DNA from: Terriglobales bacterium
GTDB lineage: Bacteria; Acidobacteriota; Terriglobia; Terriglobales; Acidobacteriaceae
Assembly (NCBI GenBank): GCA_035487355.1
Contig: DATHMF010000020.1
Coordinates: 1-64,000, forward strand
Length of the DNA: 64,000 nucleotides
Reading direction: 5' to 3'
Of the stretch, positions 1-64,000 are shown piece after piece. Every line of letters starts with the position of its first letter. Position 1 is the stretch's first letter. Under the pieces are notes generated by a model. It was not told the DNA's origin. It saw nothing but the letters and a program-made list of their open reading frames with translations, and searched no databases. The translations under genes and the position numbers were made by a program.

Positions 1-702
1 AACCTGGTGGGTAATACCGTGGCGCAATTCGGCACGCGGCCAGTGCAATATCACTTTGCCATTCTGGATACTGACATGATTAACGCCTTTGCAATGCCCG
101 GCGGTTACGTATTCATCACCCGCGGAACGCTGGCCAATATCAGCAACGAATCTGAATTGGCGGGCGTGCTGGCCCACGAGGCGGCACACGTAGATGGCCG
201 GCACCTGGAAAAGATTGTTCGCGGCAAGAAGCTTACCGGACTTGAGGTCCAGACCGGGGCTGATGTGGGCGCCTCGCAAGTGGGCGGCGTTGCAGGTCTT
301 GCGGCCGGATTGATTGACCAGTACGCCACTCAAGCCATCACCACCGCCCTCACGCAGAATTATGGATCCGATAAAGAGCGCGATGCCGACAAGGCAGGAA
401 TGGATTTTGCCGCCAGGGCCGGCTACGATCCCGCGGGATTGCGCAACTTCCTTTCCATGCTGGCGGAGGCGGCCAACAACCCCGCGAATAAACAAGCCAC
501 CGGTATGTTGAATGGCAAGACGCACCCTCCATTGAAAGAACGCGTTTCCAAATTGACCACGCTTTCGGCAACATATCCCGCCGGCGGCCAGGTACTGGAA
601 AAACGCTACAGGCTGAATGTAAATTTCGGAACGGGTAGCGCTGCTGCGCCGGCAACAGCATCGGCCACAAAATCCAGGAAGAAATCAACCTCCAGCAAAT
701 AG
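1..702 (+). CDS. M48 family zinc metalloprotease, N-terminus outside window
   Basis: The frame is open from the first base, so the true start lies upstream of the window. The visible part has the zinc-protease signature HEAAH at bases 175-189 and a downstream ERDAD segment near base 376, which supplies the third zinc ligand in M48 enzymes. The segment LAHEAAHVDGRH and the following glycine/alanine-rich stretch fit the periplasmic BepA/LoiP type, which degrade or help fold envelope proteins. No TPR region follows: the chain ends with a Ser/Lys/Thr-rich tail. Whether a signal peptide or lipobox exists cannot be seen. The family call is firm; the substrate is unknown. Confidence 0.88.
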   Translation, partial: NLVGNTVAQFGTRPVQYHFAILDTDMINAFAMPGGYVFITRGTLANISNESELAGVLAHEAAHVDGRHLEKIVRGKKLTGLEVQTGADVGASQVGGVAGLAAGLIDQYATQAITTALTQNYGSDKERDADKAGMDFAARAGYDPAGLRNFLSMLAEAANNPANKQATGMLNGKTHPPLKERVSKLTTLSATYPAGGQVLEKRYRLNVNFGTGSAAAPATASATKSRKKSTSSK

Positions 703-770
703 TTTTACTCGCAGCTCAGGAGGGCAGATTTGAATTATTCTTCTGAGCTGTTTATTTTTCTGGCGTGATC

Positions 771-1370
771 ATGAAATATTTTGCTCTCTTGTTTGTCTAC
801 GCGGCTTTTGCGTCATCCGTTTTCGCGCAGGCTGTCCCACCTGTGAGTTTGCAACTGTCGCTGAAAAAGCTTCAAACCCAGGCACAGAAGATTGCGCGCG
901 CGACCACAAACCAGGAAAAAGCCAAGACGTGGCTCGCCCTGAACCACGAGGCGGTCAAGTTCGCCAGGGAAATGAATCGCGCCTTCCCTCACTCCAGCAT
1001 TCACGGAGACAAAATCAGCCCGCCAGAAGCACAGAAGCTGGCGGAACAGGCGACTTCCTATGGTGTTCGGATTGACTTCTGCGAGTCGGGCGGCGACTGG
1101 GGCGCCAACAACGAAGGCTATTTCAAGTACCTCGAGCTCTGGCCCGACGGCCCTGATGCCGACGAGGCCACATGGATGGGCCCCGTGGGAAACCAGTCTT
1201 TCTGCGGCGACTTCGAGGGCTCAGTCGAAGAGCTGCAGGAAATCATTCAATTGAATCAGCGCTTCATTACCCAATTTCCCAACAGCCGCTTCGCCCCTGA
1301 AGCAAAAGAACGCCTCGCCGACGCCCAGAAGATGCTTGCTCAACAACAGCAATCCCAAAAGGACAAATAG
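771..1370 (+). CDS. Secreted protein of unknown function
   Basis: I chose the ATG at 771 over an in-frame GTG at 765 because it gives a clean signal peptide, MKYFALLFVYAAFASSVFAQA, with an AQA cleavage site. The mature part is about 180 residues. It is mostly helical and charged, with two cysteines (IDFCESGG, QSFCGDF) in a Gly/Trp-rich middle that could form a disulfide in the periplasm. The C-terminal segment RFITQFPNSRFAPEAKERL resembles a TPR helix of the BamD/CpoB kind. It follows the M48 protease by 68 bases on the same strand, so co-transcription and an envelope role are plausible. I do not recognise the family. Confidence 0.7.
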   Translation: MKYFALLFVYAAFASSVFAQAVPPVSLQLSLKKLQTQAQKIARATTNQEKAKTWLALNHEAVKFAREMNRAFPHSSIHGDKISPPEAQKLAEQATSYGVRIDFCESGGDWGANNEGYFKYLELWPDGPDADEATWMGPVGNQSFCGDFEGSVEELQEIIQLNQRFITQFPNSRFAPEAKERLADAQKMLAQQQQSQKDK

Positions 1371-1422
1371 CCCGGCAACTTGCTACGCCGTGGGTCAGAA
1401 CAACGATCGAAAATCCGCACCA

Positions 1423-1445
1423 ATCCGCGTTCATCCGCGGCGAAA
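1423..1445. repeat. Dispersed 23-bp repeat, copy 1
   Basis: A 23-base word containing TCCGCGTTCATCCGCGG followed by CGAAA sits between the secreted-protein gene and sucC. An identical copy lies at 22426-22448 before trpS. Both are intergenic and on the same strand. Its function is not known. Confidence 0.7.
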
Positions 1446-1470
1446 GAACTGCCTTTTCCTCCCCGCCTGA

Positions 1471-1476
1471 TATAAT
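1471..1476 (+). promoter_or_regulatory. Possible -10 element for sucCD
   Basis: A perfect TATAAT lies 87 bases before the sucC start. No convincing -35 hexamer sits 16-18 bases upstream (ACTGCC at 17), so the promoter is only suggested. Confidence 0.35.
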
Positions 1477-1562
1477 CACAGGTTTGCCGCTCGCGATCTG
1501 GACCCATCTGATCTGCGCTCGGACGTTATAGATACACAAAAATTCATCAATACCAGATATAC

Positions 1563-2732
1563 ATGAAAATTCACGAATACCAGGCAAAGGCAATCCTGTC
1601 GAAGTATGGTGTGGCTGTCCCACGTGGTGAAATGGTCACCAACCGCGAAGAGGCGGAGCGTGCCGCCAAGAACCTGATGTCAGCCGGAGCGCAAGGTGTA
1701 GTGGTCAAAGCGCAGATCCATGCCGGGGGCCGCGGCAAAGGAGGCGGCGTGAAGATTGCGAAGTCAGTGGAAGAAGCCGGAGCGCTCGCCGAGAAAATGC
1801 TGGGCATGACCCTGGTGACGCACCAGACTGGCCCCGAAGGCAAGAAAGTCCAGCGCCTGCTGATTGAAGAGACCCTGCCGATTGATCGCGAGCTGTATCT
1901 TGGCATCGTGATTGACCGCGCCTCCGGCAAGCCTGTGTTCATGGCCTCGGCCAGCGGTGGAATGGAAATTGAAGAGGTCGCAGCCAAAGATCCGAAGGCA
2001 ATCCTCAAGGAATACATCGAGCCCGGATTAGGACTTGAACCCTTCCAGGCGCGCAAGCTGGCATTCGCGCTGGGCATCAAGCCGGAGCAAATCAATCAAG
2101 CGGTGCAGTTCATGACCGCGCTCTACGCGGCCTTTGAAGCTACCGATGCGTCACTGGCCGAGATCAATCCTTTTATTACGACCAATGACGGCCGCCTGTT
2201 TGCTCTCGATGCCAAATGGACCTTCGATGACAATGCCATGTTCCGCCACAAGGACCTGAAAGAGCTGCGCGACACCAGCGAGGAAGATCCGCTCGAGGTC
2301 GAGGCTTCCAAGTACGGTCTGAATTACATTAAGCTCGACGGCAACATTGCCTGCATGGTCAATGGAGCCGGCCTCGCTATGGCAACGATGGATATCATCA
2401 AATACGCCGGGGGCTCGCCGGCAAACTTTCTCGACGTCGGTGGCGGAGCCAATGCCGAGCAGGTCACGCACGCCTTCCAGATTTTGCTGAGTGATAAGAA
2501 CGTAAAAGCCGTGCTCATCAATATCTTTGGCGGCATTTTGCGCGTGGATACGCTGGCAACTGGCGTCGTAGAGGCGGCCACCAAAACCAAAATTTCAATC
2601 CCTGTGGTTCTGCGCCTGGAAGGGACCAACGTCGAGCAGGGCCGCGAAATCCTCAAAAAATCAGGGTTGAATTTTATGGTTGCAGAAAATATGAAAGACG
2701 CGGCGGAAAAAGTTGTAGCAGCCGCCAGATAG
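1563..2732 (+). CDS. sucC: Succinyl-CoA ligase, beta subunit
   Basis: At 389 residues this is the usual length for SucC. It opens with [12 protein letters not shown], the typical start of the family. An N-terminal ATP-grasp domain contains [11 protein letters not shown], and the C-terminal CoA-ligase domain has the GGGAN and NIFGGI segments. With SucD it interconverts succinyl-CoA and succinate with nucleotide phosphorylation in the TCA cycle. The partner gene follows 159 bases downstream. The last 12 codons ([12 protein letters not shown]) and the stop are repeated in the same frame 132 bases further on, suggesting rearrangement of the 3' end. Confidence 0.97.
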
Positions 2733-2864
2733 GTGCGGCGCTAAGTTAGGGTGAGCTTTTGGTGAGCGCCGTCCCGCGCGAACCAAAAGCGAGGGCAAAG
2801 CGGTTTACCGCGGAGCCCTCATATAAAAGACGCGGCGGAAAAAGTTGTAGCAGCGGCTCGCTAG
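2689..2864 (+). repeat. Duplicated sucC 3' end enclosing two hairpins
   Basis: Bases 2689-2732 and 2821-2864 are related 44-base segments sharing a 29-base identical core. Both encode [13 protein letters not shown]-stop or [13 protein letters not shown]-stop, but the final codons differ synonymously (GCC GCC AGA against GCG GCT CGC). The 88 bases between them fold into two hairpins. The first, 2755-2790, has a 9-bp arm, a 2x2 internal loop and a 4-bp inner stem. The second, 2791-2820, has arms GAGGGC/GCCCTC around GCGG-TTTA-CCGC. Neither is followed by a T-run. This looks like a structured palindromic element next to a remnant of an older or homologous sucC end. Confidence 0.85.
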
Positions 2865-2891
2865 TTTGCGACTTATATCGAGATATCAAAA

Positions 2892-3776
2892 ATGGCAATT
2901 TTAGTTGATAAAAATACAAAACTTATCGTTCAAGGTATTACCGGCCGTGAAGGTACATTTCACGCCAAGGGCGCGGCAGCATACGGCACCAAGGTTGTAG
3001 GCGGCGTCACTCCCGGCAAGGGAGGCACCACGCATGAGGGCTGGCCGGTATTTAATTCCGTCTCCGAAGCCGTGGAAAAAACCGGCGCCAACGTCACTGT
3101 CATCTTTGTTCCGCCGCCCTTCGCGGCCGATGCCATCATGGAAGCGGCCGATGCCGGCCTGCCGTTGATTATCTGCATCACCGAGGGCATCCCAACACAA
3201 GACATGGTGCGTGCCGCTGAGTTTCTCAAAGACCGCAAGTCGCGCCTCATCGGTCCGAATTGCCCGGGAATCATATCGCCGGGGAAATGCAAGGTCGGCA
3301 TCATGCCGGGACATATCCATAAAGAAGGTAACGTGGGGATTGTTTCCCGTTCTGGAACTCTGACCTACGAAGCCGTGCATCAGCTCACGCTGCGCGGCAT
3401 TGGGCAATCCACCGCCATCGGGATTGGCGGCGACCCCATCATCGGCACCACGCATACCGATGCAGTCCGTCTATTTAACGAAGATCCGGAGACGCACGCC
3501 ATCATCATGATCGGCGAGATCGGCGGCAATGCCGAGGAGCAGGCTGCAGAATACGTGAAGCAGCATGTGAAAAAGCCGGTGGTGGCGTTTATCGCCGGCC
3601 AGACCGCGCCCCCCGGACGCCGCATGGGACACGCCGGCGCCATCATCAGCGGCGGCCACGGTACCGCAGCAGAAAAGATCAATGCGCTGGAAGCCGCTGG
3701 GATTCGCGTGGCCAAGTCGCCGGCCGTGATTGGCGAAACTCTGATGCAGTCCTGGAGCGGAGCGGCCAAAGCTTAA
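2892..3776 (+). CDS. sucD: Succinyl-CoA ligase, alpha subunit
   Basis: The 294-residue product matches SucD. The N-terminal CoA-binding Rossmann fold opens with [18 protein letters not shown], and the C-terminal half contains [14 protein letters not shown], whose GGHG supplies the phospho-histidine. It binds CoA and carries the phosphate during the succinyl-CoA/succinate reaction with SucC. It starts 27 bases after the duplicated sucC end, so the two-hairpin element lies within the sucC-sucD transcript and could alter its stability. ndk follows 44 bases later. Confidence 0.97.
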
Positions 3777-3820
3777 GTTCGATTTGAATTCCTAAATAAT
3801 CTAAACGAGAACGAAAAATC

Positions 3821-4246
3821 ATGAAGACTTTGCAACGCACATTTTCCATCATCAAGCCGGACGCGGTCGCCAAGGGCGCAACCGGTGATATTTTGAAGAC
3901 ACTCCAGGAGAAAGGCTTCCGCATCATTGGCATGAAGATGCTGGAAATCAGCAAAGAGCAGGCCGAAGGCTTTTACGCCGTGCACGCTGCTAAGTCCTTC
4001 TTCGGCTCTCTCACCGACTTTATGTCGAGCGGCCCGATTGTCGTGCTGGCGCTGGAGAAAGACAACGCCATCGCCGACCTGCGCGAGCTGATGGGAGCGA
4101 CCAATCCGGCGAACGCTAAAGAAGGAACCATTCGCAAGAAGTGGGCCGACAGCATCGAGCGCAACACTATCCACGGCTCCGATGCGGATGAAACGGCGCG
4201 CTTTGAATTGAGCTATTTTTTTGCGGGATACGAATTGACCAAATAG
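3821..4246 (+). CDS. ndk: Nucleoside diphosphate kinase
   Basis: The 141-residue product has the standard NDK length. It starts [16 protein letters not shown] and contains the active-site segment RNTIHGSD with the catalytic histidine. It transfers phosphate between nucleoside di- and triphosphates in the cytoplasm. It lies 44 bases after sucD, an arrangement that makes sense because succinyl-CoA ligase yields NTP. Its stop is only 5 bases from the stop of the convergent gene on the other strand. Confidence 0.97.
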
Positions 4247-4251
4247 AGCTT

Positions 4252-6489
4252 TTATCGTCTTGCAGCCATGGCATAGAGTGCCCTGCTCCACTTAGTAGGA
4301 AGCTTGGCGCGGAGCAGATAATACTCGTTCACAGGCCTGTCGTCATCCATGGGCTGAACATCAATGTCCTTGAATTTAAGAATTTGGTCTATGGAGATCT
4401 CGTTTCTGAACATCAGGGCGAATTGTTGCTCCGCAGTATGTCCTGGCCCCCATTCCAACATATCGGCCACGGCAGCGGGGGGCATACGGCTGGCAAGTTC
4501 AGCAGGTGTCAGGTTCGGGATGGGACTCATGCTGGCAATGAAATGAAACCCCCATCCTTCCACAGAGCCCATGCAGCGCACATAAGGAAAAGATTCCTTC
4601 AACGCTTTCGTGATGGCTACCAAGTCTACGCGAGGATCTGTGGTCGCGCTCCATACAGCGTTGCTTGCCGTAGTCCATTGCTGCAAAATACCCCCTGGTT
4701 TCAACCGGCGCTTTGCAGTTTCATAGAACTCCCTTGAATATAGAAGGCTCACGCCTGCGGCCGAGGTAGGAGGCGGCGGATCAATTGTAATCACGTCAAA
4801 TTGCTGACGTGTCTTTTCCAGAAACAGGCGGCCATCGTCAATGATCAGGTGCGAGTTCGGGGATTGTAGAAGCCGCTCTCCATCGGGATGGAAGTAAGAG
4901 AAGACCTGGGGTACGCTGGGCAAGAGCTCTACCGCAGTGGATGAAACTCCCCAGGAAAGCATCGATCGGTGTGTCGTTCCCATTCCAAAACAGATCACCA
5001 GTACATCTTTGGGAGGCTGCTCATGCAATGCAAGCGGCAGATGGGCCATCATCTTTGTCACGGGAGTGAGCTGGGTGATCGTGATCCCATTGACGAACAG
5101 CAGTTTCTGCATTCCTTGGCCCGTGGCCACCACCGTTGCTGCATAGTCCCTGCTCACCTCACCTCCACTAAGTTTCATGATGTAATCTTTTGTGAATACG
5201 ATCAAGGCCAGGGCCACAACCGCGTTTTCCACATAAAAACGGAATCCGTAGCGCGACTTTGCTACCGGTGTTTTGGGTCTGAAAATGTAGAGAAGAGCAA
5301 ACAGCGGCAAACACAGGAAAATCAGCGACTGACGCTCTCCCACGTACGGCAGCAACAGGAAGCCGGAAAGCAGCGGGCCTAAGATACATCCCATAACGTT
5401 GACGGCATAGGCCCGTCCCGCCCGGTCTGGATCTCCTTCCGAATACTGATCCACCAGCATAGGAGTCACGAATCCCATCAGCCCGCTTACGGGCATGATG
5501 CCCAACGGAACCCGTAAAAACCCAATAATTGGGAGGCGGGGATCAGACGCGAGTAACGGCAGAAGTCCTGCCAACCCCAAAAGCAGCCAGGCGACTGTTT
5601 CGTCGCCCGGCGAGTAGCGCTGCAGCCATTTCCGGTAAATCCGTGAACCGATGAAAGTGCCTATTAAGTAAGAACCCAGAATTGAGGCAAAGGCATAAAC
5701 TTCCGTTCCGATATATACGGTGAATTGCCTGATCCATACAACTTCCATGGCGAGGCTGACCAGCCCAGTGAGAAAAAGCATGCTCAGGATCAGCTTCGCT
5801 GATGAAACAACGGCAGGCTTTGCTGTTTTGGCCTCAATCTCGTACTTTTCCTGCGCATCTTTCACTCGTAGGCTGAGCAGAAACCCGCCTGCCGAGATCA
5901 GCAGATTGCAGATTGCCGCCAACTTCATCGTGCCCCGGAAACCGAAGATCTCTACCAGCACGAACGCCGGCAGCAGCGCTCCTACGACGGCTCCAAGAAC
6001 GTTCGCTACATATAGAAAACTGAAGGATCTCTGTGAAGAAGAACTCAATTTACGGATAGCGGCCATGGCCAGCGGGAACGTCATTCCCATCAAAGTGCAC
6101 CATGGCACTAGAATAACGATGAGCCATAGGCCTGTGATCCAGTAGTAATGCAGCGAAGAGACAGCAAGGTCGCTCTGATAATTCTCCAGATAATTCTTGG
6201 CCCATCTCATTTCCACCGGCACCGCCCAGGCGGAAATACCAATCAGCAATTCGGCCGCGGCGTAGAGACGAAGAGGATATTTTCCGCTGTGCGTTTCAAG
6301 GTTGCGCATCCAGCGGCCGGCGATCCAGCTTCCCAAGCCAAGTCCGGCCATGAAGAGAGACAGGAAAATGGAAACCACCGGCGTGGTAACGCCAAAATGG
6401 GCCATCCCCAGCCGTACCCAAATTACCTCGTAGAGTAGACTGCAAAAACCGGAAAAGAAAAAGAAAACAAAGAACCACCGCATTCGCAC
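4252..6489 (-). CDS. Membrane-fused spermidine synthase-like protein
   Basis: At 745 residues this is much longer than soluble spermidine synthases. About 440 N-terminal residues hold many hydrophobic segments in a transporter-like pattern, beginning MRMRWFFVFFFFSGFCSLLYEVIWVR, broken here as two blocks: MRMRWFFVFFFFSG and FCSLLYEVIWVR. The C-terminal part is a Rossmann aminopropyltransferase/methyltransferase-like domain with VICFGMGTTHRS (the usual G-x-G-x-G loop is altered to GMGTT), VITIDPPPPTS and RRLKPGGILQQW. Fused membrane polyamine-synthase-like proteins are common in Acidobacteria; their substrates are unproven. The altered glycine loop makes a modified activity possible. It is a monocistronic minus-strand gene. 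Confidence 0.8.
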   Translation of the reverse strand: MRMRWFFVFFFFSGFCSLLYEVIWVRLGMAHFGVTTPVVSIFLSLFMAGLGLGSWIAGRWMRNLETHSGKYPLRLYAAAELLIGISAWAVPVEMRWAKNYLENYQSDLAVSSLHYYWITGLWLIVILVPWCTLMGMTFPLAMAAIRKLSSSSQRSFSFLYVANVLGAVVGALLPAFVLVEIFGFRGTMKLAAICNLLISAGGFLLSLRVKDAQEKYEIEAKTAKPAVVSSAKLILSMLFLTGLVSLAMEVVWIRQFTVYIGTEVYAFASILGSYLIGTFIGSRIYRKWLQRYSPGDETVAWLLLGLAGLLPLLASDPRLPIIGFLRVPLGIMPVSGLMGFVTPMLVDQYSEGDPDRAGRAYAVNVMGCILGPLLSGFLLLPYVGERQSLIFLCLPLFALLYIFRPKTPVAKSRYGFRFYVENAVVALALIVFTKDYIMKLSGGEVSRDYAATVVATGQGMQKLLFVNGITITQLTPVTKMMAHLPLALHEQPPKDVLVICFGMGTTHRSMLSWGVSSTAVELLPSVPQVFSYFHPDGERLLQSPNSHLIIDDGRLFLEKTRQQFDVITIDPPPPTSAAGVSLLYSREFYETAKRRLKPGGILQQWTTASNAVWSATTDPRVDLVAITKALKESFPYVRCMGSVEGWGFHFIASMSPIPNLTPAELASRMPPAAVADMLEWGPGHTAEQQFALMFRNEISIDQILKFKDIDVQPMDDDRPVNEYYLLRAKLPTKWSRALYAMAARR

Positions 6490-6658
6490 GAATTGCCCCC
6501 TTGGGAATTGGTCGCGACTATTGTCGCTGGATAAAATTCCTCAATAACGATGAATTTGGCTTCAATTGTGATGAAGTATTAAAACATGACTTTCCGGAAT
6601 TCGATACACTAAAGATCCTTATCAAAGCACATCCAGGGCACATCACCGGCGTCATTCC

Positions 6659-6946
6659 TCAGACGATCGGGTCATACAAATCGCCTTGCATGCGCTCGCC
6701 AATCAAAGGAAGTTGTTTGCGTGCGTATTCCAGAAAATGCGGCGTGTTGCGGTGCGCCTCTAAAGCTGCGTCATCCGTATATTGCTCATAAATAAAAAAT
6801 CGTGCGGGATCGCTGCGGTGGCGGTGCACGATGTACATCAGGCATCCGGGTTCTTTGAGAGACTCGGTGGTTAAGATTTGAAATATTTTTGCAGCTTCGG
6901 CTTCGTGGCCGGGTTTGGTGACCCAGATTACGGAAAGAACAGTCAT
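6659..6946 (-). CDS. Putative quinol monooxygenase, ABM domain
   Basis: The 95-residue protein fits the antibiotic-biosynthesis-monooxygenase (dimeric ferredoxin-like) fold. It has an early beta strand (LSVIWVTKPG), the segment EPGCLMYIVHRH, and FIYEQYTDDAALEAHRNTPHF, the typical ABM strand-helix pattern with the conserved E-x-Y and H-x-x-x-H/F. YgiN-type members oxidise quinols or protect against reactive quinones without a cofactor. It follows purA on the minus strand after 35 bases of repetitive sequence. Substrate unknown. Confidence 0.85.
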   Translation of the reverse strand: MTVLSVIWVTKPGHEAEAAKIFQILTTESLKEPGCLMYIVHRHRSDPARFFIYEQYTDDAALEAHRNTPHFLEYARKQLPLIGERMQGDLYDPIV

Positions 6947-6947
6947 A

Positions 6948-6980
6948 GTCAGTACTCGGTACTCAGTTGTCAGTACTCAG
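6948..6980. repeat. Short array of CAGTACTC words
   Basis: The gap between purA and the monooxygenase gene holds three imperfect copies of CAGTACTC/GGTACTC. The same words recur at 28163-28240. This degenerate palindromic word is confined to gaps in this window. Confidence 0.6.
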
Positions 6981-6981
6981 A

Positions 6982-8322
6982 TTATTTGCGCCGTACAGCG
7001 ACGGCGGTCTGCACTCCCATCTCAGCCGCAAAGTCCTCCATGAAGATGGTTTGTTCGCGGTCGGGGCCGGTGGAGATCATCCCAATTTTCACGCCGTTCT
7101 CTTTCTCCAGAAATTGCAGGTACTCATGGGCCTTTTTGGGGAGCCTCTCCCATTCCGAGATGCCCTCGGTTGATTTCTTCCAGCCCGGCAACTTTGTGTA
7201 AAGACACTCGACTTTTTCCAGGACAGCGGCTTCCGCGGGAATTTCATCGATTTTTTTGCCATTCAGCTTGTAACCGATGCAGACGGGGATTTCCGGCAAT
7301 TCGTCGAGTACATCAAGCTTGGTGACCACCAGCCAGGAGCATCCGTTGATCATGTTGGAGTAACGCAGCAAGGGAAGGTCCATCCAGCCGCAGCGGCGTG
7401 GGCGCCCGGTCACAGCGCCAAATTCGTTGCCGCGCTCGCGGAGCCGGTCAGCAATGGCGCCATTGATTTCCGTAGGAAACGGCCCGCCACCTACGCGGGT
7501 GCAATAGGCCTTGGTCACGCCAATGACATTGTTAATCGCAGTAGGCGGCACGCCGGTGCCAGTGGCCGCGCCTCCAGCGGTGGTGCTGGACGAAGTAACA
7601 AACGGATACGTCCCGTGATCAATATCCAGCATGGTGGCCTGTGCGCCTTCAAACATTACCGCTTCACCATCGGCGATGGCGCGGTTCAGCAGCAACGCTG
7701 TATCGGCCACAAAAGGCGCAATCTGCTCTGCGGCTGCAGCGTATTCGGCATACATCTTATCGGCATCAATCGGCTCGGAGTTGAACAGCGCATGCGCGAT
7801 CATGTTCTTCTCGCGGCAGGCGTTTTCGATGTGCTTTTTCAGAAGCTCCAGGTCGAGCAGGTCAATCACGCGCAGGCCGCGGCGGCCCATCTTGTCTTCA
7901 TACGTCGGACCGATGCCACGCGAAGTAGTGCCGATCTTGACCCGGCCCGGCGCGTTTTCCGAGGCCAGCTCCATCATACGGTGATAAGGCAGGATGACCT
8001 GTGCGCGATTGCTGATGAAGAGATTGTTGCCATCAACCGTGACGCCGGTTTTGCGAAGCTCTTCCACTTCCTTCAAGAAAGCGATGGGATCGAGCACGAC
8101 TCCGTTGCCGATGACGCCCCGGCATCCCTTGCGGAAGATGCCACAGGGCACAAGCTGCAGCACAAACCGATTGCCATTGATAATGACGGTGTGGCCCGCG
8201 TTGTGTCCGCCGGCGTAGCGCGCCACTACGGAAAACTGCTCGGAGAGCACGTCAACGATTTTGCCCTTGCCCTCGTCGCCCCACTGCGCGCCGACAATGA
8301 CTGCTGTTCTGCTTTTCTTCAT
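6982..8322 (-). CDS. purA: Adenylosuccinate synthetase
   Basis: The 446-residue product has the family signatures: the GTP loop VGAQWGDEGKGKIVD at the N-terminus with catalytic Asp, GHNAGHTV, and QATMLDIDHGTYPFVTSS. It catalyses the GTP-dependent joining of IMP and aspartate, the first step from IMP to AMP, in the cytoplasm. It is slightly longer than the usual 430. An AGG lies just before the ATG. It may be co-transcribed with the downstream small monooxygenase. Confidence 0.97.
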   Translation of the reverse strand: MKKSRTAVIVGAQWGDEGKGKIVDVLSEQFSVVARYAGGHNAGHTVIINGNRFVLQLVPCGIFRKGCRGVIGNGVVLDPIAFLKEVEELRKTGVTVDGNNLFISNRAQVILPYHRMMELASENAPGRVKIGTTSRGIGPTYEDKMGRRGLRVIDLLDLELLKKHIENACREKNMIAHALFNSEPIDADKMYAEYAAAAEQIAPFVADTALLLNRAIADGEAVMFEGAQATMLDIDHGTYPFVTSSSTTAGGAATGTGVPPTAINNVIGVTKAYCTRVGGGPFPTEINGAIADRLRERGNEFGAVTGRPRRCGWMDLPLLRYSNMINGCSWLVVTKLDVLDELPEIPVCIGYKLNGKKIDEIPAEAAVLEKVECLYTKLPGWKKSTEGISEWERLPKKAHEYLQFLEKENGVKIGMISTGPDREQTIFMEDFAAEMGVQTAVAVRRK

Positions 8323-8509
8323 CCTGTTTGTATCTTTTCCATTTAAATAAGCTACTTCGCGCTATCGCACACACCGCTTCCCTGCTATAAAGAATCGAAA
8401 ATTACCAGGGAAAGTTCGGCAGGACGCCAACCTTTTATGATAACTCAGCCCAAAGACCTGCGTCACGGATTTATGCGGGCAATGGATTTATGCAGCACTG
8501 GCCAGGAGT

Positions 8510-9019
8510 TCATCCAAAATTCTCGGTCTTCTCGATATATTCCAGCGCTGCACGGGCCATCTCGCGGTCGCCTTTGTAGGTAAGCAACTTGGGGGCGTCT
8601 TGCAGGGGAATCCAGGAGGCCTGCTCGACCTCGTGGCGCATTTCAGGCGTGATGTTTCCAATGCGTCCGGAAAGATAGCGGAACAGGTAGTAGGTCACGA
8701 CTTTGAACACACGCGCGCCGTCACCCCAACTGCGCATGTAGACGTATTTCACATTGCCGAGCTTGATCACTCGCTCGGCTTCGAGGCCGGTTTCTTCGCG
8801 AATCTCGCGCACGGCGGTTTCTTCCGGCTTCTCCCCGGGATCAATCAATCCCTTGGGAAGGGTAAGCACGGGCTTGGGAACCTGCGCTGCCTTGCTCTTT
8901 CCAGCCTTTTTCTTCGGGGCCTCACGGCCGGTGGGTTGAATGACGGCCACCCACCACTGCCCGTCTTTTTGCCTTACAACTACTCCACCTGCAGAAAATT
9001 CTCGTCCTGTCTTGGCCAT
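8510..9019 (-). CDS. Nudix hydrolase
   Basis: I start at the ATG at 9019, giving MAKTGREFSAGGVVV; an upstream in-frame ATG at 9040 adds seven residues unlike the family. The Nudix box is GLIDPGEKPEETAVREIREETG, quoted in parts as GLIDPGEKPEE and REIREETG, with all metal-binding glutamates present. A Lys/Ala-rich insert (APKKKAGKSKAAQVPK) precedes the box. It would hydrolyse a nucleoside diphosphate linked to another group; ADP-sugar or dinucleotide polyphosphate types are closest by eye. Monocistronic. Confidence 0.88.
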   Translation of the reverse strand: MAKTGREFSAGGVVVRQKDGQWWVAVIQPTGREAPKKKAGKSKAAQVPKPVLTLPKGLIDPGEKPEETAVREIREETGLEAERVIKLGNVKYVYMRSWGDGARVFKVVTYYLFRYLSGRIGNITPEMRHEVEQASWIPLQDAPKLLTYKGDREMARAALEYIEKTENFG

Positions 9020-9128
9020 AAGGAAATTTAACCATAGCACTCGTGGGGCTTAGAACGCCAATCCTACGGCCATCGGCCGGCCACTACTTGTTTTGCGAGG
9101 AATGGCCAACTGATGCCAAAATAGGCGC

Positions 9129-9446
9129 ATGGACCAAGTGAGACTCCCCGAAGCGTGCGGATCCCTGGCCGAAGTCCGTAGCGAGATTGATCGCATTGAT
9201 CGAAGCATCATCAACGCCATCGGCAGACGACGGCTCTACGTCATTGCAGCAGCAAAGTTCAAGACGAGCCCGGCTGCTGTGGCTGCTCCTGAGCGCTTTG
9301 CGGCAATGCTTCAGATGCGGCGGCAATGGGCAGAACAGGACGGCCTGAATCCGGATGTGATCGAAAAGATGTACCGTGACCTGGTTACTTATTTCATCGC
9401 GGAAGAGCTGGCTCACTGGAGTGAATCTTCGCAGTCGTCTTCCTGA
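9129..9446 (+). CDS. Chorismate mutase / isochorismate pyruvate-lyase-like, AroQ fold
   Basis: The 105-residue all-helical protein fits the AroQ chorismate mutase family. It begins with the helix LAEVRSEIDRIDRSIINAIGRR, quoted as LAEVRSEIDRID and SIINAIGRR, including the D-x-x-D/R pattern, then YVIAAAKFK with the conserved lysine. A middle helix follows with RFAAMLQMRRQWAEQDG, then VIEKMYRDLVTYFIAEE. The pattern is closest to PchB-like isochorismate pyruvate lyases, which make salicylate, though no pchA-like gene is near. The stop overlaps the next start by one base, so the two genes are probably translationally coupled. Confidence 0.82.
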   Translation: MDQVRLPEACGSLAEVRSEIDRIDRSIINAIGRRRLYVIAAAKFKTSPAAVAAPERFAAMLQMRRQWAEQDGLNPDVIEKMYRDLVTYFIAEELAHWSESSQSSS

Positions 9447-9970
9447 TGTTTATGCTGACGATTCAGATTACAAAGCGCACAGATGGCGCCGGGTTGCTGC
9501 GATGCATACGCGCGGATGGCTCAATAACATGGCAGAAGCAGCGCGAGCGGCACGCCGGGTTCTTTGCCTTGCACGATCTCACGCATTTTGCGGTTGAATC
9601 GGCGCTTGGGTTTCGACAGGGTTTCTACGGACTCATTACCCAGAGCTGGGAGATAGACGATACCACCGGCAAGGGCGCACGCGGCTCACTGCCGGATGAA
9701 GCTGTAGAAGTTGAGCATATCGTCGGATGGTTCGACAGTGAGCGCGCCAGCCTAACTACGGGCACCGCAGAGGAATTCAACCAGTACGCTGCGATGCAAG
9801 CAGCATCTTCCGGAAGGCGAACGCCGCGCCGGCTCTCCGAGGATGACCTGGCACGCGTGCGGGAGCTGCGCGGCAGATTGTTCTCGCAGTGGTTCGCTCT
9901 GGAACCTGGTGCGACTCTCGAGTTGCATTACGAACTTCAATTGGATCCCCCTAGCACGCTAAGTCTCTAA
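9446..9970 (+). CDS. Protein of unknown function, coupled to the chorismate-mutase-like gene
   Basis: The 174-residue protein has no signal peptide or membrane segment. I do not recognise the family. A conserved-looking motif is ALHDLTHFAVESALGFRQGF, with two histidines and an aspartate that could bind metal. The C-terminal half is helical and charged (RRLSEDDLARVRELRGRLF), ending in a beta-rich tail (LELHYELQL). The ATG at 9446 overlaps the preceding TGA by one base; an ATG at 9452 is an alternative start. The overlap suggests a shared job with the preceding enzyme, but nothing identifies it. Confidence 0.7.
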   Translation: MFMLTIQITKRTDGAGLLRCIRADGSITWQKQRERHAGFFALHDLTHFAVESALGFRQGFYGLITQSWEIDDTTGKGARGSLPDEAVEVEHIVGWFDSERASLTTGTAEEFNQYAAMQAASSGRRTPRRLSEDDLARVRELRGRLFSQWFALEPGATLELHYELQLDPPSTLSL

Positions 9971-10402
9971 TTCCTCTTTAGTTATCTTCAGCGCCAAGAT
10001 TTTCCCGCCAAAGTATTACTCCCCCACCCCCCATTACTTGGAGTAGTCCAAGCATTGATAAATCACTATAATTCAATGACATACGGAGAGGGCCGAGTAG
10101 TGGTCAGATAACACCCCTTTTGCGGGTAGACTGAAGCTGACAAACTGTTCCCCCCGGAACTCGAAGCTGCTTATTGAATTTTTCAAAGAACCTTTAAAGA
10201 GCTAAAGCCCCTGCATTCTGGATGCTGGATACACTTCCGAGACCATGGTAGGCCATATTCAGAAGGAATCAGGACTTTGATACCACAATGGGGCCATGTG
10301 GCAAGGTCCAACAAAACGGGTTCACCAAATTTGGGCATTTTTTAAAAGACCAAAAACCGCACATCCGATGGATAATAATTAAGCATCTAACTACAGGGAG
10401 AC
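9971..10402. other. Gene-free gap with a dispersed repeat
   Basis: No convincing gene is seen. Bases 10015-10101 are one copy of a repeat with terminal inverted repeats. The rest, including a CTGGATGCTGGA word near 10220, shows nothing I can assign, apart from being the likely leader of the lipase gene. Confidence 0.6.
10015..10101. repeat. MITE-like repeat, copy 1
   Basis: About 87 bp, with ends ATTACTCCCCC and GGGCCGAGTAGT that are imperfect inverted repeats. The last 47 bases match those of a second copy at 50022-50096 with about six differences (shared core CAATGACATACGGAGAGGG). It carries no coding capacity, so it resembles a small non-autonomous element or structured intergenic repeat. 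Confidence 0.75.
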
Positions 10403-11371
10403 ATGAAGCCATTTTCCAAGATCGCGCGATCGCTGAAATCCTTCAAAGAAGTGCTTTCGCGGCGAGCGGGACAGGTGACTGACCCCACCCCGCCAGCACC
10501 AGCTTCGCTTCCCCGCAGACCCCGCATTGGCATAGCTCTGGGCGGAGGATTTGCCCGCGGCATGTCGCACATCGGCGTGCTCAAGGTGCTGGAAGAAGAG
10601 AAGATCCCTATTGACTACGTCGCTGGAACCAGTGTGGGCGCGGTAATCGGAGCTGCGTATTGCAGCGGCCTGAGCGCCAAGGAGATGGCAGAAACCGCAG
10701 GCCTCGTGCGCTTCAAAGATTTTGCCCGCTGGACCATCTCGCGTTTTGCCTTATGCTCCACTGACCGCATGCAGGGTTTTCTGGAGCGGCTGCTCAAAGT
10801 GCACAGCTTTGAAGAGCTGCGCATTCCGCTGGCGGTCGCGGCAACCGACCTCACAACCGGACAGGGCGTGGTCTTCAAGTCGGGTTCCCTGATTGACGCC
10901 GTGCGCGCAAGCTGTGCCTATCCCGGAATGTTCATGCCGGTAAACCTGAATGGAAAACTTTATGTGGATGGGCTGCTGGGATATCCAGTGCCCGCCAAGC
11001 CGTTACGGGAGATGGGCGCCGAGCGCGTGATCTCTGTGCATTTGGCGGCGAACTGGGTCTCAGGCAAAGGCCCACGGCATGTCTTCGACGTTATTGGCCA
11101 GTGCTTCTCTATCGCCCAGGAGAGAATGAGTTCTTTCTGGAAGCAGCATACCGATATCATGGTCGAGCCCAACATCGGCCGCTTCGGCTACGACGAATTT
11201 CAGCGCTCGCCGGAGATGATCGCCATCGGCGAGGCCGCAACCCGCGAGATCATTCCCCAGATACGCGCCTGGCTCGAGGGCACCGAGCCCGAACCACAGG
11301 TACAAGAGCAATCCGCCATCAAAGTCTCAAGCGCGCCTGCGCTGCAAACCGCCCGCTTAACGGCAAAATAG
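10403..11371 (+). CDS. Patatin-like phospholipase, RssA/NTE type
   Basis: The 322-residue protein has every patatin landmark. The oxyanion loop is ALGGGFARGMSHIG, the nucleophile elbow GTSVG has Ser77, and the catalytic Asp is in YVDGLL near residue 189. These enzymes cleave acyl chains from phospholipids or lysophospholipids. The first 40 residues are basic and proline-rich (PTPPAPASLPRRP), with no clear signal peptide, so it probably acts in the cytoplasm or at the inner membrane. A GGGAG sits just before the start. It stands alone after a 430-base gap. Confidence 0.92.
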   Translation: MKPFSKIARSLKSFKEVLSRRAGQVTDPTPPAPASLPRRPRIGIALGGGFARGMSHIGVLKVLEEEKIPIDYVAGTSVGAVIGAAYCSGLSAKEMAETAGLVRFKDFARWTISRFALCSTDRMQGFLERLLKVHSFEELRIPLAVAATDLTTGQGVVFKSGSLIDAVRASCAYPGMFMPVNLNGKLYVDGLLGYPVPAKPLREMGAERVISVHLAANWVSGKGPRHVFDVIGQCFSIAQERMSSFWKQHTDIMVEPNIGRFGYDEFQRSPEMIAIGEAATREIIPQIRAWLEGTEPEPQVQEQSAIKVSSAPALQTARLTAK

Positions 11372-11536
11372 AAAATTAAGAAGTAGGATGTGCGCAGAGC
11401 CCTCGCTGTAGCTGCCGAAAAACGTCTTTCTGGGGCGCTCCACTTCGTTGCGCGCCTGCCTGCGGAGGGGTGCCGCATACAAATCTTACCGACACATTCC
11501 TGAGATATTTATGCATGTGGTCTACGCGCATCGTTT

Positions 11537-12223
11537 TCAGCGACGTAAGTGCAGCAAGAAATAGACGAGCAGACCAACCAGCAACGCTATGATCACACGC
11601 CAGACTATTCCAGACATACCAGAGCGATCGGCCGGCAGTATTGGCCCCATGGAACTGCTGCTTTGCGGGAGGCCTGGTTGCGACAAACCTGGCTGCGGCA
11701 AATCTGGTTGTGAAAAATTTGACTGCGAGAAATTTGACTGCGAAGTTTGGGACGCCGAGCCGAGTGAGAAGTGAAAGTTGGTGTGATGGGTTTCATTGAT
11801 CTTTTGGGTTAGCGCCCGATCAACCATTTCGGCGATCAGTGGATGCTGGGGACCGAGCAGTTCACCGAATGTTTCCCGCAACTTCTGCGCGACTTCTTCC
11901 CGGCTTGCACCCTGCAGCGACTCCAACTTGGGATCGTTGAAATGAGCCGTGAATCCGCCGCCCGTCTTTTCCTCAATATGGTACGAAAACTGGCTGGATG
12001 TGCTCATCGCGCTCAGACCGTCGAACAATTTGTTCCGCACAAAACCCGGAAGCCCCGCGCCGAACAAATCGTTCATCCTGGCGTGGATCTTCTGCTCAAT
12101 CTCTTGCTTTGTGGCTGCCTCGATGGTCTCCATGGTGGGGTCACTGGTATGAGCAATGAATCCGCCGCCGGGCTTTTCTTCGATACGATAGGAGAAACTG
12201 ATGTTCGTTTTTTTGATGTCCAT
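11537..12223 (-). CDS. Tail-anchored protein with a duplicated small domain
   Basis: The 228-residue protein has two related blocks: FSYRIEEKPGGGFIAH at residue 10 and FSYHIEEKTGGGFTAH at residue 79. Each is followed by DP-x-x-E and a helix ending in DLFGAGLPG or ETFGELLG. Residues 161-190 are a period-5 Ser/Gln/Pro linker (SQSNF, SQSNF, SQPDL, PQPGL, SQPGL), encoded by 15-base tandem repeats. A single hydrophobic helix at 205-225 (VWRVIIALLVGLLVYFLL) ends in HLRR. The layout suggests a tail anchor with the domains in the cytoplasm. The domain is not one I recognise. Confidence 0.75.
   Translation of the reverse strand: MDIKKTNISFSYRIEEKPGGGFIAHTSDPTMETIEAATKQEIEQKIHARMNDLFGAGLPGFVRNKLFDGLSAMSTSSQFSYHIEEKTGGGFTAHFNDPKLESLQGASREEVAQKLRETFGELLGPQHPLIAEMVDRALTQKINETHHTNFHFSLGSASQTSQSNFSQSNFSQPDLPQPGLSQPGLPQSSSSMGPILPADRSGMSGIVWRVIIALLVGLLVYFLLHLRR
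11654..11743. repeat. 15-bp tandem repeat inside a coding region
   Basis: Six degenerate 15-base units encode the period-5 Ser/Gln/Pro linker before the tail anchor of the 11537-12223 gene. In-frame repeats of this kind can vary in copy number between strains without breaking the gene. Confidence 0.7.
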
Positions 12224-12345
12224 GGCCAGCTCCGTGGCGCAATTGTACTGCGGAATTCCGGCGACTCGGAAAGATCAATTTCTCAATGCAGTTCCCGGTT
12301 GCCGGTTTCTTTTTTCCAAGCCTGACAACCAAAAACTGCTTTTAA

Positions 12346-14853
12346 CTACTGGCACGAGGCGTTCAGGGCTGTGAAGGTTCCGCTGTATGCTCCAATGCAC
12401 GTATAGGTGTTGCCGCCGCCCGTAAAGACTCCCCCGCCCGCCAACTGCGAGGCTCCCACCTTCACGGCGAATGTGGCACCACCGCTCAGTTGGCTGAAGA
12501 TGGAGTTCGTGCTGCCGCTGATCTCTGAATTGCTGATATTCAGCGTAAAAGCGCTGGCAGAAAACCCCAGGGTCTCAATTCCATAGTTCGTGGGTGCGAG
12601 GGAAGAAGCAATCACACCATTTATCAGGGTGGTTGGGCCTCCGACGATCATGCCCGTGCCATTACTGCTGCCGCCGGTAGTCGTTGCAACAATGTTAGTC
12701 ATGACAGGCACGCTGGAGTCGTTCTCCACGGCGGTGTTGTCATGACCCCCTGAGGCGGTGGCGGTTATGTTGCTCATTGCCGGCGCACACAGGGGAGCGT
12801 TGTTGATAGCGCGGTTGCCGCTTCCCGAAATACCCGTGGCCGTGGCGATGATATTGGTCATTACCGGTGAAGAGCCCGTGCCGCTGCTATTTTCGTTAAA
12901 CACTCCCATGTTGGACGAGCTCCCGCCCGATGCGCTGGCAATCACATTCGTCATGCCCGGCGACGAGGCGATGTTATCAACTGCTGTGTTGCTGGTTGGC
13001 CCCGAAGCATTGACCGTAACACGGGTCATCGTGCCACTCGAGCTGCTGTTAAACATGCCCGTATTATTACTTCCTCCCGTGGCGGTCGCGGTAACATCGT
13101 TCATCACCGGCGCGGAGCCGTTGACGTTGATGATCGCATAGGTGGTAGCGGCGCCAGAAGCTGTGGCCGTTACATGATTCATCACCGCAGACGAGTTGTT
13201 GTTATAGACACCCTGGCTTTGAACGGTTCCACCCGCACCGAGGGCAGTCACGTGCGTCAGCCGCGGTGAGGCAGACACATTAGCGATGCCTGTGCCAAAT
13301 GAGTTACCGCCAGTATTCTTTACGGTCAGAAAACGTAATTCTGCGTTGTTTGCGCCTACGACCGTACCCGTGAGAATACTTGCGCTTCCGGCTGCCGTGA
13401 TCGTGGTCACATCCTCCCCCGAGCCCTCTACATCTACGAACGGCTTCATGGTGAGTGCGCCTGTGCCCAGATCATAAATTCCCGGCTCGATCTTCAGCAG
13501 CCAGGGATTCGTGGCTGAGGCTGTGGTAATGCCTGCCAATGCATTCAGCAATGCTGTCCCGCTGGCAACTGCGTTCCCCGGAACCGGACTCACCACCACT
13601 GTGCGCATAAATGAGGTCGCGCCGCTGGCAATGGTCAGCGTCTGCCCGCTGGGGGTGATGGTGACATTGGAGCCCGCCGCGAGTGTGACGCCATCGAACA
13701 ATCCGTTCAGATTTTTGACCACCTGTCCGGTTGCGATATTTCCCGCCTGGACTGCGTTGCTCGCCAACTGTGCGTTGCCGACACCACCGTTGGTGATGCT
13801 CACACTTCCCGTGCCAGTGATCGGGCTGGGAGTTGTGGTCAATCCCGTGCCTGCTGTGATGCTCACGCTGGGCACTGTGGCTGCAATCGTCAAGCTCTGA
13901 CCACTGGGGGTGATGCTCACGTTCGAACCGGCGGCCAGCGTCACTCCATCGAACAATCCATTCAGGTTCTTGACTACCTGTCCGCCAGCGATATTGCCCG
14001 ACTGCACTGCATTGCCGGCGATATTCGCCGCCTGCACTGCCCCGGCGGCCAACTGCTGGGTGCCAACACCGCCGTCAGCGATGCCGATGGTTCCCGCACC
14101 GGTAATGGGGTTTGGAGTTGCAGTCAATCCGTTGCTGGGCGTGATGCTTTCGTTGCTGCCTGCGGCTGCAATCGTCAGCGTCTGCCCGCTGGGAGTGATG
14201 GTGACATTTGATCCGGCTGCGAGTGTGATGCCATCGAACAATCCATTCAGGTTCTTGACCACCTGTCCGCCTGCGATATTGCCCGACTGCACTGCGTTGC
14301 TCGCCAATTGCGCGTTGCCTACACCGGCGTTCGCGATAGCAATCGTTCCCGTGCCGGTAATCGGGCTGGGCGTTGCGGTGAGGCCGGTTCCGGCTGTGAT
14401 GCTCACGCCAAGAGGAGACTGCCAGCTTGCATTGCCCGAATTGTCGGAAGTGAATACCTTTCCGGCCGCAGCCCCGGTGGACATCGTGAAGGCTGCCACA
14501 CTGGTGGTGCCGCCGATACTGACAATACCGTTGCTCTCAGAGACCAGAGAGTTCGTCAGCGTGTAGGTCTGAGAGATCTTCGGCAGGTTCCCGGCGGTAG
14601 CGTTGCTGCGCATAATGATGGTGTACAGTACCGGTCCTTCGAGTGAACCGGTGGGAGGCGAGACCCGCTGCCAGCGCAAGGCTGGCATCTGCTGACCCTG
14701 CGACCACACTCCCGGAGCAGGGCGCAGACTGGCTACCAGCTCAGTTTGTTTTGGCTGTTGCCCAGTCGACTGTTGAGCTTCGATCCAAGATGGGAATACG
14801 GCAAAAACCGCAAGACACACCGACAGGACCTTCAGGTTCCTGAAAGATTGCAT
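12346..14853 (-). CDS. Large secreted repeat and beta-helix protein
   Basis: The 835-residue protein has a signal peptide ending near SWIEAQQ. Residues 40-125 form an N-terminal module (LRPAPGVW, GPVLYTIIMRSNAT, GIVSIGG) shared with the product of 48521-49762. Residues 150-410 hold three near-identical repeats of about 85 residues containing VVKNLNGLFDG and TLAAGSNVTITPSGQ. Residues 480-760 have ten or so short repeats of the type PVMTNVTATATGGSSNTG, typical of a right-handed parallel beta-helix (pectin-lyase-like). The end has a cysteine pair (TYTCIG, NASC). It is probably a surface or extracellular protein; adhesion or glycan binding is only a guess. Confidence 0.82.
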   Translation of the reverse strand: MQSFRNLKVLSVCLAVFAVFPSWIEAQQSTGQQPKQTELVASLRPAPGVWSQGQQMPALRWQRVSPPTGSLEGPVLYTIIMRSNATAGNLPKISQTYTLTNSLVSESNGIVSIGGTTSVAAFTMSTGAAAGKVFTSDNSGNASWQSPLGVSITAGTGLTATPSPITGTGTIAIANAGVGNAQLASNAVQSGNIAGGQVVKNLNGLFDGITLAAGSNVTITPSGQTLTIAAAGSNESITPSNGLTATPNPITGAGTIGIADGGVGTQQLAAGAVQAANIAGNAVQSGNIAGGQVVKNLNGLFDGVTLAAGSNVSITPSGQSLTIAATVPSVSITAGTGLTTTPSPITGTGSVSITNGGVGNAQLASNAVQAGNIATGQVVKNLNGLFDGVTLAAGSNVTITPSGQTLTIASGATSFMRTVVVSPVPGNAVASGTALLNALAGITTASATNPWLLKIEPGIYDLGTGALTMKPFVDVEGSGEDVTTITAAGSASILTGTVVGANNAELRFLTVKNTGGNSFGTGIANVSASPRLTHVTALGAGGTVQSQGVYNNNSSAVMNHVTATASGAATTYAIINVNGSAPVMNDVTATATGGSNNTGMFNSSSSGTMTRVTVNASGPTSNTAVDNIASSPGMTNVIASASGGSSSNMGVFNENSSGTGSSPVMTNIIATATGISGSGNRAINNAPLCAPAMSNITATASGGHDNTAVENDSSVPVMTNIVATTTGGSSNGTGMIVGGPTTLINGVIASSLAPTNYGIETLGFSASAFTLNISNSEISGSTNSIFSQLSGGATFAVKVGASQLAGGGVFTGGGNTYTCIGAYSGTFTALNASCQ
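13624..14406. repeat. Three coding repeats of about 250 bp
   Basis: These are the DNA repeats behind residues 150-410 of the large secreted protein. Each encodes TPSPITGTG, GVGNAQLASNAVQ, VVKNLNGLFDG and TLAAGSNVTITPSGQ. The high similarity makes copy-number change by recombination likely and can cause assembly collapse. Confidence 0.8.
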
Positions 14854-15446
14854 GAAAGTTCTCCTGTAATTTTAAAGGGTCGCTCGTATTCTGACAGGGA
14901 AGACGTCGAAAGAATAGTGCTTAATATGGCAACAATCGCACTGGTTGAATGCCATGCCCGAGAAGACGCTTATCGGGAGCGCCCAAAACAGGAATGCTAC
15001 CGCCTGCATGTCTGATACAAAGCAAAATCGGCCTTGATACGTGTGTTGACTCGTCCGTCTAGACCGACCATGAAACAGATTTAAGCCGCCGATTCGACAG
15101 AGCCTGTGAGGGGCAATGGTTCTTCAGAATCCGGCGCGGGAGAACATGCCTGGCGATAGATGGGATGCACTTCTTCGCCCTCCCGGAAGGTGCGATAAAA
15201 GACGGCAAAAAGAACGCAGCGCAACACGGCCAGCGTGCCAAGACAAAGATTGAACAGAAGGCCAAAATCCATACCCTTCTCCCGTAGCAGAGGCGTCGTT
15301 TACAGAGACTCTGCTTACATCTTCAGTTTGTGACATGATCCGGGCAATGGCAAATCTAAACTTTTCATAATGGGAATCAGCAAAACGAATAACGCGCCCT
15401 GGACTTCTGGGATCATGCGGATTTTTGAAACAAGTTGTCAGTACCC
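14854..15446. other. Mostly gene-free gap with one possible small gene
   Basis: The only plausible gene is a 63-codon membrane-protein frame at 15081-15272. The remainder contains the leader of the large secreted gene and, near 15344-15371, a weak series of hexamers (GCAATG, TCTAAA, CATAAT) at 11-bp spacing that loosely resembles the stronger arrays at 16127, 17754 and 18610. Nothing else was recognised. Confidence 0.5.
15081..15272 (-). CDS. Possible small membrane protein
   Basis: A 63-codon frame starts MDFGLLFNLCLGTLAVLRCVLF, given as MDFGLLFNLCLG and TLAVLRCVLF, which is one hydrophobic helix, followed by a charged, proline-rich tail ending VESAA. A strong GGGAGAAGG lies just before the ATG on the minus strand, the main reason to believe it. 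Overlapping frames exist, and no homologue is recognised. A weak 11-bp-period hexamer series lies about 70-100 bases upstream. It may be a real small inner-membrane protein or chance. Confidence 0.4.
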   Translation of the reverse strand: MDFGLLFNLCLGTLAVLRCVLFAVFYRTFREGEEVHPIYRQACSPAPDSEEPLPLTGSVESAA

Positions 15447-16100
15447 CTACTGGGACGCTCCGTACTTGTTGTGCAGTTCAAGATTCCCTTCCAGCACGTT
15501 GACCATTTTTTCTCCTGCCAAGCCCCTTATTGGTGTTGGCCGCCAGAGAGAACGAATGAGAGACCAGGTGCTGATCTTTAGTTCAGATATGAAATTGGAC
15601 TTGGATTTGGATTTCACGTTTACGAAGATCACGTGATGGCCCAGGGCAAGCATCAACTGTTCCAGCTTCCGCTCTTGCCGGGGTGTGCGCCAATCTTTTC
15701 TTCCACCTATGACAACCAGGGCACGCGGGGCCAAAACAGATTGCAGGCATTGCTTCCGATCGCGGCAGAGATAAAGCTCAAGGCTTACCTCTTCGGCATC
15801 AATGCCCGATTCGGAAATCACAGCAAGCTGCAGCCGCTCGAGAAAATCAACCGGCACCGGAGGACGATCCAGCGGGAAGTGGAAAGGAACTACTTTGATC
15901 ATCATCAGCGCAACCCGAAGGCCCAGGTTCCTGGCCAAATCGTAGGCAGTCTTCAGGGCTGCGATCGTTCCTTCCTGGGAGGTATAGATAACCGTCACTC
16001 GCAGGCGATGGTCCGAGTCCGAGTCATCCGCATTAAAACGTTCGCTGCAGGAATGCTCAGACTGAACTTCTTCAAGCCGCTTATCGTGCACTAAGGTCAT
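15447..16100 (-). CDS. Universal-stress-protein-like protein
   Basis: I start at the ATG at 16100; a TTG at 16124 would place the start against an upstream operator-like array. The product is about 217 residues. The segment RVTVIYTSQEGTIAALKTAYDLARNLG, in parts RVTVIYTSQEG and ALKTAYDLARNLG, fits the first strand and helix of the USP alpha/beta fold. A later PRALVVIGGRKDW resembles the nucleotide-loop region without the full G-x-x-G-x9-G pattern. The C-terminal 50 residues are a basic extension. It is likely a cytoplasmic stress or signalling protein. USP domains also occur inside KdpD, which is interesting beside a KdpE-like regulator. Confidence 0.65.
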   Translation of the reverse strand: MTLVHDKRLEEVQSEHSCSERFNADDSDSDHRLRVTVIYTSQEGTIAALKTAYDLARNLGLRVALMMIKVVPFHFPLDRPPVPVDFLERLQLAVISESGIDAEEVSLELYLCRDRKQCLQSVLAPRALVVIGGRKDWRTPRQERKLEQLMLALGHHVIFVNVKSKSKSNFISELKISTWSLIRSLWRPTPIRGLAGEKMVNVLEGNLELHNKYGASQ

Positions 16101-16126
16101 TGCAGGTACAAACTTAGACCTCAAGC

Positions 16127-16165
16127 CCTAAGCGAGTCATAAACAAATCATGAACAATTTATAAG
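16127..16165 (-). promoter_or_regulatory. Hexamer array at 11-bp period, before the USP-like gene
   Basis: Plus-strand hexamers CCTAAG, CATAAA, CATGAA and TATAAG start at 16127, 16138, 16149 and 16160, exactly 11 bases apart. On the minus strand they read CTTATA-N5-TTCATG-N5-TTTATG-N5-CTTAGG. Direct repeats at one helical turn are the usual target of OmpR-family regulators, and TTTATA-N5-TTTACA is the E. coli KdpE site as I recall it. The array ends 27 bases before the chosen start, so it could overlap the promoter. Confidence 0.6.
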
Positions 16166-16228
16166 GGCAGAAAGGCGATTGAATCCAAGGAGTTACTTTG
16201 GAGAGCAACCAAGCTTAGCCCAGAAGAG

Positions 16229-16651
16229 TTAAGGGGTGTTCCAATCCTCACGCTGGAGGTGGGTCTTTATGATTAAAGATAGATCAATCACATAAAGTAC
16301 GATCACGACGTCGCCGAGAACAACGGCCACATGACTTGGGGGCAACAACTGAACGATGCCCCACAGAATGAAGGCCAATCCAAGCAACAATCTCTTCAGC
16401 GACTCAATGGGCCTGGGCCGAGCCATCGGTTGCAACGAGACATACGCTAACCCGATTAACAGAAGGGGCGCTGCCGAGCTGACCTCATGTTTTGACCGCA
16501 CAAAATGGGGGAAGGCATCAAGAAGCAGCAGAAAGATGCCGCGGAGAACCGCCACACTCGCGAGTCCGGCACTGACCCACCGCAAGAGACTGTGGAGTAT
16601 AGATTTGGGTTCCCCGGTCAACTCGTTCAATATTGCTTTGACCTCATCCAT
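16229..16651 (-). CDS. Small multi-pass membrane protein
   Basis: I start at the ATG at 16651, which overlaps the stop of the kinase gene by 8 bases (ATGGATGA), rather than at 16711, where the extra codons lie wholly in the kinase frame. The 140-residue product starts MDEVKAILNELTGEPKS and has about four hydrophobic helices (including LLRWVSAGLASVAVLRGIFL, LLLIGLAYVSLQ and VVLGDVVIVLYVIDLSL). The family is not recognised. Coupling to the kinase suggests a membrane partner or target in the same pathway. Confidence 0.65.
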   Translation of the reverse strand: MDEVKAILNELTGEPKSILHSLLRWVSAGLASVAVLRGIFLLLLDAFPHFVRSKHEVSSAAPLLLIGLAYVSLQPMARPRPIESLKRLLLGLAFILWGIVQLLPPSHVAVVLGDVVIVLYVIDLSLIIKTHLQREDWNTP

Positions 16652-17615
16652 GCCGGGCCAGAGAAAACATGAGCACAAGAATGGTGATGGGAATTGCCGC
16701 CAGCATGACATAAAACAAAACTACATTTCTCTCGGTTGAACGCCTGGGGCGCGACTGTTGTATTTCTGTACGCTCGGCCACCCCTATCTCATCGAGGTGT
16801 TCGAGGTCCCAGGCAAACTCGCGGGCGTGGGCATAGCGGTTTATGGGGTCGCGCTCCATGGCGCGATAAATGACTTCCTGCAAGGCAGGGGAAATTTCCG
16901 GATTCAGTTTTCGCGGAGGCACCGGATCATTCACCAGCCGGTCATTCATGATGGCGAGGGAAGTAGGCCCTTGAAAGGGCATTTTTCCGGTCAACATCTC
17001 ATACAGCATGACGCCCAATGCGTAAATGTCGCTGCGGGCATCGCCGCGCTTGCGCTTTACCTGTTCCGGGGAGATGTAGTCAGGCGTTCCCATGGTATGA
17101 GACATTCTGCCGAAGGTCAGGCGCCGCGCCCCGGCCGCTCCGGCAATGCCGAAGTCAATGAGCTTGATATTGTCTTCCGCATCTACCATGACGTTTTCCG
17201 GCTTCAGGTCGCGGTGTACGATCTCGTGCTGATGGATGTACTCCAGCGCATGACAGATGCCAAGCGTAATCTTGATCGCGCGCTCGATGGGAAGCTTCTC
17301 CTGCTCGGTGAGGATCTTGCGCAGCAGGTTGCCTTCCAGCCACTCCATGGCCATGTAGACACGGCTCTGGTCTTCGTTGGAGATCACTTTGATAACGCAA
17401 GGATGATCGAGCTTCTTGCCGATTTCCTGCTCGCGGCGAAAGCGATCAAAGAATACGGGGTCACACTCTACCTCGGGATGCGGAACTTTAATGGCCACTG
17501 GGCAACCGGCGCGCAAATCCGTGCCACGAAAAATAGTTGTCATATAGGTGCGGGCAACCGCACTTTCGATGCGGTAGTGGTCGAGCGTGTCGCCAGGATT
17601 GATGGGTCTCATCAC
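16644..17615 (-). CDS. Ser/Thr protein kinase with C-terminal membrane anchor
   Basis: The 323-residue protein has VAIK with Lys43, HRDLKPENV (134-142), DFG (154-156), and a typical GTPDYISPEQ activation/P+1 segment, so the catalytic residues are intact. The glycine-rich loop is not: where G-x-G-x-x-G is expected it reads SAVARTYMTTIFRG. A single helix at about 297-318 (VVLFYVMLAAIPITILVLMF) anchors it with the kinase domain in the cytoplasm. No PASTA or other sensor follows. A four-unit hexamer array lies 139-177 bases upstream. It phosphorylates unknown targets; the next gene overlaps its stop. Confidence 0.9.
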   Translation of the reverse strand: MMRPINPGDTLDHYRIESAVARTYMTTIFRGTDLRAGCPVAIKVPHPEVECDPVFFDRFRREQEIGKKLDHPCVIKVISNEDQSRVYMAMEWLEGNLLRKILTEQEKLPIERAIKITLGICHALEYIHQHEIVHRDLKPENVMVDAEDNIKLIDFGIAGAAGARRLTFGRMSHTMGTPDYISPEQVKRKRGDARSDIYALGVMLYEMLTGKMPFQGPTSLAIMNDRLVNDPVPPRKLNPEISPALQEVIYRAMERDPINRYAHAREFAWDLEHLDEIGVAERTEIQQSRPRRSTERNVVLFYVMLAAIPITILVLMFSLARHG

Positions 17616-17753
17616 AGCACCTTCTGCGCCGCAATCATTGAACTTGAGGCCATCTCATAAACTGGAAATTCTGAGGAGAACAATGTTTTCGGAGAATGTT
17701 CAGAATGTCCCTCGGTGTCCATAAGATGGCTGAGCTTAAGGTAGGCGAGAGGC

Positions 17754-17792
17754 CCTAAATTATGCATAAACGACCCATAAATAATTTATAAA
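17754..17792 (-). promoter_or_regulatory. Hexamer array at 11-bp period, before the kinase operon
   Basis: Plus-strand hexamers CCTAAA, CATAAA, CATAAA and TATAAA start at 17754, 17765, 17776 and 17787, exactly 11 bases apart. The minus strand, the sense of the kinase gene, reads TTTATA-N5-TTTATG-N5-TTTATG-N5-TTTAGG. It lies between the response-regulator stop and the kinase start, in an otherwise empty 226-base gap, and matches the KdpE-type pattern best of the three arrays. Confidence 0.7.
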
Positions 17793-17841
17793 GACCACGG
17801 ATAAGACACTGAAAACGCTGGGGATAGCCAATCTAGATTAA

Positions 17842-18534
17842 TTATTCTGGCAGGCGCAAACGGTAGCCGATCCAGGGCTCGGTGAGCAGAAACTTGGGGC
17901 TTGCCGGTGTGTGCTCGATCTTCTTTCGCAAACGATTCATGAAGACCCGCAGGTATTCCTGCTCGCCTCCGTAGTCGGGCCCCCAGACTGCCTGCAGTAA
18001 CTCGCGGTGGGTAATCGTCTTGTTAGGATGGGCGGCAAGATAGGAAAGCAGATCGAATTCCTTGCAGGTCAGCCGTATCTGTTCATTACGGGAGATGACT
18101 TGCCGCGCCTTGAAGTCAATCTCAATGTGTCCCAGTTGCAGATTGGTGACCTCGAATTCCGAAGAGACAGCGGCCCTTCGCAGCGCAGCGCGGATGCGCG
18201 CCAGCAATTCAGGCATACTGAAGGGCTTAGTTACGTAGTCGTCAGCTCCAGCATCGAGCGCATCGACTTTGTCTTTTTGGCTGTTGCGCACGGTAAGCAT
18301 GATAATGGCTGCGTCAGAACCGACGCGGATGGCCCGGCAGGTCTCAACCCCGGTCATGCCAGGCATGTTCATATCCAGAATCACCAGATCGAACTTGGCG
18401 GAGCGGAAAAAATCTAACGCCTCGTCGCCGCTGCGAGCGTCGGTAACTTCGTAGCCATGGGTCACGAGTGTGGTCCGCATTACGCGCCGGATCTGTGGCT
18501 CGTCATCTACGATGAGAATACGTGCTTCACTCAC
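17842..18534 (-). CDS. KdpE-like OmpR-family response regulator
   Basis: The 230-residue protein has a receiver domain with acidic pair D10-D11, phospho-acceptor D54 (VILDMNMPGMTG), conserved Thr and Lys (MLTVR, YVTKPFSMPEL), and an OmpR-type winged helix at the C-terminus. The wing region GGEQEYLRVFMNRLRKKIE and LTEPWIGYRL is very close to KdpE. KdpE normally pairs with KdpD and activates kdpFABC for potassium uptake, but none of those genes is in the window. Three arrays resembling KdpE sites lie in the block, one upstream of this gene, so autoregulation is likely. Confidence 0.9.
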   Translation of the reverse strand: MSEARILIVDDEPQIRRVMRTTLVTHGYEVTDARSGDEALDFFRSAKFDLVILDMNMPGMTGVETCRAIRVGSDAAIIMLTVRNSQKDKVDALDAGADDYVTKPFSMPELLARIRAALRRAAVSSEFEVTNLQLGHIEIDFKARQVISRNEQIRLTCKEFDLLSYLAAHPNKTITHRELLQAVWGPDYGGEQEYLRVFMNRLRKKIEHTPASPKFLLTEPWIGYRLRLPE

Positions 18535-18609
18535 GCTGACACCTCCTGCACGTGAGGATCTGAGTCAGCCCGATAGGGCATGATTCAACTATTACGCTAG
18601 ACCTAAGGC

Positions 18610-18659
18610 CATAAGGGAGGAGTAAAGGGTTCGCAAATAATTCGTAAATGAGGTGTAAA
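18610..18659. promoter_or_regulatory. Hexamer array at 11-bp period between regulator and GAF gene
   Basis: Five plus-strand hexamers, CATAAG, AGTAAA, CGCAAA, CGTAAA and TGTAAA, start at 18610, 18621, 18632, 18643 and 18654, each 11 bases apart. The minus strand begins TTTACA-N5-TTTACG-N5-TTTGCG-N5-TTTACT. It lies in the divergent gap and ends 23 bases before a possible -35 for the GAF gene, a suitable position for activation; it is 76 bases upstream of the regulator start. Confidence 0.65.
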
Positions 18660-18682
18660 GCCTCGTTCTTCATTCAATTCGA

Positions 18683-18712
18683 TTGACCCCTGCTTGAACA
18701 CAACATTAAACT
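18683..18712 (+). promoter_or_regulatory. Possible promoter of the GAF-transketolase operon
   Basis: TTGACC at 18683-18688 and TAAACT at 18707-18712 are separated by 18 bases, a reasonable sigma-70 arrangement. It lies directly downstream of the five-hexamer array and 25 bases before the GTG start of the GAF gene. Confidence 0.4.
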
Positions 18713-18736
18713 AGTAAAGAGTTCCTAATCTTCCCT

Positions 18737-19411
18737 GTGGATACCAAAATCATTGATCCGCGCAAGCTTGTGAAGCAGATTGAGCGCATTCTGGCACAAA
18801 AACCGGTCAGGGGAAAGGACGCACCACTGGAGCAGGTGGTTGATCTTCTCTATCAGCAACGGAGATATTCTTCGATTGGTATCTATGCGCTTGTGGGCAA
18901 AAAAATTCTTGGGCTCGCCTACCGAGGGCCAGCATTATCCTGCCTGGAAGTCGCTTTGGGAATAGGTATTGTTGCCCAGAGCGGAGTCATTAAAGCAGCT
19001 CCCGAAGTCAGCCCCCAAATTATCCCTGAAGTGAACCCTGCAATCACTCCACAAACCAGCCAAGCCCTGCCAATCAGTGTGGGTTATACCGATGTTAAGC
19101 GTGGAATTGTTGTTCCCATCAAGGTCGCCGGACGGGTGCTGGGCGTAATTGACGCGGAAAGCGACAGGTTGAAGAGCTTCAGTTATCATGATCAAGTCCT
19201 GCTGAAGCAGGTGGCCTCCCGGGTGGCGCGTTATCTCATCTCAAATGGTAAGGTAGTGATGCAAAAATTACGTAGGCAATCACGGGCAACCGAGGGCAGC
19301 AGCCTTGCAACAGAAACAAACAAGGACAAGAAAATGGCGGTTGACCGTCCGTTGAGCGGAGAGAAGACCAGCAGCCTTAAAGCCACCGCAGGAGAGATGC
19401 TCCACATATGA
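18737..19411 (+). CDS. GAF-domain protein with a proline-rich insert
   Basis: The 224-residue protein starts at a GTG. Residues 25-170 fit a GAF domain: YSSIGIYALVGKKILGLAYRG, quoted as YSSIGIYALVG and ILGLAYRG, then GIVVPIKVAGRVLGVIDAES and DQVLLKQVASRVARYL. An insert near residues 94-118 repeats the pattern PEVSPQI, PEVNPAI, TPQTSQA in the middle of the domain. The last 50 residues are basic and probably disordered. It may bind a small ligand or act as a free-methionine-sulfoxide-reductase relative, but the catalytic cysteines of that family are not evident. Its stop overlaps the transketolase start by ATGA. Confidence 0.8.
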   Translation: MDTKIIDPRKLVKQIERILAQKPVRGKDAPLEQVVDLLYQQRRYSSIGIYALVGKKILGLAYRGPALSCLEVALGIGIVAQSGVIKAAPEVSPQIIPEVNPAITPQTSQALPISVGYTDVKRGIVVPIKVAGRVLGVIDAESDRLKSFSYHDQVLLKQVASRVARYLISNGKVVMQKLRRQSRATEGSSLATETNKDKKMAVDRPLSGEKTSSLKATAGEMLHI

Positions 19412-20286
19412 GCACAGCCTTGATTTCTAACGCAATTAAGATCACCCCGGCCGGCCCGCGGATTGATTCGACCGAAGAACTGAAACGACTCGCCACGCGC
19501 CTGCGCATTGAGATCATAAAGATGATCGGTGCTGCGGGCAGCGGACATCCTGGCGGCTCGCTCTCTGAAGTTGAGTTGCTGGCTGCACTTTATTTCCGCG
19601 TGCTGCGGCATAACCCGAAAAATCCGGGCTGGAGAGAGCGCGACCGCTTTATCCTCAGCAAAGGCCACGGCTGCCCGGCGCTTTATGCCGTGATGGCGGA
19701 GGCAGGATATATTGATCCAGCGCTTTTATCGACGTTGCGAAAATTGGGGTCGCCACTGCAGGGGCATCCGGATAAACGCATGCTGCCGGCGCTGGAGGCC
19801 TCTACAGGATCGCTTGGCCAGGGACTTTCCATCGGGATCGGCATGGCACTGGCGGCGCAGTTAGATAAGCTCGACTACCACACCTTTGTCATGGTGGGGG
19901 ACGGAGAAATTCAGGAGGGCCAGAATTGGGAGGCGGCCATGTTCGCTCCCTATCACAAGCTGAGCAACTTGACTCTCATCGTTGATTACAACCACCAGCA
20001 GCTTGATGGCTTTACCAAAGACATTCTCGACGTGGACCCATTGCCGGCAAAGTTCGCGAGCTTTGGATGGAATGCCGTGGAAATTGACGGCCACAACTTC
20101 GATGAGGTAATTCCCGCTTTGGAAAAGGCGCGGGCGAACACCAACGGTAAACCGGTGGCCATCATTGCCAACACGATTAAAGGCAAAGGCGTCTCGTTTA
20201 TGGAGAATAATCCCAAGTGGCACGGGGTTGCGCCTAAGCCGGAAGAAGTTGCAGCGGCGGTAAAAGAACTGGAAAGTACGAAGTGA
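19408..20286 (+). CDS. Transketolase, N-terminal subunit
   Basis: The 292-residue protein is the thiamine-diphosphate-binding half of a split transketolase. It has GAAGSGHPGGSLS near the start, ILSKGHGCPALYAV, GSLGQGLSIG, and the ThDP motif GDGEIQEGQNWE ending in DYN. Together with the following gene it moves two-carbon units between sugar phosphates in the pentose phosphate pathway. It overlaps the GAF gene by four bases, a coupling that ties a sensor-like protein to central carbon metabolism. The C-terminal subunit starts 176 bases later. Confidence 0.95.
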   Translation: MSTALISNAIKITPAGPRIDSTEELKRLATRLRIEIIKMIGAAGSGHPGGSLSEVELLAALYFRVLRHNPKNPGWRERDRFILSKGHGCPALYAVMAEAGYIDPALLSTLRKLGSPLQGHPDKRMLPALEASTGSLGQGLSIGIGMALAAQLDKLDYHTFVMVGDGEIQEGQNWEAAMFAPYHKLSNLTLIVDYNHQQLDGFTKDILDVDPLPAKFASFGWNAVEIDGHNFDEVIPALEKARANTNGKPVAIIANTIKGKGVSFMENNPKWHGVAPKPEEVAAAVKELESTK

Positions 20287-20395
20287 GAAGTATGAAGCGA
20301 GAAGTACGAATTTACGATTTCTGATTTTCGATTTACGATTTTTACTGTGAGAGATAATTCTGCATTCTTAAATCGTAATTCGTCAATCGTAATTC
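20287..20395. repeat. AT-rich palindromic word array, copy 1
   Basis: The gap between the two transketolase genes repeats ACGATTT/CGATTTACGATTT to the left and AAATCGTAATTCGT to the right, so the two halves are inverted copies that could fold together. A similar array follows the C-subunit gene at 21447-21561. Confidence 0.75.
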
Positions 20396-20462
20396 CCACT
20401 TTGTATTGGCAACCTGGCTCGAATCTTGCGATAAATTTTGAGCATTACTTAACTTAAGAAAA

Positions 20463-21443
20463 ATGCACATGGCGACTACTCCGACAAAACCGAAATTCGA
20501 ATTGAAGATGGGAGCAGCCACGCGCGAGGCCTACGGGCAGGCGCTGGTCGAGCTGGGCACGAAGGACCCGAACGTAGTGGTTCTGGATGCCGATCTGGCA
20601 AAATCAACCTTCAGCGCCAAGTTCCAGGAGAAGTTCCCTGAGCGCTTCTTCACCTGCGGCATTGCCGAGGCCAACATGGTGAGCATTTCGAGCGGCCTGG
20701 CGCTGTGCGGCAAGCTGACCTTTGCTTCTTCATTCGCAGTTTTTCTCTGCGACAAAGGCTACGACCAGATGCGCACCTGCGTTGCCTACCCTCGCGTGAA
20801 CGCCAAGTTCTGCGGCTCACATGGCGGCATCTCCATCGGCGAAGATGGACCGAGCCAGCAATCGGTAGAAGACATTGCCCTCATGTGCGGATTGGCTGGG
20901 TTCACAGTCCTGGTTCCCTCCGATGAATTCTGTGCGCGCGCCCTGGTGCATCGCATGGCGGAGCACGTGGGACCTGTCTACATGCGCACGGCGCGTGCAA
21001 AGAGTCCCATCATCTATTCAGCCGCTGATACCTTTGAGATTGGCAAGGCGAAAGTTCACGGCGATGGCCGTGATGTGGCCATTGTCGCCTGTGGCCTTGA
21101 GGTTGGCTATGCCTTGCACGCGCAGGCGCAACTGGAAGAAGAGGGCATTCACGCCCGCGTAATTGACATGCACACCATCAAGCCGATGGATGACGACGCC
21201 GTCGCCAAGGCCGCGCAGGAGTGCGGCGCGATTGTCACTGCGGAAGAGCACCTGCTTGATGGCGGATTGGGCGCGCACGTGGCGCAGTCTGTAGCCAAGT
21301 CCAAGCCCGTGCCCATGGAGTTTGTCGGCATCCAGGACACCTACGCCGAATCGGGCACGCCCGACCAGCTTATGGAAAAGTACGGACTTACGGCGCCTCA
21401 CATCGTGAAAGCTGTCCACGCCGTTCTAAAGCGGAAGAGCTAG
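20463..21443 (+). CDS. Transketolase, C-terminal subunit
   Basis: The 326-residue protein is the pyrimidine-binding half: TREAYGQALVELG, VVLDADLAKST, FTCGIAEANMVSISSGLALCG with the conserved Glu, and SHGGISIGEDGPSQQS. The C-terminal transketolase domain includes ARVIDMHTIKPMD. It completes the active site with the N-subunit. The start is either the ATG at 20463 or the one at 20469, two codons later. AT-rich palindromic arrays flank the gene on both sides. Confidence 0.95.
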   Translation: MHMATTPTKPKFELKMGAATREAYGQALVELGTKDPNVVVLDADLAKSTFSAKFQEKFPERFFTCGIAEANMVSISSGLALCGKLTFASSFAVFLCDKGYDQMRTCVAYPRVNAKFCGSHGGISIGEDGPSQQSVEDIALMCGLAGFTVLVPSDEFCARALVHRMAEHVGPVYMRTARAKSPIIYSAADTFEIGKAKVHGDGRDVAIVACGLEVGYALHAQAQLEEEGIHARVIDMHTIKPMDDDAVAKAAQECGAIVTAEEHLLDGGLGAHVAQSVAKSKPVPMEFVGIQDTYAESGTPDQLMEKYGLTAPHIVKAVHAVLKRKS

Positions 21444-21446
21444 ATT

Positions 21447-21561
21447 TCTGATTTACGATTTTCGATTTACAGAAACGTGGTTGAATAAATGCTTAACAGA
21501 GCCAATTTATAAATTAAGACTACAGAAATCGTAAATCACAAAATCGTAATTCGTAAATCGT
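21447..21561. repeat. AT-rich palindromic word array, copy 2
   Basis: Directly after the transketolase C gene, words such as CTGATTTACGATTTTCG are followed about 80 bases later by AAATCGTAAATCACAAAATCG, the inverted counterparts. The layout is the same as at 20287-20395. Confidence 0.75.
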
Positions 21562-21568
21562 CCTTCCC

Positions 21569-22381
21569 ATGCCTCGCTACGACTACCGCCAACTCGGACC
21601 AACGCCTGCAGCCGAAAAAACATTTCTTGGCTGGATTGAGTCGCTCGACCGCGAGTTTGCGAACCGCGATCCCGAGCACCGCAGTCTGGCGGTCCGCAAC
21701 GCTCTGCACGAGTTGTATCTCGGCCGCGGCTACGAAGAGCCCAAGCTCACCGAAACCCTGACGCAGCAGGCATTGGTGCATTCTTTTGATCCGCGCAACG
21801 CCACGCTTGAACCCGAATACTACGGCGACGTGGACCCGGCAAAATACGCCGAGCGCAAACCGCTGATCTGGTTCTGGATGATGTATGACCGCTCGCCCGT
21901 CGGGCTGAACCACTGGCTGGGCTTCCGCGTCCGCGCTATGCTGGCGCGGCACATCTTCAAATATTGCGGTAAGAACGTAAAAATCTTCCACGGTGTCGAA
22001 ATCTCCTATGGCTATAACCTGACGGTGGAAGACAACTGCACCATTCACAAATACGTTCTGCTCGATGACCGCGGTGAAATTATTCTCCATGAGGGCAGCT
22101 CGGTCTCCGATTACGCCAACGTGTACTCGCACGAGCATGACCTCAACGACGGCATGATCGTCACCAACGTTGCCACCGAGATCGGTCCTAAGGCACGCAT
22201 CACCTACCACGGCACCGTGCTCAGCGGCGTAAAGATCGGCGAGCATGGCATGCTGGGCGCGATGGGCGTGGCCACAAAAGATATTGAGCCCTATCACATC
22301 AAGGGTGGCATTCCTGCCAGGACGCTAAAGGTTAAAACCATTGCTCCTCCTGGCCAGCCCCCATCCCCTGAGAAAAAGTAG
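21569..22381 (+). CDS. Hexapeptide-repeat acyltransferase
   Basis: The 270-residue protein has an alpha-helical N-terminal half and a C-terminal left-handed beta-helix with imperfect hexapeptides (NVKIFHGVEISYGYNLTVE, GSSVSDYANVYSHEHDL, GVKIGEHGMLGAMGVA). The histidine in YSHEHDL is the likely catalytic base of the maltose/galactoside O-acetyltransferase type. It ends in GGIPARTLKVK, the usual tail of these enzymes. The acceptor is unknown. It follows the transketolase pair after a 125-base palindromic array, and a possible terminator follows. Confidence 0.85.
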   Translation: MPRYDYRQLGPTPAAEKTFLGWIESLDREFANRDPEHRSLAVRNALHELYLGRGYEEPKLTETLTQQALVHSFDPRNATLEPEYYGDVDPAKYAERKPLIWFWMMYDRSPVGLNHWLGFRVRAMLARHIFKYCGKNVKIFHGVEISYGYNLTVEDNCTIHKYVLLDDRGEIILHEGSSVSDYANVYSHEHDLNDGMIVTNVATEIGPKARITYHGTVLSGVKIGEHGMLGAMGVATKDIEPYHIKGGIPARTLKVKTIAPPGQPPSPEKK

Positions 22382-22410
22382 GACGCATTGGCATTGTTGG
22401 CGTCTTTTTT
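22382..22410 (+). terminator. Possible intrinsic terminator after the acyltransferase gene
   Basis: GACGC at 22382 pairs with GCGTC at 22400-22404 and is followed directly by six T residues. The loop is long (13 bases) and the stem short, so it is moderate at best, but the position just after the stop is right. Confidence 0.4.
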
Positions 22411-22425
22411 GAGCAATCGGCGTTG

Positions 22426-22448
22426 ATCCGCGTTCATCCGCGGCGAAA
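22426..22448. repeat. Dispersed 23-bp repeat, copy 2
   Basis: Identical to the word at 1423-1445, again intergenic and about 70 bases before a housekeeping gene (trpS here, sucC there: about 115 bases). Confidence 0.7.
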
Positions 22449-22519
22449 AGATTTGAAACTCGAAACTTGAAACTGTCGCCGTGTTACCATCGTAAAAACC
22501 TTCGTCTCCAGAGAGTTGA

Positions 22520-23557
22520 ATGTCACCTGAAGCAACGTCCATACAAAAACCGCGCGTGCTGAGCGGCATGCGCCCCACCGGCAAACTTCATCTGGGAAAT
22601 TACGTAGGCGCCCTGGAAAACTGGGTGAAGCTGCAGGAGGGTGGTAAGTACGCCTGTTATTTCTTCATTGCCGACTGGCATGCGCTGACCACCGACTACG
22701 CCGATACATCACAGATCAAGCAGAATTGCGTAGAGATCCTGCTCGATTGGCTCGCCGCCGGGCTCGATCCGGAGCGCTCGACCATCTTTATTCAGTCCCA
22801 TGTGCCGCAGCACGCCGAGCTTCATCTTTTGCTTTCCATGATCACCCCGCTGGGCTGGCTCGAGCGTGTGCCCTCGTACAAAGAGCAACAACAGAATCTG
22901 GGCAACAAAGACCTCAACACCTACGGCTTCCTGGGCTATCCCCTGCTGATGGCGTCCGATATTCTGATGTACCAGGCCGACGTTGTTCCCGTAGGCGACG
23001 ACCAGGTAGCACACATTGAGCTGACCCGCGAGGTCGCGCGGCGGTTCAATCAGTTTTATCCGGGAGACGACAAGTTTGTTTTTCCTGAACCGCAGCCGCT
23101 GCTCACGCCTTCGCCAAAGCTGCCGGGCACCGATGGCCGCAAGATGTCGAAATCGTACGGCAACACCATCCTGCTGACTGATCCCGAGCCGGTGGTCCGG
23201 CAAAAGCTAAAACCCATGGTCACCGATCCGGCGCGGGTGCGGCGCACTGATCCGGGCAATCCTGATGTGTGTCCGGTGGGCGACTTGCACAAAATCTTCA
23301 GCAGCGCCGAAACCCTGGATAAGGTAAACACCGGCTGCCGCACCGCCGGCATTGGATGTATTGAATGTAAAAGCTGGGCCGCCGACGCCATTGTGGCAAA
23401 GCTTGCGCCCATGCAGGAGCGGCGGCAAAAATATGAACAGAATCCACGGCTGGCTTGGGATATTCTTGATACAGGCTCAGCCAAGGCCCAGAGGGCAGCC
23501 GAGGCCACCATGCAGGAGGCCCGAGCAGCCATGCAGATGTCGAAGGAATTTGAATGA
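22520..23557 (+). CDS. trpS: Tryptophanyl-tRNA synthetase
   Basis: The 345-residue protein is a class I synthetase: PTGKLHLGNYVGAL carries the HIGH-like motif and KMSKSYGNT the KMSKS loop. The late segment GCRTAGIGCIECK is typical of bacterial TrpS. It charges tRNA-Trp in the cytoplasm. It begins a same-strand run with scpA, scpB and rluB, an order common in many bacteria. Confidence 0.97.
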   Translation: MSPEATSIQKPRVLSGMRPTGKLHLGNYVGALENWVKLQEGGKYACYFFIADWHALTTDYADTSQIKQNCVEILLDWLAAGLDPERSTIFIQSHVPQHAELHLLLSMITPLGWLERVPSYKEQQQNLGNKDLNTYGFLGYPLLMASDILMYQADVVPVGDDQVAHIELTREVARRFNQFYPGDDKFVFPEPQPLLTPSPKLPGTDGRKMSKSYGNTILLTDPEPVVRQKLKPMVTDPARVRRTDPGNPDVCPVGDLHKIFSSAETLDKVNTGCRTAGIGCIECKSWAADAIVAKLAPMQERRQKYEQNPRLAWDILDTGSAKAQRAAEATMQEARAAMQMSKEFE

Positions 23558-23601
23558 TCTGCTTTGGCTGAATGCTGAGTGCTGATTACTGATTGCTTAA
23601 A

Positions 23602-24465
23602 ATGACTGACGTCGTTCCACAACCCGGTTCGAGCGCTGCTGCTGGCAAACCATCCGTAAACAATTCGGTGGTGGCTCAGCGTGTCAGCGACTTCCCTTTT
23701 GCGGTCAGCGTCTCGCAGGTTTATGAAGGGCCGCTGGACCTTTTGCTTGACCTGATCCGCAAGCAGGATATTGATATCTACGACATCCCCATCGCCCGCA
23801 TCACGGCGCAGTTCCTCGCCTATGTGGAGCGCATGAAGCAGTTGGATGTGGATATCGCCGCTGAATTTATTTATACGGCGTCAATGCTCATCCACATCAA
23901 GTCGAAGATGCTGCTGCCGCGCGATCCGGATGCGCCCGCCGACCAGATGGAAGATCCGCGTGAAGAGCTGGTGCAACGCTTGCTGGAGCATGAAAAATTC
24001 AAAAATGCCGCGCAGATGTTACTGCAAAAACAGCAAATCGAAAATGCGGTGTGGTCGAACCCGGCGCTGCGGGAATTCAAGGACGCCGAGGGCACCGAGC
24101 CGGAGCTGGCTGCCGATGTTGTAGACCTGGTGCGCACCTTCCAACAAATATTGGCCCGCGCCCGATCGCGGCCTATGTTGCAGGTGGATGACGAAACCGT
24201 CACGGTCTCGCAGATGATTGATTACATGCGTCGGCGGCTGCTTCTGGAAGAGCGCCCCATACGGCTCAAGCAATTGCTGCAGCACACGCAATCGCGCCGC
24301 ACGCTGGTGTGCGCATTTCTGGCCTTGCTGGAGCTGGTGCGGTTGCAGGCCATCCTGCTGCGGCAGGACCGGGTCTTCGGCGATATCCTGATTAAAAAAC
24401 ATGCCATGTTCGATACCGTCTTCGCCGAGGGAGAATCCGCGGCCGTCAAAGATGATTGGAGATAA
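23602..24465 (+). CDS. scpA: Segregation and condensation protein A
   Basis: The 287-residue product is the kleisin of the SMC complex. I start at the ATG at 23602 (MTDVVPQPGSS) instead of a TTG three codons earlier. The diagnostic N-terminal segment is VYEGPLDLLLDLIRKQDIDIYDIPI, quoted as VYEGPLDLLLDLIRKQ and DIDIYDIPI, which contacts the SMC neck. The C-terminal winged helix includes RRTLVCAFLALLELVRLQ. It joins SMC heads during chromosome segregation. ScpB follows 63 bases later. Confidence 0.95.
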   Translation: MTDVVPQPGSSAAAGKPSVNNSVVAQRVSDFPFAVSVSQVYEGPLDLLLDLIRKQDIDIYDIPIARITAQFLAYVERMKQLDVDIAAEFIYTASMLIHIKSKMLLPRDPDAPADQMEDPREELVQRLLEHEKFKNAAQMLLQKQQIENAVWSNPALREFKDAEGTEPELAADVVDLVRTFQQILARARSRPMLQVDDETVTVSQMIDYMRRRLLLEERPIRLKQLLQHTQSRRTLVCAFLALLELVRLQAILLRQDRVFGDILIKKHAMFDTVFAEGESAAVKDDWR

Positions 24466-24528
24466 CCGTTCCGCTCTGCCGAAGGCCGGCGCGAAGCGCC
24501 TATAGAAAGCCAAAGACAGAGCTTTTTT

Positions 24529-25296
24529 ATGAATCTAAAGTCCAAAATCGAAGCCATTATTTATGCTGCCGAAGAACCGGTCAGCATTGACCAGATGACT
24601 GCCGTTCTCAAAGATGAGTTGGCAGCCGGGGAAGATGCGGGCACGAAGGACGACGCCAAAGAAAAAGTCCGTGCCGCAGTGGAAGAGCTGATCGTTGCTT
24701 TTGCCTCCGACGAACGCGGTATCGAAGTCCGCAAAATCGGCGGGGGCTACCGCATGAGCACCAAGCCCGAGCACCACGATGCGGTGCGTGCTTTTGCGAA
24801 AAGCCTGAAGCCGCCTATCAGGCTCTCGTTGCCTGCGCTGGAGACGCTGGCCGTGATCGCCTACAAGCAGCCCATCACCGGGCCCGAGATCGCCGAGATT
24901 CGCGGCGTTGACACCAGCGGAGTGCTGGCCACGCTCATTGACCGCAAGCTGATCACCACGGCCGGACGCAAGGCCGTAGTCGGCCGTCCGATTCTGTACA
25001 AAACTACAAAGGAGTTTCTGCTGCGCTTTGGACTGAGCGAGCTGAACGAACTGCCCAGTGTGGAAGAATTCGAGAAGATCGCTGGTGAATCGTTGCGCCA
25101 GCAAGGACTGTTTGCCGAAGTTGCCATCGCTGATGCTACTGGCATCCCTGATGCCGAGCCCGAGCCGGCGCAGGCTGCTGAAAACACGGAAGCCGTAAGC
25201 GCTGAAGTTCCCAAAAACGGAGCTCCTGAAATTCAGACTACGGGAGATCGTGCAACATCGGAAGAAGAAGCCAACACTTCGGAACATCTTGGCTAA
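24529..25296 (+). CDS. scpB: Segregation and condensation protein B
   Basis: The 255-residue protein has two winged-helix domains typical of ScpB: LKSKIEAIIYAAEEPVSI at the start, and LPALETLAVIAYKQPITGPEIAEIRGVD in the second, quoted in part as AYKQPITGPEIAEIRGVD. Both are conserved contact regions. ScpB dimers bind ScpA in the SMC complex. The last 60 residues are an acidic Glu/Ala/Pro-rich tail, probably disordered and longer than in model species. Confidence 0.95.
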   Translation: MNLKSKIEAIIYAAEEPVSIDQMTAVLKDELAAGEDAGTKDDAKEKVRAAVEELIVAFASDERGIEVRKIGGGYRMSTKPEHHDAVRAFAKSLKPPIRLSLPALETLAVIAYKQPITGPEIAEIRGVDTSGVLATLIDRKLITTAGRKAVVGRPILYKTTKEFLLRFGLSELNELPSVEEFEKIAGESLRQQGLFAEVAIADATGIPDAEPEPAQAAENTEAVSAEVPKNGAPEIQTTGDRATSEEEANTSEHLG

Positions 25297-25350
25297 GAGC
25301 CAAATACCAACTGCTAAAATGCGCCGACTAAGGACTGAGGACTGTTTTTC

Positions 25351-26130
25351 GTGGATCGTTTGCAAAAAATTATCGCTGCTGCCGGTGTGTGCTCACGCCG
25401 CAAGGCCGAAGAGCTGATGACCGCCGGCCGGGTGACAGTCAACGGGCAAATCGTTACCGAATTGGGCAGCAAAGCCGACCCGGCGCACGACCATATCAAA
25501 GTTGACGGCAAACTGCTTCCAACCGCCCGCAGCGGACAAAAGACGTATCTTCTGCTCCATAAGCCCAAGGGATATGTCACCACTGTCACCGATCCTGAAG
25601 GGCGGCCTACGGTGATGGATTTGCTTCGTAAAGCAAAGCCGCCGGTCTCTGAAAGGGTTTATCCTGTCGGCAGGCTGGATTGGGCCAGCGAGGGGTTGCT
25701 ACTGTTGACCAACGACGGCGATCTGGCCAACCTGCTCACGCGCGCCGCCTCTCACGTTCCTAAAACCTATCTGGTAAAAATCAGCGGAAAGCCACAAGAA
25801 GCTGACCTGGCGAAACTACGGAGCGGGGTTTCCATCACGACGGGCGTCGAGGGCAGAAGAGTAAAGACCGCGCCTGCAAAGATTCAACTCGCCCATAATG
25901 CTCCTAATCCCTGGTATGAAGTCACGCTCATTGAAGGACGCAACCGCCAGATTCACCGCATGTTCGAGCGCATTGGCCGTCGCGTGGAAAAGATCAAACG
26001 CGTGCGTTATGGACCGCTGCAGCTTGATGTAGAGGCGGGGCGCTTCCGTTCGCTGAATGCAGGAGAAGTCGAAAGCTTGCGTCACGCCGTGCGTCAGCAA
26101 TCCAAACATCAGCAATCCAAACAAAAATAA
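25351..26130 (+). CDS. rluB: 23S rRNA pseudouridine synthase, RluB/RsuA type
   Basis: The 259-residue protein starts at a GTG with MDRLQKIIAAAGVCSRRKAEELM, quoted as MDRLQKIIAAAGVCSR, the S4 RNA-binding domain. The synthase domain has VYPVGRLDWASEGLLLLTNDG, in part VYPVGRLDWASEGLLL, with the catalytic aspartate in GRLD, and EGRNRQIHRMF. It isomerises a uridine in 23S rRNA (U2605 in E. coli RluB). The GRLDW variant instead of GRLDY/F is minor. It is the last gene of the trpS-scpAB run. Confidence 0.93.
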   Translation: MDRLQKIIAAAGVCSRRKAEELMTAGRVTVNGQIVTELGSKADPAHDHIKVDGKLLPTARSGQKTYLLLHKPKGYVTTVTDPEGRPTVMDLLRKAKPPVSERVYPVGRLDWASEGLLLLTNDGDLANLLTRAASHVPKTYLVKISGKPQEADLAKLRSGVSITTGVEGRRVKTAPAKIQLAHNAPNPWYEVTLIEGRNRQIHRMFERIGRRVEKIKRVRYGPLQLDVEAGRFRSLNAGEVESLRHAVRQQSKHQQSKQK

Positions 26131-26152
26131 TTTGGCGCACGTGGATTCGCCC

Positions 26153-27169
26153 TCACGCTCTCGCTTCGGTCTTTTCCACAACGTGAAGTTCCAACATGGG
26201 AAGGCGCGCGGCGCCGTAAAGGCCGGCATCGCTGCCCAGCAGGGCTTGCGTGATGATGGTTTTCTTCGAAGCTGGAAGCTCCGGCTTGGGCTCGGTGGCC
26301 AGGTAGACGAAAGAACGCTTGCGGACCTCTTCCATCATGGCGGGGGCAAAAGCGTCCCATGCGCTGGCCACACCGCCGCCGATGACATACATAGGCAGAT
26401 TAAAAATGTTGATCAGGTCGGCGAGCGTAATACCCAAACGATAGCCCACCGTACGAAATATCTCCTGGGCTGCGGCATCGCCCTGCACCGCCATCTGATA
26501 GACAACGCGCGAGCTGAATTCGGGCTCTACCTCCATGGCGCGGGCCAACCCTGGGGCCTCTCCCTTGGCAATGGCCTCAACCGCCATGCGCTTGATGGCA
26601 GTCGCCGAGGCAAATTGCTCGATGCATCCCCGGCTGCCGCAGCCGCACGGTGGGCCATCGAGCTGCACGGCGATATGTCCTAACTCGCCGGCCATCCCCG
26701 TCATGCCGCGCCAGATCCTTCCATTCAAAACCAGCCCGCCTCCCACCCCGGTCCCGAGCGTAATCATGCAAACGCTTTCCACGTCCCGCGCTGCGCCTAG
26801 CCACTTTTCGCCCAACGCAGCCACGTTGGCATCATTTTCCAGGATCACATTGGTCTGTAGCCGGCGCTCAATTTCTTCGCGTACGGGATAATCAACCCAA
26901 TCGGGCAGGTTGGGAGACTTCCGTACGACGCCGGTTTCCATGTCTATGATTCCCGGCACGCCGATGCCAATACCCTCCAACCGGCCCAGAGAAGAAAATT
27001 TTACCGAGAGCTGGCGGATGGAGGCGCACATCTCCTCAACAACAAAATCGCGCCCTTTGGCGACCTGCGCGCCGGTAATGATTTTTTGCAGCAGGTTGCC
27101 GCCCGAATCTACGGCCGAAATGCGCAGGTTCGTTCCACCCAGATCAACACCAATCGCGTAGGAAGGCAT
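26153..27169 (-). CDS. ROK-family glucokinase
   Basis: The 338-residue protein begins with the phosphate loop YAIGVDLGGTNLRISAVD. The zinc-binding ROK segment is CGCGSRGCIEQFAS, preceded by the catalytic region GELGHIAVQ and the substrate loop LENDANVAALGE. It is most likely a glucokinase phosphorylating glucose from ATP in the cytoplasm, though ROK kinases for other sugars look alike. No DNA-binding domain is present, so it is not a ROK repressor. It converges on rluB with 22 bases between stops. Confidence 0.9.
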   Translation of the reverse strand: MPSYAIGVDLGGTNLRISAVDSGGNLLQKIITGAQVAKGRDFVVEEMCASIRQLSVKFSSLGRLEGIGIGVPGIIDMETGVVRKSPNLPDWVDYPVREEIERRLQTNVILENDANVAALGEKWLGAARDVESVCMITLGTGVGGGLVLNGRIWRGMTGMAGELGHIAVQLDGPPCGCGSRGCIEQFASATAIKRMAVEAIAKGEAPGLARAMEVEPEFSSRVVYQMAVQGDAAAQEIFRTVGYRLGITLADLINIFNLPMYVIGGGVASAWDAFAPAMMEEVRKRSFVYLATEPKPELPASKKTIITQALLGSDAGLYGAARLPMLELHVVEKTEARA

Positions 27170-27205
27170 AAACTTTATTAGGATACTTTGTTAAAGACGC
27201 GTTGC

Positions 27206-27269
27206 CTAGTACTCCGTGCTTAAAGCTTCTAGCCACGCCCAAAAACAGCTAGAAGCTAGCAGCTTCGAG
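27206..27269. repeat. AGCTTCTAGC / GCTAGAAGCT word repeat
   Basis: The gap after mutM holds inverted and direct copies of AGCTTCTAG and GCTAGAAGCTAGC. Related AGCTAA words recur at 31066-31095 and 36526-36557, always in gaps. Confidence 0.55.
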
Positions 27270-28160
27270 CTACTTTTGGCACTTCGGACAATAGTGTGAA
27301 CTGCGCCCGGCGATGACCACACGCTTGATGGGAGTCTTGCAGACCAGACACGGCTCGCCTTCACGGCCATACACGCGATGCTGTAACTGGAAAAAACCCT
27401 CTTCGCCGGAAGCATCCACGTAGTCGGAGACTGAAGAGCCCCCGGCAGCAATCGCCTTACGCAAAATCTTCTGAATGGCAACATGCAGGCGTTGCAGCTC
27501 GACTTGGGTCAACTTGCCGGCGCGGCGGCGCGGGCGGACCCCGGCGCGAAAGAGCGACTCATCAGCATAGATATTGCCCACCCCGCGCAACAATTTTTGG
27601 TTCAGCAGCGCACTCTTGATGGGCGTGTCACGCTTGCGAAACAAAGCCATGAAGGTGTTGATCTCGACCTCAAGCGGTTCTTTGCCTGTAAATACGCTTC
27701 CATTCTGGCCTTCATCTATAGGTTCTACGACAGATAGTCGGCCGAAGCGCCGGGGATCAACGAAACGCAGCTCGCGCCCGGAGGCGAGCTTTGCGATCAG
27801 GTGGGTGTGCTTGGCAACTTCCATCTGCGGATCGGCAATCAGCAATCTGCCCGTCATCCCCAGATGAACGATCCAATGCCCGGTAAGGTCTTTGCTCGTT
27901 GCCGATTCATTTCCGCGCTGAGAATTTCGGGCCGGCTGAACTTTTTTCGCCATGGGATTCCGGCCGAGATCCAGTACGATGTGCTTGCCAGTACGGTGCA
28001 CGCGTTCAATGCTGGCGCCTTCCAGCAAGGCAGTGATGGCGCGAGCCGGCGACTTCAGCGGCTCGGGCTTGCTGCCGATCCAGACCGATTCGATCACGTC
28101 TCCGGTGACGCGCTTGGCCAAACCGCGAGCGATGGTTTCAACTTCAGGAAGTTCAGGCAT
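27270..28160 (-). CDS. mutM: Formamidopyrimidine-DNA glycosylase
   Basis: The start must be the ATG at 28160, because it gives MPELPEVETIARGL with the catalytic Pro2 and Glu3; a longer in-frame start is ruled out by this chemistry. The 296-residue product has the H2TH region (LRGVGNIYADESLF) and a C-terminal zinc finger with CLVCKTPI and YCPKCQK. It removes oxidised purines such as 8-oxoguanine. An insert near residues 85-108 (QPARNSQRGNESATSKD) lengthens it over the usual 270. Confidence 0.95.
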   Translation of the reverse strand: MPELPEVETIARGLAKRVTGDVIESVWIGSKPEPLKSPARAITALLEGASIERVHRTGKHIVLDLGRNPMAKKVQPARNSQRGNESATSKDLTGHWIVHLGMTGRLLIADPQMEVAKHTHLIAKLASGRELRFVDPRRFGRLSVVEPIDEGQNGSVFTGKEPLEVEINTFMALFRKRDTPIKSALLNQKLLRGVGNIYADESLFRAGVRPRRRAGKLTQVELQRLHVAIQKILRKAIAAGGSSVSDYVDASGEEGFFQLQHRVYGREGEPCLVCKTPIKRVVIAGRSSHYCPKCQK

Positions 28161-28162
28161 GA

Positions 28163-28236
28163 GAAAACAGTACTCAGTACTCGGTTGTCGGCACTCAGTT
28201 ATCATTCCAGTCTAGATTTTAACTGAGTACTGGGTA
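28163..28236. repeat. AGTACTCAGT palindromic word array
   Basis: Between hspR and mutM, CAGTACTCAGTACTCGG on one side and AACTGAGTACTGGGTACT on the other are inverted counterparts about 35 bases apart. The same words occur at 6948-6980. Confidence 0.65.
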
Positions 28237-28632
28237 CTATTTTTTCTTCGGAGACGTAGTCTCGGCAACGGCGGTGCGCCGGATGGGAACAATTGCCCCA
28301 CGCGCGGGATCGGGGACCTCCCGGCGGGCCATGACTTCTTTGCCCACGAAATTCACGAACTCATGCATCTGGCGCTGCATCTCTTCCATGCGCTCGCGCA
28401 TTTGCAGGATGATGGCAATGCCGCTTATGTTGACGCCCAAATCGCGCGCCAGCGAAAGGATGAACTCCAGCCGCTTCAAATCTTCTTCCGTATAAAGGCG
28501 GGTGTTGCCCTCGGTGCGCGAAGGTTTGAGCAGGCCCTCCCGCTCATAGAGGCGCAAGGTTTGCGGATGTATCTCATACATTTCGGCCACCGTGCTGATC
28601 ATGTATGCGCCCTGGGATTTGCGTTTTGCCAT
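28237..28632 (-). CDS. hspR: HspR-like MerR-family regulator
   Basis: The 131-residue protein has the MerR winged helix near residues 10-45: AYMISTVAEMYEIHPQTLRLYEREGLLKPSR, in part EIHPQTLRLYEREGL, then GNTRLYTEEDLKRLEFI. It continues with LARDLGVNISGIAIIL, all as in HspR, followed by a coiled coil (MRERMEEMQRQMHEF). HspR represses dnaK operons by binding CTTGAGT-N7-ACTCAAG. Two such sites lie at the dnaK promoter in this window (38532-38594). It is unlinked to dnaK, unlike in actinobacteria. Confidence 0.88.
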   Translation of the reverse strand: MAKRKSQGAYMISTVAEMYEIHPQTLRLYEREGLLKPSRTEGNTRLYTEEDLKRLEFILSLARDLGVNISGIAIILQMRERMEEMQRQMHEFVNFVGKEVMARREVPDPARGAIVPIRRTAVAETTSPKKK

Positions 28633-28787
28633 AGGTTTTCTAGTAGTATTTGTCTCTCTATATTATGGAGGATGTCGGCCAATCCCCCAAGCGAAATAGA
28701 AGGATTGGCAGTGGGCTACTTTAAATCTGGCAGGCAGACAGTCGCCCCGAAGCTAAAGAGAGCGTAGTTGTTTAGCGAAACACCTTT

Positions 28788-29552
28788 ATGGCTTCCATCG
28801 AATCGATTCGCGAAAAGATCAGTGCGGTCAGAGAACAAGGCTTTTGCATCCTCAGAAAGCACTTCGCGCCGCTCCTGGTTGAAGCCTGCCGGCAGGCGTT
28901 TTGGCCACGTCTGCTCACGCATCTCGACAGCGGCCATGCGTCGAACCGGGGCCCACATCGCCACTTTCTGGCGATGCCTTTCGAGCCACCCATTTTCATC
29001 CCACAATTTTTCTTCGACGATGACGTACTGTGTATTGTGCGTGGGCTGATGGATGACCGGGTTGTCGCTGACCAATGGGGCTGCGATGTGCCTCTGCGCG
29101 GATCTGGATATCAGGGGGTTCATGTGGACTATCAGCATCCGCTCTTTCCCGAGGTTCCCGATCTCGCGCTCCCCGCATATGCCCTGGTTGTCAGTTTTGG
29201 CTTGGTCCGGATCGCGCGGGAGCACGGCCCCATCGAAATTGCGCCAGGCACCCATCGCATGACGAGAATGGACGCGCTTCGGGCGGTCGAGGCCGGCGAG
29301 ATTGGTATGCAGGCCGTCCCACTGGAGATCGGCGACGTTCTGATTCGCCATCCGTGGGCGCTGCATCGGGGCACACCCAATACGACTGACGTGCCCCGCG
29401 CGCTCGCCACGATCCGCTACGTTCGCCGTTGGTATGCAGACGCCAGCCGCGACGTGGAAGACCTTCCACGCGCGACGTGGGAGTCCCTGACCGCCGAGCA
29501 ACAAGGCATGATGCGCTTTCCCCAGGCAGGCCGGCATTCTCGGGACGCTTAG
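28788..29552 (+). CDS. Phytanoyl-CoA dioxygenase (PhyH) family protein
   Basis: The 254-residue protein has a double-stranded beta-helix oxygenase pattern. The iron ligands appear as H112 and D114 in YQGVHVDYQHP, with a distal histidine in RHPWALHRGTPN (H188 or H193) and R194 for 2-oxoglutarate. GPIEIAPGTHRM is the usual strand before the distal ligand. It would be a cytoplasmic iron/2-oxoglutarate hydroxylase of unknown substrate. No biosynthetic partners are near. It is divergent from hspR with a 155-base gap. Confidence 0.85.
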   Translation: MASIESIREKISAVREQGFCILRKHFAPLLVEACRQAFWPRLLTHLDSGHASNRGPHRHFLAMPFEPPIFIPQFFFDDDVLCIVRGLMDDRVVADQWGCDVPLRGSGYQGVHVDYQHPLFPEVPDLALPAYALVVSFGLVRIAREHGPIEIAPGTHRMTRMDALRAVEAGEIGMQAVPLEIGDVLIRHPWALHRGTPNTTDVPRALATIRYVRRWYADASRDVEDLPRATWESLTAEQQGMMRFPQAGRHSRDA

Positions 29553-29882
29553 CCGGGCCTTAAAGTGATATCAAAGAGGCACCAAACCGTTGGATCCGGA
29601 AGAATTGTCGCCTATCATTTCCATGACGTGTGCCTGGAGTCCAGAGGTTTGGGTAACGGTAACTTAATAGAAATGTGTTTAGGAGATGTATGTATGAGAA
29701 ACACTACGAGACACTGCCCAGCTAGTACTGAATATTTTACGAGTATGTTGTTTATTTTCAATGAATTAGCGCCAGGATGGACTATTCAGCAAGTACCCCC
29801 ACCCCCGCTGCCTGACTCGGGTGGAAACAATGGAAAGAGCTTTAACTGGGGTCGAAGGTTGAAGAAGACATGGAGGTTCAAA
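29553..29882. other. Gap before the alpha/beta-hydrolase gene
   Basis: A reading frame is open through this stretch into the hydrolase, but its translation lacks sense and a signal-peptide start lies at 29883, so I treat it as non-coding. It carries CAGCAAGTACCCCCACCCCC near 29789, a word related to repeats at 51168, 51247 and 51327. Confidence 0.55.
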
Positions 29883-30956
29883 ATGAAAGTTTCTCGCGCA
29901 GCTCTGATGTTGCTTATGGCCGTTACGTCCCTGTTGGCGTCGGCTGCCGATTATCCCGCTCCTCAAGAGGGAGACTTTGTCCTCAAAGATTTTCAGTTCA
30001 AGTCGGGCGAGCGCATGCCTGAGGTCAAACTGCATTACTACACCTTGGGCACTCTGCAGAAAGATTCGAGCGGCAGCTCTCGCAATGCGGTGCTCATCCT
30101 GCACAGCACGGGAGGGTCGGCACACCAATTTTTAGTGCCTAATTTTGCCGGCGAGTTGTTTGGTCCCGGCCAACTGCTGGACGCAGCAAAATATTTCATC
30201 ATCATTCCCGACAACATCGGTCATGGAGACTCCAGCAAACCCAGCGACGGCCTGCACATGCGCTTTCCGCACTATGAATACGACGACATGATCGAGCTGC
30301 AGTATCGCCTGGTGACGCAGGGGCTGGGTATCCATCATCTGCGCTTGGTGCTGGGGGCTTCCATGGGTTGCATGCACACCTGGTTGTGGGGCGAGCAGCA
30401 TCCTGATTTCATGGACGCGCTTATGCCGCTGGCCTGCCAGCCGGTTGAAATTGCCGGACGCAATCGCATCATGCGCAAGATGGTCATGGATAGCATCCGC
30501 ACCTCGCCCGACTGGAACAATGGAGAGTACAAGAACCAGCCCCACGGGCTTGTCGGCGCGCTCGACGTCCTGCTCATCATGGGCAGCAGCGCAGTACAGA
30601 TGCAGGCAGCCGCTCCCACACGAGAAGAAGCCGACGGCTATCTTCAGCAGGAACTTTCCAAGCGCCTGAAGATCACAGACGCCAATAACATGCTGTACTA
30701 CTTCGACGCCTCGCGGAACTATAACCCTGAGCCGCAACTGGAAAAAATCACGGCGCCGCTCACCGCCATAAATTCGGCTGATGATGTGATTAATCCGCCG
30801 GAGCTCAAGATTGTGGACAAAGATATACTGCGGGTCAAGAATGGAAAATTTTTTCTGCTGCCCATCACCGAGCACACCCGCGGGCACGGCACGCATACCT
30901 GGCCGATAAACTGGGAAAACTATCTGGCCGAGCTTCTGGTGAGATCACAGCGTTAA
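29883..30956 (+). CDS. Secreted alpha/beta hydrolase, MetX-like
   Basis: The start at 29883 gives a signal peptide MKVSRAALMLLMAVTSLLASA; a GGAGG precedes it by eight bases. The 357-residue protein has the oxyanion region LILHSTGGSAH, the nucleophile elbow GASMG, acid NSADD, and histidine in RGHGTHTW. The order and the segment IIPDNIGHGDSSKPSDG match the homoserine O-acetyltransferase branch. Secretion argues against a methionine-synthesis role; it is likelier a periplasmic esterase or acyltransferase. Substrate unknown. Confidence 0.85.
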   Translation: MKVSRAALMLLMAVTSLLASAADYPAPQEGDFVLKDFQFKSGERMPEVKLHYYTLGTLQKDSSGSSRNAVLILHSTGGSAHQFLVPNFAGELFGPGQLLDAAKYFIIIPDNIGHGDSSKPSDGLHMRFPHYEYDDMIELQYRLVTQGLGIHHLRLVLGASMGCMHTWLWGEQHPDFMDALMPLACQPVEIAGRNRIMRKMVMDSIRTSPDWNNGEYKNQPHGLVGALDVLLIMGSSAVQMQAAAPTREEADGYLQQELSKRLKITDANNMLYYFDASRNYNPEPQLEKITAPLTAINSADDVINPPELKIVDKDILRVKNGKFFLLPITEHTRGHGTHTWPINWENYLAELLVRSQR

Positions 30957-30986
30957 CTGGGCGCCGGCCGCAATAAAGAAATTGCG

Positions 30987-31014
30987 GTAGAGACGTAGCC
31001 TGCTACGTCTCTAC
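30987..31014. repeat. Palindrome between convergent genes
   Basis: A perfect 13-bp stem (GTAGAGACGTAGC / GCTACGTCTCTAC) with a two-base loop lies between the hydrolase and permease stops. There is no T-run on either side, so it is more likely a dispersed palindrome than a terminator, although it may still stabilise the 3' ends. Confidence 0.75.
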
Positions 31015-31099
31015 GACTGAAGCCTAAACTTCGGCCCGCAGGATCTTCCAGAACCTTGAATCGCAAAGCTAAAGGCCAAGAGCTAAGAGCTGAAATTCA

Positions 31100-32485
31100 T
31101 CACGAGAACGTCTCCGGCTCTGTGTTCTTGGCAGATGAGATCATCGCACTCCGCAAGAAATAGACCACGAACCCTGCCGCAATGAGCAGACATCCAAACG
31201 CCAGCGCATTCATGCCCGCGATGTGCTCGCTCTCACTGCGCACTACAGAAAAGCCAAGCAGCAGCATGGGAAACACGCCCACGGCAAATGCTCCGAACAT
31301 TCCGCCGGGTACGCGAAACGGACGCGGCAGATCAGGCTCACGCAGGCGCAACGCCGCCAGCGCAGCAAACTCCAGCAACAGGCTCAGGCCATAAATCAAG
31401 ATATCAATCGTAATCAGCCGCTCGAAGTTAAGCCCAAGGCACGCCGCCCAGGCGACAGCCAGCGTAAGAATCGCCACCCACGGAGCTTTAGTTTTCGGAT
31501 GCAGTTTGCCAAACACGCGCGGCAACATGCCATCCTGCGCCATGGCCAGGGGCAGGCGCGAGTAGCTCATGACCAAGGAGTTAAACATACCGAAGGCACT
31601 CAACATGCCGCCCACCACTAGCACGACGCGCAGCCACGGCCCGACAACCTGCGCCGCCAGCTCAGCCCACGACCCGGTCTCGGCGAAGGCACTGGGCGAG
31701 ATTCCCGTCAGCGAAACCGCCGCCGTCGGCAAAACATAGCTCAACGCCACGATGCCTACGGTGATCATCATGGCGCGCGAGTAGGTCTTCTGCGGATTAT
31801 CAACTTCGGCGGCGATGGTTGAGGCGTTATCCCATCCCATGTAATTCCACATGGCTGCCAGAATGCCGGTGATCATGTCCACGTGCGCGGTGGTCTGCAC
31901 CGTCTGGCCGGTGAACATGCCGTGCTTCCACAGCGCAAAAACTATCAGTACGGCAAACGGCAAGGAGAGCAGTACGAACAGCCAGAGCGAAGTCAGCGCC
32001 ACCAGGCGGACTCCGGCGATGTTCAGCAACGCGCATACTGTGACGATGGCCAATCCTACCAGCGCGCCATGATGTCCAATGCCAAAATAGGGAAACAGGT
32101 GCTTGAGATACAGAACAAAGAGCGTGGGATAAATCGCCATATCGAAGATGCTGGCCACCAGCGAGAGCCATGCCTCCTGGAATCCCCAGCACGGCCCCAG
32201 GGCACGGCGCACCCAGACGTAGAATCCGCCCTCTTCCGGCAGCGCGCCGGCGAGTTCGCCGATCATGTAGGCGGTAGGCAGGCTCCAGAGCACCGGCGTG
32301 ATCAGAAAGATCAGGATGGCGCCCATGTATCCTGCGCCGTGGACGGTGTCTTCAGTTCCGTAGGTGCCACCGGAGACCATGAAGAAGGTCGCGGCCACGA
32401 GCGGCCACAAAGTCAGATTTTTATTTTTGGAAGGGGAGGAAAAATTAACGGTTGGGATAAGTTGCTGCTGTACGGCTGTTTTCAA
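31100..32485 (-). CDS. APC-superfamily amino acid permease
   Basis: The 461-residue protein has about 12 membrane helices. It starts after a short polar region with LTLWPLVAATFFMVSGGTYG, whose GG-x-YG lies in the broken first helix that binds substrate. ALPEEGGFYVWVRRALGPCWG is the conserved segment after helix 2. It would import amino acids or polyamines across the inner membrane. Its specificity cannot be told. It is the only gene of its unit, and converges with the hydrolase gene. Confidence 0.9.
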   Translation of the reverse strand: MKTAVQQQLIPTVNFSSPSKNKNLTLWPLVAATFFMVSGGTYGTEDTVHGAGYMGAILIFLITPVLWSLPTAYMIGELAGALPEEGGFYVWVRRALGPCWGFQEAWLSLVASIFDMAIYPTLFVLYLKHLFPYFGIGHHGALVGLAIVTVCALLNIAGVRLVALTSLWLFVLLSLPFAVLIVFALWKHGMFTGQTVQTTAHVDMITGILAAMWNYMGWDNASTIAAEVDNPQKTYSRAMMITVGIVALSYVLPTAAVSLTGISPSAFAETGSWAELAAQVVGPWLRVVLVVGGMLSAFGMFNSLVMSYSRLPLAMAQDGMLPRVFGKLHPKTKAPWVAILTLAVAWAACLGLNFERLITIDILIYGLSLLLEFAALAALRLREPDLPRPFRVPGGMFGAFAVGVFPMLLLGFSVVRSESEHIAGMNALAFGCLLIAAGFVVYFLRSAMISSAKNTEPETFS

Positions 32486-32615
32486 TTTCGATGGCTACCT
32501 CCTCAGGCGGTCCTTGTTCTCTGGATCAACGAGCGCACGGAACAAGCCCGCAATTGCAATATACAGGCAATCGACAGCAGCGCAAGAAAAAAATTCAGAT
32601 TTTTCAGATTACCGC

Positions 32616-33596
32616 TTATTTATCGCCTCGAGGATTCTCTTCCTTGGGCCGAAATTCGAATAAGATTCCTGTTTCCACTTCTACCGCGTTTCCGTCCAGT
32701 GTGTAAGGTTTGAAGACCCATTGCATCAGGGCGTCTTCAATGCTTTTCGCCTGTTCGGGAAAGGCGTGGATCATATGCATCTGCTTGACCCTGCCGCTCG
32801 TGCCGATGATGACGCGCACCGGTACTGTGGTGAATTTAGGACCGGTCATGGCTGGATCAACTTTATGAAGAACATTTTCGCCCGAGGCATAATTTTTCAC
32901 GCATATCGGGGCGGTTATTTCCGTGAACTTAATATTGTTCAAATCCTGCACCAGTTTTTTTAACAGTTGCTTATCACCGGTGCTAATTACAAAGCTCACG
33001 ACATGACAGCGAATATCGGTGGCGAAGTGGGCATGGTAAAGTCCAGCACCTCTGAAATCAAAACGTGCAAAGGGATGGTTGGCAATCCTGACTTCCGTGG
33101 GCCCGCTCTCAGCCTTCATGCCGCGATTCAAGTTCTGCTTGATCTCCTGAAGCAGCCCTATGGAGTTGTTGACGGCGTGGGGATAGAAAAAAAGGTCAAC
33201 CGCAGAAATCAGAATCGTGGCATTGACTACGCCCCGAGGTCCCAATGAACTCAGCACATAATAGCCGGTGTTAGAAGGCGGCGGCTCCTCAAAGCCCTCG
33301 CTCCAGTTTTGCGGCAATGGAAAAGTAAAACCAAAATACTTGTTGACGTAAAAACTATCGGTCACGGCCCCGTCTTCGGGCACAGGGGCCTGCTCACCCG
33401 CAACGAAACTGTGCGCAACCCGTTCGGCAGTCTTCCTGGAGTCCTGTGCTGAGCCTAACGCGTTGCCGAATGCGACAACAATAAAAATGATGAAGAGAAA
33501 CTTTGCAGAACCCTTCGAAAAACACCAGGGGGGCGAATCGCAGAAGCCCAGTTTTAACTGAGAATCGAGGACTGAGGATTGACCGCGGTGCTTCAT
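32616..33596 (-). CDS. Protein with TonB-like C-terminal domain
   Basis: The ATG at 33596 is preceded by CAGGAGCGG, so this start is likely. The N-terminus is unusual: about 30 residues precede the hydrophobic segment FLFIIFIVVAFGNALGSA, and SSVLDSQLKL is encoded by an intergenic-type word (CTCAGTCCTC). The central region is a lipoprotein-like domain of unknown kind. The last 75 residues (VPVRVIIGTSGRVKQMHMI, ALMQWVFKPYTLDG, VETGILFEF) fit TonB-C. With one N-terminal membrane segment it may face the periplasm. Partner unknown. Confidence 0.75.
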   Translation of the reverse strand: MKHRGQSSVLDSQLKLGFCDSPPWCFSKGSAKFLFIIFIVVAFGNALGSAQDSRKTAERVAHSFVAGEQAPVPEDGAVTDSFYVNKYFGFTFPLPQNWSEGFEEPPPSNTGYYVLSSLGPRGVVNATILISAVDLFFYPHAVNNSIGLLQEIKQNLNRGMKAESGPTEVRIANHPFARFDFRGAGLYHAHFATDIRCHVVSFVISTGDKQLLKKLVQDLNNIKFTEITAPICVKNYASGENVLHKVDPAMTGPKFTTVPVRVIIGTSGRVKQMHMIHAFPEQAKSIEDALMQWVFKPYTLDGNAVEVETGILFEFRPKEENPRGDK

Positions 33597-33664
33597 AGGT
33601 TCCGCTCCTGCGAACGGAACGCTATCTTATCCCAATCCACGACTCCTGGCTCGGCTGAAAACCC

Positions 33665-34723
33665 TTACTGGTTGGGCACGGTAACCTGGGCCAGCAATTG
33701 CTGATCAAGCTGCTGCAACTCCGGAGGCAGCTTGGCATAGTGTAATGACGTGGCCGTCTCCTGGCCTGAAGTCGTGATGTATTGCACAAACTTTTGCAGC
33801 GCCTGCGCCTTGGCCCGGTCTTTCGGTTCTTTGGGAATCAAAAGAAACGTCAGACCACTGATGGGATAAGCATCAGCCGCAGTCGCCGGCGGATCGACGA
33901 TCAAAGTACGCACATCCTGGGCCAACTCTTTGCTGAAAGCCGCGATTGCCGCCGACGTGGATTCAGCACTTGGGGCAATCCAGTTTCCAGCCTTGTTGCG
34001 AATTTGGGCGACGGGGAGGCCGTTCTGTGAAGCGTAGGTCAGCTCCACGTATCCGATGCCGCCTTCGGACTGCTTCACAACTCCGGTGACGCCCTCACTG
34101 CCTTTTCCGCCGAAGCCGGTAGGCCAGTTTACTGCCATGCCCTTGCCAACTTTGGAATGCCACTCGGGACTGACCGCATCCAGATAGGAGGTGAAAAGGT
34201 TGCTGGTGCCGCTGCCCTCGGAACGATGCGCAACCAGGATGCTGGTACCTGGCAGTTTGACGCCGGCGTTGTCTTTGGCAATTGCAGCGTCGTTCCACTT
34301 CTTGATGGTGCCCAGATAAATTCCGGCAAGGGTCGGTCCGCTCAGCTTCAGCGGATCTTTTAAAGAGGGCAGATTGTACGTGATGCACACCGGGCCGGCG
34401 CTTTCCGGCAGTTGGATGAGCGGCGGCATGTCCTTGAGCTTTTCATCAGAAAGCGAAGCATCGGTCGCGCCAAAATCCACTAATCCCTTTTTGAGCTGCT
34501 CAATGCCAGCTCCGCTTCCAACCGACTGGTAGTTGATGTGGACGTTTTGATTGGTCTGTTGGAAGTCGGCAATCCAGCGGGTCATGATTGGATTTACGAA
34601 TGAACTGCCCGCTCCAATGATGGTTGCAACCTCGTTCGACGATTGCCCCGAGTTGCAACTGGTGAAAAGGACCAGACTGGAAACCAGGCCAGCCAATAGC
34701 AACCTGCGAAATATGCTGATCAT
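33665..34723 (-). CDS. pstS: Phosphate-binding lipoprotein of the Pst transporter
   Basis: The 352-residue protein has a lipoprotein signal with Cys23 in LVLFTSCNSG. The mature start GAGSSFVNPIMTRW is the phosphate-binding loop, and later segments RSEGSGTSNLFTSYL and GKGSEGVTGVVKQ also bind phosphate in PstS. It delivers phosphate to the PstCAB permease, but no pstCAB or phoU is nearby, so this copy is an orphan. A Pho-box-like direct repeat lies 38-54 bases before the start, and AAGGAG forms a good ribosome site. Confidence 0.95.
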   Translation of the reverse strand: MISIFRRLLLAGLVSSLVLFTSCNSGQSSNEVATIIGAGSSFVNPIMTRWIADFQQTNQNVHINYQSVGSGAGIEQLKKGLVDFGATDASLSDEKLKDMPPLIQLPESAGPVCITYNLPSLKDPLKLSGPTLAGIYLGTIKKWNDAAIAKDNAGVKLPGTSILVAHRSEGSGTSNLFTSYLDAVSPEWHSKVGKGMAVNWPTGFGGKGSEGVTGVVKQSEGGIGYVELTYASQNGLPVAQIRNKAGNWIAPSAESTSAAIAAFSKELAQDVRTLIVDPPATAADAYPISGLTFLLIPKEPKDRAKAQALQKFVQYITTSGQETATSLHYAKLPPELQQLDQQLLAQVTVPNQ

Positions 34724-34760
34724 AAGATAGCTCCTTGGTTATGCCATGATCACAAAACGA

Positions 34761-34777
34761 GGTTAAAAGAATGTTAA
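34761..34777 (-). promoter_or_regulatory. Pho-box-like direct repeat before pstS
   Basis: On the minus strand TTAACA-N5-TTAACC lies 38-54 bases before the pstS start. Repeats of TTAACA type at 11-bp period are the binding pattern of PhoP/PhoB-class regulators in some bacteria. It has only two clear units, and the acidobacterial consensus is unknown to me. Confidence 0.45.
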
Positions 34778-34808
34778 TGCCATAAGCCCTGCAGAAACGG
34801 AAATTGCA

Positions 34809-35183
34809 TCACGTGAGCGTCGTGTGCACAAGATAACCCTTCTTGGCGGCGTCTTCACACAAGGCAATCATGGAGACGTGAAAAGCATAGTCTTTGTATT
34901 TTTCAGGGTTCGCGTCAATTCGCTGTTTGAGAAGACGCAAGATTTTCAGCATTTCTTCCGGTTTCCGGCAATCCTTGGCCGTGGGCGTCTGGCTGATCTC
35001 AGCATAGAGAGCACGATCGAACCAGTCGAACGTAAATACAGCTTCGCCATCGAGGTCGCTTTCTTCCTCGGCAAGATCGATCAACTCCTGCAATAGTTGG
35101 GTGTCTACAAACACCCAACGAGCGTCGGCTACAAGCTCGTAGTTTTTGCCGGCTTTCCTTGCGGCATGCATGCCAAAACTCAT
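34809..35183 (-). CDS. Small cytoplasmic protein of unknown function, next to dnaJ
   Basis: The 124-residue protein is acidic and helical with no signal or membrane segment. Recognisable parts are WVFVDTQLLQELIDLAEEES, FDWFDRALYAEISQT and LKILRLLKQRIDANPEKYKDY. I do not recognise the family. It begins 22 bases after the dnaJ stop on the same strand, so it is likely part of the chaperone transcript. Confidence 0.65.
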   Translation of the reverse strand: MSFGMHAARKAGKNYELVADARWVFVDTQLLQELIDLAEEESDLDGEAVFTFDWFDRALYAEISQTPTAKDCRKPEEMLKILRLLKQRIDANPEKYKDYAFHVSMIALCEDAAKKGYLVHTTLT

Positions 35184-35205
35184 TTGTATGTCCTCTGGTT
35201 CTCAG

Positions 35206-36432
35206 TTAGACCTGTTTCCACATCTCGGCGCGCGGGTCTTCGGGATTCATCTTCTGCAGTTGCTGCCAGAGCTCGCGGGCTTTGAGGTCGCGGGCCTCAG
35301 GAACAACGATTTTGATCTCCACAATCTGGTCGCCGCGCACACCCTCTTTCGTAGCTGAAGGCACACCTTTCTCGCGCAGGCGCAGTTTCTGGCCGCTCTG
35401 CGTGCCGGGCGGCACCTTGAGTTGCGCTCGGCCATCAATGGTTGGAACTTCAATCTTCGCTCCCAAGGCGGCTTCAGGGGCAGTCACGGGTACGGCAATG
35501 TGAATATCGTCGCTCTCGCGGTGAAATACAGGATGGTCCCCGGCGCGCACAATAATGTAGAGATCTCCCGGCTGGCCGCCGTGCAATCCCGCGTTGCCTT
35601 TGCCCGCCAGGCGGATACGCTGGCCATCGCGCGTGCCCGGCTTGATGCGAATTGTGATGGGCTCATTGCGGGTCACGACTCCTTCGCCCTTGCAAACGTT
35701 GCACTCCGTGCGGTCATGACCGGAGCCTCCACAGCGCGGACAGGTCACGTTGAACTTCATGCGTCCGCTGGTTTGTGTGATCTGTCCTTTGCCGCCGCAC
35801 TCCGGGCAGGTGGCGGTGCTTTCCAGGTATCCCCGGCCGCTGCAGTTGCTGCATACATCACGGCGGCTGACGTTCAGACGCAGCTCAGCGCCGCGGATCG
35901 CCTGCCAGAAGCCAACGTTAACCTTGTACTCCAGATCAGTGCCGGGCTGCGGGCCGGTGTTAAACGCCACCTCATCGCCTCCGCCGCGCCCGCCAAAAAT
36001 GTTGCTAAAAATATCGCGGAAGCCTCCGCTACTGCGTCCGCCGCTGCTCCCAGCTCCGCTGGCAAAATCTGAGAAATCAAAGCCGCCAAAATCAAATGGG
36101 ACCCCTTGCGCCCCACCTCCTGGTGCATCAGAAGCCCGGCCCGAGCCGCCCCCTGATGCACGCCCTCCGCGGGCGTAAGCTTCAGCAGCGGCAGGATCAA
36201 TGTTGTCGGAATAAAAGCCGAGCTGATCGTAGATTTTGCGCTTTTTGGGATCGCTCAGAACATCGTTGGCTTCGGAAAGTTCTTTGAACTTTTCCTCCGC
36301 CTTCTTGTCATTGGGATTGACGTCCGGATGGTACTTACGCGCCAGCTTGCGGAAGGCCTTGCGAATTTCTTCAGCCGAGGCGCTCTTCTTGACGCCAAGC
36401 GTACCGTAATAATCTTTGGTTTGAGTGGCCAT
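35206..36432 (-). CDS. dnaJ: Chaperone DnaJ
   Basis: The 408-residue protein has a J domain with KYHPDVN, a Gly/Phe/Ser-rich linker ([14 protein letters not shown]), and four zinc motifs: [24 protein letters not shown] and CNVCKGEG. The C-terminal substrate domain follows. It delivers clients to DnaK and stimulates its ATPase. It follows dnaK after 126 bases that hold a strong hairpin; no grpE lies in the window. Confidence 0.96.
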
Positions 36433-36497
36433 GAGTACTTACAAAATAATTCTAATTGCTGGTTCTAATTACAGCATACCCTCAGAACACAAAGTAC

Positions 36498-36521
36498 AAG
36501 GGGCGCATTGCTGCGCCCCTT
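36498..36521 (-). repeat. Strong hairpin between dnaK and dnaJ
   Basis: AAGGGGCGCA and TGCGCCCCTT form a perfect 10-bp stem with a four-base loop. On the minus strand the sequence after it (GTACTTTGTG) has no real T-run, so it is more likely an mRNA-processing or stability element, or a leaky attenuator reducing dnaJ relative to dnaK. Confidence 0.65.
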
Positions 36522-36558
36522 AATACAAGCTAACAGCCAAGAGCTAAAAGCTAATAGC

Positions 36559-38490
36559 TTATTTTTTCTCATCTACATCCACATACTCGGCGTCTATGAC
36601 TTCGCCTTCTTTCTTTTGACCATCAGGCTTGGCTGCGCCGTCGTCGCCAGGAGCCGGTCCGCCAGCTTGCGCTCCCGCTCCCGAAGGCTGGGCCGATTTG
36701 TACATCTGCTCGGCAAGCTTGTGGGAAGCGGCAGTCAGCTTCTCGCGTGCCGAGTTCATGGCTGCGGCATCGCTGCCTTCCAGGGCCTTCTTGGCATCGG
36801 CCAGCGCTGACTCGACGTTGGCTTTCTCGTCGCCTGAGATCTTGTCGCCGTGCTCGCGCAGCATCTTTTCGATGTTGTACACCATGCCGTCGAGCTGGTT
36901 GCGCGCTTCGATCTCTTCGCGCTTGGCTTTGTCTTCCGCCGCATGCGAGTCGGCTTCCTTGGCCATGCGGTCAACCTCGTCTTTGCTCAGACCGGAAGAA
37001 GACGTAATCGTGATCTTCTGGTCCTTGCCGGTTCCGAGGTCCTTGGCCGTAACGTTGAGGATGCCGTTAGCGTCAATATCAAACGTCACCTCAATCTGGG
37101 GCATGCCCCGCGGAGCCGGTGGAAGTCCGGTCAGGTGGAACTTGCCCAGCGTGCGATCGTCTCTCGCCAGAGGACGCTCGCCCTGCAACACATGCACCTC
37201 GACCGACGGTTGATTATCGGCCGCTGTGGAGAAGGTCTCCGTCTTCTTGGTCGGGATGGTGGTGTTGCGCGGAATCATCTGCGTCGCCACGCCGCCCAGG
37301 GTCTCAATCGAGAGCGTCAATGGAGTCACGTCGAGCAGCAGCAGGTCTTTCACATCCCCTGCCAGCACGCCGGCTTGCACCGCCGCACCTACTGCGACTA
37401 CTTCATCAGGGTTAACGCCTTTGTGCGGCTCTTTGCCGAACAGGTCTTTCACAAGCTGCTGGATGCGAGGCATGCGGGTCTGTCCGCCGACGAGCACGAC
37501 TTCATCTATGTCTTTCGGCTCGACGCCGGCATCTTTCATCGCCTGCTTGGACGGCCCGACCGAGCGCTGGATGATGTCTTCTACCATCTGCTCGAGCTTG
37601 GAGCGGGTGAGCGTCTTGACCAGGTGCTTGGGACCCGAAGCGTCGGCGGTAATAAATGGCAGGTTGATCTCCGTCTGCTGCGTGGTGGAAAGCTCAATCT
37701 TGGCCTTTTCCGCCGCGTCGCGCAGACGCTGTAATGCCATCTCGTTGCCCTTGGAGCGCAGGTCGAGTCCTTCATCTTTCTTGAACTCATCGGCCAGCCA
37801 CTCCACGATGCGGTTATCAATGTTGTCGCCGCCCAGGTGCGTATCGCCGTTGGTGGACTTCACCTCAATCACACCTTCGCCGACCTCGAGAATGGAAATA
37901 TCAAACGTACCGCCGCCGAAGTCGTAGACCGCGATGGTCTCGTCCTTCTTTTTGTCGAGACCATAAGCCAATGCCGCAGCCGTGGGCTCGTTGACGATGC
38001 GCTTTACGTCGAGTCCGGCAATTTTGCCGGCATCTTTGGTCGCCTGACGCTGAGCGTCATTAAAATATGCCGGAACGGTGATCACCGCTTCGGTCACCCC
38101 GCCGCCGAGGTAGTCCTCCGCCGCCTTCTTCAGCTTCTGCAGGATCATGGCGGAAATCTCCTGCGGCGTGTGCTGCTTACCCTGCGCCATAACCGCGATG
38201 TGATCGCCAGCTTTGACGACCTTGTAGGGCACCATCTTCATCTCTTCCGTTACTTCCTCATAACGACGTCCCATGAAGCGCTTGATGGAATAAATTGTGT
38301 TCTCTGGATTGGTAATCGCCTGGCGCTTGGCTACCTGCCCCACCAGACGCTCGCCGGTTTTTGTGAAGGCCACCACGGAAGGCGTAGTCCGGCCTCCTTC
38401 TTCGTTTGCAATTACTTTAGGTTCGCCACCCTCCATCACCGCTACCACGGAGTTGGTGGTTCCCAAATCAATACCGATTATCTTGCCCAT
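36559..38490 (-). CDS. dnaK: Chaperone DnaK
   Basis: The 643-residue protein is a full Hsp70. It starts [21 protein letters not shown], in part [11 protein letters not shown], with phosphate loops YDFGGGTFD and VGGQTRMP, the linker [10 protein letters not shown], and a Gly/Ala-rich lid ending in [13 protein letters not shown]. It folds proteins using ATP. The start is preceded by AAGGAGG. Its promoter (38565-38593) overlaps an HspR-like operator. dnaJ and a small gene follow. Confidence 0.98.
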
Positions 38491-38531
38491 AGCAAACCTC
38501 CTTACTTTTCTAAGTGCTTTTATCTAAGTAA

Positions 38532-38594
38532 CTTGAGCAACTTATCTCAATTTAGTCGAATTGCATGATAATACTTGAGTGACTTACTGTCAAT
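38532..38594 (-). promoter_or_regulatory. dnaK promoter with two HspR-like operator sites
   Basis: On the minus strand, TTGACA (38588-38593) and TATCAT (38565-38570) are 17 bases apart, a near-ideal sigma-70 promoter. Plus-strand CTTGAGT-N7-TGTCAAT (38574-38594) overlaps its spacer and -35, and CTTGAGC-N6-TCTCAAT (38532-38551) lies just downstream of the -10. Both resemble the HspR element CTTGAGT-N7-ACTCAAG, each with one strong and one weaker half. An HspR-like gene is in the window. Confidence 0.7.
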
Positions 38595-38675
38595 GTTTAG
38601 ATGTAGGGCTAGACCTGCGGGTTGCAAAAACTGGCGCCCCAAAATACTGGAAGGGTGTTCGCCCCTACGCTGTTT

Positions 38676-39410
38676 TCAGTCGTATCTTTCGTAAACGATA
38701 GATTTTTTGTCCCAGCCAAACTCTTCCTTGAGCAATTTGCGGTTGGCTGAAACCATATTGTTCAAGCCACAGATGTAGGCGTCCATATTGGTGCGGGCTT
38801 CGAGAGGGCGTGAGTTCAAGATTGCACGAACCTGGTCCTGGACGTAGCCGCGCGCTCCCTGCCAGCTTTCATCGGCCCGGCTCAGGGTCACTATGTAGTG
38901 AAAATTAGGATGCTGCTTTGCCGTCTGCTCGAACAACTCGCGATAATAAACGTGCTTTTCGTAGCGTGTGCCATAGATCAGCCATATCTCGCGGTCGGCG
39001 TGGCGCGACTCATCGGCAAAAAGCCACTGCACAAAACCACGCATGGGTGCTATGCCGGTTCCCGTGGCGATCAGTAAAGAATCGCGCAAGGGGTTGCGCA
39101 GCACGAATGTCCCATGCGGACCGTGGAACTTCAGCTCTTGCCCTTCGTTCAGATCGCAAAGCATGTTGGAGAAGAAACCGCTCTCTACGCGGTTCAGGCA
39201 GAGATCGAACTGATTGTGGCGTGGCGAAGAGGCGATGGAATAGGCGCGCGTCATGTGCTTCCCCTGGTTGTCAGCCAGCATGGAGACAAATTGGCCGGGA
39301 GTGAAGTCGAATCGCTCCGCCTCCTTCACCTCGAATTCCAGGTGCTTGGTTTGATCGGAAAGCGAGACCACGCGATTTAAGTGCGCGGTATAAGTTGGGC
39401 GTTCGTGCAC
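38676..39410 (-). CDS. Ferredoxin/flavodoxin-NADP reductase-like protein
   Basis: The 244-residue protein has the flavin motif RAYSIASSP, a following loop with NRVESGFFSNMLCD, and the nicotinamide segment LIATGTGIAPMRGF. The end, AYICGLNNMVSANRKLL, is as in bacterial FNR. It transfers electrons between NAD(P)H and an iron-sulfur or flavin protein. No iron-sulfur domain is fused, and no partner lies next to it; the Rieske protein at 44460 is distant. Confidence 0.9.
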   Translation of the reverse strand: MHERPTYTAHLNRVVSLSDQTKHLEFEVKEAERFDFTPGQFVSMLADNQGKHMTRAYSIASSPRHNQFDLCLNRVESGFFSNMLCDLNEGQELKFHGPHGTFVLRNPLRDSLLIATGTGIAPMRGFVQWLFADESRHADREIWLIYGTRYEKHVYYRELFEQTAKQHPNFHYIVTLSRADESWQGARGYVQDQVRAILNSRPLEARTNMDAYICGLNNMVSANRKLLKEEFGWDKKSIVYERYD

Positions 39411-40010
39411 AGTTATTTCCCTAAATCCTGTCTTAGCTATTTAGATTCTACAGTCGATGGGAAGTATTCAGTTTGTAGCGCGTGCCTGATGCCTGGGCAG
39501 ATTATCAGCGCATGACACAGCTGGTGAGGGTTGTGCCACCACGCCCTAAATCCTTTTCCTTTCGACGATTTCTGGGTCTGTCCCAACCACCTTCATACTG
39601 TCATGTTGAGCGGAGCGCCAAGAGAAAATCTGTAGCCCTCGAGGCGGATGGGCGCGGAGTCGAAACACCCCGAGCATGCTTCCGTCGGAAATGTTGATTC
39701 AGGGAATTCTCCCATGAGCGTCCCGGAACCTGCCTCTCATCTCATCTCCATGATGCGGAACAAACCTACAATCGTTGCTCAGCCAACGTGTTTTGGCAAA
39801 CGCTGCATGGGAGAGAATTCCCTGAAGCAGTGTGGATTGGGGAGAATTCTTCGGGATGTTTCGACTTCGCGCTTAAGATTCTGCGAGATGCCAGGGGATC
39901 GTGGCGCTCCGCTCAACATGACAGAGGGGAGGAACATGGCTCGTGGACGCTCTACAGAAACGCTGTTCCCTTGAGGCTTGCCGCGTTAGGCCACACAAGA
40001 ATGCGGATAT
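39411..40010. other. 600-base gene-free gap with a large inverted repeat
   Basis: No convincing gene is present on either strand. The middle is occupied by two inverted arms at 39598-39718 and 39806-39924. The remaining flanks show nothing recognisable. Confidence 0.7.
39598..39924. repeat. Long inverted repeat with arms of about 120 bp
   Basis: The left arm begins CTGTCATGTTGAGCGGAGCG at 39598, and the right arm ends with its inverse at 39924. Further matches are GTCGAAACACCCCGA against TCGGGATGTTTCGAC, and TTCAGGGAATTCTC against GAGAATTCCCTGAA. The arms have diverged between these blocks and are separated by 87 bases. TGTCATGTTGAGCG-type words are familiar dispersed repeats in several bacterial groups; two facing copies would give this layout. 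Confidence 0.8.
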
Positions 40011-41885
40011 TTATTCGACGGTCACCGACTTTGCCAGATTGCGTGGTTGATCTACGTCGCATCCGCGGCGCACGGCAATGTGATAGGCCAAAAGCTGCAG
40101 GGGCACAACATCGAGGATGGGCAGAAGCAGCTCCGGCGCCTGGGGCACATAAATGACATGATCGGCCGATTCGCGGATCTCTTCGTCGCCATCGTTGGCC
40201 ACGGTGATCACCCGGCCGGAGCGCGCTTTAACTTCCTTCATATTGGAAATGGTTTTTTCATAGCGCACCATCGAGCCCGGATCTTTCAAGTCTCGCGTGG
40301 CAATAATCACGACCGGCAGGTTTTCATCAATCAAGGCGTTGGGGCCGTGCTTCATCTCTCCGGCAGGAAAGCCCTCAGCGTGAATGTAAGAGATTTCCTT
40401 GAGCTTGAGTGCGCCTTCCAGAGCAATAGGATAGTGCACGCCCCGGCCAAGGAAGAGAAAATCCTGTGCGCGGTAGTATTGCTTGGCCAGGTCTTCTAAG
40501 TCCTCGTCACGGGTCAATAACGATTCCAGTTTGCCCGGGATGAGGGTCAGTTCCTTGATGTAGTCCTTCGCCTCGGTTGGAGAAAGCGCGCCACGAACCT
40601 CAGCGAGATAGAGCGCGAACAGCAACAGCGCGGTGAGTTGTGCCGTGAAGGCCTTGGTAGAGGCCACGCCGATCTCCGGCCCGGCGTGCGTATAGATCGT
40701 ACCCGAGGCCTCGCGGGCAATCATGGAGCCCACCACATTGCAGATGGCCAGCGTCTTTGAGCCTTTGGCCTTGGCCTCGCGCTGGGCGGCGATGGTGTCT
40801 GCTGTTTCGCCGGACTGCGTAATCAGCAGCGTCACCGCTTTCTGCGAGGTGATGGGGTCGCGGTAACGGTATTCGCTGGCGTAATCCACCTCAACCGGCA
40901 TGCGCGCCAGGCGTTCGATCATGAATTTGCCGATCAATCCGGCGTGCATGCTGGTGCCGCAGGCGGCAATATTGATTTTGTCGGCGGCGCGTAACTCGGC
41001 CTCGGTAATTTCCATCTCTTCCAAAAAGATCTTGCCGCTTTCGAGCGAGACCCTTCCCATGGCAGTTTCGCGCACGGCGCGCGGCTGCTCATAGATTTCT
41101 TTGAGCATGAAGTGCCGGAAGCCGCCCTTTTCCGCCATGATCGGGTCCCAGGTGATGTGCTGCACCTGGCGTTCGATGGGCCGTCCGTCAAAATCAGAGA
41201 GCTTCACGCCTGAAGGAGTAATCACCGCCAGGTCGCCATCGGCGAGAAAGAACAGATCGCGGGTGTGATAGAGGATGGCGGGAACATCAGAGGCGACAAA
41301 ATATTCGTTTTTCCCCAGTCCGATGACCGCCGGCGGGCCATTGCGCGCGGCCACAATTTTATTGGGCTCCTCTGTGGCGATTACAGCGATTGCGAAAACC
41401 CCGCTGAGTTCCTTGACGGTTTTGCGCACGGCTTCTTCCAGGGAGTTATGCGTGCCATTGTTCTTGCTAAAAAAATACTTTTCGATCAGGTGGGCGATAA
41501 CTTCGGTGTCAGTTTCGGTGACGAACTTGTGCCCCTCTTCGACCAGCTTCTTTTTGAGCGAGAGATAGTTCTCGACGATGCCGTTGTGCACCACGACAAC
41601 GTGGCCACTACAGTCGCGATGAGGATGGGCGTTCTCTTCGGTCGGGCGTCCGTGCGTTGCCCAGCGGGTATGGCCGATGCCATAGGTGCCATCCAGCGGC
41701 TTCAACCGAATGGCCTCTTCCAGGTTGCGCAGCTTGCCTTCGGCGCGGCGGATCTGCAGGCCATCGCCGTTGCCGGCCACAGCGATGCCGGCGGAGTCGT
41801 AGCCGCGATATTCCAGCCGCCTCAGCCCGTCAATAATGACGGGGACAACCCGCTTGTTACCTACATATCCGACGATGCCACACAT
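40011..41885 (-). CDS. glmS: Glucosamine-fructose-6-phosphate aminotransferase
   Basis: The 624-residue protein starts MCGIVGYVG, so Cys2 becomes the catalytic N-terminal nucleophile of the glutaminase domain. [23 protein letters not shown] and a pair of SIS sugar-isomerase domains ([30 protein letters not shown]) follow, ending in the typical [13 protein letters not shown]. It makes glucosamine-6-phosphate for peptidoglycan and lipopolysaccharide. No glmS ribozyme was recognised upstream. Confidence 0.97.
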
Positions 41886-42023
41886 TTTTGACTTTAACCC
41901 TTATCTACCCCGGTCAACTGGAACTTAAAGAACCCTTAAATCCTATTAAATGCGAAAATAAGACCGCCTCAGTAATTTACTGTAATCTGTAATCCTGATT
42001 TTATCCGCATTCGTTAGCAGAAA

Positions 42024-42269
42024 CTAATCTTCGATGGAATAACGGTATTCTTCGATCACGGGATTGGTCAGCACTTCGCGCGCCATGCGCTCCACTTCAG
42101 CCTGGGCCTGCTGCTTGTTCAGGCCGCCATCCAGGGTAATTTCAAAATATTTGCCTTGCCGCAAATCGGCGACCCCCCGGTAGCCGAGCTTGTTCAGCGC
42201 GCCGTGAATGGTTTTTCCCTGCGGATCAAGGACGGTCTTTTTCAGCGAGACGTAGACATAAGCTTTCAT
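42024..42269 (-). CDS. purS: Phosphoribosylformylglycinamidine synthase, PurS subunit
   Basis: The 81-residue protein has the usual PurS size. It starts MKAYVYVSLKKTVLDPQGKT, and contains LNKLGYRGVADLRQGKYFEI, both hallmark segments, ending NPVIEEYRYSIE. It forms part of the PurSQL complex that adds ammonia to FGAR in purine synthesis. purQ and purL are not in the window. Confidence 0.94.
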   Translation of the reverse strand: MKAYVYVSLKKTVLDPQGKTIHGALNKLGYRGVADLRQGKYFEITLDGGLNKQQAQAEVERMAREVLTNPVIEEYRYSIED

Positions 42270-42407
42270 CGCGATAATGAAATTATACCCTCAGAGCGCA
42301 AACAGGCTGGGATTCTTGAGCACAAGGTCCCTAAAAGGATTTAATTTGGGCCCTACGAAGATAGATCTTTGCCGTTTTTTGACAGAGCAGTTCTTCTCTA
42401 AAGAAAA

Positions 42408-42434
42408 AACTGGACAGGAGCACCCTGTCCAGTT
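42408..42434 (-). terminator. Intrinsic terminator
   Basis: AACTGGACAGG and CCTGTCCAGTT form a perfect 11-bp stem with a five-base loop. On the minus strand it is followed by TTTTTTCTTT. It lies 18 bases after the stop of the 42453-43799 gene, so it ends that transcript. The clearest terminator in the window. Confidence 0.9.
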
Positions 42435-42452
42435 CTATTTTCGGAAAGCCTC

Positions 42453-43799
42453 TTATTCGTTCTCGCGGATATATTTCAAAGTTGCCCGTACTACTTGTTC
42501 GAGTGCGGTATAGACCCCCGGCATTGGTTTAGTGCTTTCGCGCGATTCTTCCGTAGAGTCCAGAAGCGGCGGGTTATTGTTAGCTTTGTTCAGCTTGTAG
42601 GCCAACATGACGTCATAGGTGCTGGGTTTCCCCGAGCCTACACCAAAGAAGCCTCCAATTTTTGCGCCGGCAGAGGTGCCTTTGATGCTGGCAATATCCA
42701 CATAAAGAATGTAATCGCAATCTTTAGATTTGGCATCGGCGATCAGCTCGGCTGGCGTATTGCCATCTACTGGAACGGGATCGAGTTGGGCGTTTTTGAG
42801 CTGCAGGATGAGGTAATCGCGCATTTGACCCAGTTTTTGCGAGCTGTCATTTTTGATAAGCGGTACTCCGACGCGAGTTATGCCCGGCTTCTTACGTGAA
42901 ATCTTCGTGGGCACTGTTGGGGCGCTCTTCCCTTCTCCTGACTGCATCTGGCCCAACATCTGCCCCGCGGAGATTCCCATGAGGTCGCTGTAATTCCTGG
43001 CTTCGGTATAACCTTCGGGGATTTCAAAGAGATCGGGGTCAAGGGTTGCCTTGGAAAGTTCTGTTACTTCAACCGAGGTGGTAAAGCTATTTTTGCCGGT
43101 ATTGTAGGTTGTGATCAGTTTGAGGGGATACCCTGCATTGGCAAATCCGCTGTTGTGAAAGCGGTATGTATCCTGGCATCCGGCGCGTTCGCCGCCTCCG
43201 CCCATGGTCATGTTGTGCACGTGTGTGCGGCACACCAGTGTGGGTGAGAGATCGGCATACCATCCGTCGTTTTCGAGTTTGAAATCTCCTTTGGCACAGG
43301 CGTCAGGGCTGGCATCCATGCTCATGCTGCTGGTGACATGGCGGGCGGTATAGCCAAACATCTTCTTGCGCTCCCCGGTATCGCTCGAGGAGAGATTCAT
43401 GGTTACGACTCCGCCATGACGCGATTCGCCCTGATCTTTGTTCTTGCCTTTGGTTTTGCCTTTAGCCGGTTGGCTCTCGCTGGTTTGTGCCGGAGGAGTG
43501 CTTGCCGCCTCGGAGCCCGCTTCGGTTTCTAAAGGACTAATGATGTAGGTCTTGTTCGCGGGGTTGAGCTGGATGTAGCGGTTCTTATCGCACTGCAGGA
43601 TGCTGATGATGTTGACATTCATGCCCATCATCGCGCCCATCTCCGTGCGTTCGCGCGGGCCTTTAATATAAACCGTGTCTTCGCTGGCATGGCCCATGGT
43701 TTCACGCTTGGTCTTGATCTTGACATCGGCGGAAAGAGGCATCGCCATCCATGCCGCCAGCGCACATACGATCAGTCGTTGAAAAATGCTCTTTGCCAT
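42453..43799 (-). CDS. Exported protein of unknown function
   Basis: I start at the ATG at 43799, preceded by CGAGGAGACG; a start 13 codons upstream lacks this. The 448-residue protein has a signal peptide (FQRLIVCALAAWMAMPLSADV). Residues 20-270 resemble a DUF4412-like domain that senses or binds small ligands (ERTEMGAMMGMNVN, CDKNRYIQLNPANKTYII, DPDLFEIPEGY) with a Lys/Gly-rich insert (KGKTKGKNKDQ). The C-terminal 150 residues (GVPLIKNDS, DCDYILYVDIASIKG, YDVMLAYKL) look like a second periplasmic domain. A strong terminator follows. Function unknown. Confidence 0.75.
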   Translation of the reverse strand: MAKSIFQRLIVCALAAWMAMPLSADVKIKTKRETMGHASEDTVYIKGPRERTEMGAMMGMNVNIISILQCDKNRYIQLNPANKTYIISPLETEAGSEAASTPPAQTSESQPAKGKTKGKNKDQGESRHGGVVTMNLSSSDTGERKKMFGYTARHVTSSMSMDASPDACAKGDFKLENDGWYADLSPTLVCRTHVHNMTMGGGGERAGCQDTYRFHNSGFANAGYPLKLITTYNTGKNSFTTSVEVTELSKATLDPDLFEIPEGYTEARNYSDLMGISAGQMLGQMQSGEGKSAPTVPTKISRKKPGITRVGVPLIKNDSSQKLGQMRDYLILQLKNAQLDPVPVDGNTPAELIADAKSKDCDYILYVDIASIKGTSAGAKIGGFFGVGSGKPSTYDVMLAYKLNKANNNPPLLDSTEESRESTKPMPGVYTALEQVVRATLKYIRENE

Positions 43800-43834
43800 A
43801 CGTCTCCTCGTCAATGCTTGCAGGATGATCTTGC

Positions 43835-44416
43835 TCATGCCACAACGGTTTTTGCCGGAAAACGATTTCTCAGGGCGGTTACGAAGATAGTGTCCGCCTT
43901 GCGGGAAAACGTTTCAAGCGGAGAGAAGCCGCGCTTCCACGCCAGGTAAAACGTCACCGCCAAAGCTGCGATCGTGATCACGAAATTGGGCCACGCATTC
44001 AATGCCCACTGACCGTGCCAGCTCCACTGCCAGGCCTGCGAAAAAGGCGCAAGATACGGGATGGGCCACTGCTCACCATCCGGTCCCCGGGCTCCCACCA
44101 GGTCGCAAAGCAAGTGCAGATGAAAACTCAGGAAGACCAGCAGAGCGGCCTTCAGTTTTACGCCCTGGCTTGCAATCAGGTATCCGGCTGCAGTCACCAC
44201 CAGCGCAAAGCCGAGATTGTGTCCCAGCGTGTGATGGTATTCGCTAAACCAATGCAAGGGATGGGCCGAGTTGCGGGTCAACCATTCCGGCACAATTCCG
44301 AGCCCATCCAGATCGGGAGCCACACCGGCCAGCGTCACCAGCGCGCGTTCTTTGCGTTCGAGCTTCGCCGAATTGGCTACCATCCAGCTAACCAGAAAAT
44401 GCGTAACTGGACTCAA
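43835..44416 (-). CDS. Membrane-bound metal-dependent hydrolase, YdjM-like
   Basis: The 193-residue protein starts MSPVTHFLVSWMVAN and has GVAPDLDGLGIVPEW, then EYHHTLGHNLGFALVV and FLSFHLHLLCDLVGA. This order of His/Asp motifs inside membrane helices is typical of the DUF457/YdjM group, which are named as metal-dependent hydrolases with little proof. It has about four membrane helices. The stop lies 36 bases before the next gene on the same strand. Confidence 0.85.
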   Translation of the reverse strand: MSPVTHFLVSWMVANSAKLERKERALVTLAGVAPDLDGLGIVPEWLTRNSAHPLHWFSEYHHTLGHNLGFALVVTAAGYLIASQGVKLKAALLVFLSFHLHLLCDLVGARGPDGEQWPIPYLAPFSQAWQWSWHGQWALNAWPNFVITIAALAVTFYLAWKRGFSPLETFSRKADTIFVTALRNRFPAKTVVA

Positions 44417-44459
44417 ATCCGTCTCCCAGTCCTAATCAATCTACGTATTCCGCGGTCGC

Positions 44460-44768
44460 TCAGATTTCCACCAATACGTCATCGCCATCTACCTTAATGG
44501 GATACACCGCAACCTTGGCAGCGGGATTGTGCGATGCCGCGCCGGTCTTGAGATCGTATTCCCAGCCATGCCAGGGACAGATGACCTTTCCGCCGTCTAT
44601 CATGCCCTGTCCTAACGGGCCGCCCCGATGGAGGCAGACGTTATCCATCGCCGACAAAGTCCCATCAACATTGGCGACGCAAATCATCTTGTCGCCGCAA
44701 GGGAATTCGCGGGCCTCCCCGGCAGGCGGCAAATCACTCTTGGCAGCTATTTTGACAAAATTGCCCAT
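44460..44768 (-). CDS. Rieske-type [2Fe-2S] ferredoxin
   Basis: The 102-residue protein has both cluster motifs: CLHRGGPLG and CPWHGWEYDL. It lacks a signal or anchor, so it is a soluble cytoplasmic Rieske ferredoxin like those feeding oxygenases or NirD-type proteins. No oxygenase is adjacent. It is divergent from the sensor kinase gene with a 98-base gap. Confidence 0.93.
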   Translation of the reverse strand: MGNFVKIAAKSDLPPAGEAREFPCGDKMICVANVDGTLSAMDNVCLHRGGPLGQGMIDGGKVICPWHGWEYDLKTGAASHNPAAKVAVYPIKVDGDDVLVEI

Positions 44769-44844
44769 AAGTCCTCATAAACATAGGGGTTGAGATAAAC
44801 TTCGTGGGGAGATTGTATCCTGCAAAGCGGCTTTTGGCGTCTTC

Positions 44845-44850
44845 TATAAT
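44845..44850 (+). promoter_or_regulatory. Possible -10 element for the ntrY-like gene
   Basis: A perfect TATAAT lies 16 bases before the sensor-kinase ATG, followed by GGGAG as the ribosome site. No good -35 is seen, and the leader would be very short. Confidence 0.35.
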
Positions 44851-44866
44851 GTAGGGAGCCTGAGTC

Positions 44867-47114
44867 ATGCCAGAAGTCAACCAGCCCAACGCGAAGCCTC
44901 GTCCCGGCGTGCTGATCGCGCTGATCATTGGCGTAGCCGTGCTCTTCACCATGGTTTTATGGCAGGTGTCGTTCAGGGTAGGCTTCGATCCCCGCACCAC
45001 GAATCAGACTCTGATTCTTGTTGCTCTTTCGGCTCTTATCTTTCTGTTATTCGTTGCTCTGACTTTTGTTTTGTTGCGTAACCTGCTGAAGCTGTATGCC
45101 GAGCGGCGCGTCGGCGTGCTGGGATCCAAGTTCCGCAGCCGCATGGTGGTAGGCGCGCTGATTCTTTCTGTCATCCCTGTTTTTGTTTTGTTCCTCTTCG
45201 CCTACGGACTGATGAACCGTTCGATTGAGCGCTGGTTCTCGCGGCCGGTCGAGGATTTGCTGGAAGATTCAAGCCAGGTTACGGGACTGCTCTCGCATTA
45301 CGCCATCGAAAATGCCAATGTGGAAGCGGAAGCCATTGCTGACATACCGGAGACCCAGCGCTCCTTTAATTCTTCAACGCTGGTGGATGAGTTCCGCGCA
45401 CGTCAAAAAACCCTGCAAGGTGGCTTTGCCCTGGCCCTCTCCAACGATTCTCTGGTCGCGGGTTACAACCTTCCGGAGGGCTGGGGGGATTTGCGTAAGA
45501 AAATTCCCCTTGCCAGCCCGACCGGACCGCAGAACGCTGCGCCTTTCAACTTGAATGGACGCGACTACATCATGGGCGTAGCACATGTGAGAAACAATTC
45601 AAACAATCTGATCCTGGTGGCCATCCCTCTGCCGCCCGGATTCCGGCAGACCATAAACCATATTGAAGTGGCTGATAACACCTACCGTGAACTGAGCAAG
45701 CAGTCGAAAATACTCCGCAGCACCTACACCGGGCTGCTGCTGCTGATCACCATGATCGTGCTCTTTTCTGCCACCTGGCTGGCGCTGTTTTTATCGAAGC
45801 TGGTGACGCGCCCGGTGGCAGCGCTGGCCACAGCTACACAAGAGATTTCCCGCGGGCATCTCGACTACCGGGTTGAAATTCCCGCCATGGATGAACTCGG
45901 AGAACTGGTGGCATCGTTCAACGGCATGGCCGCCGAACTGGAAACTTCGCGGCACGCCATTGAAGCTTCCAGCAGCCAGCTCACCAGCGCCAACGTTGAG
46001 TTGGAGCAGCGCCGCCGCGATATTGAGACCATTCTGGAAACTATCCCTACAGGCGTGTTGACGCTTGACGCCTCCGGCTGCATCACACGCGCCAATCACG
46101 CTCTCACCCGAATGCTGACTGCAGTCATCACAGCCGGCGGCATGCCCAGCTTCCCTCTGGGAGCTGGGCTCGGCAGCCTCTTCCATGAAGATGTCGTTGC
46201 CGACCTCGAAACCATGATGCGAAAAGCCGACCGCATGGGATCTGTAACCAGCCAGATGGAAATCCAAGTCCAAGCCTCGCGCACCAGCCTGGATGTAGCC
46301 GTCACGGTTGCCGCCTTGCAACATGGCCCACAAAAACTGGGCTACGTGATTGTGTTTGAAGACCTCTCCGATCTGCTGAAGGCGCAGAAGCAGGCTGCCT
46401 GGCGCGAGGTGGCGCGCCGCGTGGCCCACGAGATCAAGAATCCTTTGACCCCGATTGCGCTTTCCGCTGAGCGTATCCGCCGGCACCTGGAGCGCGGTAG
46501 CCCACCTGATGAAGCCTCGCTGCAGGTCATTGGCACCTGCTCCGCCACGATTGCGGAAGCGGTGGAAACCGTGCGCACGCTGGTGGACGAGTTTTCCGCC
46601 ATGGCGCGCTTCCCTACCTCGCAGCCGCAGCCTTCCGACATCAACACGATCATTCAAAGTGCGCTCTCCATGTTTAACGGCAGGCTGGAAGGAATCCAGG
46701 TGAACACAGACCTGGCACCCGACCTGCCGCCGGTGATGGCCGATCCCAACGCGATGAAGCGCGTGATTGCCAATATCGTGGACAACGCCGCCGACGCCGT
46801 GCAGGATTCCCTCGTGCGCGAGGTACATATCTCGACCTCGCTCGTCCAAACCGGAGAGATGGTTGAAATTGTGATTGCCGATACCGGCCACGGCGTAAGC
46901 CGGGAGGTGAAGGAAAAATTGTTCCTGCCATATTTCTCCACCAAGAGACGCGGCACTGGACTTGGACTGGCGATCGTAGGACGCATCATGGAAGACCATC
47001 ACGGCTCGGTGCGGGTGGAAGAAAATTCTCCGCTGGGAGCGCGCTTCATCGTGGAGCTGCCGGTGGCGAATGGCGCACCATCCGGCGCCACCGGGAGGAT
47101 TGAGCTGCCCGATC

Positions 47115-47122
<8 letters not shown>
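44867..47122 (+). CDS. NtrY-like sensor histidine kinase
   Basis: The 751-residue protein has three or four N-terminal membrane helices (ALIIGVAVLFTMVLW, LILVALSALIFLLFVALTFVL, VVGALILSVIPVFVLFLFAY), a periplasmic-type loop, another helix, and a HAMP domain (SKLVTRPVAALATATQEIS). A PAS domain (ETIPTGVLTLDASGCI) follows. The H-box is AHEIKNPLTPIALSAERI, with an ATP-binding domain (NIVDNAADA, GTGLGLAIV). The layout is that of NtrY. It probably phosphorylates the regulator whose gene overlaps its end by eight bases. Confidence 0.93.
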
Positions 47123-48470
<1,348 letters not shown>

Positions 48471-48486
48471 ACGTCTGAAGTACGAG

Positions 48487-48514
48487 ACGGGCGAAGACCC
48501 AGGCCCTCGCCCGT
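48487..48514. terminator. Possible hairpin between convergent genes
   Basis: ACGGGCGA and TCGCCCGT form an 8-bp stem with a 12-base loop 16 bases after the ntrX-like stop. It is placed to serve both convergent genes, but lacks a T-run. Confidence 0.4.
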
Positions 48515-48520
48515 AAATGA

Positions 48521-49762
48521 TTACGGCTCCAACCTTATAGACGATCCTGATTCGTTTTCGATGGAGAAGTAAACCTCGTGGACCACGATCGCTGCCGGGC
48601 TGCTGAAGCTGACATTGTCAAAAATCGAAACCCCAGGCTGGCTGCCAGGATTGAAGAAGCCCGGCGTGCAACCGGAGTTCACAGTTCCGAGGTGGAGTTT
48701 ATCATTCGTTTGCACGGTACAGGTTATTGAATTGGCGGTTGCCAGGTACTGAATAATGCCTTCTTCGGTGGCAATCTGAGAGCCCCCATCGGTCGCCCGA
48801 ACCATATAGCGTATGCGTCCGCCCGCAGTGTGGGTCCCAGTAAGGTGGATGGACATCAGGGAAGTAAAACCTGGAGCTGACAGCGTCAATCCTTTGGCCC
48901 TGCTGACGATAATGATTCGGTCGGTCAGAAGGTTATCGCTTGTACCCGAAAGATCATTCTGTCCAGCGGTCTGAAAACGCACATTGCCGCTGGCCCCCAA
49001 CCCGGTGCCGTTCCCGGCGCTAAGCACGACGTCTCCGCCTCTTAGATTCGTGCTTCCAAGGGCAGCAGTGCCGGCTTGCACCGTCAGAATGTTGCCTGCA
49101 CCCGTCGTCGTTCGTTCCATCGCGATGGTTCGTGCAGCATCTCCTCCCAAGCTCAGATCGAAGCTGGGTGTGAATGTGCCGACGCCCATTTTGTTGCTTG
49201 CATCTACGTCGATTCCACTGAAGACCGACCCATTCGCTAACGTGAGGTTCCCGGGATTGGCGATGGTCAAGTTTCCTGTAATCGTCTGGTCAGCGAGAAA
49301 GTTGTTGCTGGCGTTGGTCCTGGCCACCGTGCCGTCCACCGCCAGGCCCACAGTTCCGCTTACACCGCCGCCGGTGAGACCATCCCCCGCGGTCACACCA
49401 GTGATTGTGCCAATTCCAGGAAAAGTCTGCCCGCCGGCAAAGCTAATAACACCTGTGCCACCGTTGATAGACATGCCGCTAATCACCACATTGCCGCCCA
49501 CCACAGAGATAGGTGAATTCATCAGGGTAAAAGTGGGTGAGATCACCGGCACATGGTTGGGCGTGGCGCTGGAGCGGAAGATGATTTGATAAAGCACCGG
49601 CCCATCCGGCTGCTTCGCGTTGGGTGATGTGCGCTTCCAGACCAAATCTTTTGACGGACGTAATCCGGCAACCATGAAGGGTTTGGTAGCCTGTGCAATT
49701 AAGAGTGAAGAAAAGACAGGAACCAGGATAAACACAACAACGCCTAATTTTCGAAAGTCCAC
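48521..49762 (-). CDS. Secreted protein sharing a module with the 12346-14853 gene
   Basis: I choose the GTG at 49762, with GAGGA upstream, because it gives a signal peptide (MDFRKLGVVVFILVPVFSSLLIAQA, in part FRKLGVVVFILVPVFSS). A 43-codon longer ATG start would bury it. The N-terminal module (LRPSKDLVWKR, GPVLYQIIFRSSAT, SPTFTLMNSPI, VVISG) parallels the 835-residue secreted protein. The middle has phage-tail-fibre-like segments (TGVTAGDGLTGGG, ADQTITGNLTI). The C-terminal 150 residues form an unrecognised beta-rich domain. Likely extracellular; function unknown. Confidence 0.75.
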   Translation of the reverse strand: MDFRKLGVVVFILVPVFSSLLIAQATKPFMVAGLRPSKDLVWKRTSPNAKQPDGPVLYQIIFRSSATPNHVPVISPTFTLMNSPISVVGGNVVISGMSINGGTGVISFAGGQTFPGIGTITGVTAGDGLTGGGVSGTVGLAVDGTVARTNASNNFLADQTITGNLTIANPGNLTLANGSVFSGIDVDASNKMGVGTFTPSFDLSLGGDAARTIAMERTTTGAGNILTVQAGTAALGSTNLRGGDVVLSAGNGTGLGASGNVRFQTAGQNDLSGTSDNLLTDRIIIVSRAKGLTLSAPGFTSLMSIHLTGTHTAGGRIRYMVRATDGGSQIATEEGIIQYLATANSITCTVQTNDKLHLGTVNSGCTPGFFNPGSQPGVSIFDNVSFSSPAAIVVHEVYFSIENESGSSIRLEP

Positions 49763-49948
49763 AGAATTTAAGGTCCTCACTTGGGTATTTTTGGGGAGAT
49801 GGCGAATTATACTCGTAAATCTAGCGGCGAGTGTAATTATTCGATGAATTACAAGCTGAGCAGAAGAGATCATTACTTGCTTTAATTTCAAACTGGTTAT
49901 TGCCGTAGCCGGTGTGGGACCAAGTTCTCAAAATTAGCGAAATCGTGT

Positions 49949-49972
49949 GGCACAGCCGTCCCCGGCTGTGTC
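49949..49972. repeat. CACAGCCG hairpin
   Basis: GGCACAGCCG and CGGCTGTGTC pair across a four-base loop. There is no T-run. The GC-rich word is reminiscent of dispersed palindromes in this group. Confidence 0.6.
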
Positions 49973-50021
49973 CCTTGTCGTCAATGAATAGTAGACCCAG
50001 ACGCCGTGAAAACGCTCGAGT

Positions 50022-50096
50022 ACTACTCCCCCACCCCCATTGCTCAGAGTTGATAAGTCACTACGCTTCAATGACATACGGAGAGGGCGGAGTAGT
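50022..50096. repeat. MITE-like repeat, copy 2
   Basis: A 75-bp element with terminal inverted repeats ACTACTCCCCC and GGGCGGAGTAGT (11 of 12 positions compatible, allowing one gap). It shares TTGATAA, TCACTA and CAATGACATACGGAGAGGG with copy 1 at 10015-10101, but lacks about 12 bases of that copy near its left side. Confidence 0.8.
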
Positions 50097-50130
50097 TCAA
50101 AAACAGCTCCAAGTTGAGCCGTTTTCGCGG

Positions 50131-50197
50131 CCTTCGGCTCCGCTCAGGGCAGGCTAAGACCGAGCCGCGAGGCGAAATCCTGAGCGCAGTCGAAGGA
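50131..50197. repeat. CCTTCGGCTCCGCTCAGG inverted pair
   Basis: CCTTCGGCTCCGCTCAGG at 50131 and CCTGAGCGCAGTCGAAGG at 50179 are inverted copies with two differences. The arms are 30 bases apart and could fold into a long hairpin. Confidence 0.75.
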
Positions 50198-50235
50198 TCA
50201 CTGATCAAAGGGCTGAGGATGCTAACAATCAGGCG

Positions 50236-50523
50236 GTGAACGACCACTGCCGTGGGCTGATTGACGGACCGAAGATTGATAGATTAAGACCAAACACAGG
50301 TCCGGTGGGAACGGTTGTAACCATAACGGGCCGCAACTTTGGCACACCACCACAGGGCACCACGGTCGCCGGTACGGTCGTGTTTAATGGGAATGCGCAA
50401 GCAACTCCCACAAGTTGGGCCGATAACCAGATAGTAGTAACCGTGCCAGCGGGCGCGACCACCGGTGATGTAGTCTTGAATGTAGCTGAGAAAACGGACA
50501 ATAAGCGCTTTACCATACGATAG
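50236..50523 (+). CDS. Lone IPT/TIG-domain frame, probably a gene remnant
   Basis: From a GTG at 50236 the frame encodes 95 residues that include one IPT/TIG immunoglobulin-like domain: LRPNTGPVGTVVTITGRNFG, GTVVFNGNAQATPTSW, and IVVTVPAGATTGDVVLNV. The family normally sits in large surface proteins. This has no signal peptide, and the frame is open upstream into repeat sequence to 50158, so it is likely the remaining end of a longer gene broken by repeats. It lies 21 bases before the frameshifted TonB-like gene. Confidence 0.5.
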   Translation: MNDHCRGLIDGPKIDRLRPNTGPVGTVVTITGRNFGTPPQGTTVAGTVVFNGNAQATPTSWADNQIVVTVPAGATTGDVVLNVAEKTDNKRFTIR

Positions 50524-50544
50524 AAACAGTCCAGGAGTAATGTA

Positions 50545-50956
50545 ATGAATAAAATACTAAGCATAGTGATGCTGATTGGGTTGCTTTCGTTAGGTTGTGT
50601 TTGGGCACAGCAAAGTGGGACTGTCGACGATAAGGACATCAAGGTGGTCTCGTTTGAGAAAATGAAATATCCCGTGATGAGCTCGGCGCGCATACATGGC
50701 CTCGTTGTAGTGCAGGTGAGGCTTGATGATGAGGGCAAAGTCGTAGACGCTACGGCGATATCAGGGAATGAGGTCCTGGTGCCCGATACTCTTGCTAATG
50801 TAAAGAAATGGTGCTTCTCTCGCAAATGCGCAAAAGACCGCCGTGGTTGTGTATAACTTCACGCTGGAAGGGGGATGCTACCAACCAGATACGTTTACCC
50901 TGGAAGGGCGCAACCTTGCCGTCGTCGTGGCCCACGGCTTTATGATAAATAAATGA
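50545..50956 (+). pseudogene. Frameshifted TonB-like C-terminal-domain protein
   Basis: The frame starts with a signal peptide (MNKILSIVMLIGLLSLGCVWAQQ) and runs through a TonB-C-like domain (VSFEKMKYPVM, GLVVVQVRLDDEGKVVD, TLANVKKW). At about 50820-50830 the sense shifts by one base. The original frame ends at 50856 after a meaningless CFSRKCAKDRRGCV. The shifted frame continues ANAQKTAVVVYNFTLEGGCY and on to INK-stop at 50956, which is how such domains end. One inserted or deleted base would restore it, so it is a recent pseudogene or a sequence error. Confidence 0.75.
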
Positions 50957-51525
50957 AGCTGTATCAGACTACACATACATACACCTCAGATCTAATAGTG
51001 ATATCACCCTGGTATCAAAACCTTGCTTCCTTGGAAACTGCAGGCCATCATTGTGCTAGACGTGTGTTTACGTATGCATTCAAGAATGCGGGGCTTTGGC
51101 CCTTGAAGTTCTTTGAAAACTCATTTGCGATATGGGATTCTAGCCCCGAGGAACTGAGGACTAGCCCAGCAAGTCCCCACCCCGACCTCGACTTTCCCCG
51201 CCAAATACGCGGCGATTAGCGTTGTTTTTAGGGCTCCACCCATTTGCAGCAAGTACCCCATCGCCCAAGACTTGAGCGGCCAAAGTGATCGCGCCTCACC
51301 TGAGAACTGAGAACCGAGAACTGCTGCAGCAAGTCCCCCGCTTCAGCTCGATTTTCGCCAGCAATGACGCGGGTCAGAGGCGATTTTTGGGCTTCAAATC
51401 ACTTGCGTGCAAGTGGGGTGGGGGCATCTCCCAAAATACCTTTCAGGCCGGCTTCAGGCCAGGGCTTTACTTTATTCGAGCGCCTGTATGATTCTATACA
51501 CTGTCTGCTTGGAGCAAGAAAGCGC
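50957..51525. other. Gene-free gap with degenerate repeats
   Basis: No gene is recognised. Two degenerate copies of a 100-base unit lie at 51163-51265 and 51323-51430. A frame open from 51364 into the LpxD-like gene translates to nonsense before 51526. Confidence 0.65.
51163..51430. repeat. Two diverged copies of a 100-bp unit
   Basis: Copy 1 (51163-51265) and copy 2 (51323-51430) both begin CAGCAAGTCCCC. Both then have CTCGA, a TTTC-CGCCA run, an ACGCGG word and a TTTTTGGGCT or TTTTTAGGGCT run. They end with TTGCAGCAAGTACCCC or TTGCGTGCAAGTGGGG. The CAGCAAGTACCCC word also occurs at 29789. Confidence 0.55.
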
Positions 51526-52410
51526 ATGTTGCTATCTGAGGTGTCGAAGATCGGCGGACTCGATGTCATTCGAGACGCGCCCTTTCAGACACTTGGTTTT
51601 CTCTCAAACCCTGAGCCCGGGATGCTGGTGTTTGTAGAAGACGAACGTTGCCTGGCCCTGCTGGAGCGCACCCCGGAGGCTGTGTGTGTGATCACGACAG
51701 CAGAGTTGGCGCATCGTGCGGTCCGTTGTGCCGGATGCGCAACCAGCGCATCGCCTCGACGTTCTTTTCATCTGGTCCACTCCCACCTGGCAAACTGCGG
51801 GTTCTATTGGAGCGATTTTAAGAGCGCGATCCACCCCAGCGCCCGTATTCATCCGCGCGCCTACATCGCAGAGAAGAACGTACGGATTGGCCCTGGGACG
51901 CAGATTGGCCCCAACGCGAGCATCATGGAGCGCTCGCTGCTGGGCGCCGACGTCGTGATCGGCCCGGGCGTTGTGATCGGCTCGGTGGGGTTTCAATCTG
52001 GCCGCTTCGACGGGAGGCTTGAAGAGATGGTCCACGCGGGGGGCATCACGATAGCCGACCGCGCACACATACTGGCCAACGCCGTGGTAGCCTCGGCGCT
52101 GTTCGGCCAACCCACGCAGATTGGCGCAGATGTGCGGATTGGAAACTGCGCCTTCGTCTCGCACAACGTTCGCATCGGCAAAGCGTCGTATATTGGCCAC
52201 GGCGCGGTGGTGAACGGGAGCGTAAGCGTGGGCGAGGAGGTTTGGGTCGGTCCGGGAGCCAGTCTTGTACATGGCACGCGAATCGGCGATCACGCGCATA
52301 TCGCCATCGGCAGTGTTGTCATCGGTAATGTAGAACCCGGACAAAAAGTGGCAGGCAACTTCGCAATCGAGCAGACAGCCTTGCTTAAACACCTGGCCTC
52401 GATTCGCTAG
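51526..52410 (+). CDS. LpxD-like left-handed beta-helix acyltransferase
   Basis: The start at 51526, with GGAG eleven bases upstream, gives 294 residues. The N-terminal 90 residues form an LpxD-like uridine-binding domain (LGFLSNPEPGMLVFVEDERC). Then come long hexapeptide repeats (IHPSARIHPRAYIAEKNVRIGPG, in part NVRIGPGTQIGPNASI, and VVIGSVGFQSGRFDG). LpxD adds hydroxy-fatty acid to lipid A precursors, but its catalytic His is usually in GFGFAP; here GSVGFQSGRF stands in its place. LpxA is absent. It may act on another sugar. It converges with the acyl-CoA synthetase gene, overlapping four bases. Confidence 0.8.
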   Translation: MLLSEVSKIGGLDVIRDAPFQTLGFLSNPEPGMLVFVEDERCLALLERTPEAVCVITTAELAHRAVRCAGCATSASPRRSFHLVHSHLANCGFYWSDFKSAIHPSARIHPRAYIAEKNVRIGPGTQIGPNASIMERSLLGADVVIGPGVVIGSVGFQSGRFDGRLEEMVHAGGITIADRAHILANAVVASALFGQPTQIGADVRIGNCAFVSHNVRIGKASYIGHGAVVNGSVSVGEEVWVGPGASLVHGTRIGDHAHIAIGSVVIGNVEPGQKVAGNFAIEQTALLKHLASIR

Positions 52411-53933
52411 TCGAGACTATCGCCGACGGAGATTCCCAATCGTTGCGCCATCCCGATGCGCTGCATCTTGCCCGTCGGTCCTTTGGGGATCTCATCGAGG
52501 ATCAGAATCCGGCGCGGTATTTTGAACTTGGCCAGCCGGTCAGAAGCGAACCTTTTCAGTTCACGCTCGGTGACCTGCTGCCCTTCGCGGGGAACCACGG
52601 CGGCATAGACCCGTTCCCCCAACAGGGCAGAATCTACGCCGAAGGCCAGGGCAGTGGCTACGGAAGGATGGTCCGTAAGTACCTGGTCAATTTCTGCCGG
52701 AGAGATCTTCTCCCCGCCACAGTTAATGATCTCTTTCAAGCGGCCGGTCAACGTGAGGTATCCCCTGGCATCCATGAAGCCCTGATCACCGGTGCGCAGC
52801 CAACCGTTGCAGAAAGCCGCCTGGTTCGCCTCAGCGGGGGCCCAATAACCCGAGGTCACGGACTCTCCGCGGATTGCCACCTCGCCGCGCACGCCGGCGG
52901 GCTGCACAGTGCCGGCTTCATCGAGAATGATGGTCTCTGGTCCTGTGGCGGCGCCGACGCTGCCGGGCTCGCGCACCGCGGGAGGAAGAGGATTGGACGT
53001 AATCTGGTGGGCTGCCTCGGTCATGCCATAGGCCTCGATGGCCGGGCAGTCGAAGCGCGCCTCAAGCTCTTTCCCGGTGCGCACCGGCAAAGCGGCGGAG
53101 CTGGAGCGGACAAAACGCAAACCTGGCTCCCCGGACCGCGATCGCTCGCCCAGGCGCCACAGAATGGCCTGATGCATTGTCGGCACCGCCGTGTACCAGG
53201 TGGGGTTCGCCTCGTGAAGCCACCAGGAAAACCGGTAAGCGTTAAATCCTGATGTGCACCAGATCGACGCCCCAGCCGCAATGCTGGAGAGCAGCGCGCC
53301 AATAAGCCCATGCACATGGAATAGCGGCATGATGTTGAGACAGCGGTCGTCAGGCGTGAGGCGCAGCGTCTTGCCGATGTTCCGGGCGGAGACGCAAAGA
53401 TTACTGTGGGTTAGCGGAATGAGTTTTGGGCGGGAGGTTGTGCCCGAACTGTGAAGCAAGAGTGCAACATCGTCGCCCTCTGCCATCCCGGGGAGCGCCG
53501 TTGGTCCGCCCGGTCCTGAACTCTCTAATTCGAAGACTCCGGTGACTGCACCCGCCGGACGTTTGAGTGTCAGAATGGGAATATTGAGATCAAGGGCAGC
53601 TTTGGCCGCGGCTGGGCAGAATCCCGGCTCGGTCAGCAGCGCGTTGGCCTGCAAGTCAGAGAGAAAGAAGCGGAATTCTGCTGCAGAATACGCGGGATTC
53701 AGAGGAGCACAAGTCGCGGCGCTCGAAATACTCAGAAATGCAACTGCCAATTCCGGGCCATTGGGCAACACTACTGCAATGCGATCTTTGCGCCCGATAT
53801 GATGGCGATTGAGGAAACTTACCGTCTTGCTGACCTGCGCGGCCAACGCACCGAAGGTCAGTACCGAACTCTCTCGCGAAAAGATGGATCCAGAACCGGC
53901 GGGAGCAGCCGTGATGAAATCCAGTATGATCAT
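52407..53933 (-). CDS. AMP-forming acyl-CoA synthetase family protein
   Basis: The 508-residue protein has the P-loop LLLHSSGTTSRPKLIPLTH, adenylate motif YGMTEAAHQITSNP, WLRTGDQGFMD and GRLKEIINCGGEKISPAEID, ending with PKGPTGKMQR, whose lysine is catalytic. It would activate an acid with ATP and join it to CoA. The substrate is unknown; the oxalate-CoA ligase/long-chain ligase group is closest by eye. It sits between an LpxD-like enzyme and a glycosyltransferase. Confidence 0.88.
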   Translation of the reverse strand: MIILDFITAAPAGSGSIFSRESSVLTFGALAAQVSKTVSFLNRHHIGRKDRIAVVLPNGPELAVAFLSISSAATCAPLNPAYSAAEFRFFLSDLQANALLTEPGFCPAAAKAALDLNIPILTLKRPAGAVTGVFELESSGPGGPTALPGMAEGDDVALLLHSSGTTSRPKLIPLTHSNLCVSARNIGKTLRLTPDDRCLNIMPLFHVHGLIGALLSSIAAGASIWCTSGFNAYRFSWWLHEANPTWYTAVPTMHQAILWRLGERSRSGEPGLRFVRSSSAALPVRTGKELEARFDCPAIEAYGMTEAAHQITSNPLPPAVREPGSVGAATGPETIILDEAGTVQPAGVRGEVAIRGESVTSGYWAPAEANQAAFCNGWLRTGDQGFMDARGYLTLTGRLKEIINCGGEKISPAEIDQVLTDHPSVATALAFGVDSALLGERVYAAVVPREGQQVTERELKRFASDRLAKFKIPRRILILDEIPKGPTGKMQRIGMAQRLGISVGDSLD

Positions 53934-54029
53934 GTATTCTTAATGATGGACGACACTACCAAGAGCGCCCATCATCTCACATTTTTTGCATATCCGAGAG
54001 AACGCGCTGCTTCATGCTGAGGTTGGGAT

Positions 54030-55565
54030 TTGAGCGTTCGTTCGTCAGATGCAAAATTGCCAGACTCAGGCCCATTGCGCATTCTATTTACCCTGCCCAC
54101 CCTGGAGGGCCCGGCCGGGGGCTCGTTGTATGTGCGCGACTTTGCACTGGAGTTACTGAAACAAGGACACCTCCCGGTTGTCTTTGCAACATGTCTGGGC
54201 GCACTGGCTGAAACCATGCGCAACCTGACTATCCCGGTCATTGACCGGCTCGACAAGTTGACGGCCACTCCTGACCTGATCCACGGCAATGGCCCTATTG
54301 AAACCGTGGCAGCGCTCCTGCATTTTCCCGAGACTCCTGCCATTTTCTCCTGCCACGGATGGAACAGTTCCGATGCAATCCCGCCCAAAATGCCGCACAT
54401 TGTCTATTACATCGCTGTGGATGAAACCTGCCGTGACCGATTGGTATGTCACGAAGGAATTCCTGAAGAAAAAGTCCGCGTGCACTTCAACCCGGTAGAT
54501 CTGCGCCGCTTTCTTCCCCGCTCGCCGCTTCCCGCACGTCCACAACGGGCGTTGGTCTTCAGCAACAGTGCCACAGAATTCAATTATGTCCCGGCCATAC
54601 GCCAGGCATGCGCCGGGCTGGGAATCACGTTAGACGTCGTCGGCGAGCAAGCCAATCGCGTATCGGCCGAACCGGAAAAAATCCTCAGCGGTTATGACCT
54701 CGTATTTGCAAAGGCGCGCTGCGCGCTGGAAGCGCTCGCTATCGGAAATGCCGTGATTGTCTGCGATGTAACCGGACTCGCATCTCTGGTAACAACCAGC
54801 AATCTCGATAGTCTCCGCAATAAAAACTTCGGCTGGCGGGCCCAGCAGAATCCGATCACTCCGGAATCCATCGCCAGAGAGATCACCAAATATGACGCCG
54901 AGGACGCAGCTCGTGTTTCAGAATGGGTGCGGGCCAGAGCATCTCTCGGCCAGGCCACGGAGTCTTTGGTTGCCATCTATCGGGAAGCTATCCGGGATTT
55001 TCGTGCTGTGCTTCCGCCGTCATGGGAGCGTGAGCGTAAAGCCACAGCCGACTTCTTGCAGGACATCGCGCCTTTTTCCAATACCTTCTACCTGCCAGAA
55101 CAGCTCCGGTCCGCCAGGCGTGAAGCCCTCTTCATGCGCCAAACGGTCGAGTGCCTGGCGCCGTTGATGAAAATGGACCGGCTTGAACCTGAGGAACGCC
55201 AGCAAATCAAGCTACTCCACCTGGCGGCTCCTCCCACAGTTTTTGCGGGAGAGGTTTTCAAGGCAATTTTGGAATTGCAGAATACCTCTTCGCGCCTGCT
55301 GGCAAGTTTCCCCCCGCATCCTGTACATCTTTCATATCACTGGTTGAATGCTGACCGGTCGGAGCTACCTCACACTGAGGGATTGCGGACACATCTTTCT
55401 CCCCCACTGCCTCCCAAGGGTGAGTATCGGTATGCTGTAACCGTCCGGGCACCCGAAGAGCCGGGATGTTACTTCCTTCGGGTTACTCTGGTGCAGGAGC
55501 AGGTAGCCTGGTTCGATGACGCAGAGCGCGGTGGCTTTTTGGATACAGACGTCACGGTGAACTGA
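54030..55565 (+). CDS. GT4-like glycosyltransferase with C-terminal beta-sandwich
   Basis: The frame begins at a TTG at 54030. The 511-residue protein starts with LRILFTLPTLEGPAGGSLYVRDFALELLKQGH, in part LEGPAGGSLYVRDFAL, a typical GT-B N-terminal domain. SCHGWNSSDAIPP and FAKARCALEALAIGNAVIVCD give the donor half. The last 110 residues (HLSYHWLNADRSELPHTEGL, YRYAVTVRAPEEPGCYFLRVTLV) are a carbohydrate-binding-like beta sandwich seen in some polysaccharide enzymes. It likely builds a surface glycan. The usual E-x7-E motif is not evident. Confidence 0.8.
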   Translation: MSVRSSDAKLPDSGPLRILFTLPTLEGPAGGSLYVRDFALELLKQGHLPVVFATCLGALAETMRNLTIPVIDRLDKLTATPDLIHGNGPIETVAALLHFPETPAIFSCHGWNSSDAIPPKMPHIVYYIAVDETCRDRLVCHEGIPEEKVRVHFNPVDLRRFLPRSPLPARPQRALVFSNSATEFNYVPAIRQACAGLGITLDVVGEQANRVSAEPEKILSGYDLVFAKARCALEALAIGNAVIVCDVTGLASLVTTSNLDSLRNKNFGWRAQQNPITPESIAREITKYDAEDAARVSEWVRARASLGQATESLVAIYREAIRDFRAVLPPSWERERKATADFLQDIAPFSNTFYLPEQLRSARREALFMRQTVECLAPLMKMDRLEPEERQQIKLLHLAAPPTVFAGEVFKAILELQNTSSRLLASFPPHPVHLSYHWLNADRSELPHTEGLRTHLSPPLPPKGEYRYAVTVRAPEEPGCYFLRVTLVQEQVAWFDDAERGGFLDTDVTVN

Positions 55566-55577
55566 GTTGCCCGCCCC

Positions 55578-56549
55578 TTACGGCTCCCGCTCTTTCGTCG
55601 TCAAATCCTCCAACTGCCTGCGCCAGTCCAACCCCTCAACAAACTCGCGCGAGTCGCGCCAGCCGGAGCGGACTTTGACGAACAGTTCCAGGAAGACCTT
55701 GGTTCCCAATCTTTTCTCTATCTCGAAGCGTGCGGCGCTGCCGATTTTCTTCAGCATCAGTCCGCCCTTGCCGATCATGATGCCCTTCTGTCCTTCACGC
55801 TCGCAGAAAATGGTGGCGGCAATGCGGGTAACGTTGGGTTTTTCTTCAAACTGTTCAATCACCACCGTGCTGGCGTAGGGGACCTCTTCACCGGTGAGCT
55901 GCAAAATCTTTTCCCGGATCAGCTCGGCGACCAGGAAGCGTTCGGGTTGGTCGGTGATCTGGTCTTTAGGAAAATAGCGCGGGCCTTCGGGCAGAGCGTT
56001 CACTACTTTTTCAAGCAGCACATCGAGCCCTTCTTTCTTAAGCGCGGAGATGGGAATGACCTCGCGGAAGTTGTGCAACCCCGAATAGCTGGCGATGATG
56101 GGCAGCAGCTTGCTTTTTTCCAGCCGGTCAATTTTGTTGAGCAGCAAAAATGTATCTACGCCGGCCTTCTTGATCATCTCCAGGGCAAACTGGTCGCCGG
56201 TGCCGAATTTTTCGGTGACATCCACCAGCAGCAGGAACAGGTCGCAGCCTTCGAGCCCGGCGCGGACTTCCTGCATCATCTTGCGATTGAGCGAAGTGTC
56301 GGGTTTGTGAATGCCGGGCGTATCGATGAAGACGATCTGTCCGGCGGGGCTTGCTTGTTGTTTTGCCTGCCCTTTTATTCCCTGCGCTTTCTTTGCCTCC
56401 ACGTTCACAATGCCCAAGATGCGGTTGCGCGTGGTTTGCGGCTTGTGGGTGACGATGGCGACCTTTTCGCCCACCAGCGCGTTCAACAGGGTTGACTTGC
56501 CCGCGTTGGGGCGGCCGAGGATGCAGACGAAACCGGAGCGAAGTCCCAT
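55578..56549 (-). CDS. era: GTPase Era
   Basis: The 323-residue protein has GRPNAGKST (G1), KPQTTRNR (G2), DTPGIH (G3), NKID (G4) and a KH domain with IMIGKGGLMLKKIG. Era helps mature the 30S ribosome. Between G2 and G3 is an insert of about 16 residues (NVEAKKAQGIKGQAKQQASP), longer than the usual short loop in E. coli Era. It is the last gene of phoH-ybeY-corC-era. Confidence 0.95.
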   Translation of the reverse strand: MGLRSGFVCILGRPNAGKSTLLNALVGEKVAIVTHKPQTTRNRILGIVNVEAKKAQGIKGQAKQQASPAGQIVFIDTPGIHKPDTSLNRKMMQEVRAGLEGCDLFLLLVDVTEKFGTGDQFALEMIKKAGVDTFLLLNKIDRLEKSKLLPIIASYSGLHNFREVIPISALKKEGLDVLLEKVVNALPEGPRYFPKDQITDQPERFLVAELIREKILQLTGEEVPYASTVVIEQFEEKPNVTRIAATIFCEREGQKGIMIGKGGLMLKKIGSAARFEIEKRLGTKVFLELFVKVRSGWRDSREFVEGLDWRRQLEDLTTKEREP

Positions 56550-56554
56550 GCGTC

Positions 56555-57829
56555 TCAGGCCCTCAACTGTTCGGGCTGGTGGGTGGGATGCGTGCTGATG
56601 CGCAAGCGCTCGATGCGCCGGTCGGTGGATTGCAGAATTTCAAAGCGCAGACCATCTTGATCTACGACCTCGCCCTGGTTGGGGATGCGTCCCAAAGCTT
56701 CGCTGACCAGGCCGGCAACTGTAGTCGCCTCGTGGCCCTCGGGACGCACATCGAACAGCTCGGTGAGGCGGTCAACATCCATGTTTCCGGGCACCACGTA
56801 AGAAGTTTCGCTTTCGCGCACAATGTCGCTCTTTTCTTCATGCTCATTACGGATTTCACCGACAATCTCTTCCAGCAGGTCCTTGATTGTCACCACGCCG
56901 GCGACGCCGCCGTATTCATCTACTACGATGGCCATATGAATTTTTCCGCCCTGCATCTCACGCAGCAACGTCGTGACCTGCTGCGATTCCGGGACAAAGT
57001 ACGCCGGCTTCATCAGTTCACCCACACGGCGGGTGCGGGCTTCGGTATCGGCAACCTGGATCACATCATGCGAGAAGACAATGCCTTTTATGTTATCAAT
57101 GGTGCCTTCGTACACTGGGAAACGCGAATAGGGCTTGCCTCGCAAAAGTTCGATGAGCTGCTCCACGGTGGCATCCACGGGAACGGCGGTGATCTCCGGG
57201 CGCGGAGTCATGACATCGCGCACAGTCTTGTCGCCGAACTCGACGACGGATTGAATCAGCGCACGGTCGCCTTCCTGCAGAATGCCCTCTTCCTGCCCGG
57301 CTTCAATGAGCGCTTCCACAGCTTCGGAGGGACGTTCCGGCTCTTCGGACGCCTGCTCGCGGGAGAGCGATGCCACAGACTCCCCGAATCCCAGTGGGAT
57401 GGTGATGACCAAGGCCAGATAAACGAGTAAACGCAAAATCCACGTCGAGCGGACCAGCCACTGACCCTTAGTCCGCGTGAACAGGATGAAGGGCAGCAGA
57501 CGGTTGAAGATCACGATAATCAACAACAGCCCAATGCCTGCGGTCAGCATTTCACGCGGATGCGAATCGGTATCGTGCAACACGGCGTAGGCCGAGACAA
57601 TCCCCAGCGCAGCGGTGGTCAGTTGCGTCAGAACTGAAACCGACGTCGAAACCCGCTCCCGGGCCATTCCCAGTTTGGGCTCAACTTGCTGTTCGTAGAC
57701 GTCAATGTTCTCCTGAAATTCACGAGAGAGAAATTTGCCCATCTCGGCGTACATGCGCTCCACGTAGGAGGTGAGCAGCAGGATGCCGACCAGCACAGCA
57801 ATCGTAATGGGAATTCCAATGCCTATCAT
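56555..57829 (-). CDS. Hemolysin C/CorC-type CBS-domain membrane protein
   Basis: The 424-residue protein has a membrane N-terminal region with about four helices ([34 protein letters not shown]), followed by [15 protein letters not shown] and [23 protein letters not shown], two CBS domains, and a C-terminal CorC_HlyC domain. It is associated with magnesium/cobalt efflux or ion homeostasis. Its N-terminal membrane domain does not fit the standard CNNM pattern well. Its start overlaps the ybeY stop by ATGA. Confidence 0.9.
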
Positions 57830-58371
57830 GATTGCCTTGTGCGCGCCGTCGTGACACGACGCGAAATGCGATGGGCTGAATTCTTTGTGCTTCCGCTCCG
57901 CCGGATCAAACCTGCGGTGAGGCCCAACTTTTGCCGCAAGCGTTCTTCTTTGCGCGCCATCTCTCCGCCGTCGGTCTCGTGATCGTAGCCTGCAAGATGC
58001 AACATGCCGTGCAACATCAGCACCTTCAGTTCCTGAGCGAGAGAGTGTCCCAGGGCCTGCGCCTGTTGCGCGGCAATTTCAGCGGAGATAGCGATATCGC
58101 CGGCGTATCCTCCGGCCAAGGCAGGAGGAAATGAAAGCACGTCGGTAGCTTTATCTTTTTTCCGGAATTGCCGGTTGAGCGTGCGCAAGGCCCGATTGGA
58201 AGTGATCAGGATGTGAACATCACCCTGCAATCCGGCCGCGCGCCGGGCAAGGCGAGCAAACTGCTCCAGCGCCCGGAGGGACACACCCTGGAGGCTTCCG
58301 CTCGGTTTTGCGCCGTTCAGTTTTGGGATGTTCATTTTGGGGACGTTCATTTTGAGATCTAGCACGATCAA
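57826..58371 (-). CDS. ybeY: Endoribonuclease YbeY
   Basis: The 181-residue protein has the zinc motif HGMLHLAGYDHETDGGEM with three histidines, the hallmark of YbeY, and DVLSFP before it. YbeY matures 16S rRNA and takes part in ribosome quality control. The first 25 residues contain MNVPKMNIPKLNG, encoded by an imperfect tandem word (TTCATTTTGGG). The last 30 residues are a basic tail. The stop overlaps the corC start (ATGA). Confidence 0.93.
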   Translation of the reverse strand: MIVLDLKMNVPKMNIPKLNGAKPSGSLQGVSLRALEQFARLARRAAGLQGDVHILITSNRALRTLNRQFRKKDKATDVLSFPPALAGGYAGDIAISAEIAAQQAQALGHSLAQELKVLMLHGMLHLAGYDHETDGGEMARKEERLRQKLGLTAGLIRRSGSTKNSAHRISRRVTTARTRQS

Positions 58372-58407
58372 AGCCTGCTCCTAATAGACTCAGCTCGTAA
58401 ATAAGAA

Positions 58408-58432
58408 GTGGGAGGGCATGATGCCCTCCCAC
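58408..58432 (-). terminator. Strong palindrome between phoH and ybeY
   Basis: GTGGGAGGGCAT and ATGCCCTCCCAC form a nearly perfect 25-base palindrome with a one-base centre. On the minus strand it is followed by TTCTTATTT, a weak T-run, so it could partially terminate or stabilise the phoH transcript. Confidence 0.5.
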
Positions 58433-58449
58433 CACAATTCCCACCGAAT

Positions 58450-59475
58450 TTAGTTTTCGAGGCGGCGCTCCTCCGTGGTCGGAGTTTCAGCCGGTTGCGA
58501 CTCGAGAGAAAGTGATAACTGGTTTTGCGCGGTGCGGACCTTGTGGTCCTCGTAGGCGCGCACGATGCGTTGCACCAGGTGATGGCGTACGACGTCGCTC
58601 TCATCGAAGTGTATAAAGGAAATGCCGTTCACGCTTTTGAGCACATCCATGACCTCAAGCAAGCCGCTGCGCCGGGTGTTGGGTAAATCAATTTGCGTGA
58701 TGTCGCCGGTGATGACGCACTTGGAGTTGAATCCCATGCGCGTAACAAACATCTTCATCTGCTCGGAGGTGGTGTTCTGCGCCTCATCGAGGATGATGAA
58801 AGAATCGTTGAGCGTGCGGCCACGCATGAAGGCAATTGGCGCAATCTCAATGACGTTCTTTTCCAAATGGCGGTCAACCTTCTCGGCATCGAGCAAATCG
58901 TAGAGCGCGTCGTAGAGCGGACGCAAATAAGGATCAACCTTTTCCTGCAACGTCCCCGGCAAAAAGCCCAGGCGCTCGCCGGCTTCCACAGCCGGACGCG
59001 CCAGGATGATGCGGTTCACCTGCTTGGCCACCAGGGCAGAGACCGCCATGGCCACCGCAAGGTAGGTCTTCCCCGTGCCCGCCGGACCAATGCCGAAGAC
59101 CATGTCATTGTTCTCAATGGCCTCGATGTAACGCTTCTGGTTGACGCTCTTGGGCTGCACACTGCGCTTGCCAACGGCCCGTTGCTTGCCCGCTTCGGCG
59201 AGCGCACGCAGGCTGGCGTTCGGATCAGAGATCACGATACGCAGCATGGAACCCAGATCGCCGTTGTAAAACGTAAATCCGTTGCGCTGCAGGTGAGCGT
59301 AATCGGCAAACACCTGCTCGGCCCGCGATACATCACCGGGAGCACCTTCAATTTCTATAGAATCGGATTTCAGGTCAATGGAAACGTTCAGGCCTTGTTC
59401 GAGCAAGTGCAGATTTTCGTCGCGCGTGCCAAAAAGGGTCTCAATCTTCGGGCTTAGTGCTATGTTTTTCTTCAT
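58450..59475 (-). CDS. PhoH-like ATPase
   Basis: The 341-residue protein has [20 protein letters not shown] (Walker A), [11 protein letters not shown] (Walker B), and an N-terminal KH-like domain. It is a PhoH/YbeZ-type protein with ATP-dependent RNA-related activity, usually next to ybeY as here. It heads the phoH-ybeY-corC-era operon, 78 bases before ybeY. Confidence 0.95.
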
Positions 59476-59794
59476 CTATTCTGTTCTGAGGACCTCCAGG
59501 CGTCGCTGACCGGCACAAACACTACAGCCAGCGCGCAAACACACAATTTCTTTTGAAGATTGGGAACGCCGAAAAGTGACCGCTGTGGTTGCAATGCTCG
59601 CCACAATGTGGAAGCACACATTCAAGTAAAGCGTACTCCGGTACCAAGTTGGAGTCAATAACAGAAATTACCGGTAGGGCCATTTTGCGCAGCGCTCATT
59701 CGTCTAAGTACTTCCTCTGTCAATTAGATGTAGCCTATGCGCGCGAGGCTTAGGTTTTCACAAAAATTTAATTTAGGGTGTCCCGCCAGGCTGC
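59476..59794. other. Gap between the phoH operon and the three-gene cluster
   Basis: This stretch holds the leader of phoH and the 3' region of the small MSCCG gene. I see no gene, strong hairpin or repeat. Confidence 0.55.
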
Positions 59795-60028
59795 TCACCC
59801 GCCGACCTGGCGCAATACTGGAATCATCGAGAGCGAAGCGCGGTCTCGGCCGTCAACCAGCACACGTGCGCCGGGCCGGTCAAAAATGTAACTGGTTCTT
59901 GTCACGGGCCCGATCATAGCCAAGCGCGTCCTGCCTACATACTCAAACAGAGCGGCCGTGGGCCGCGCGGCCGCCTTTCGGGATTCTACCGGCAAGACCT
60001 GACTTCTGGCCTTTCCACAACAACTCAT
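59795..60028 (-). CDS. Small MSCCG protein of unknown function
   Basis: The start at 60028 has a near-perfect ribosome site (AGGAGGAG) five bases upstream and overlaps the preceding stop by ATGA. The 77-residue protein begins MSCCGKARSQ, then has a basic Ala/Arg-rich stretch and a compact beta-rich domain: LFEYVGRTRLAMIGPVTRTS, YIFDRPGARVLVDGRDRASL and MIPVLRQV. I recall similar small proteins in prophage head regions, but this is memory, not a search. The double cysteine could bind metal or be lipid-modified or cross-linked. Confidence 0.75.
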   Translation of the reverse strand: MSCCGKARSQVLPVESRKAAARPTAALFEYVGRTRLAMIGPVTRTSYIFDRPGARVLVDGRDRASLSMIPVLRQVGG

Positions 60029-60360
60029 TGGATCTCCTCCTGTTCGTCTTTCGTGGGCGCTGGCCCCTCGAAGTACTGTGGCACCGGCCTGTGGAAACGC
60101 TCTATCAAGATGGCAGCTCCCGACAAGGCAGGCCACAAAAAAAGTCTTTCGCGCCAACTGCTCGCGAGTAACCAGGCAAATGGCGCCGCAATCCACACGC
60201 TGAGGCAGTAGAAGCAGTCGAGCATTGCACCTAAAATGCCGGAACCGGCCAGGCGGCGCAGCCGAACGAATATTTCTGCTGGCCCATCCTCGGCATTCAG
60301 CAGATGTGTAATGCGCCAAACACCGAAAGCTCCGAGAATAAACCAGTAGAAAGTATTCAT
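60025..60360 (-). CDS. DUF1360-like membrane protein
   Basis: I start at the ATG at 60360 (MNTFYWFILGAFGVWRITHLL); the longer open frame upstream is basic nonsense. The 111-residue protein has two or three membrane helices and the segment GAMLDCFYCLSVWIAAPFAWLL, in part MLDCFYCLSVWIA, with a C-x-x-C typical of DUF1360. The C-terminus is acidic (APTKDEQEEIQ) and probably cytoplasmic. Its stop overlaps the next start by four bases. The C-x-x-C could act in redox or metal binding. Confidence 0.82.
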   Translation of the reverse strand: MNTFYWFILGAFGVWRITHLLNAEDGPAEIFVRLRRLAGSGILGAMLDCFYCLSVWIAAPFAWLLASSWRERLFLWPALSGAAILIERFHRPVPQYFEGPAPTKDEQEEIQ

Positions 60361-60437
60361 TTGGATTCGATGCCGTCGCTCCCCGCACCGCACTTTGGGC
60401 TGGTGCGAGGAGCGACGCTTCCGCGATCGAGTTTGCG

Positions 60438-62543
60438 CTATATCAGGCAGAAGCCTGTTGCCGCCGAAGCGCGATTGTGTGCGCCCCATGCGCTGTTTAC
60501 GATACTGCGATCAGCCACCACAACTTCGATGACGTAACCGCATGACTGCATGCCCCCGGTATTAAGACTCCATGGGTCTCCGGCAACAGCGGTCTGAACT
60601 GAACCCGACGAAGGGCTGATGGGCCCGTTGAAGGGTAACGTTCCAAGACCGTAGGAGCCGAAGTTGAGGTCGCGTGCCACAAAGTTCCCTCCCAGCACCG
60701 TGCCAACCGGGAACTTGCCGCAATTTCCACCGCCAGTGGTGATGTTCACCGAGGCGATTGGCGGCGTGTTGTCGAGTTGGATCATGTGCATGTCCGGAAT
60801 AGCGCCGAGCACAGGAGTCCCCAGGGAATCGGCAAAGATCTCGATCTTGACCTCCCAGAGATCGTCCCCCGAGCTGTTCCAGTTGCCGAGCAGGTTCTCA
60901 ATGTTATTGATGTACTGCTGGTATGGGAAGAAGCCACCGACGGGATTGCTGATATACGTTGTCCCGTCCCAGCGCGTCAGCATCAGCGGCGTGATCACAG
61001 TCTGCCACGATCCACCCACGCTGACATCCCGAACCTGGATGCGGTACCAGTAGCCCGGGAACTCGGGTCCTTGCGCTTCGACAACTCCGCCGAATGGGCA
61101 AGCCCGGCCGAGGTCATCGGCGAGCAAATTGTTGCCGGCGAAGCGTGCCAAGGCCGTGGTGAAGCCCGTGGTGGGGTCGATCTGGCTGGTTGGAATGCCG
61201 CCCAGAATGCTGATCTTGGGAAGCAGCGGGTTTACAGGTGTACCCGGTTGAATCTGAACATGCGCATCAATCAGGTTTCCCCAGGTATTGAGCTGGTCGG
61301 GATCCGTCGTCGAGGGAGGAACAGACCACGAGAGCACCGCACGGACACGTGCGATCTTCGGGGTCTCGCAACCGGCGCGATGCTGGCTCAGATCCACCGG
61401 CAGAACAGCCGTATAGCAAAGATCTTCCGGCAATGTGCGCTTGATATCGTGCACCCGTACCGGGACCGTGCCCAAATATGTGTATTGGCATTTGTCGTCC
61501 CAGTCCGCCCAGAAAGCAACATACTCGAAACTGCCTGCCGTGCAGAGATCGCCTGAGTAGCCGAACTGCTGCTTAATACTGAAGGTGGCGACGAGGCGTT
61601 CAAACCCGGCGCTGCCTTCCAAGCCCAAGCAATCCAGCTGTTCGAAGGCAACATCAGCGTTGATTTGTTCGATGGCTCCGACTAACTGGGCCCAATCAAT
61701 CTTGAGCGCGGCGAACTCAGCGATCTTGTTCGAGACCGCTTGGCTGCTCACAACTGGAGCGTTCACGATCTTGTGAATCTCCGAGAAACCGAAGCGGTGC
61801 GCAGGCACGATCTTTGCTGCTGGACCCTCGCCGTAAAGCTTGGCGAGTTCTTTAAGGCCCAGCGGTCCTGGATCGGGCGAAGGAATCGGCAATTCCGCAA
61901 TCGCCTTGAATTTCGTAGCGATCGGCGGCAGTTTGACGCTTCCTTCAAAAATATCTTCGATGAGGTCCTGAATCGTGAACGGACCAGGGGCAAGCTGGAT
62001 ATGACAGTCGCGGTGATTCCCCCAGATCGGGTTGAAATTCGGATCCGTGGCAGGCGGGATCGTTTGCCACGACAAAATGGCGCGAACCGTAGGCAGTACG
62101 GGATCATCGCAATCCTCGGCATTCGGGGGCGTGTAGGAAATGGAAGCCGAATAACTCAGCGGCTTTTCGGCTTGCTCCGCGCAGTCGTTTGCATCGGGAA
62201 TGTCGTGAACATTGATAGCAGCGAGGCCAGCATCAACGAAGCCAGCACCGCTGTCTACGAAAAAACGGATGTACTCAAACGAACCCGCTGAGCACTCATC
62301 CCCTGAGTAGCCCGTGGGCTGTTTGACCTGGATGATGGCTTCAAGGACGCCCAGGTCCGGATTGTAGCCGACACAAGTCAGCTCCTCGAACACGGTGTCG
62401 TTTGACAGTGGGAAAATGGGTTTAAGTTTGCTCTCTGGAAAGTTGCCGAAATAGTTGGGATTCTTCGCAATGAGTTTCGGAAACTGGAGGCGCTCGGCGT
62501 GCCCTTTCGGGAGCACAGCCGCCTGATTATTGTGCTTAGCCAT
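60438..62543 (-). CDS. Large duplicated protein of unknown function
   Basis: The 701-residue protein has AAGGAG eleven bases before its ATG. There is no signal peptide. Residues 52-187 and 300-434 are tandem copies: FEELTC/FEQLDC, KQPTGYSGDECSAGSFEY/KQQFGYSGDLCTAGSFEY, NVHDI/RVHDI, RAILSW/RAVLSW and DCHIQLAPG/DAHVQIQPG. GYSG starts at 78 and 328, 250 residues apart. The rest is beta-rich, ending with GGMQSCGYVIEVVVADRSIVN and a terminal FCLI. It has 14 cysteines. I recall the GYSGDLC-x-x-GS-x-EYV motif from unnamed proteins only. It heads a three-gene operon. Confidence 0.8.
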   Translation of the reverse strand: MAKHNNQAAVLPKGHAERLQFPKLIAKNPNYFGNFPESKLKPIFPLSNDTVFEELTCVGYNPDLGVLEAIIQVKQPTGYSGDECSAGSFEYIRFFVDSGAGFVDAGLAAINVHDIPDANDCAEQAEKPLSYSASISYTPPNAEDCDDPVLPTVRAILSWQTIPPATDPNFNPIWGNHRDCHIQLAPGPFTIQDLIEDIFEGSVKLPPIATKFKAIAELPIPSPDPGPLGLKELAKLYGEGPAAKIVPAHRFGFSEIHKIVNAPVVSSQAVSNKIAEFAALKIDWAQLVGAIEQINADVAFEQLDCLGLEGSAGFERLVATFSIKQQFGYSGDLCTAGSFEYVAFWADWDDKCQYTYLGTVPVRVHDIKRTLPEDLCYTAVLPVDLSQHRAGCETPKIARVRAVLSWSVPPSTTDPDQLNTWGNLIDAHVQIQPGTPVNPLLPKISILGGIPTSQIDPTTGFTTALARFAGNNLLADDLGRACPFGGVVEAQGPEFPGYWYRIQVRDVSVGGSWQTVITPLMLTRWDGTTYISNPVGGFFPYQQYINNIENLLGNWNSSGDDLWEVKIEIFADSLGTPVLGAIPDMHMIQLDNTPPIASVNITTGGGNCGKFPVGTVLGGNFVARDLNFGSYGLGTLPFNGPISPSSGSVQTAVAGDPWSLNTGGMQSCGYVIEVVVADRSIVNSAWGAHNRASAATGFCLI

Positions 62544-62919
62544 GACTATTATTTCTCCTTGGTGTGAACACCCATGCGCGCAGACTTACTCGGGTGGTGG
62601 GGAGAGCACTCCGTGAGTCGCAGCCGGTCAAGGTTTCTCGCCAGCCGCGCGAGCGGGATGCTTGATAGTGCTTGACCCCTGCGAACCGTTACACAGAACG
62701 TGTGCTGACCCTGACAATGAGAAGATATAAGCAGTTTTCTAATCCCATATCGGGAAGAGTGCAATTGTGGGAATTGTGAGACTTAGTTTGTGTCGCCCGT
62801 CAGAATTGCAACTGCAACAGCTCCTTTTTCGGGCGCAAACTTTAGATCCCCTACCTGGATTGCGAGGGACAACGGCGCACACGGAAACGGTGCGCTAGAA
62901 GTTAATATGCAAAAGGACC
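62544..62919. other. Gap between the receptor and three-gene operon
   Basis: It holds the leader of the large duplicated gene. A GCGCAC/GTGCGC hairpin at 62875-62895 lies 25 bases after the receptor stop without a T-run. No gene is seen. Confidence 0.55.
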
Positions 62920-64000
62920 TCAATAGAGGAACTTCACTCCAAACTGGATTACCCGAGGATTACTAATGGTCGAAGTGATCGTGCCGAAAGCAGGATTGCC
63001 CAGCACTCCATTGGGTTGACTGAACGCTGGAGTATTTGCCAGGTTAAAGATCTCGGTGCGGAGTTGCAAATCGAGATTTTCTCTGATCTTAGAATTCTTA
63101 ATGAATGCAATATCTGCATCGCGGTAGGCGGGACCGCGAACCGGGTTGCGCGAACTGTTGCCTAAAGTGAATTGCGGCGCGGTGACGAACGCAGCGGTAT
63201 TGAAGAACTTAGCTGTTGATCGTTGATCGGAAGAAAGATTAGGGCTGGCGATCACGTTGGGGCGCTGCACTCCGTATCCGGCAAAAGCATTGAAATTGGT
63301 CACCTGAGTAATGGGCACTGGCAAGCCTGATTGCAATGTAACAAGCCCTGTGATCTGCCAACCGTTTGCCAGAATTGCCGGGAAGCCCTGGAGATGCACT
63401 GGGAGGTCCCATGTATAACAGGCGCTCAACACGTTAGGCATGTCTCCGGTAGAAGAATCACGTTCACGGCGCAGATTAAAGCTGTCTGCCACGGGAAAAT
63501 TCGCAATGGGGCCGGTGAGCACAGAAGCGTCGAAGACAGACGAGGCTTCGTCAATGAGCTTGGAGTGTGTGTAACTCACCAGGTAAGAAAGACCATGAGA
63601 AAGCCGCTGCTCCAGCCTGGCCTCGAAGGCATGATAATGCGTCCCACCGATGTTGTTACGGTAAAAGGACACCTGGGTAAACTCAGGAAACGGCATCAGC
63701 AATTGCGCCCGGGTGATGGTGGGCCCGCCCAGCGAAGAGCTGCGTGGAATGATGCCAAAGAACGGATTAGGAACGGTCTGGGTCAAGAACGGTCCAAGAG
63801 CGAGCTGACTCGGTTTCAACTGATTGAAATTTACGTCGGGCATGCCAACATGCACAATATGCGAGCCGGCATATCCCACCTGGAAAGAGACATTTTTGAA
63901 CAACTGGTGTTCGACGGCAAGGTTCCATTGCTGAACGTAACCGGAACCCAGGTTGTGGTTGGCGGTAAATACGCCCTGGCCTAGACCGGCGTCGGGCGTG
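62920..64000 (-). CDS. Oar-like TonB-dependent receptor, C-terminal part
   Basis: The frame is open to the end of the window, so the N-terminus lies beyond. About 360 residues are visible. They are typical outer-membrane barrel strands: GSGYVQQWNLAVEHQLF, SHGLSYLVSYTHSKLID, NGWQITGLVTLQSGLPVP, LDLQLRTEIFNLANTPAF. It ends VIQFGVKFLY, with the aromatic final residue needed for barrel insertion. These large carboxypeptidase-regulatory-like receptors are expanded in Acidobacteria. The ligand is unknown. Confidence 0.9.
   Translation of the reverse strand, partial: TPDAGLGQGVFTANHNLGSGYVQQWNLAVEHQLFKNVSFQVGYAGSHIVHVGMPDVNFNQLKPSQLALGPFLTQTVPNPFFGIIPRSSSLGGPTITRAQLLMPFPEFTQVSFYRNNIGGTHYHAFEARLEQRLSHGLSYLVSYTHSKLIDEASSVFDASVLTGPIANFPVADSFNLRRERDSSTGDMPNVLSACYTWDLPVHLQGFPAILANGWQITGLVTLQSGLPVPITQVTNFNAFAGYGVQRPNVIASPNLSSDQRSTAKFFNTAAFVTAPQFTLGNSSRNPVRGPAYRDADIAFIKNSKIRENLDLQLRTEIFNLANTPAFSQPNGVLGNPAFGTITSTISNPRVIQFGVKFLY

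Follow-up and report, generated by a model that had tools for sequence, protein, structure and literature searches.

Tandem 11-bp repeat arrays as predicted KdpE-type operators of a duplicated orphan KdpE in a Terriglobales genome

Three arrays of hexameric repeats are found on the minus strand of a 64,000-nucleotide stretch of a Terriglobales genome (Acidobacteriota; contig DATHMF010000020.1, positions 1 to 64,000), hereafter the window, together with the gene of an orphan OmpR-family response regulator (Table 1). Which regulator reads these arrays, and which genes does it control where the potassium pump is missing? A preliminary description, made from the sequence, proposed a local KdpE-like regulon without Kdp pump genes. 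According to our analysis, the arrays are very probably KdpE-type operators, through which a duplicated orphan KdpE would drive its own gene, a Ser/Thr kinase operon and the gene of a USP-fold protein, with activation of the PhoB type.

Table 1. Coordinates (window positions), strand and scores of the predicted operators, their -10-like elements and the associated genes
Feature	Coordinates	Strand	Description	Array + -10 profile (bits)	Relatives-only model R2 (bits)
Operator array 1 (predicted)	16127..16165	-	CTTATA/TTCATG/TTTATG/CTTAGG, 4 units, 5-bp spacers; upstream of USP-fold gene	39.1	29.0
Operator array 2 (predicted)	17754..17792	-	TTTATA/TTTATG/TTTATG/TTTAGG, 4 units, 5-bp spacers; upstream of kinase operon	41.6	34.0
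Operator array 3 (predicted)	18610..18659	-	TTTACA/TTTACG/TTTGCG/TTTACT/CTTATG, 5 units, 5-bp spacers; upstream of regulator gene	37.1	25.5
-10-like element TAAGTT	16111..16116	-	10 bp after array 1
-10-like element TACCTT	17738..17743	-	10 bp after array 2
-10-like element TAGCGT	18594..18599	-	10 bp after array 3
USP-fold protein, 217 aa	15447..16100	-	No Pfam hit; homologous to the small gene that separates kdpE from kdpFABC in relatives
Membrane protein ORF, second gene of kinase operon	16229..16711	-	Overlaps kinase 3' end; no Pfam family
Hanks-type Ser/Thr protein kinase	16644..17615	-	Pfam Pkinase 5.6e-50; hydrophobic C-terminal segment
KdpE-type OmpR-family response regulator, orphan	17842..18534	-	No pump or histidine kinase adjoining

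Arrays in the window, the genome and the relatives

The three minus-strand arrays of TTTA(T/C)(A/G) units with an exact 11-bp period are present as the preliminary description had them, and their scores are far above chance. A matrix made from the 13 array hexamers, which is circular when scored on the window itself, yields four-unit scores of 36.1, 29.0 and 28.4 at period 11. With the same matrix, the next non-overlapping period-11 site of the window reaches 13.0 and the best window site at any other period (8-15) 17.8, and random 64-kb sequences peak at 14.7 or less in 19 of 20 cases, the remaining one at 24.1. A simple consensus pattern search gave more control hits than forward hits. Rfam detected no RNA elements in 14000-22500. 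Since the window matrix is circular for the window, a model trained on the arrays of other genomes only (R2) provides the stronger test.

The host genome (5.43 Mb) was scanned with sequence-only profile models. The profile of array plus -10 finds seven strong sites, i.e. three in the window, three on contig C41 and one at C16:19902-19957, followed by an eighth with an E value of 0.12; its best site is array 2. As six of the seven sites were part of its training set, another one was derived solely from other genomes. This relatives-only profile ranks the same seven sites highest, with E values of 1.1e-7 to 1.2e-3 against 0.09 for the following site, and places the window arrays first, third and fourth genome-wide. 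Arrays of this strength are rare in the genome. The C16 site is located upstream of a BBP2 outer-membrane porin, just past a paralogue of the window kinase. At this locus (L141:6122-7957) the porin with its array is followed by glutamine synthetase, and the kinase paralogue belongs to a permease-PP2C-kinase cluster. A sample of the phylum (197 genomes, strict filters) possesses strong matches in 8 genomes, seven in the present one and a single match in each of seven others; this could mean an unusually large regulon in the present genome, or a profile fitted to its lineage.

Conservation was assessed in 80 loci from public genomes of Acidobacteriota, chosen by regulator protein search and not by their arrays. 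Among the 45 loci in which the start of kdpA is readable, the window-only hexamer matrix (threshold score of at least 18) detects a co-directional array upstream of kdpA in 35, compared with 0/45 on the opposite strand and 1/45 for six other periods together; about a fifth of these loci have no array at this threshold. The arrays are conserved at kdp loci. USP-like genes are preceded by an array in 15 of 22 cases (controls 0), and homologues of the kinase with an upstream array occur at G010 (same family), L055 and L072. Other putative targets near the relatives' arrays are a BBP2 porin, a DUF2254 membrane protein and an APC-family permease. The permease (753 aa; L040:2223-4616) adjoins kdpE, has an array upstream and is possibly another K+ importer. 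Arrays upstream of DUF2254-type membrane proteins lie near kdp loci at L076:4191-6106 and L052:4337-4375. Our literature searches retrieved no description of KdpE operators in Acidobacteriota.

The profile of 63 distinct extended arrays, a set that contains a few near-duplicate loci so that counts are not fully independent, comprises four conserved units, with no conservation in the adjoining unit on either side. The standard operator length is four units, not an open-ended number. The preliminary description expected the N5 spacers to drift; they are partly conserved instead, leaning to AATTC or ACTTC. A TAnnnT motif, which was not used for selecting the arrays, starts exactly 10 bp past the last unit in 36/63 arrays; each other offset between 0 and 35 accounts for 0-3 of the 63. 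Given this fixed offset, the arrays look like activator-driven promoters.

Regulator copies, kdp loci and predicted targets

The window regulator is encoded by a full open frame and has the OmpR/PhoB architecture of receiver and winged helix (Pfam Response_reg and Trans_reg_C), with the phospho-acceptor D52 and with K101 retained. It also keeps the equivalents of E. coli KdpE R193 (here R196), R200 and T215, each of which is required in E. coli KdpE; R193 is reportedly needed for DNA binding and conserved only among KdpE orthologues (PMC3264566). An Arg occupies the R193-equivalent position in 106 of 109 aligned regulators. NCBIfam equivalogs gave no name to the window regulator, which scores 200.8 bits where the KdpE cut-off is 325. 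The KdpE proteins of C41 and C86, both in kdp loci, fall below this cut-off as well (189 and 202 bits), so the model looks lineage-bound; for the regulators of L047 and L055 it is not listed.

The genome contains three KdpE-type regulators: the window copy, the C41 copy (82% identical) and the C86 copy (55%). In a quick tree of the 109 regulators the window copy is sister to the C41 KdpE (support 99), in a clade of regulators that mostly adjoin kdp genes. The KdpE-like identity proposed for the encoded protein is hence borne out by its 82% paralogue before kdpABC, by the tree and by the retained R196. The recognition helices of the window and C41 copies are nearly identical, which makes it probable that each recognises all seven sites of the genome.

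On C41, the KdpE copy is directly followed by kdpA, kdpB and kdpC, and arrays of the same kind precede kdpA, the KdpE gene and a divergent USP-like gene. A weaker fourth C41 array (L036:9243-9281, minus strand) lies downstream of the USP-like gene and is without a clear target. C86 contains a KdpE copy, a related array and a split KdpD, whose sensor and histidine-kinase halves are separate. It represents a second kdp locus (L142:3297-4122), in which KdpE is intact and a 32-residue kdpA remnant lies downstream. C86 is the only place in this genome with KdpD, and C41 the only one with an intact KdpA; neither kdpD nor pump genes are found in the window's neighbourhood; such adjacency is a usual feature of KdpE, not a strict requirement. 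The earlier statement that kdpFABC and kdpD are missing holds for this region, but the term "regulon without Kdp" does not, with kdpABC at C41 and the split KdpD at C86: the window is a satellite of the kdp regulon. As phosphodonor, the split KdpD is the likely candidate.

The kdp regulator would accordingly have been duplicated in this genome, the C41 copy staying with kdpABC and the window copy, which has neither pump nor histidine kinase beside it, driving its own gene, the Ser/Thr kinase-membrane operon and the USP-fold protein. A competing explanation is that the window copy is a decaying duplicate, its arrays being vestiges that only the intact C41 KdpE still uses. The missing kinase and pump, and the broken kdpA fragment of the C86 locus in the same genome, are compatible with decay; the full open frame, the intact D52, K101 and DNA-contact residues, and the position of the genome's best-scoring site within the window (array 2) make it improbable.

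Among the targets named in the preliminary description, the regulator gene, the USP-like gene and the kinase-membrane operon each have a co-directional array with TAnnnT 10 bp downstream, and the window KdpE probably drives all three. The USP-fold protein matches its C41 copy at 59%. Its AlphaFold core has a pLDDT >90, and the top Foldseek matches are USP proteins; the second-best solved match is the c-di-AMP-bound USP domain of a KdpD (7ji4, TM ~0.6 by target length). The likely ATG of its gene lies ~11 nt past the -10 (window 16098-16116), and the distance is similarly short in relatives, which suggests a nearly leaderless transcript. The window kinase matches its paralogue on contig C16 at 70%; as the ancestral context is permease-PP2C-kinase, it looks like a copy recruited to KdpE control. 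The likely start of the membrane protein ORF is near 16651.

A GAF-transketolase unit was likewise thought to be under this control. Array 3 does lie between the regulator gene and the GAF gene (18737), and might serve these divergent genes in addition. However, both the array and its -10 face the regulator gene, GAF or transketolase genes stand beside kdpE in no relatives' locus, and the C41 regulator has an array of its own without such a neighbour. Joint control is unlikely, and the unit was rejected as a target on array orientation and unconserved neighbourhood. The N- and C-terminal parts of the transketolase are separate genes (window 19408-21443).

Identity and working of the operator

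Arrays of this kind could also serve another OmpR/PhoB-family regulator, PhoB- or MtrA-like, with an indirect link to kdp. PhoB boxes have an 11-nt repeat unit too (PMC4415409); the period is common to other OmpR-family regulators and therefore proves nothing alone. Moreover, the models of RpaB, MtrA and YycF give the window regulator slightly higher scores than the KdpE model does. Against such a regulator stand the arrays upstream of the relatives' kdp operons (35/45), the hexamer, which fits the proven KdpE half-site TTTA(T/C)A and not the TGTCA of PhoB, the presence of the KdpE-only Arg, and the kdp linkage of the regulator gene in relatives, all of which render this reading very unlikely. 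An origin of the repeats by chance, as A+T-rich tandem sequence of promoters, has, in spite of their A/T-rich units, a negligible probability, being contradicted by the period control, the strand control, the genome-wide ranking and the fixed -10 offset.

The arrays are thus likely the KdpE operator of Acidobacteriota. We infer binding, activation and occupancy by two dimers as follows: in response to a potassium signal, KdpE phosphorylated by its presumed donor would form two head-to-tail dimers on the four tandem half-sites; the second pair of half-sites stands at the position of a -35 element, 10 bp from the -10, so that KdpE would bring in RNA polymerase in a PhoB-like way. Polymeric binding, at which the preliminary description had hinted, is unnecessary, because four units are the norm for the operator in these Acidobacteriota and fit two tandem dimers.

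The specificity of the operator suffices to enumerate the regulon of a genome, here seven sites. Through this operator, K+ stress would be connected with a Ser/Thr kinase, an outer-membrane porin and a USP-fold protein. A K+-responsive phosphorylation layer thereby becomes directly testable, and unannotated genes gain a likely role. Rather doubtfully, the Hanks-type kinase and the free-standing USP-fold protein may have been recruited to act on Kdp itself, e.g. through phosphorylation of KdpB or KdpE and through nucleotide sensing. If so, the two would supply in trans what E. coli packs into KdpD, with its serine-kinase and USP domains. The N-terminal domain of E. coli KdpD is a serine kinase for KdpB (PMC11018627), and E. 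coli UspC is described in PMC2714519 as binding the KdpD USP domain and scaffolding KdpDE.

Comparison with known systems

What is known of KdpDE, a textbook two-component system, comes mainly from the two-half-site operator of E. coli. In Acidobacteriota, which are major soil bacteria with scant regulatory data, the operator appears to have four half-sites and to abut the -10, and with it KdpE would activate in the manner of PhoB.

The proven E. coli KdpE box is TTTATA-N5-TTTACA, with a footprint from -72 to -50 (PMC3264566). The window matrix gives 9.2 for TTTATA, 8.0 for TTTACA and far less for the units next to them, which leaves E. coli with two half-sites. Half-site sequence, 11-bp spacing and the KdpE-specific Arg of the recognition helix are shared with the E. 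coli KdpDE-kdpFABC system, and one matrix fits both. In contrast, the two E. coli half-sites lie upstream of the -35, ~42 bp from the likely -10 (TACCCT in our own reading of the sequence), whereas the four or five units of the window arrays end 10 bp from it. Unlike E. coli KdpE, the window regulator is not adjacent to the pump or KdpD.

The operators of Bacillus subtilis PhoP consist of four TT(A/C/T)A-type repeats; they resemble the window arrays in having four tandem half-sites with ~5-bp spacers, and differ in regulator and regulon. The PhoB operator stands in place of the -35 element, as the window arrays do. The Pho box is also composed of 11-nt head-to-tail units (PMC4415409), but its half-site is TGTCA, and PhoB possesses D196 where KdpE has R193.
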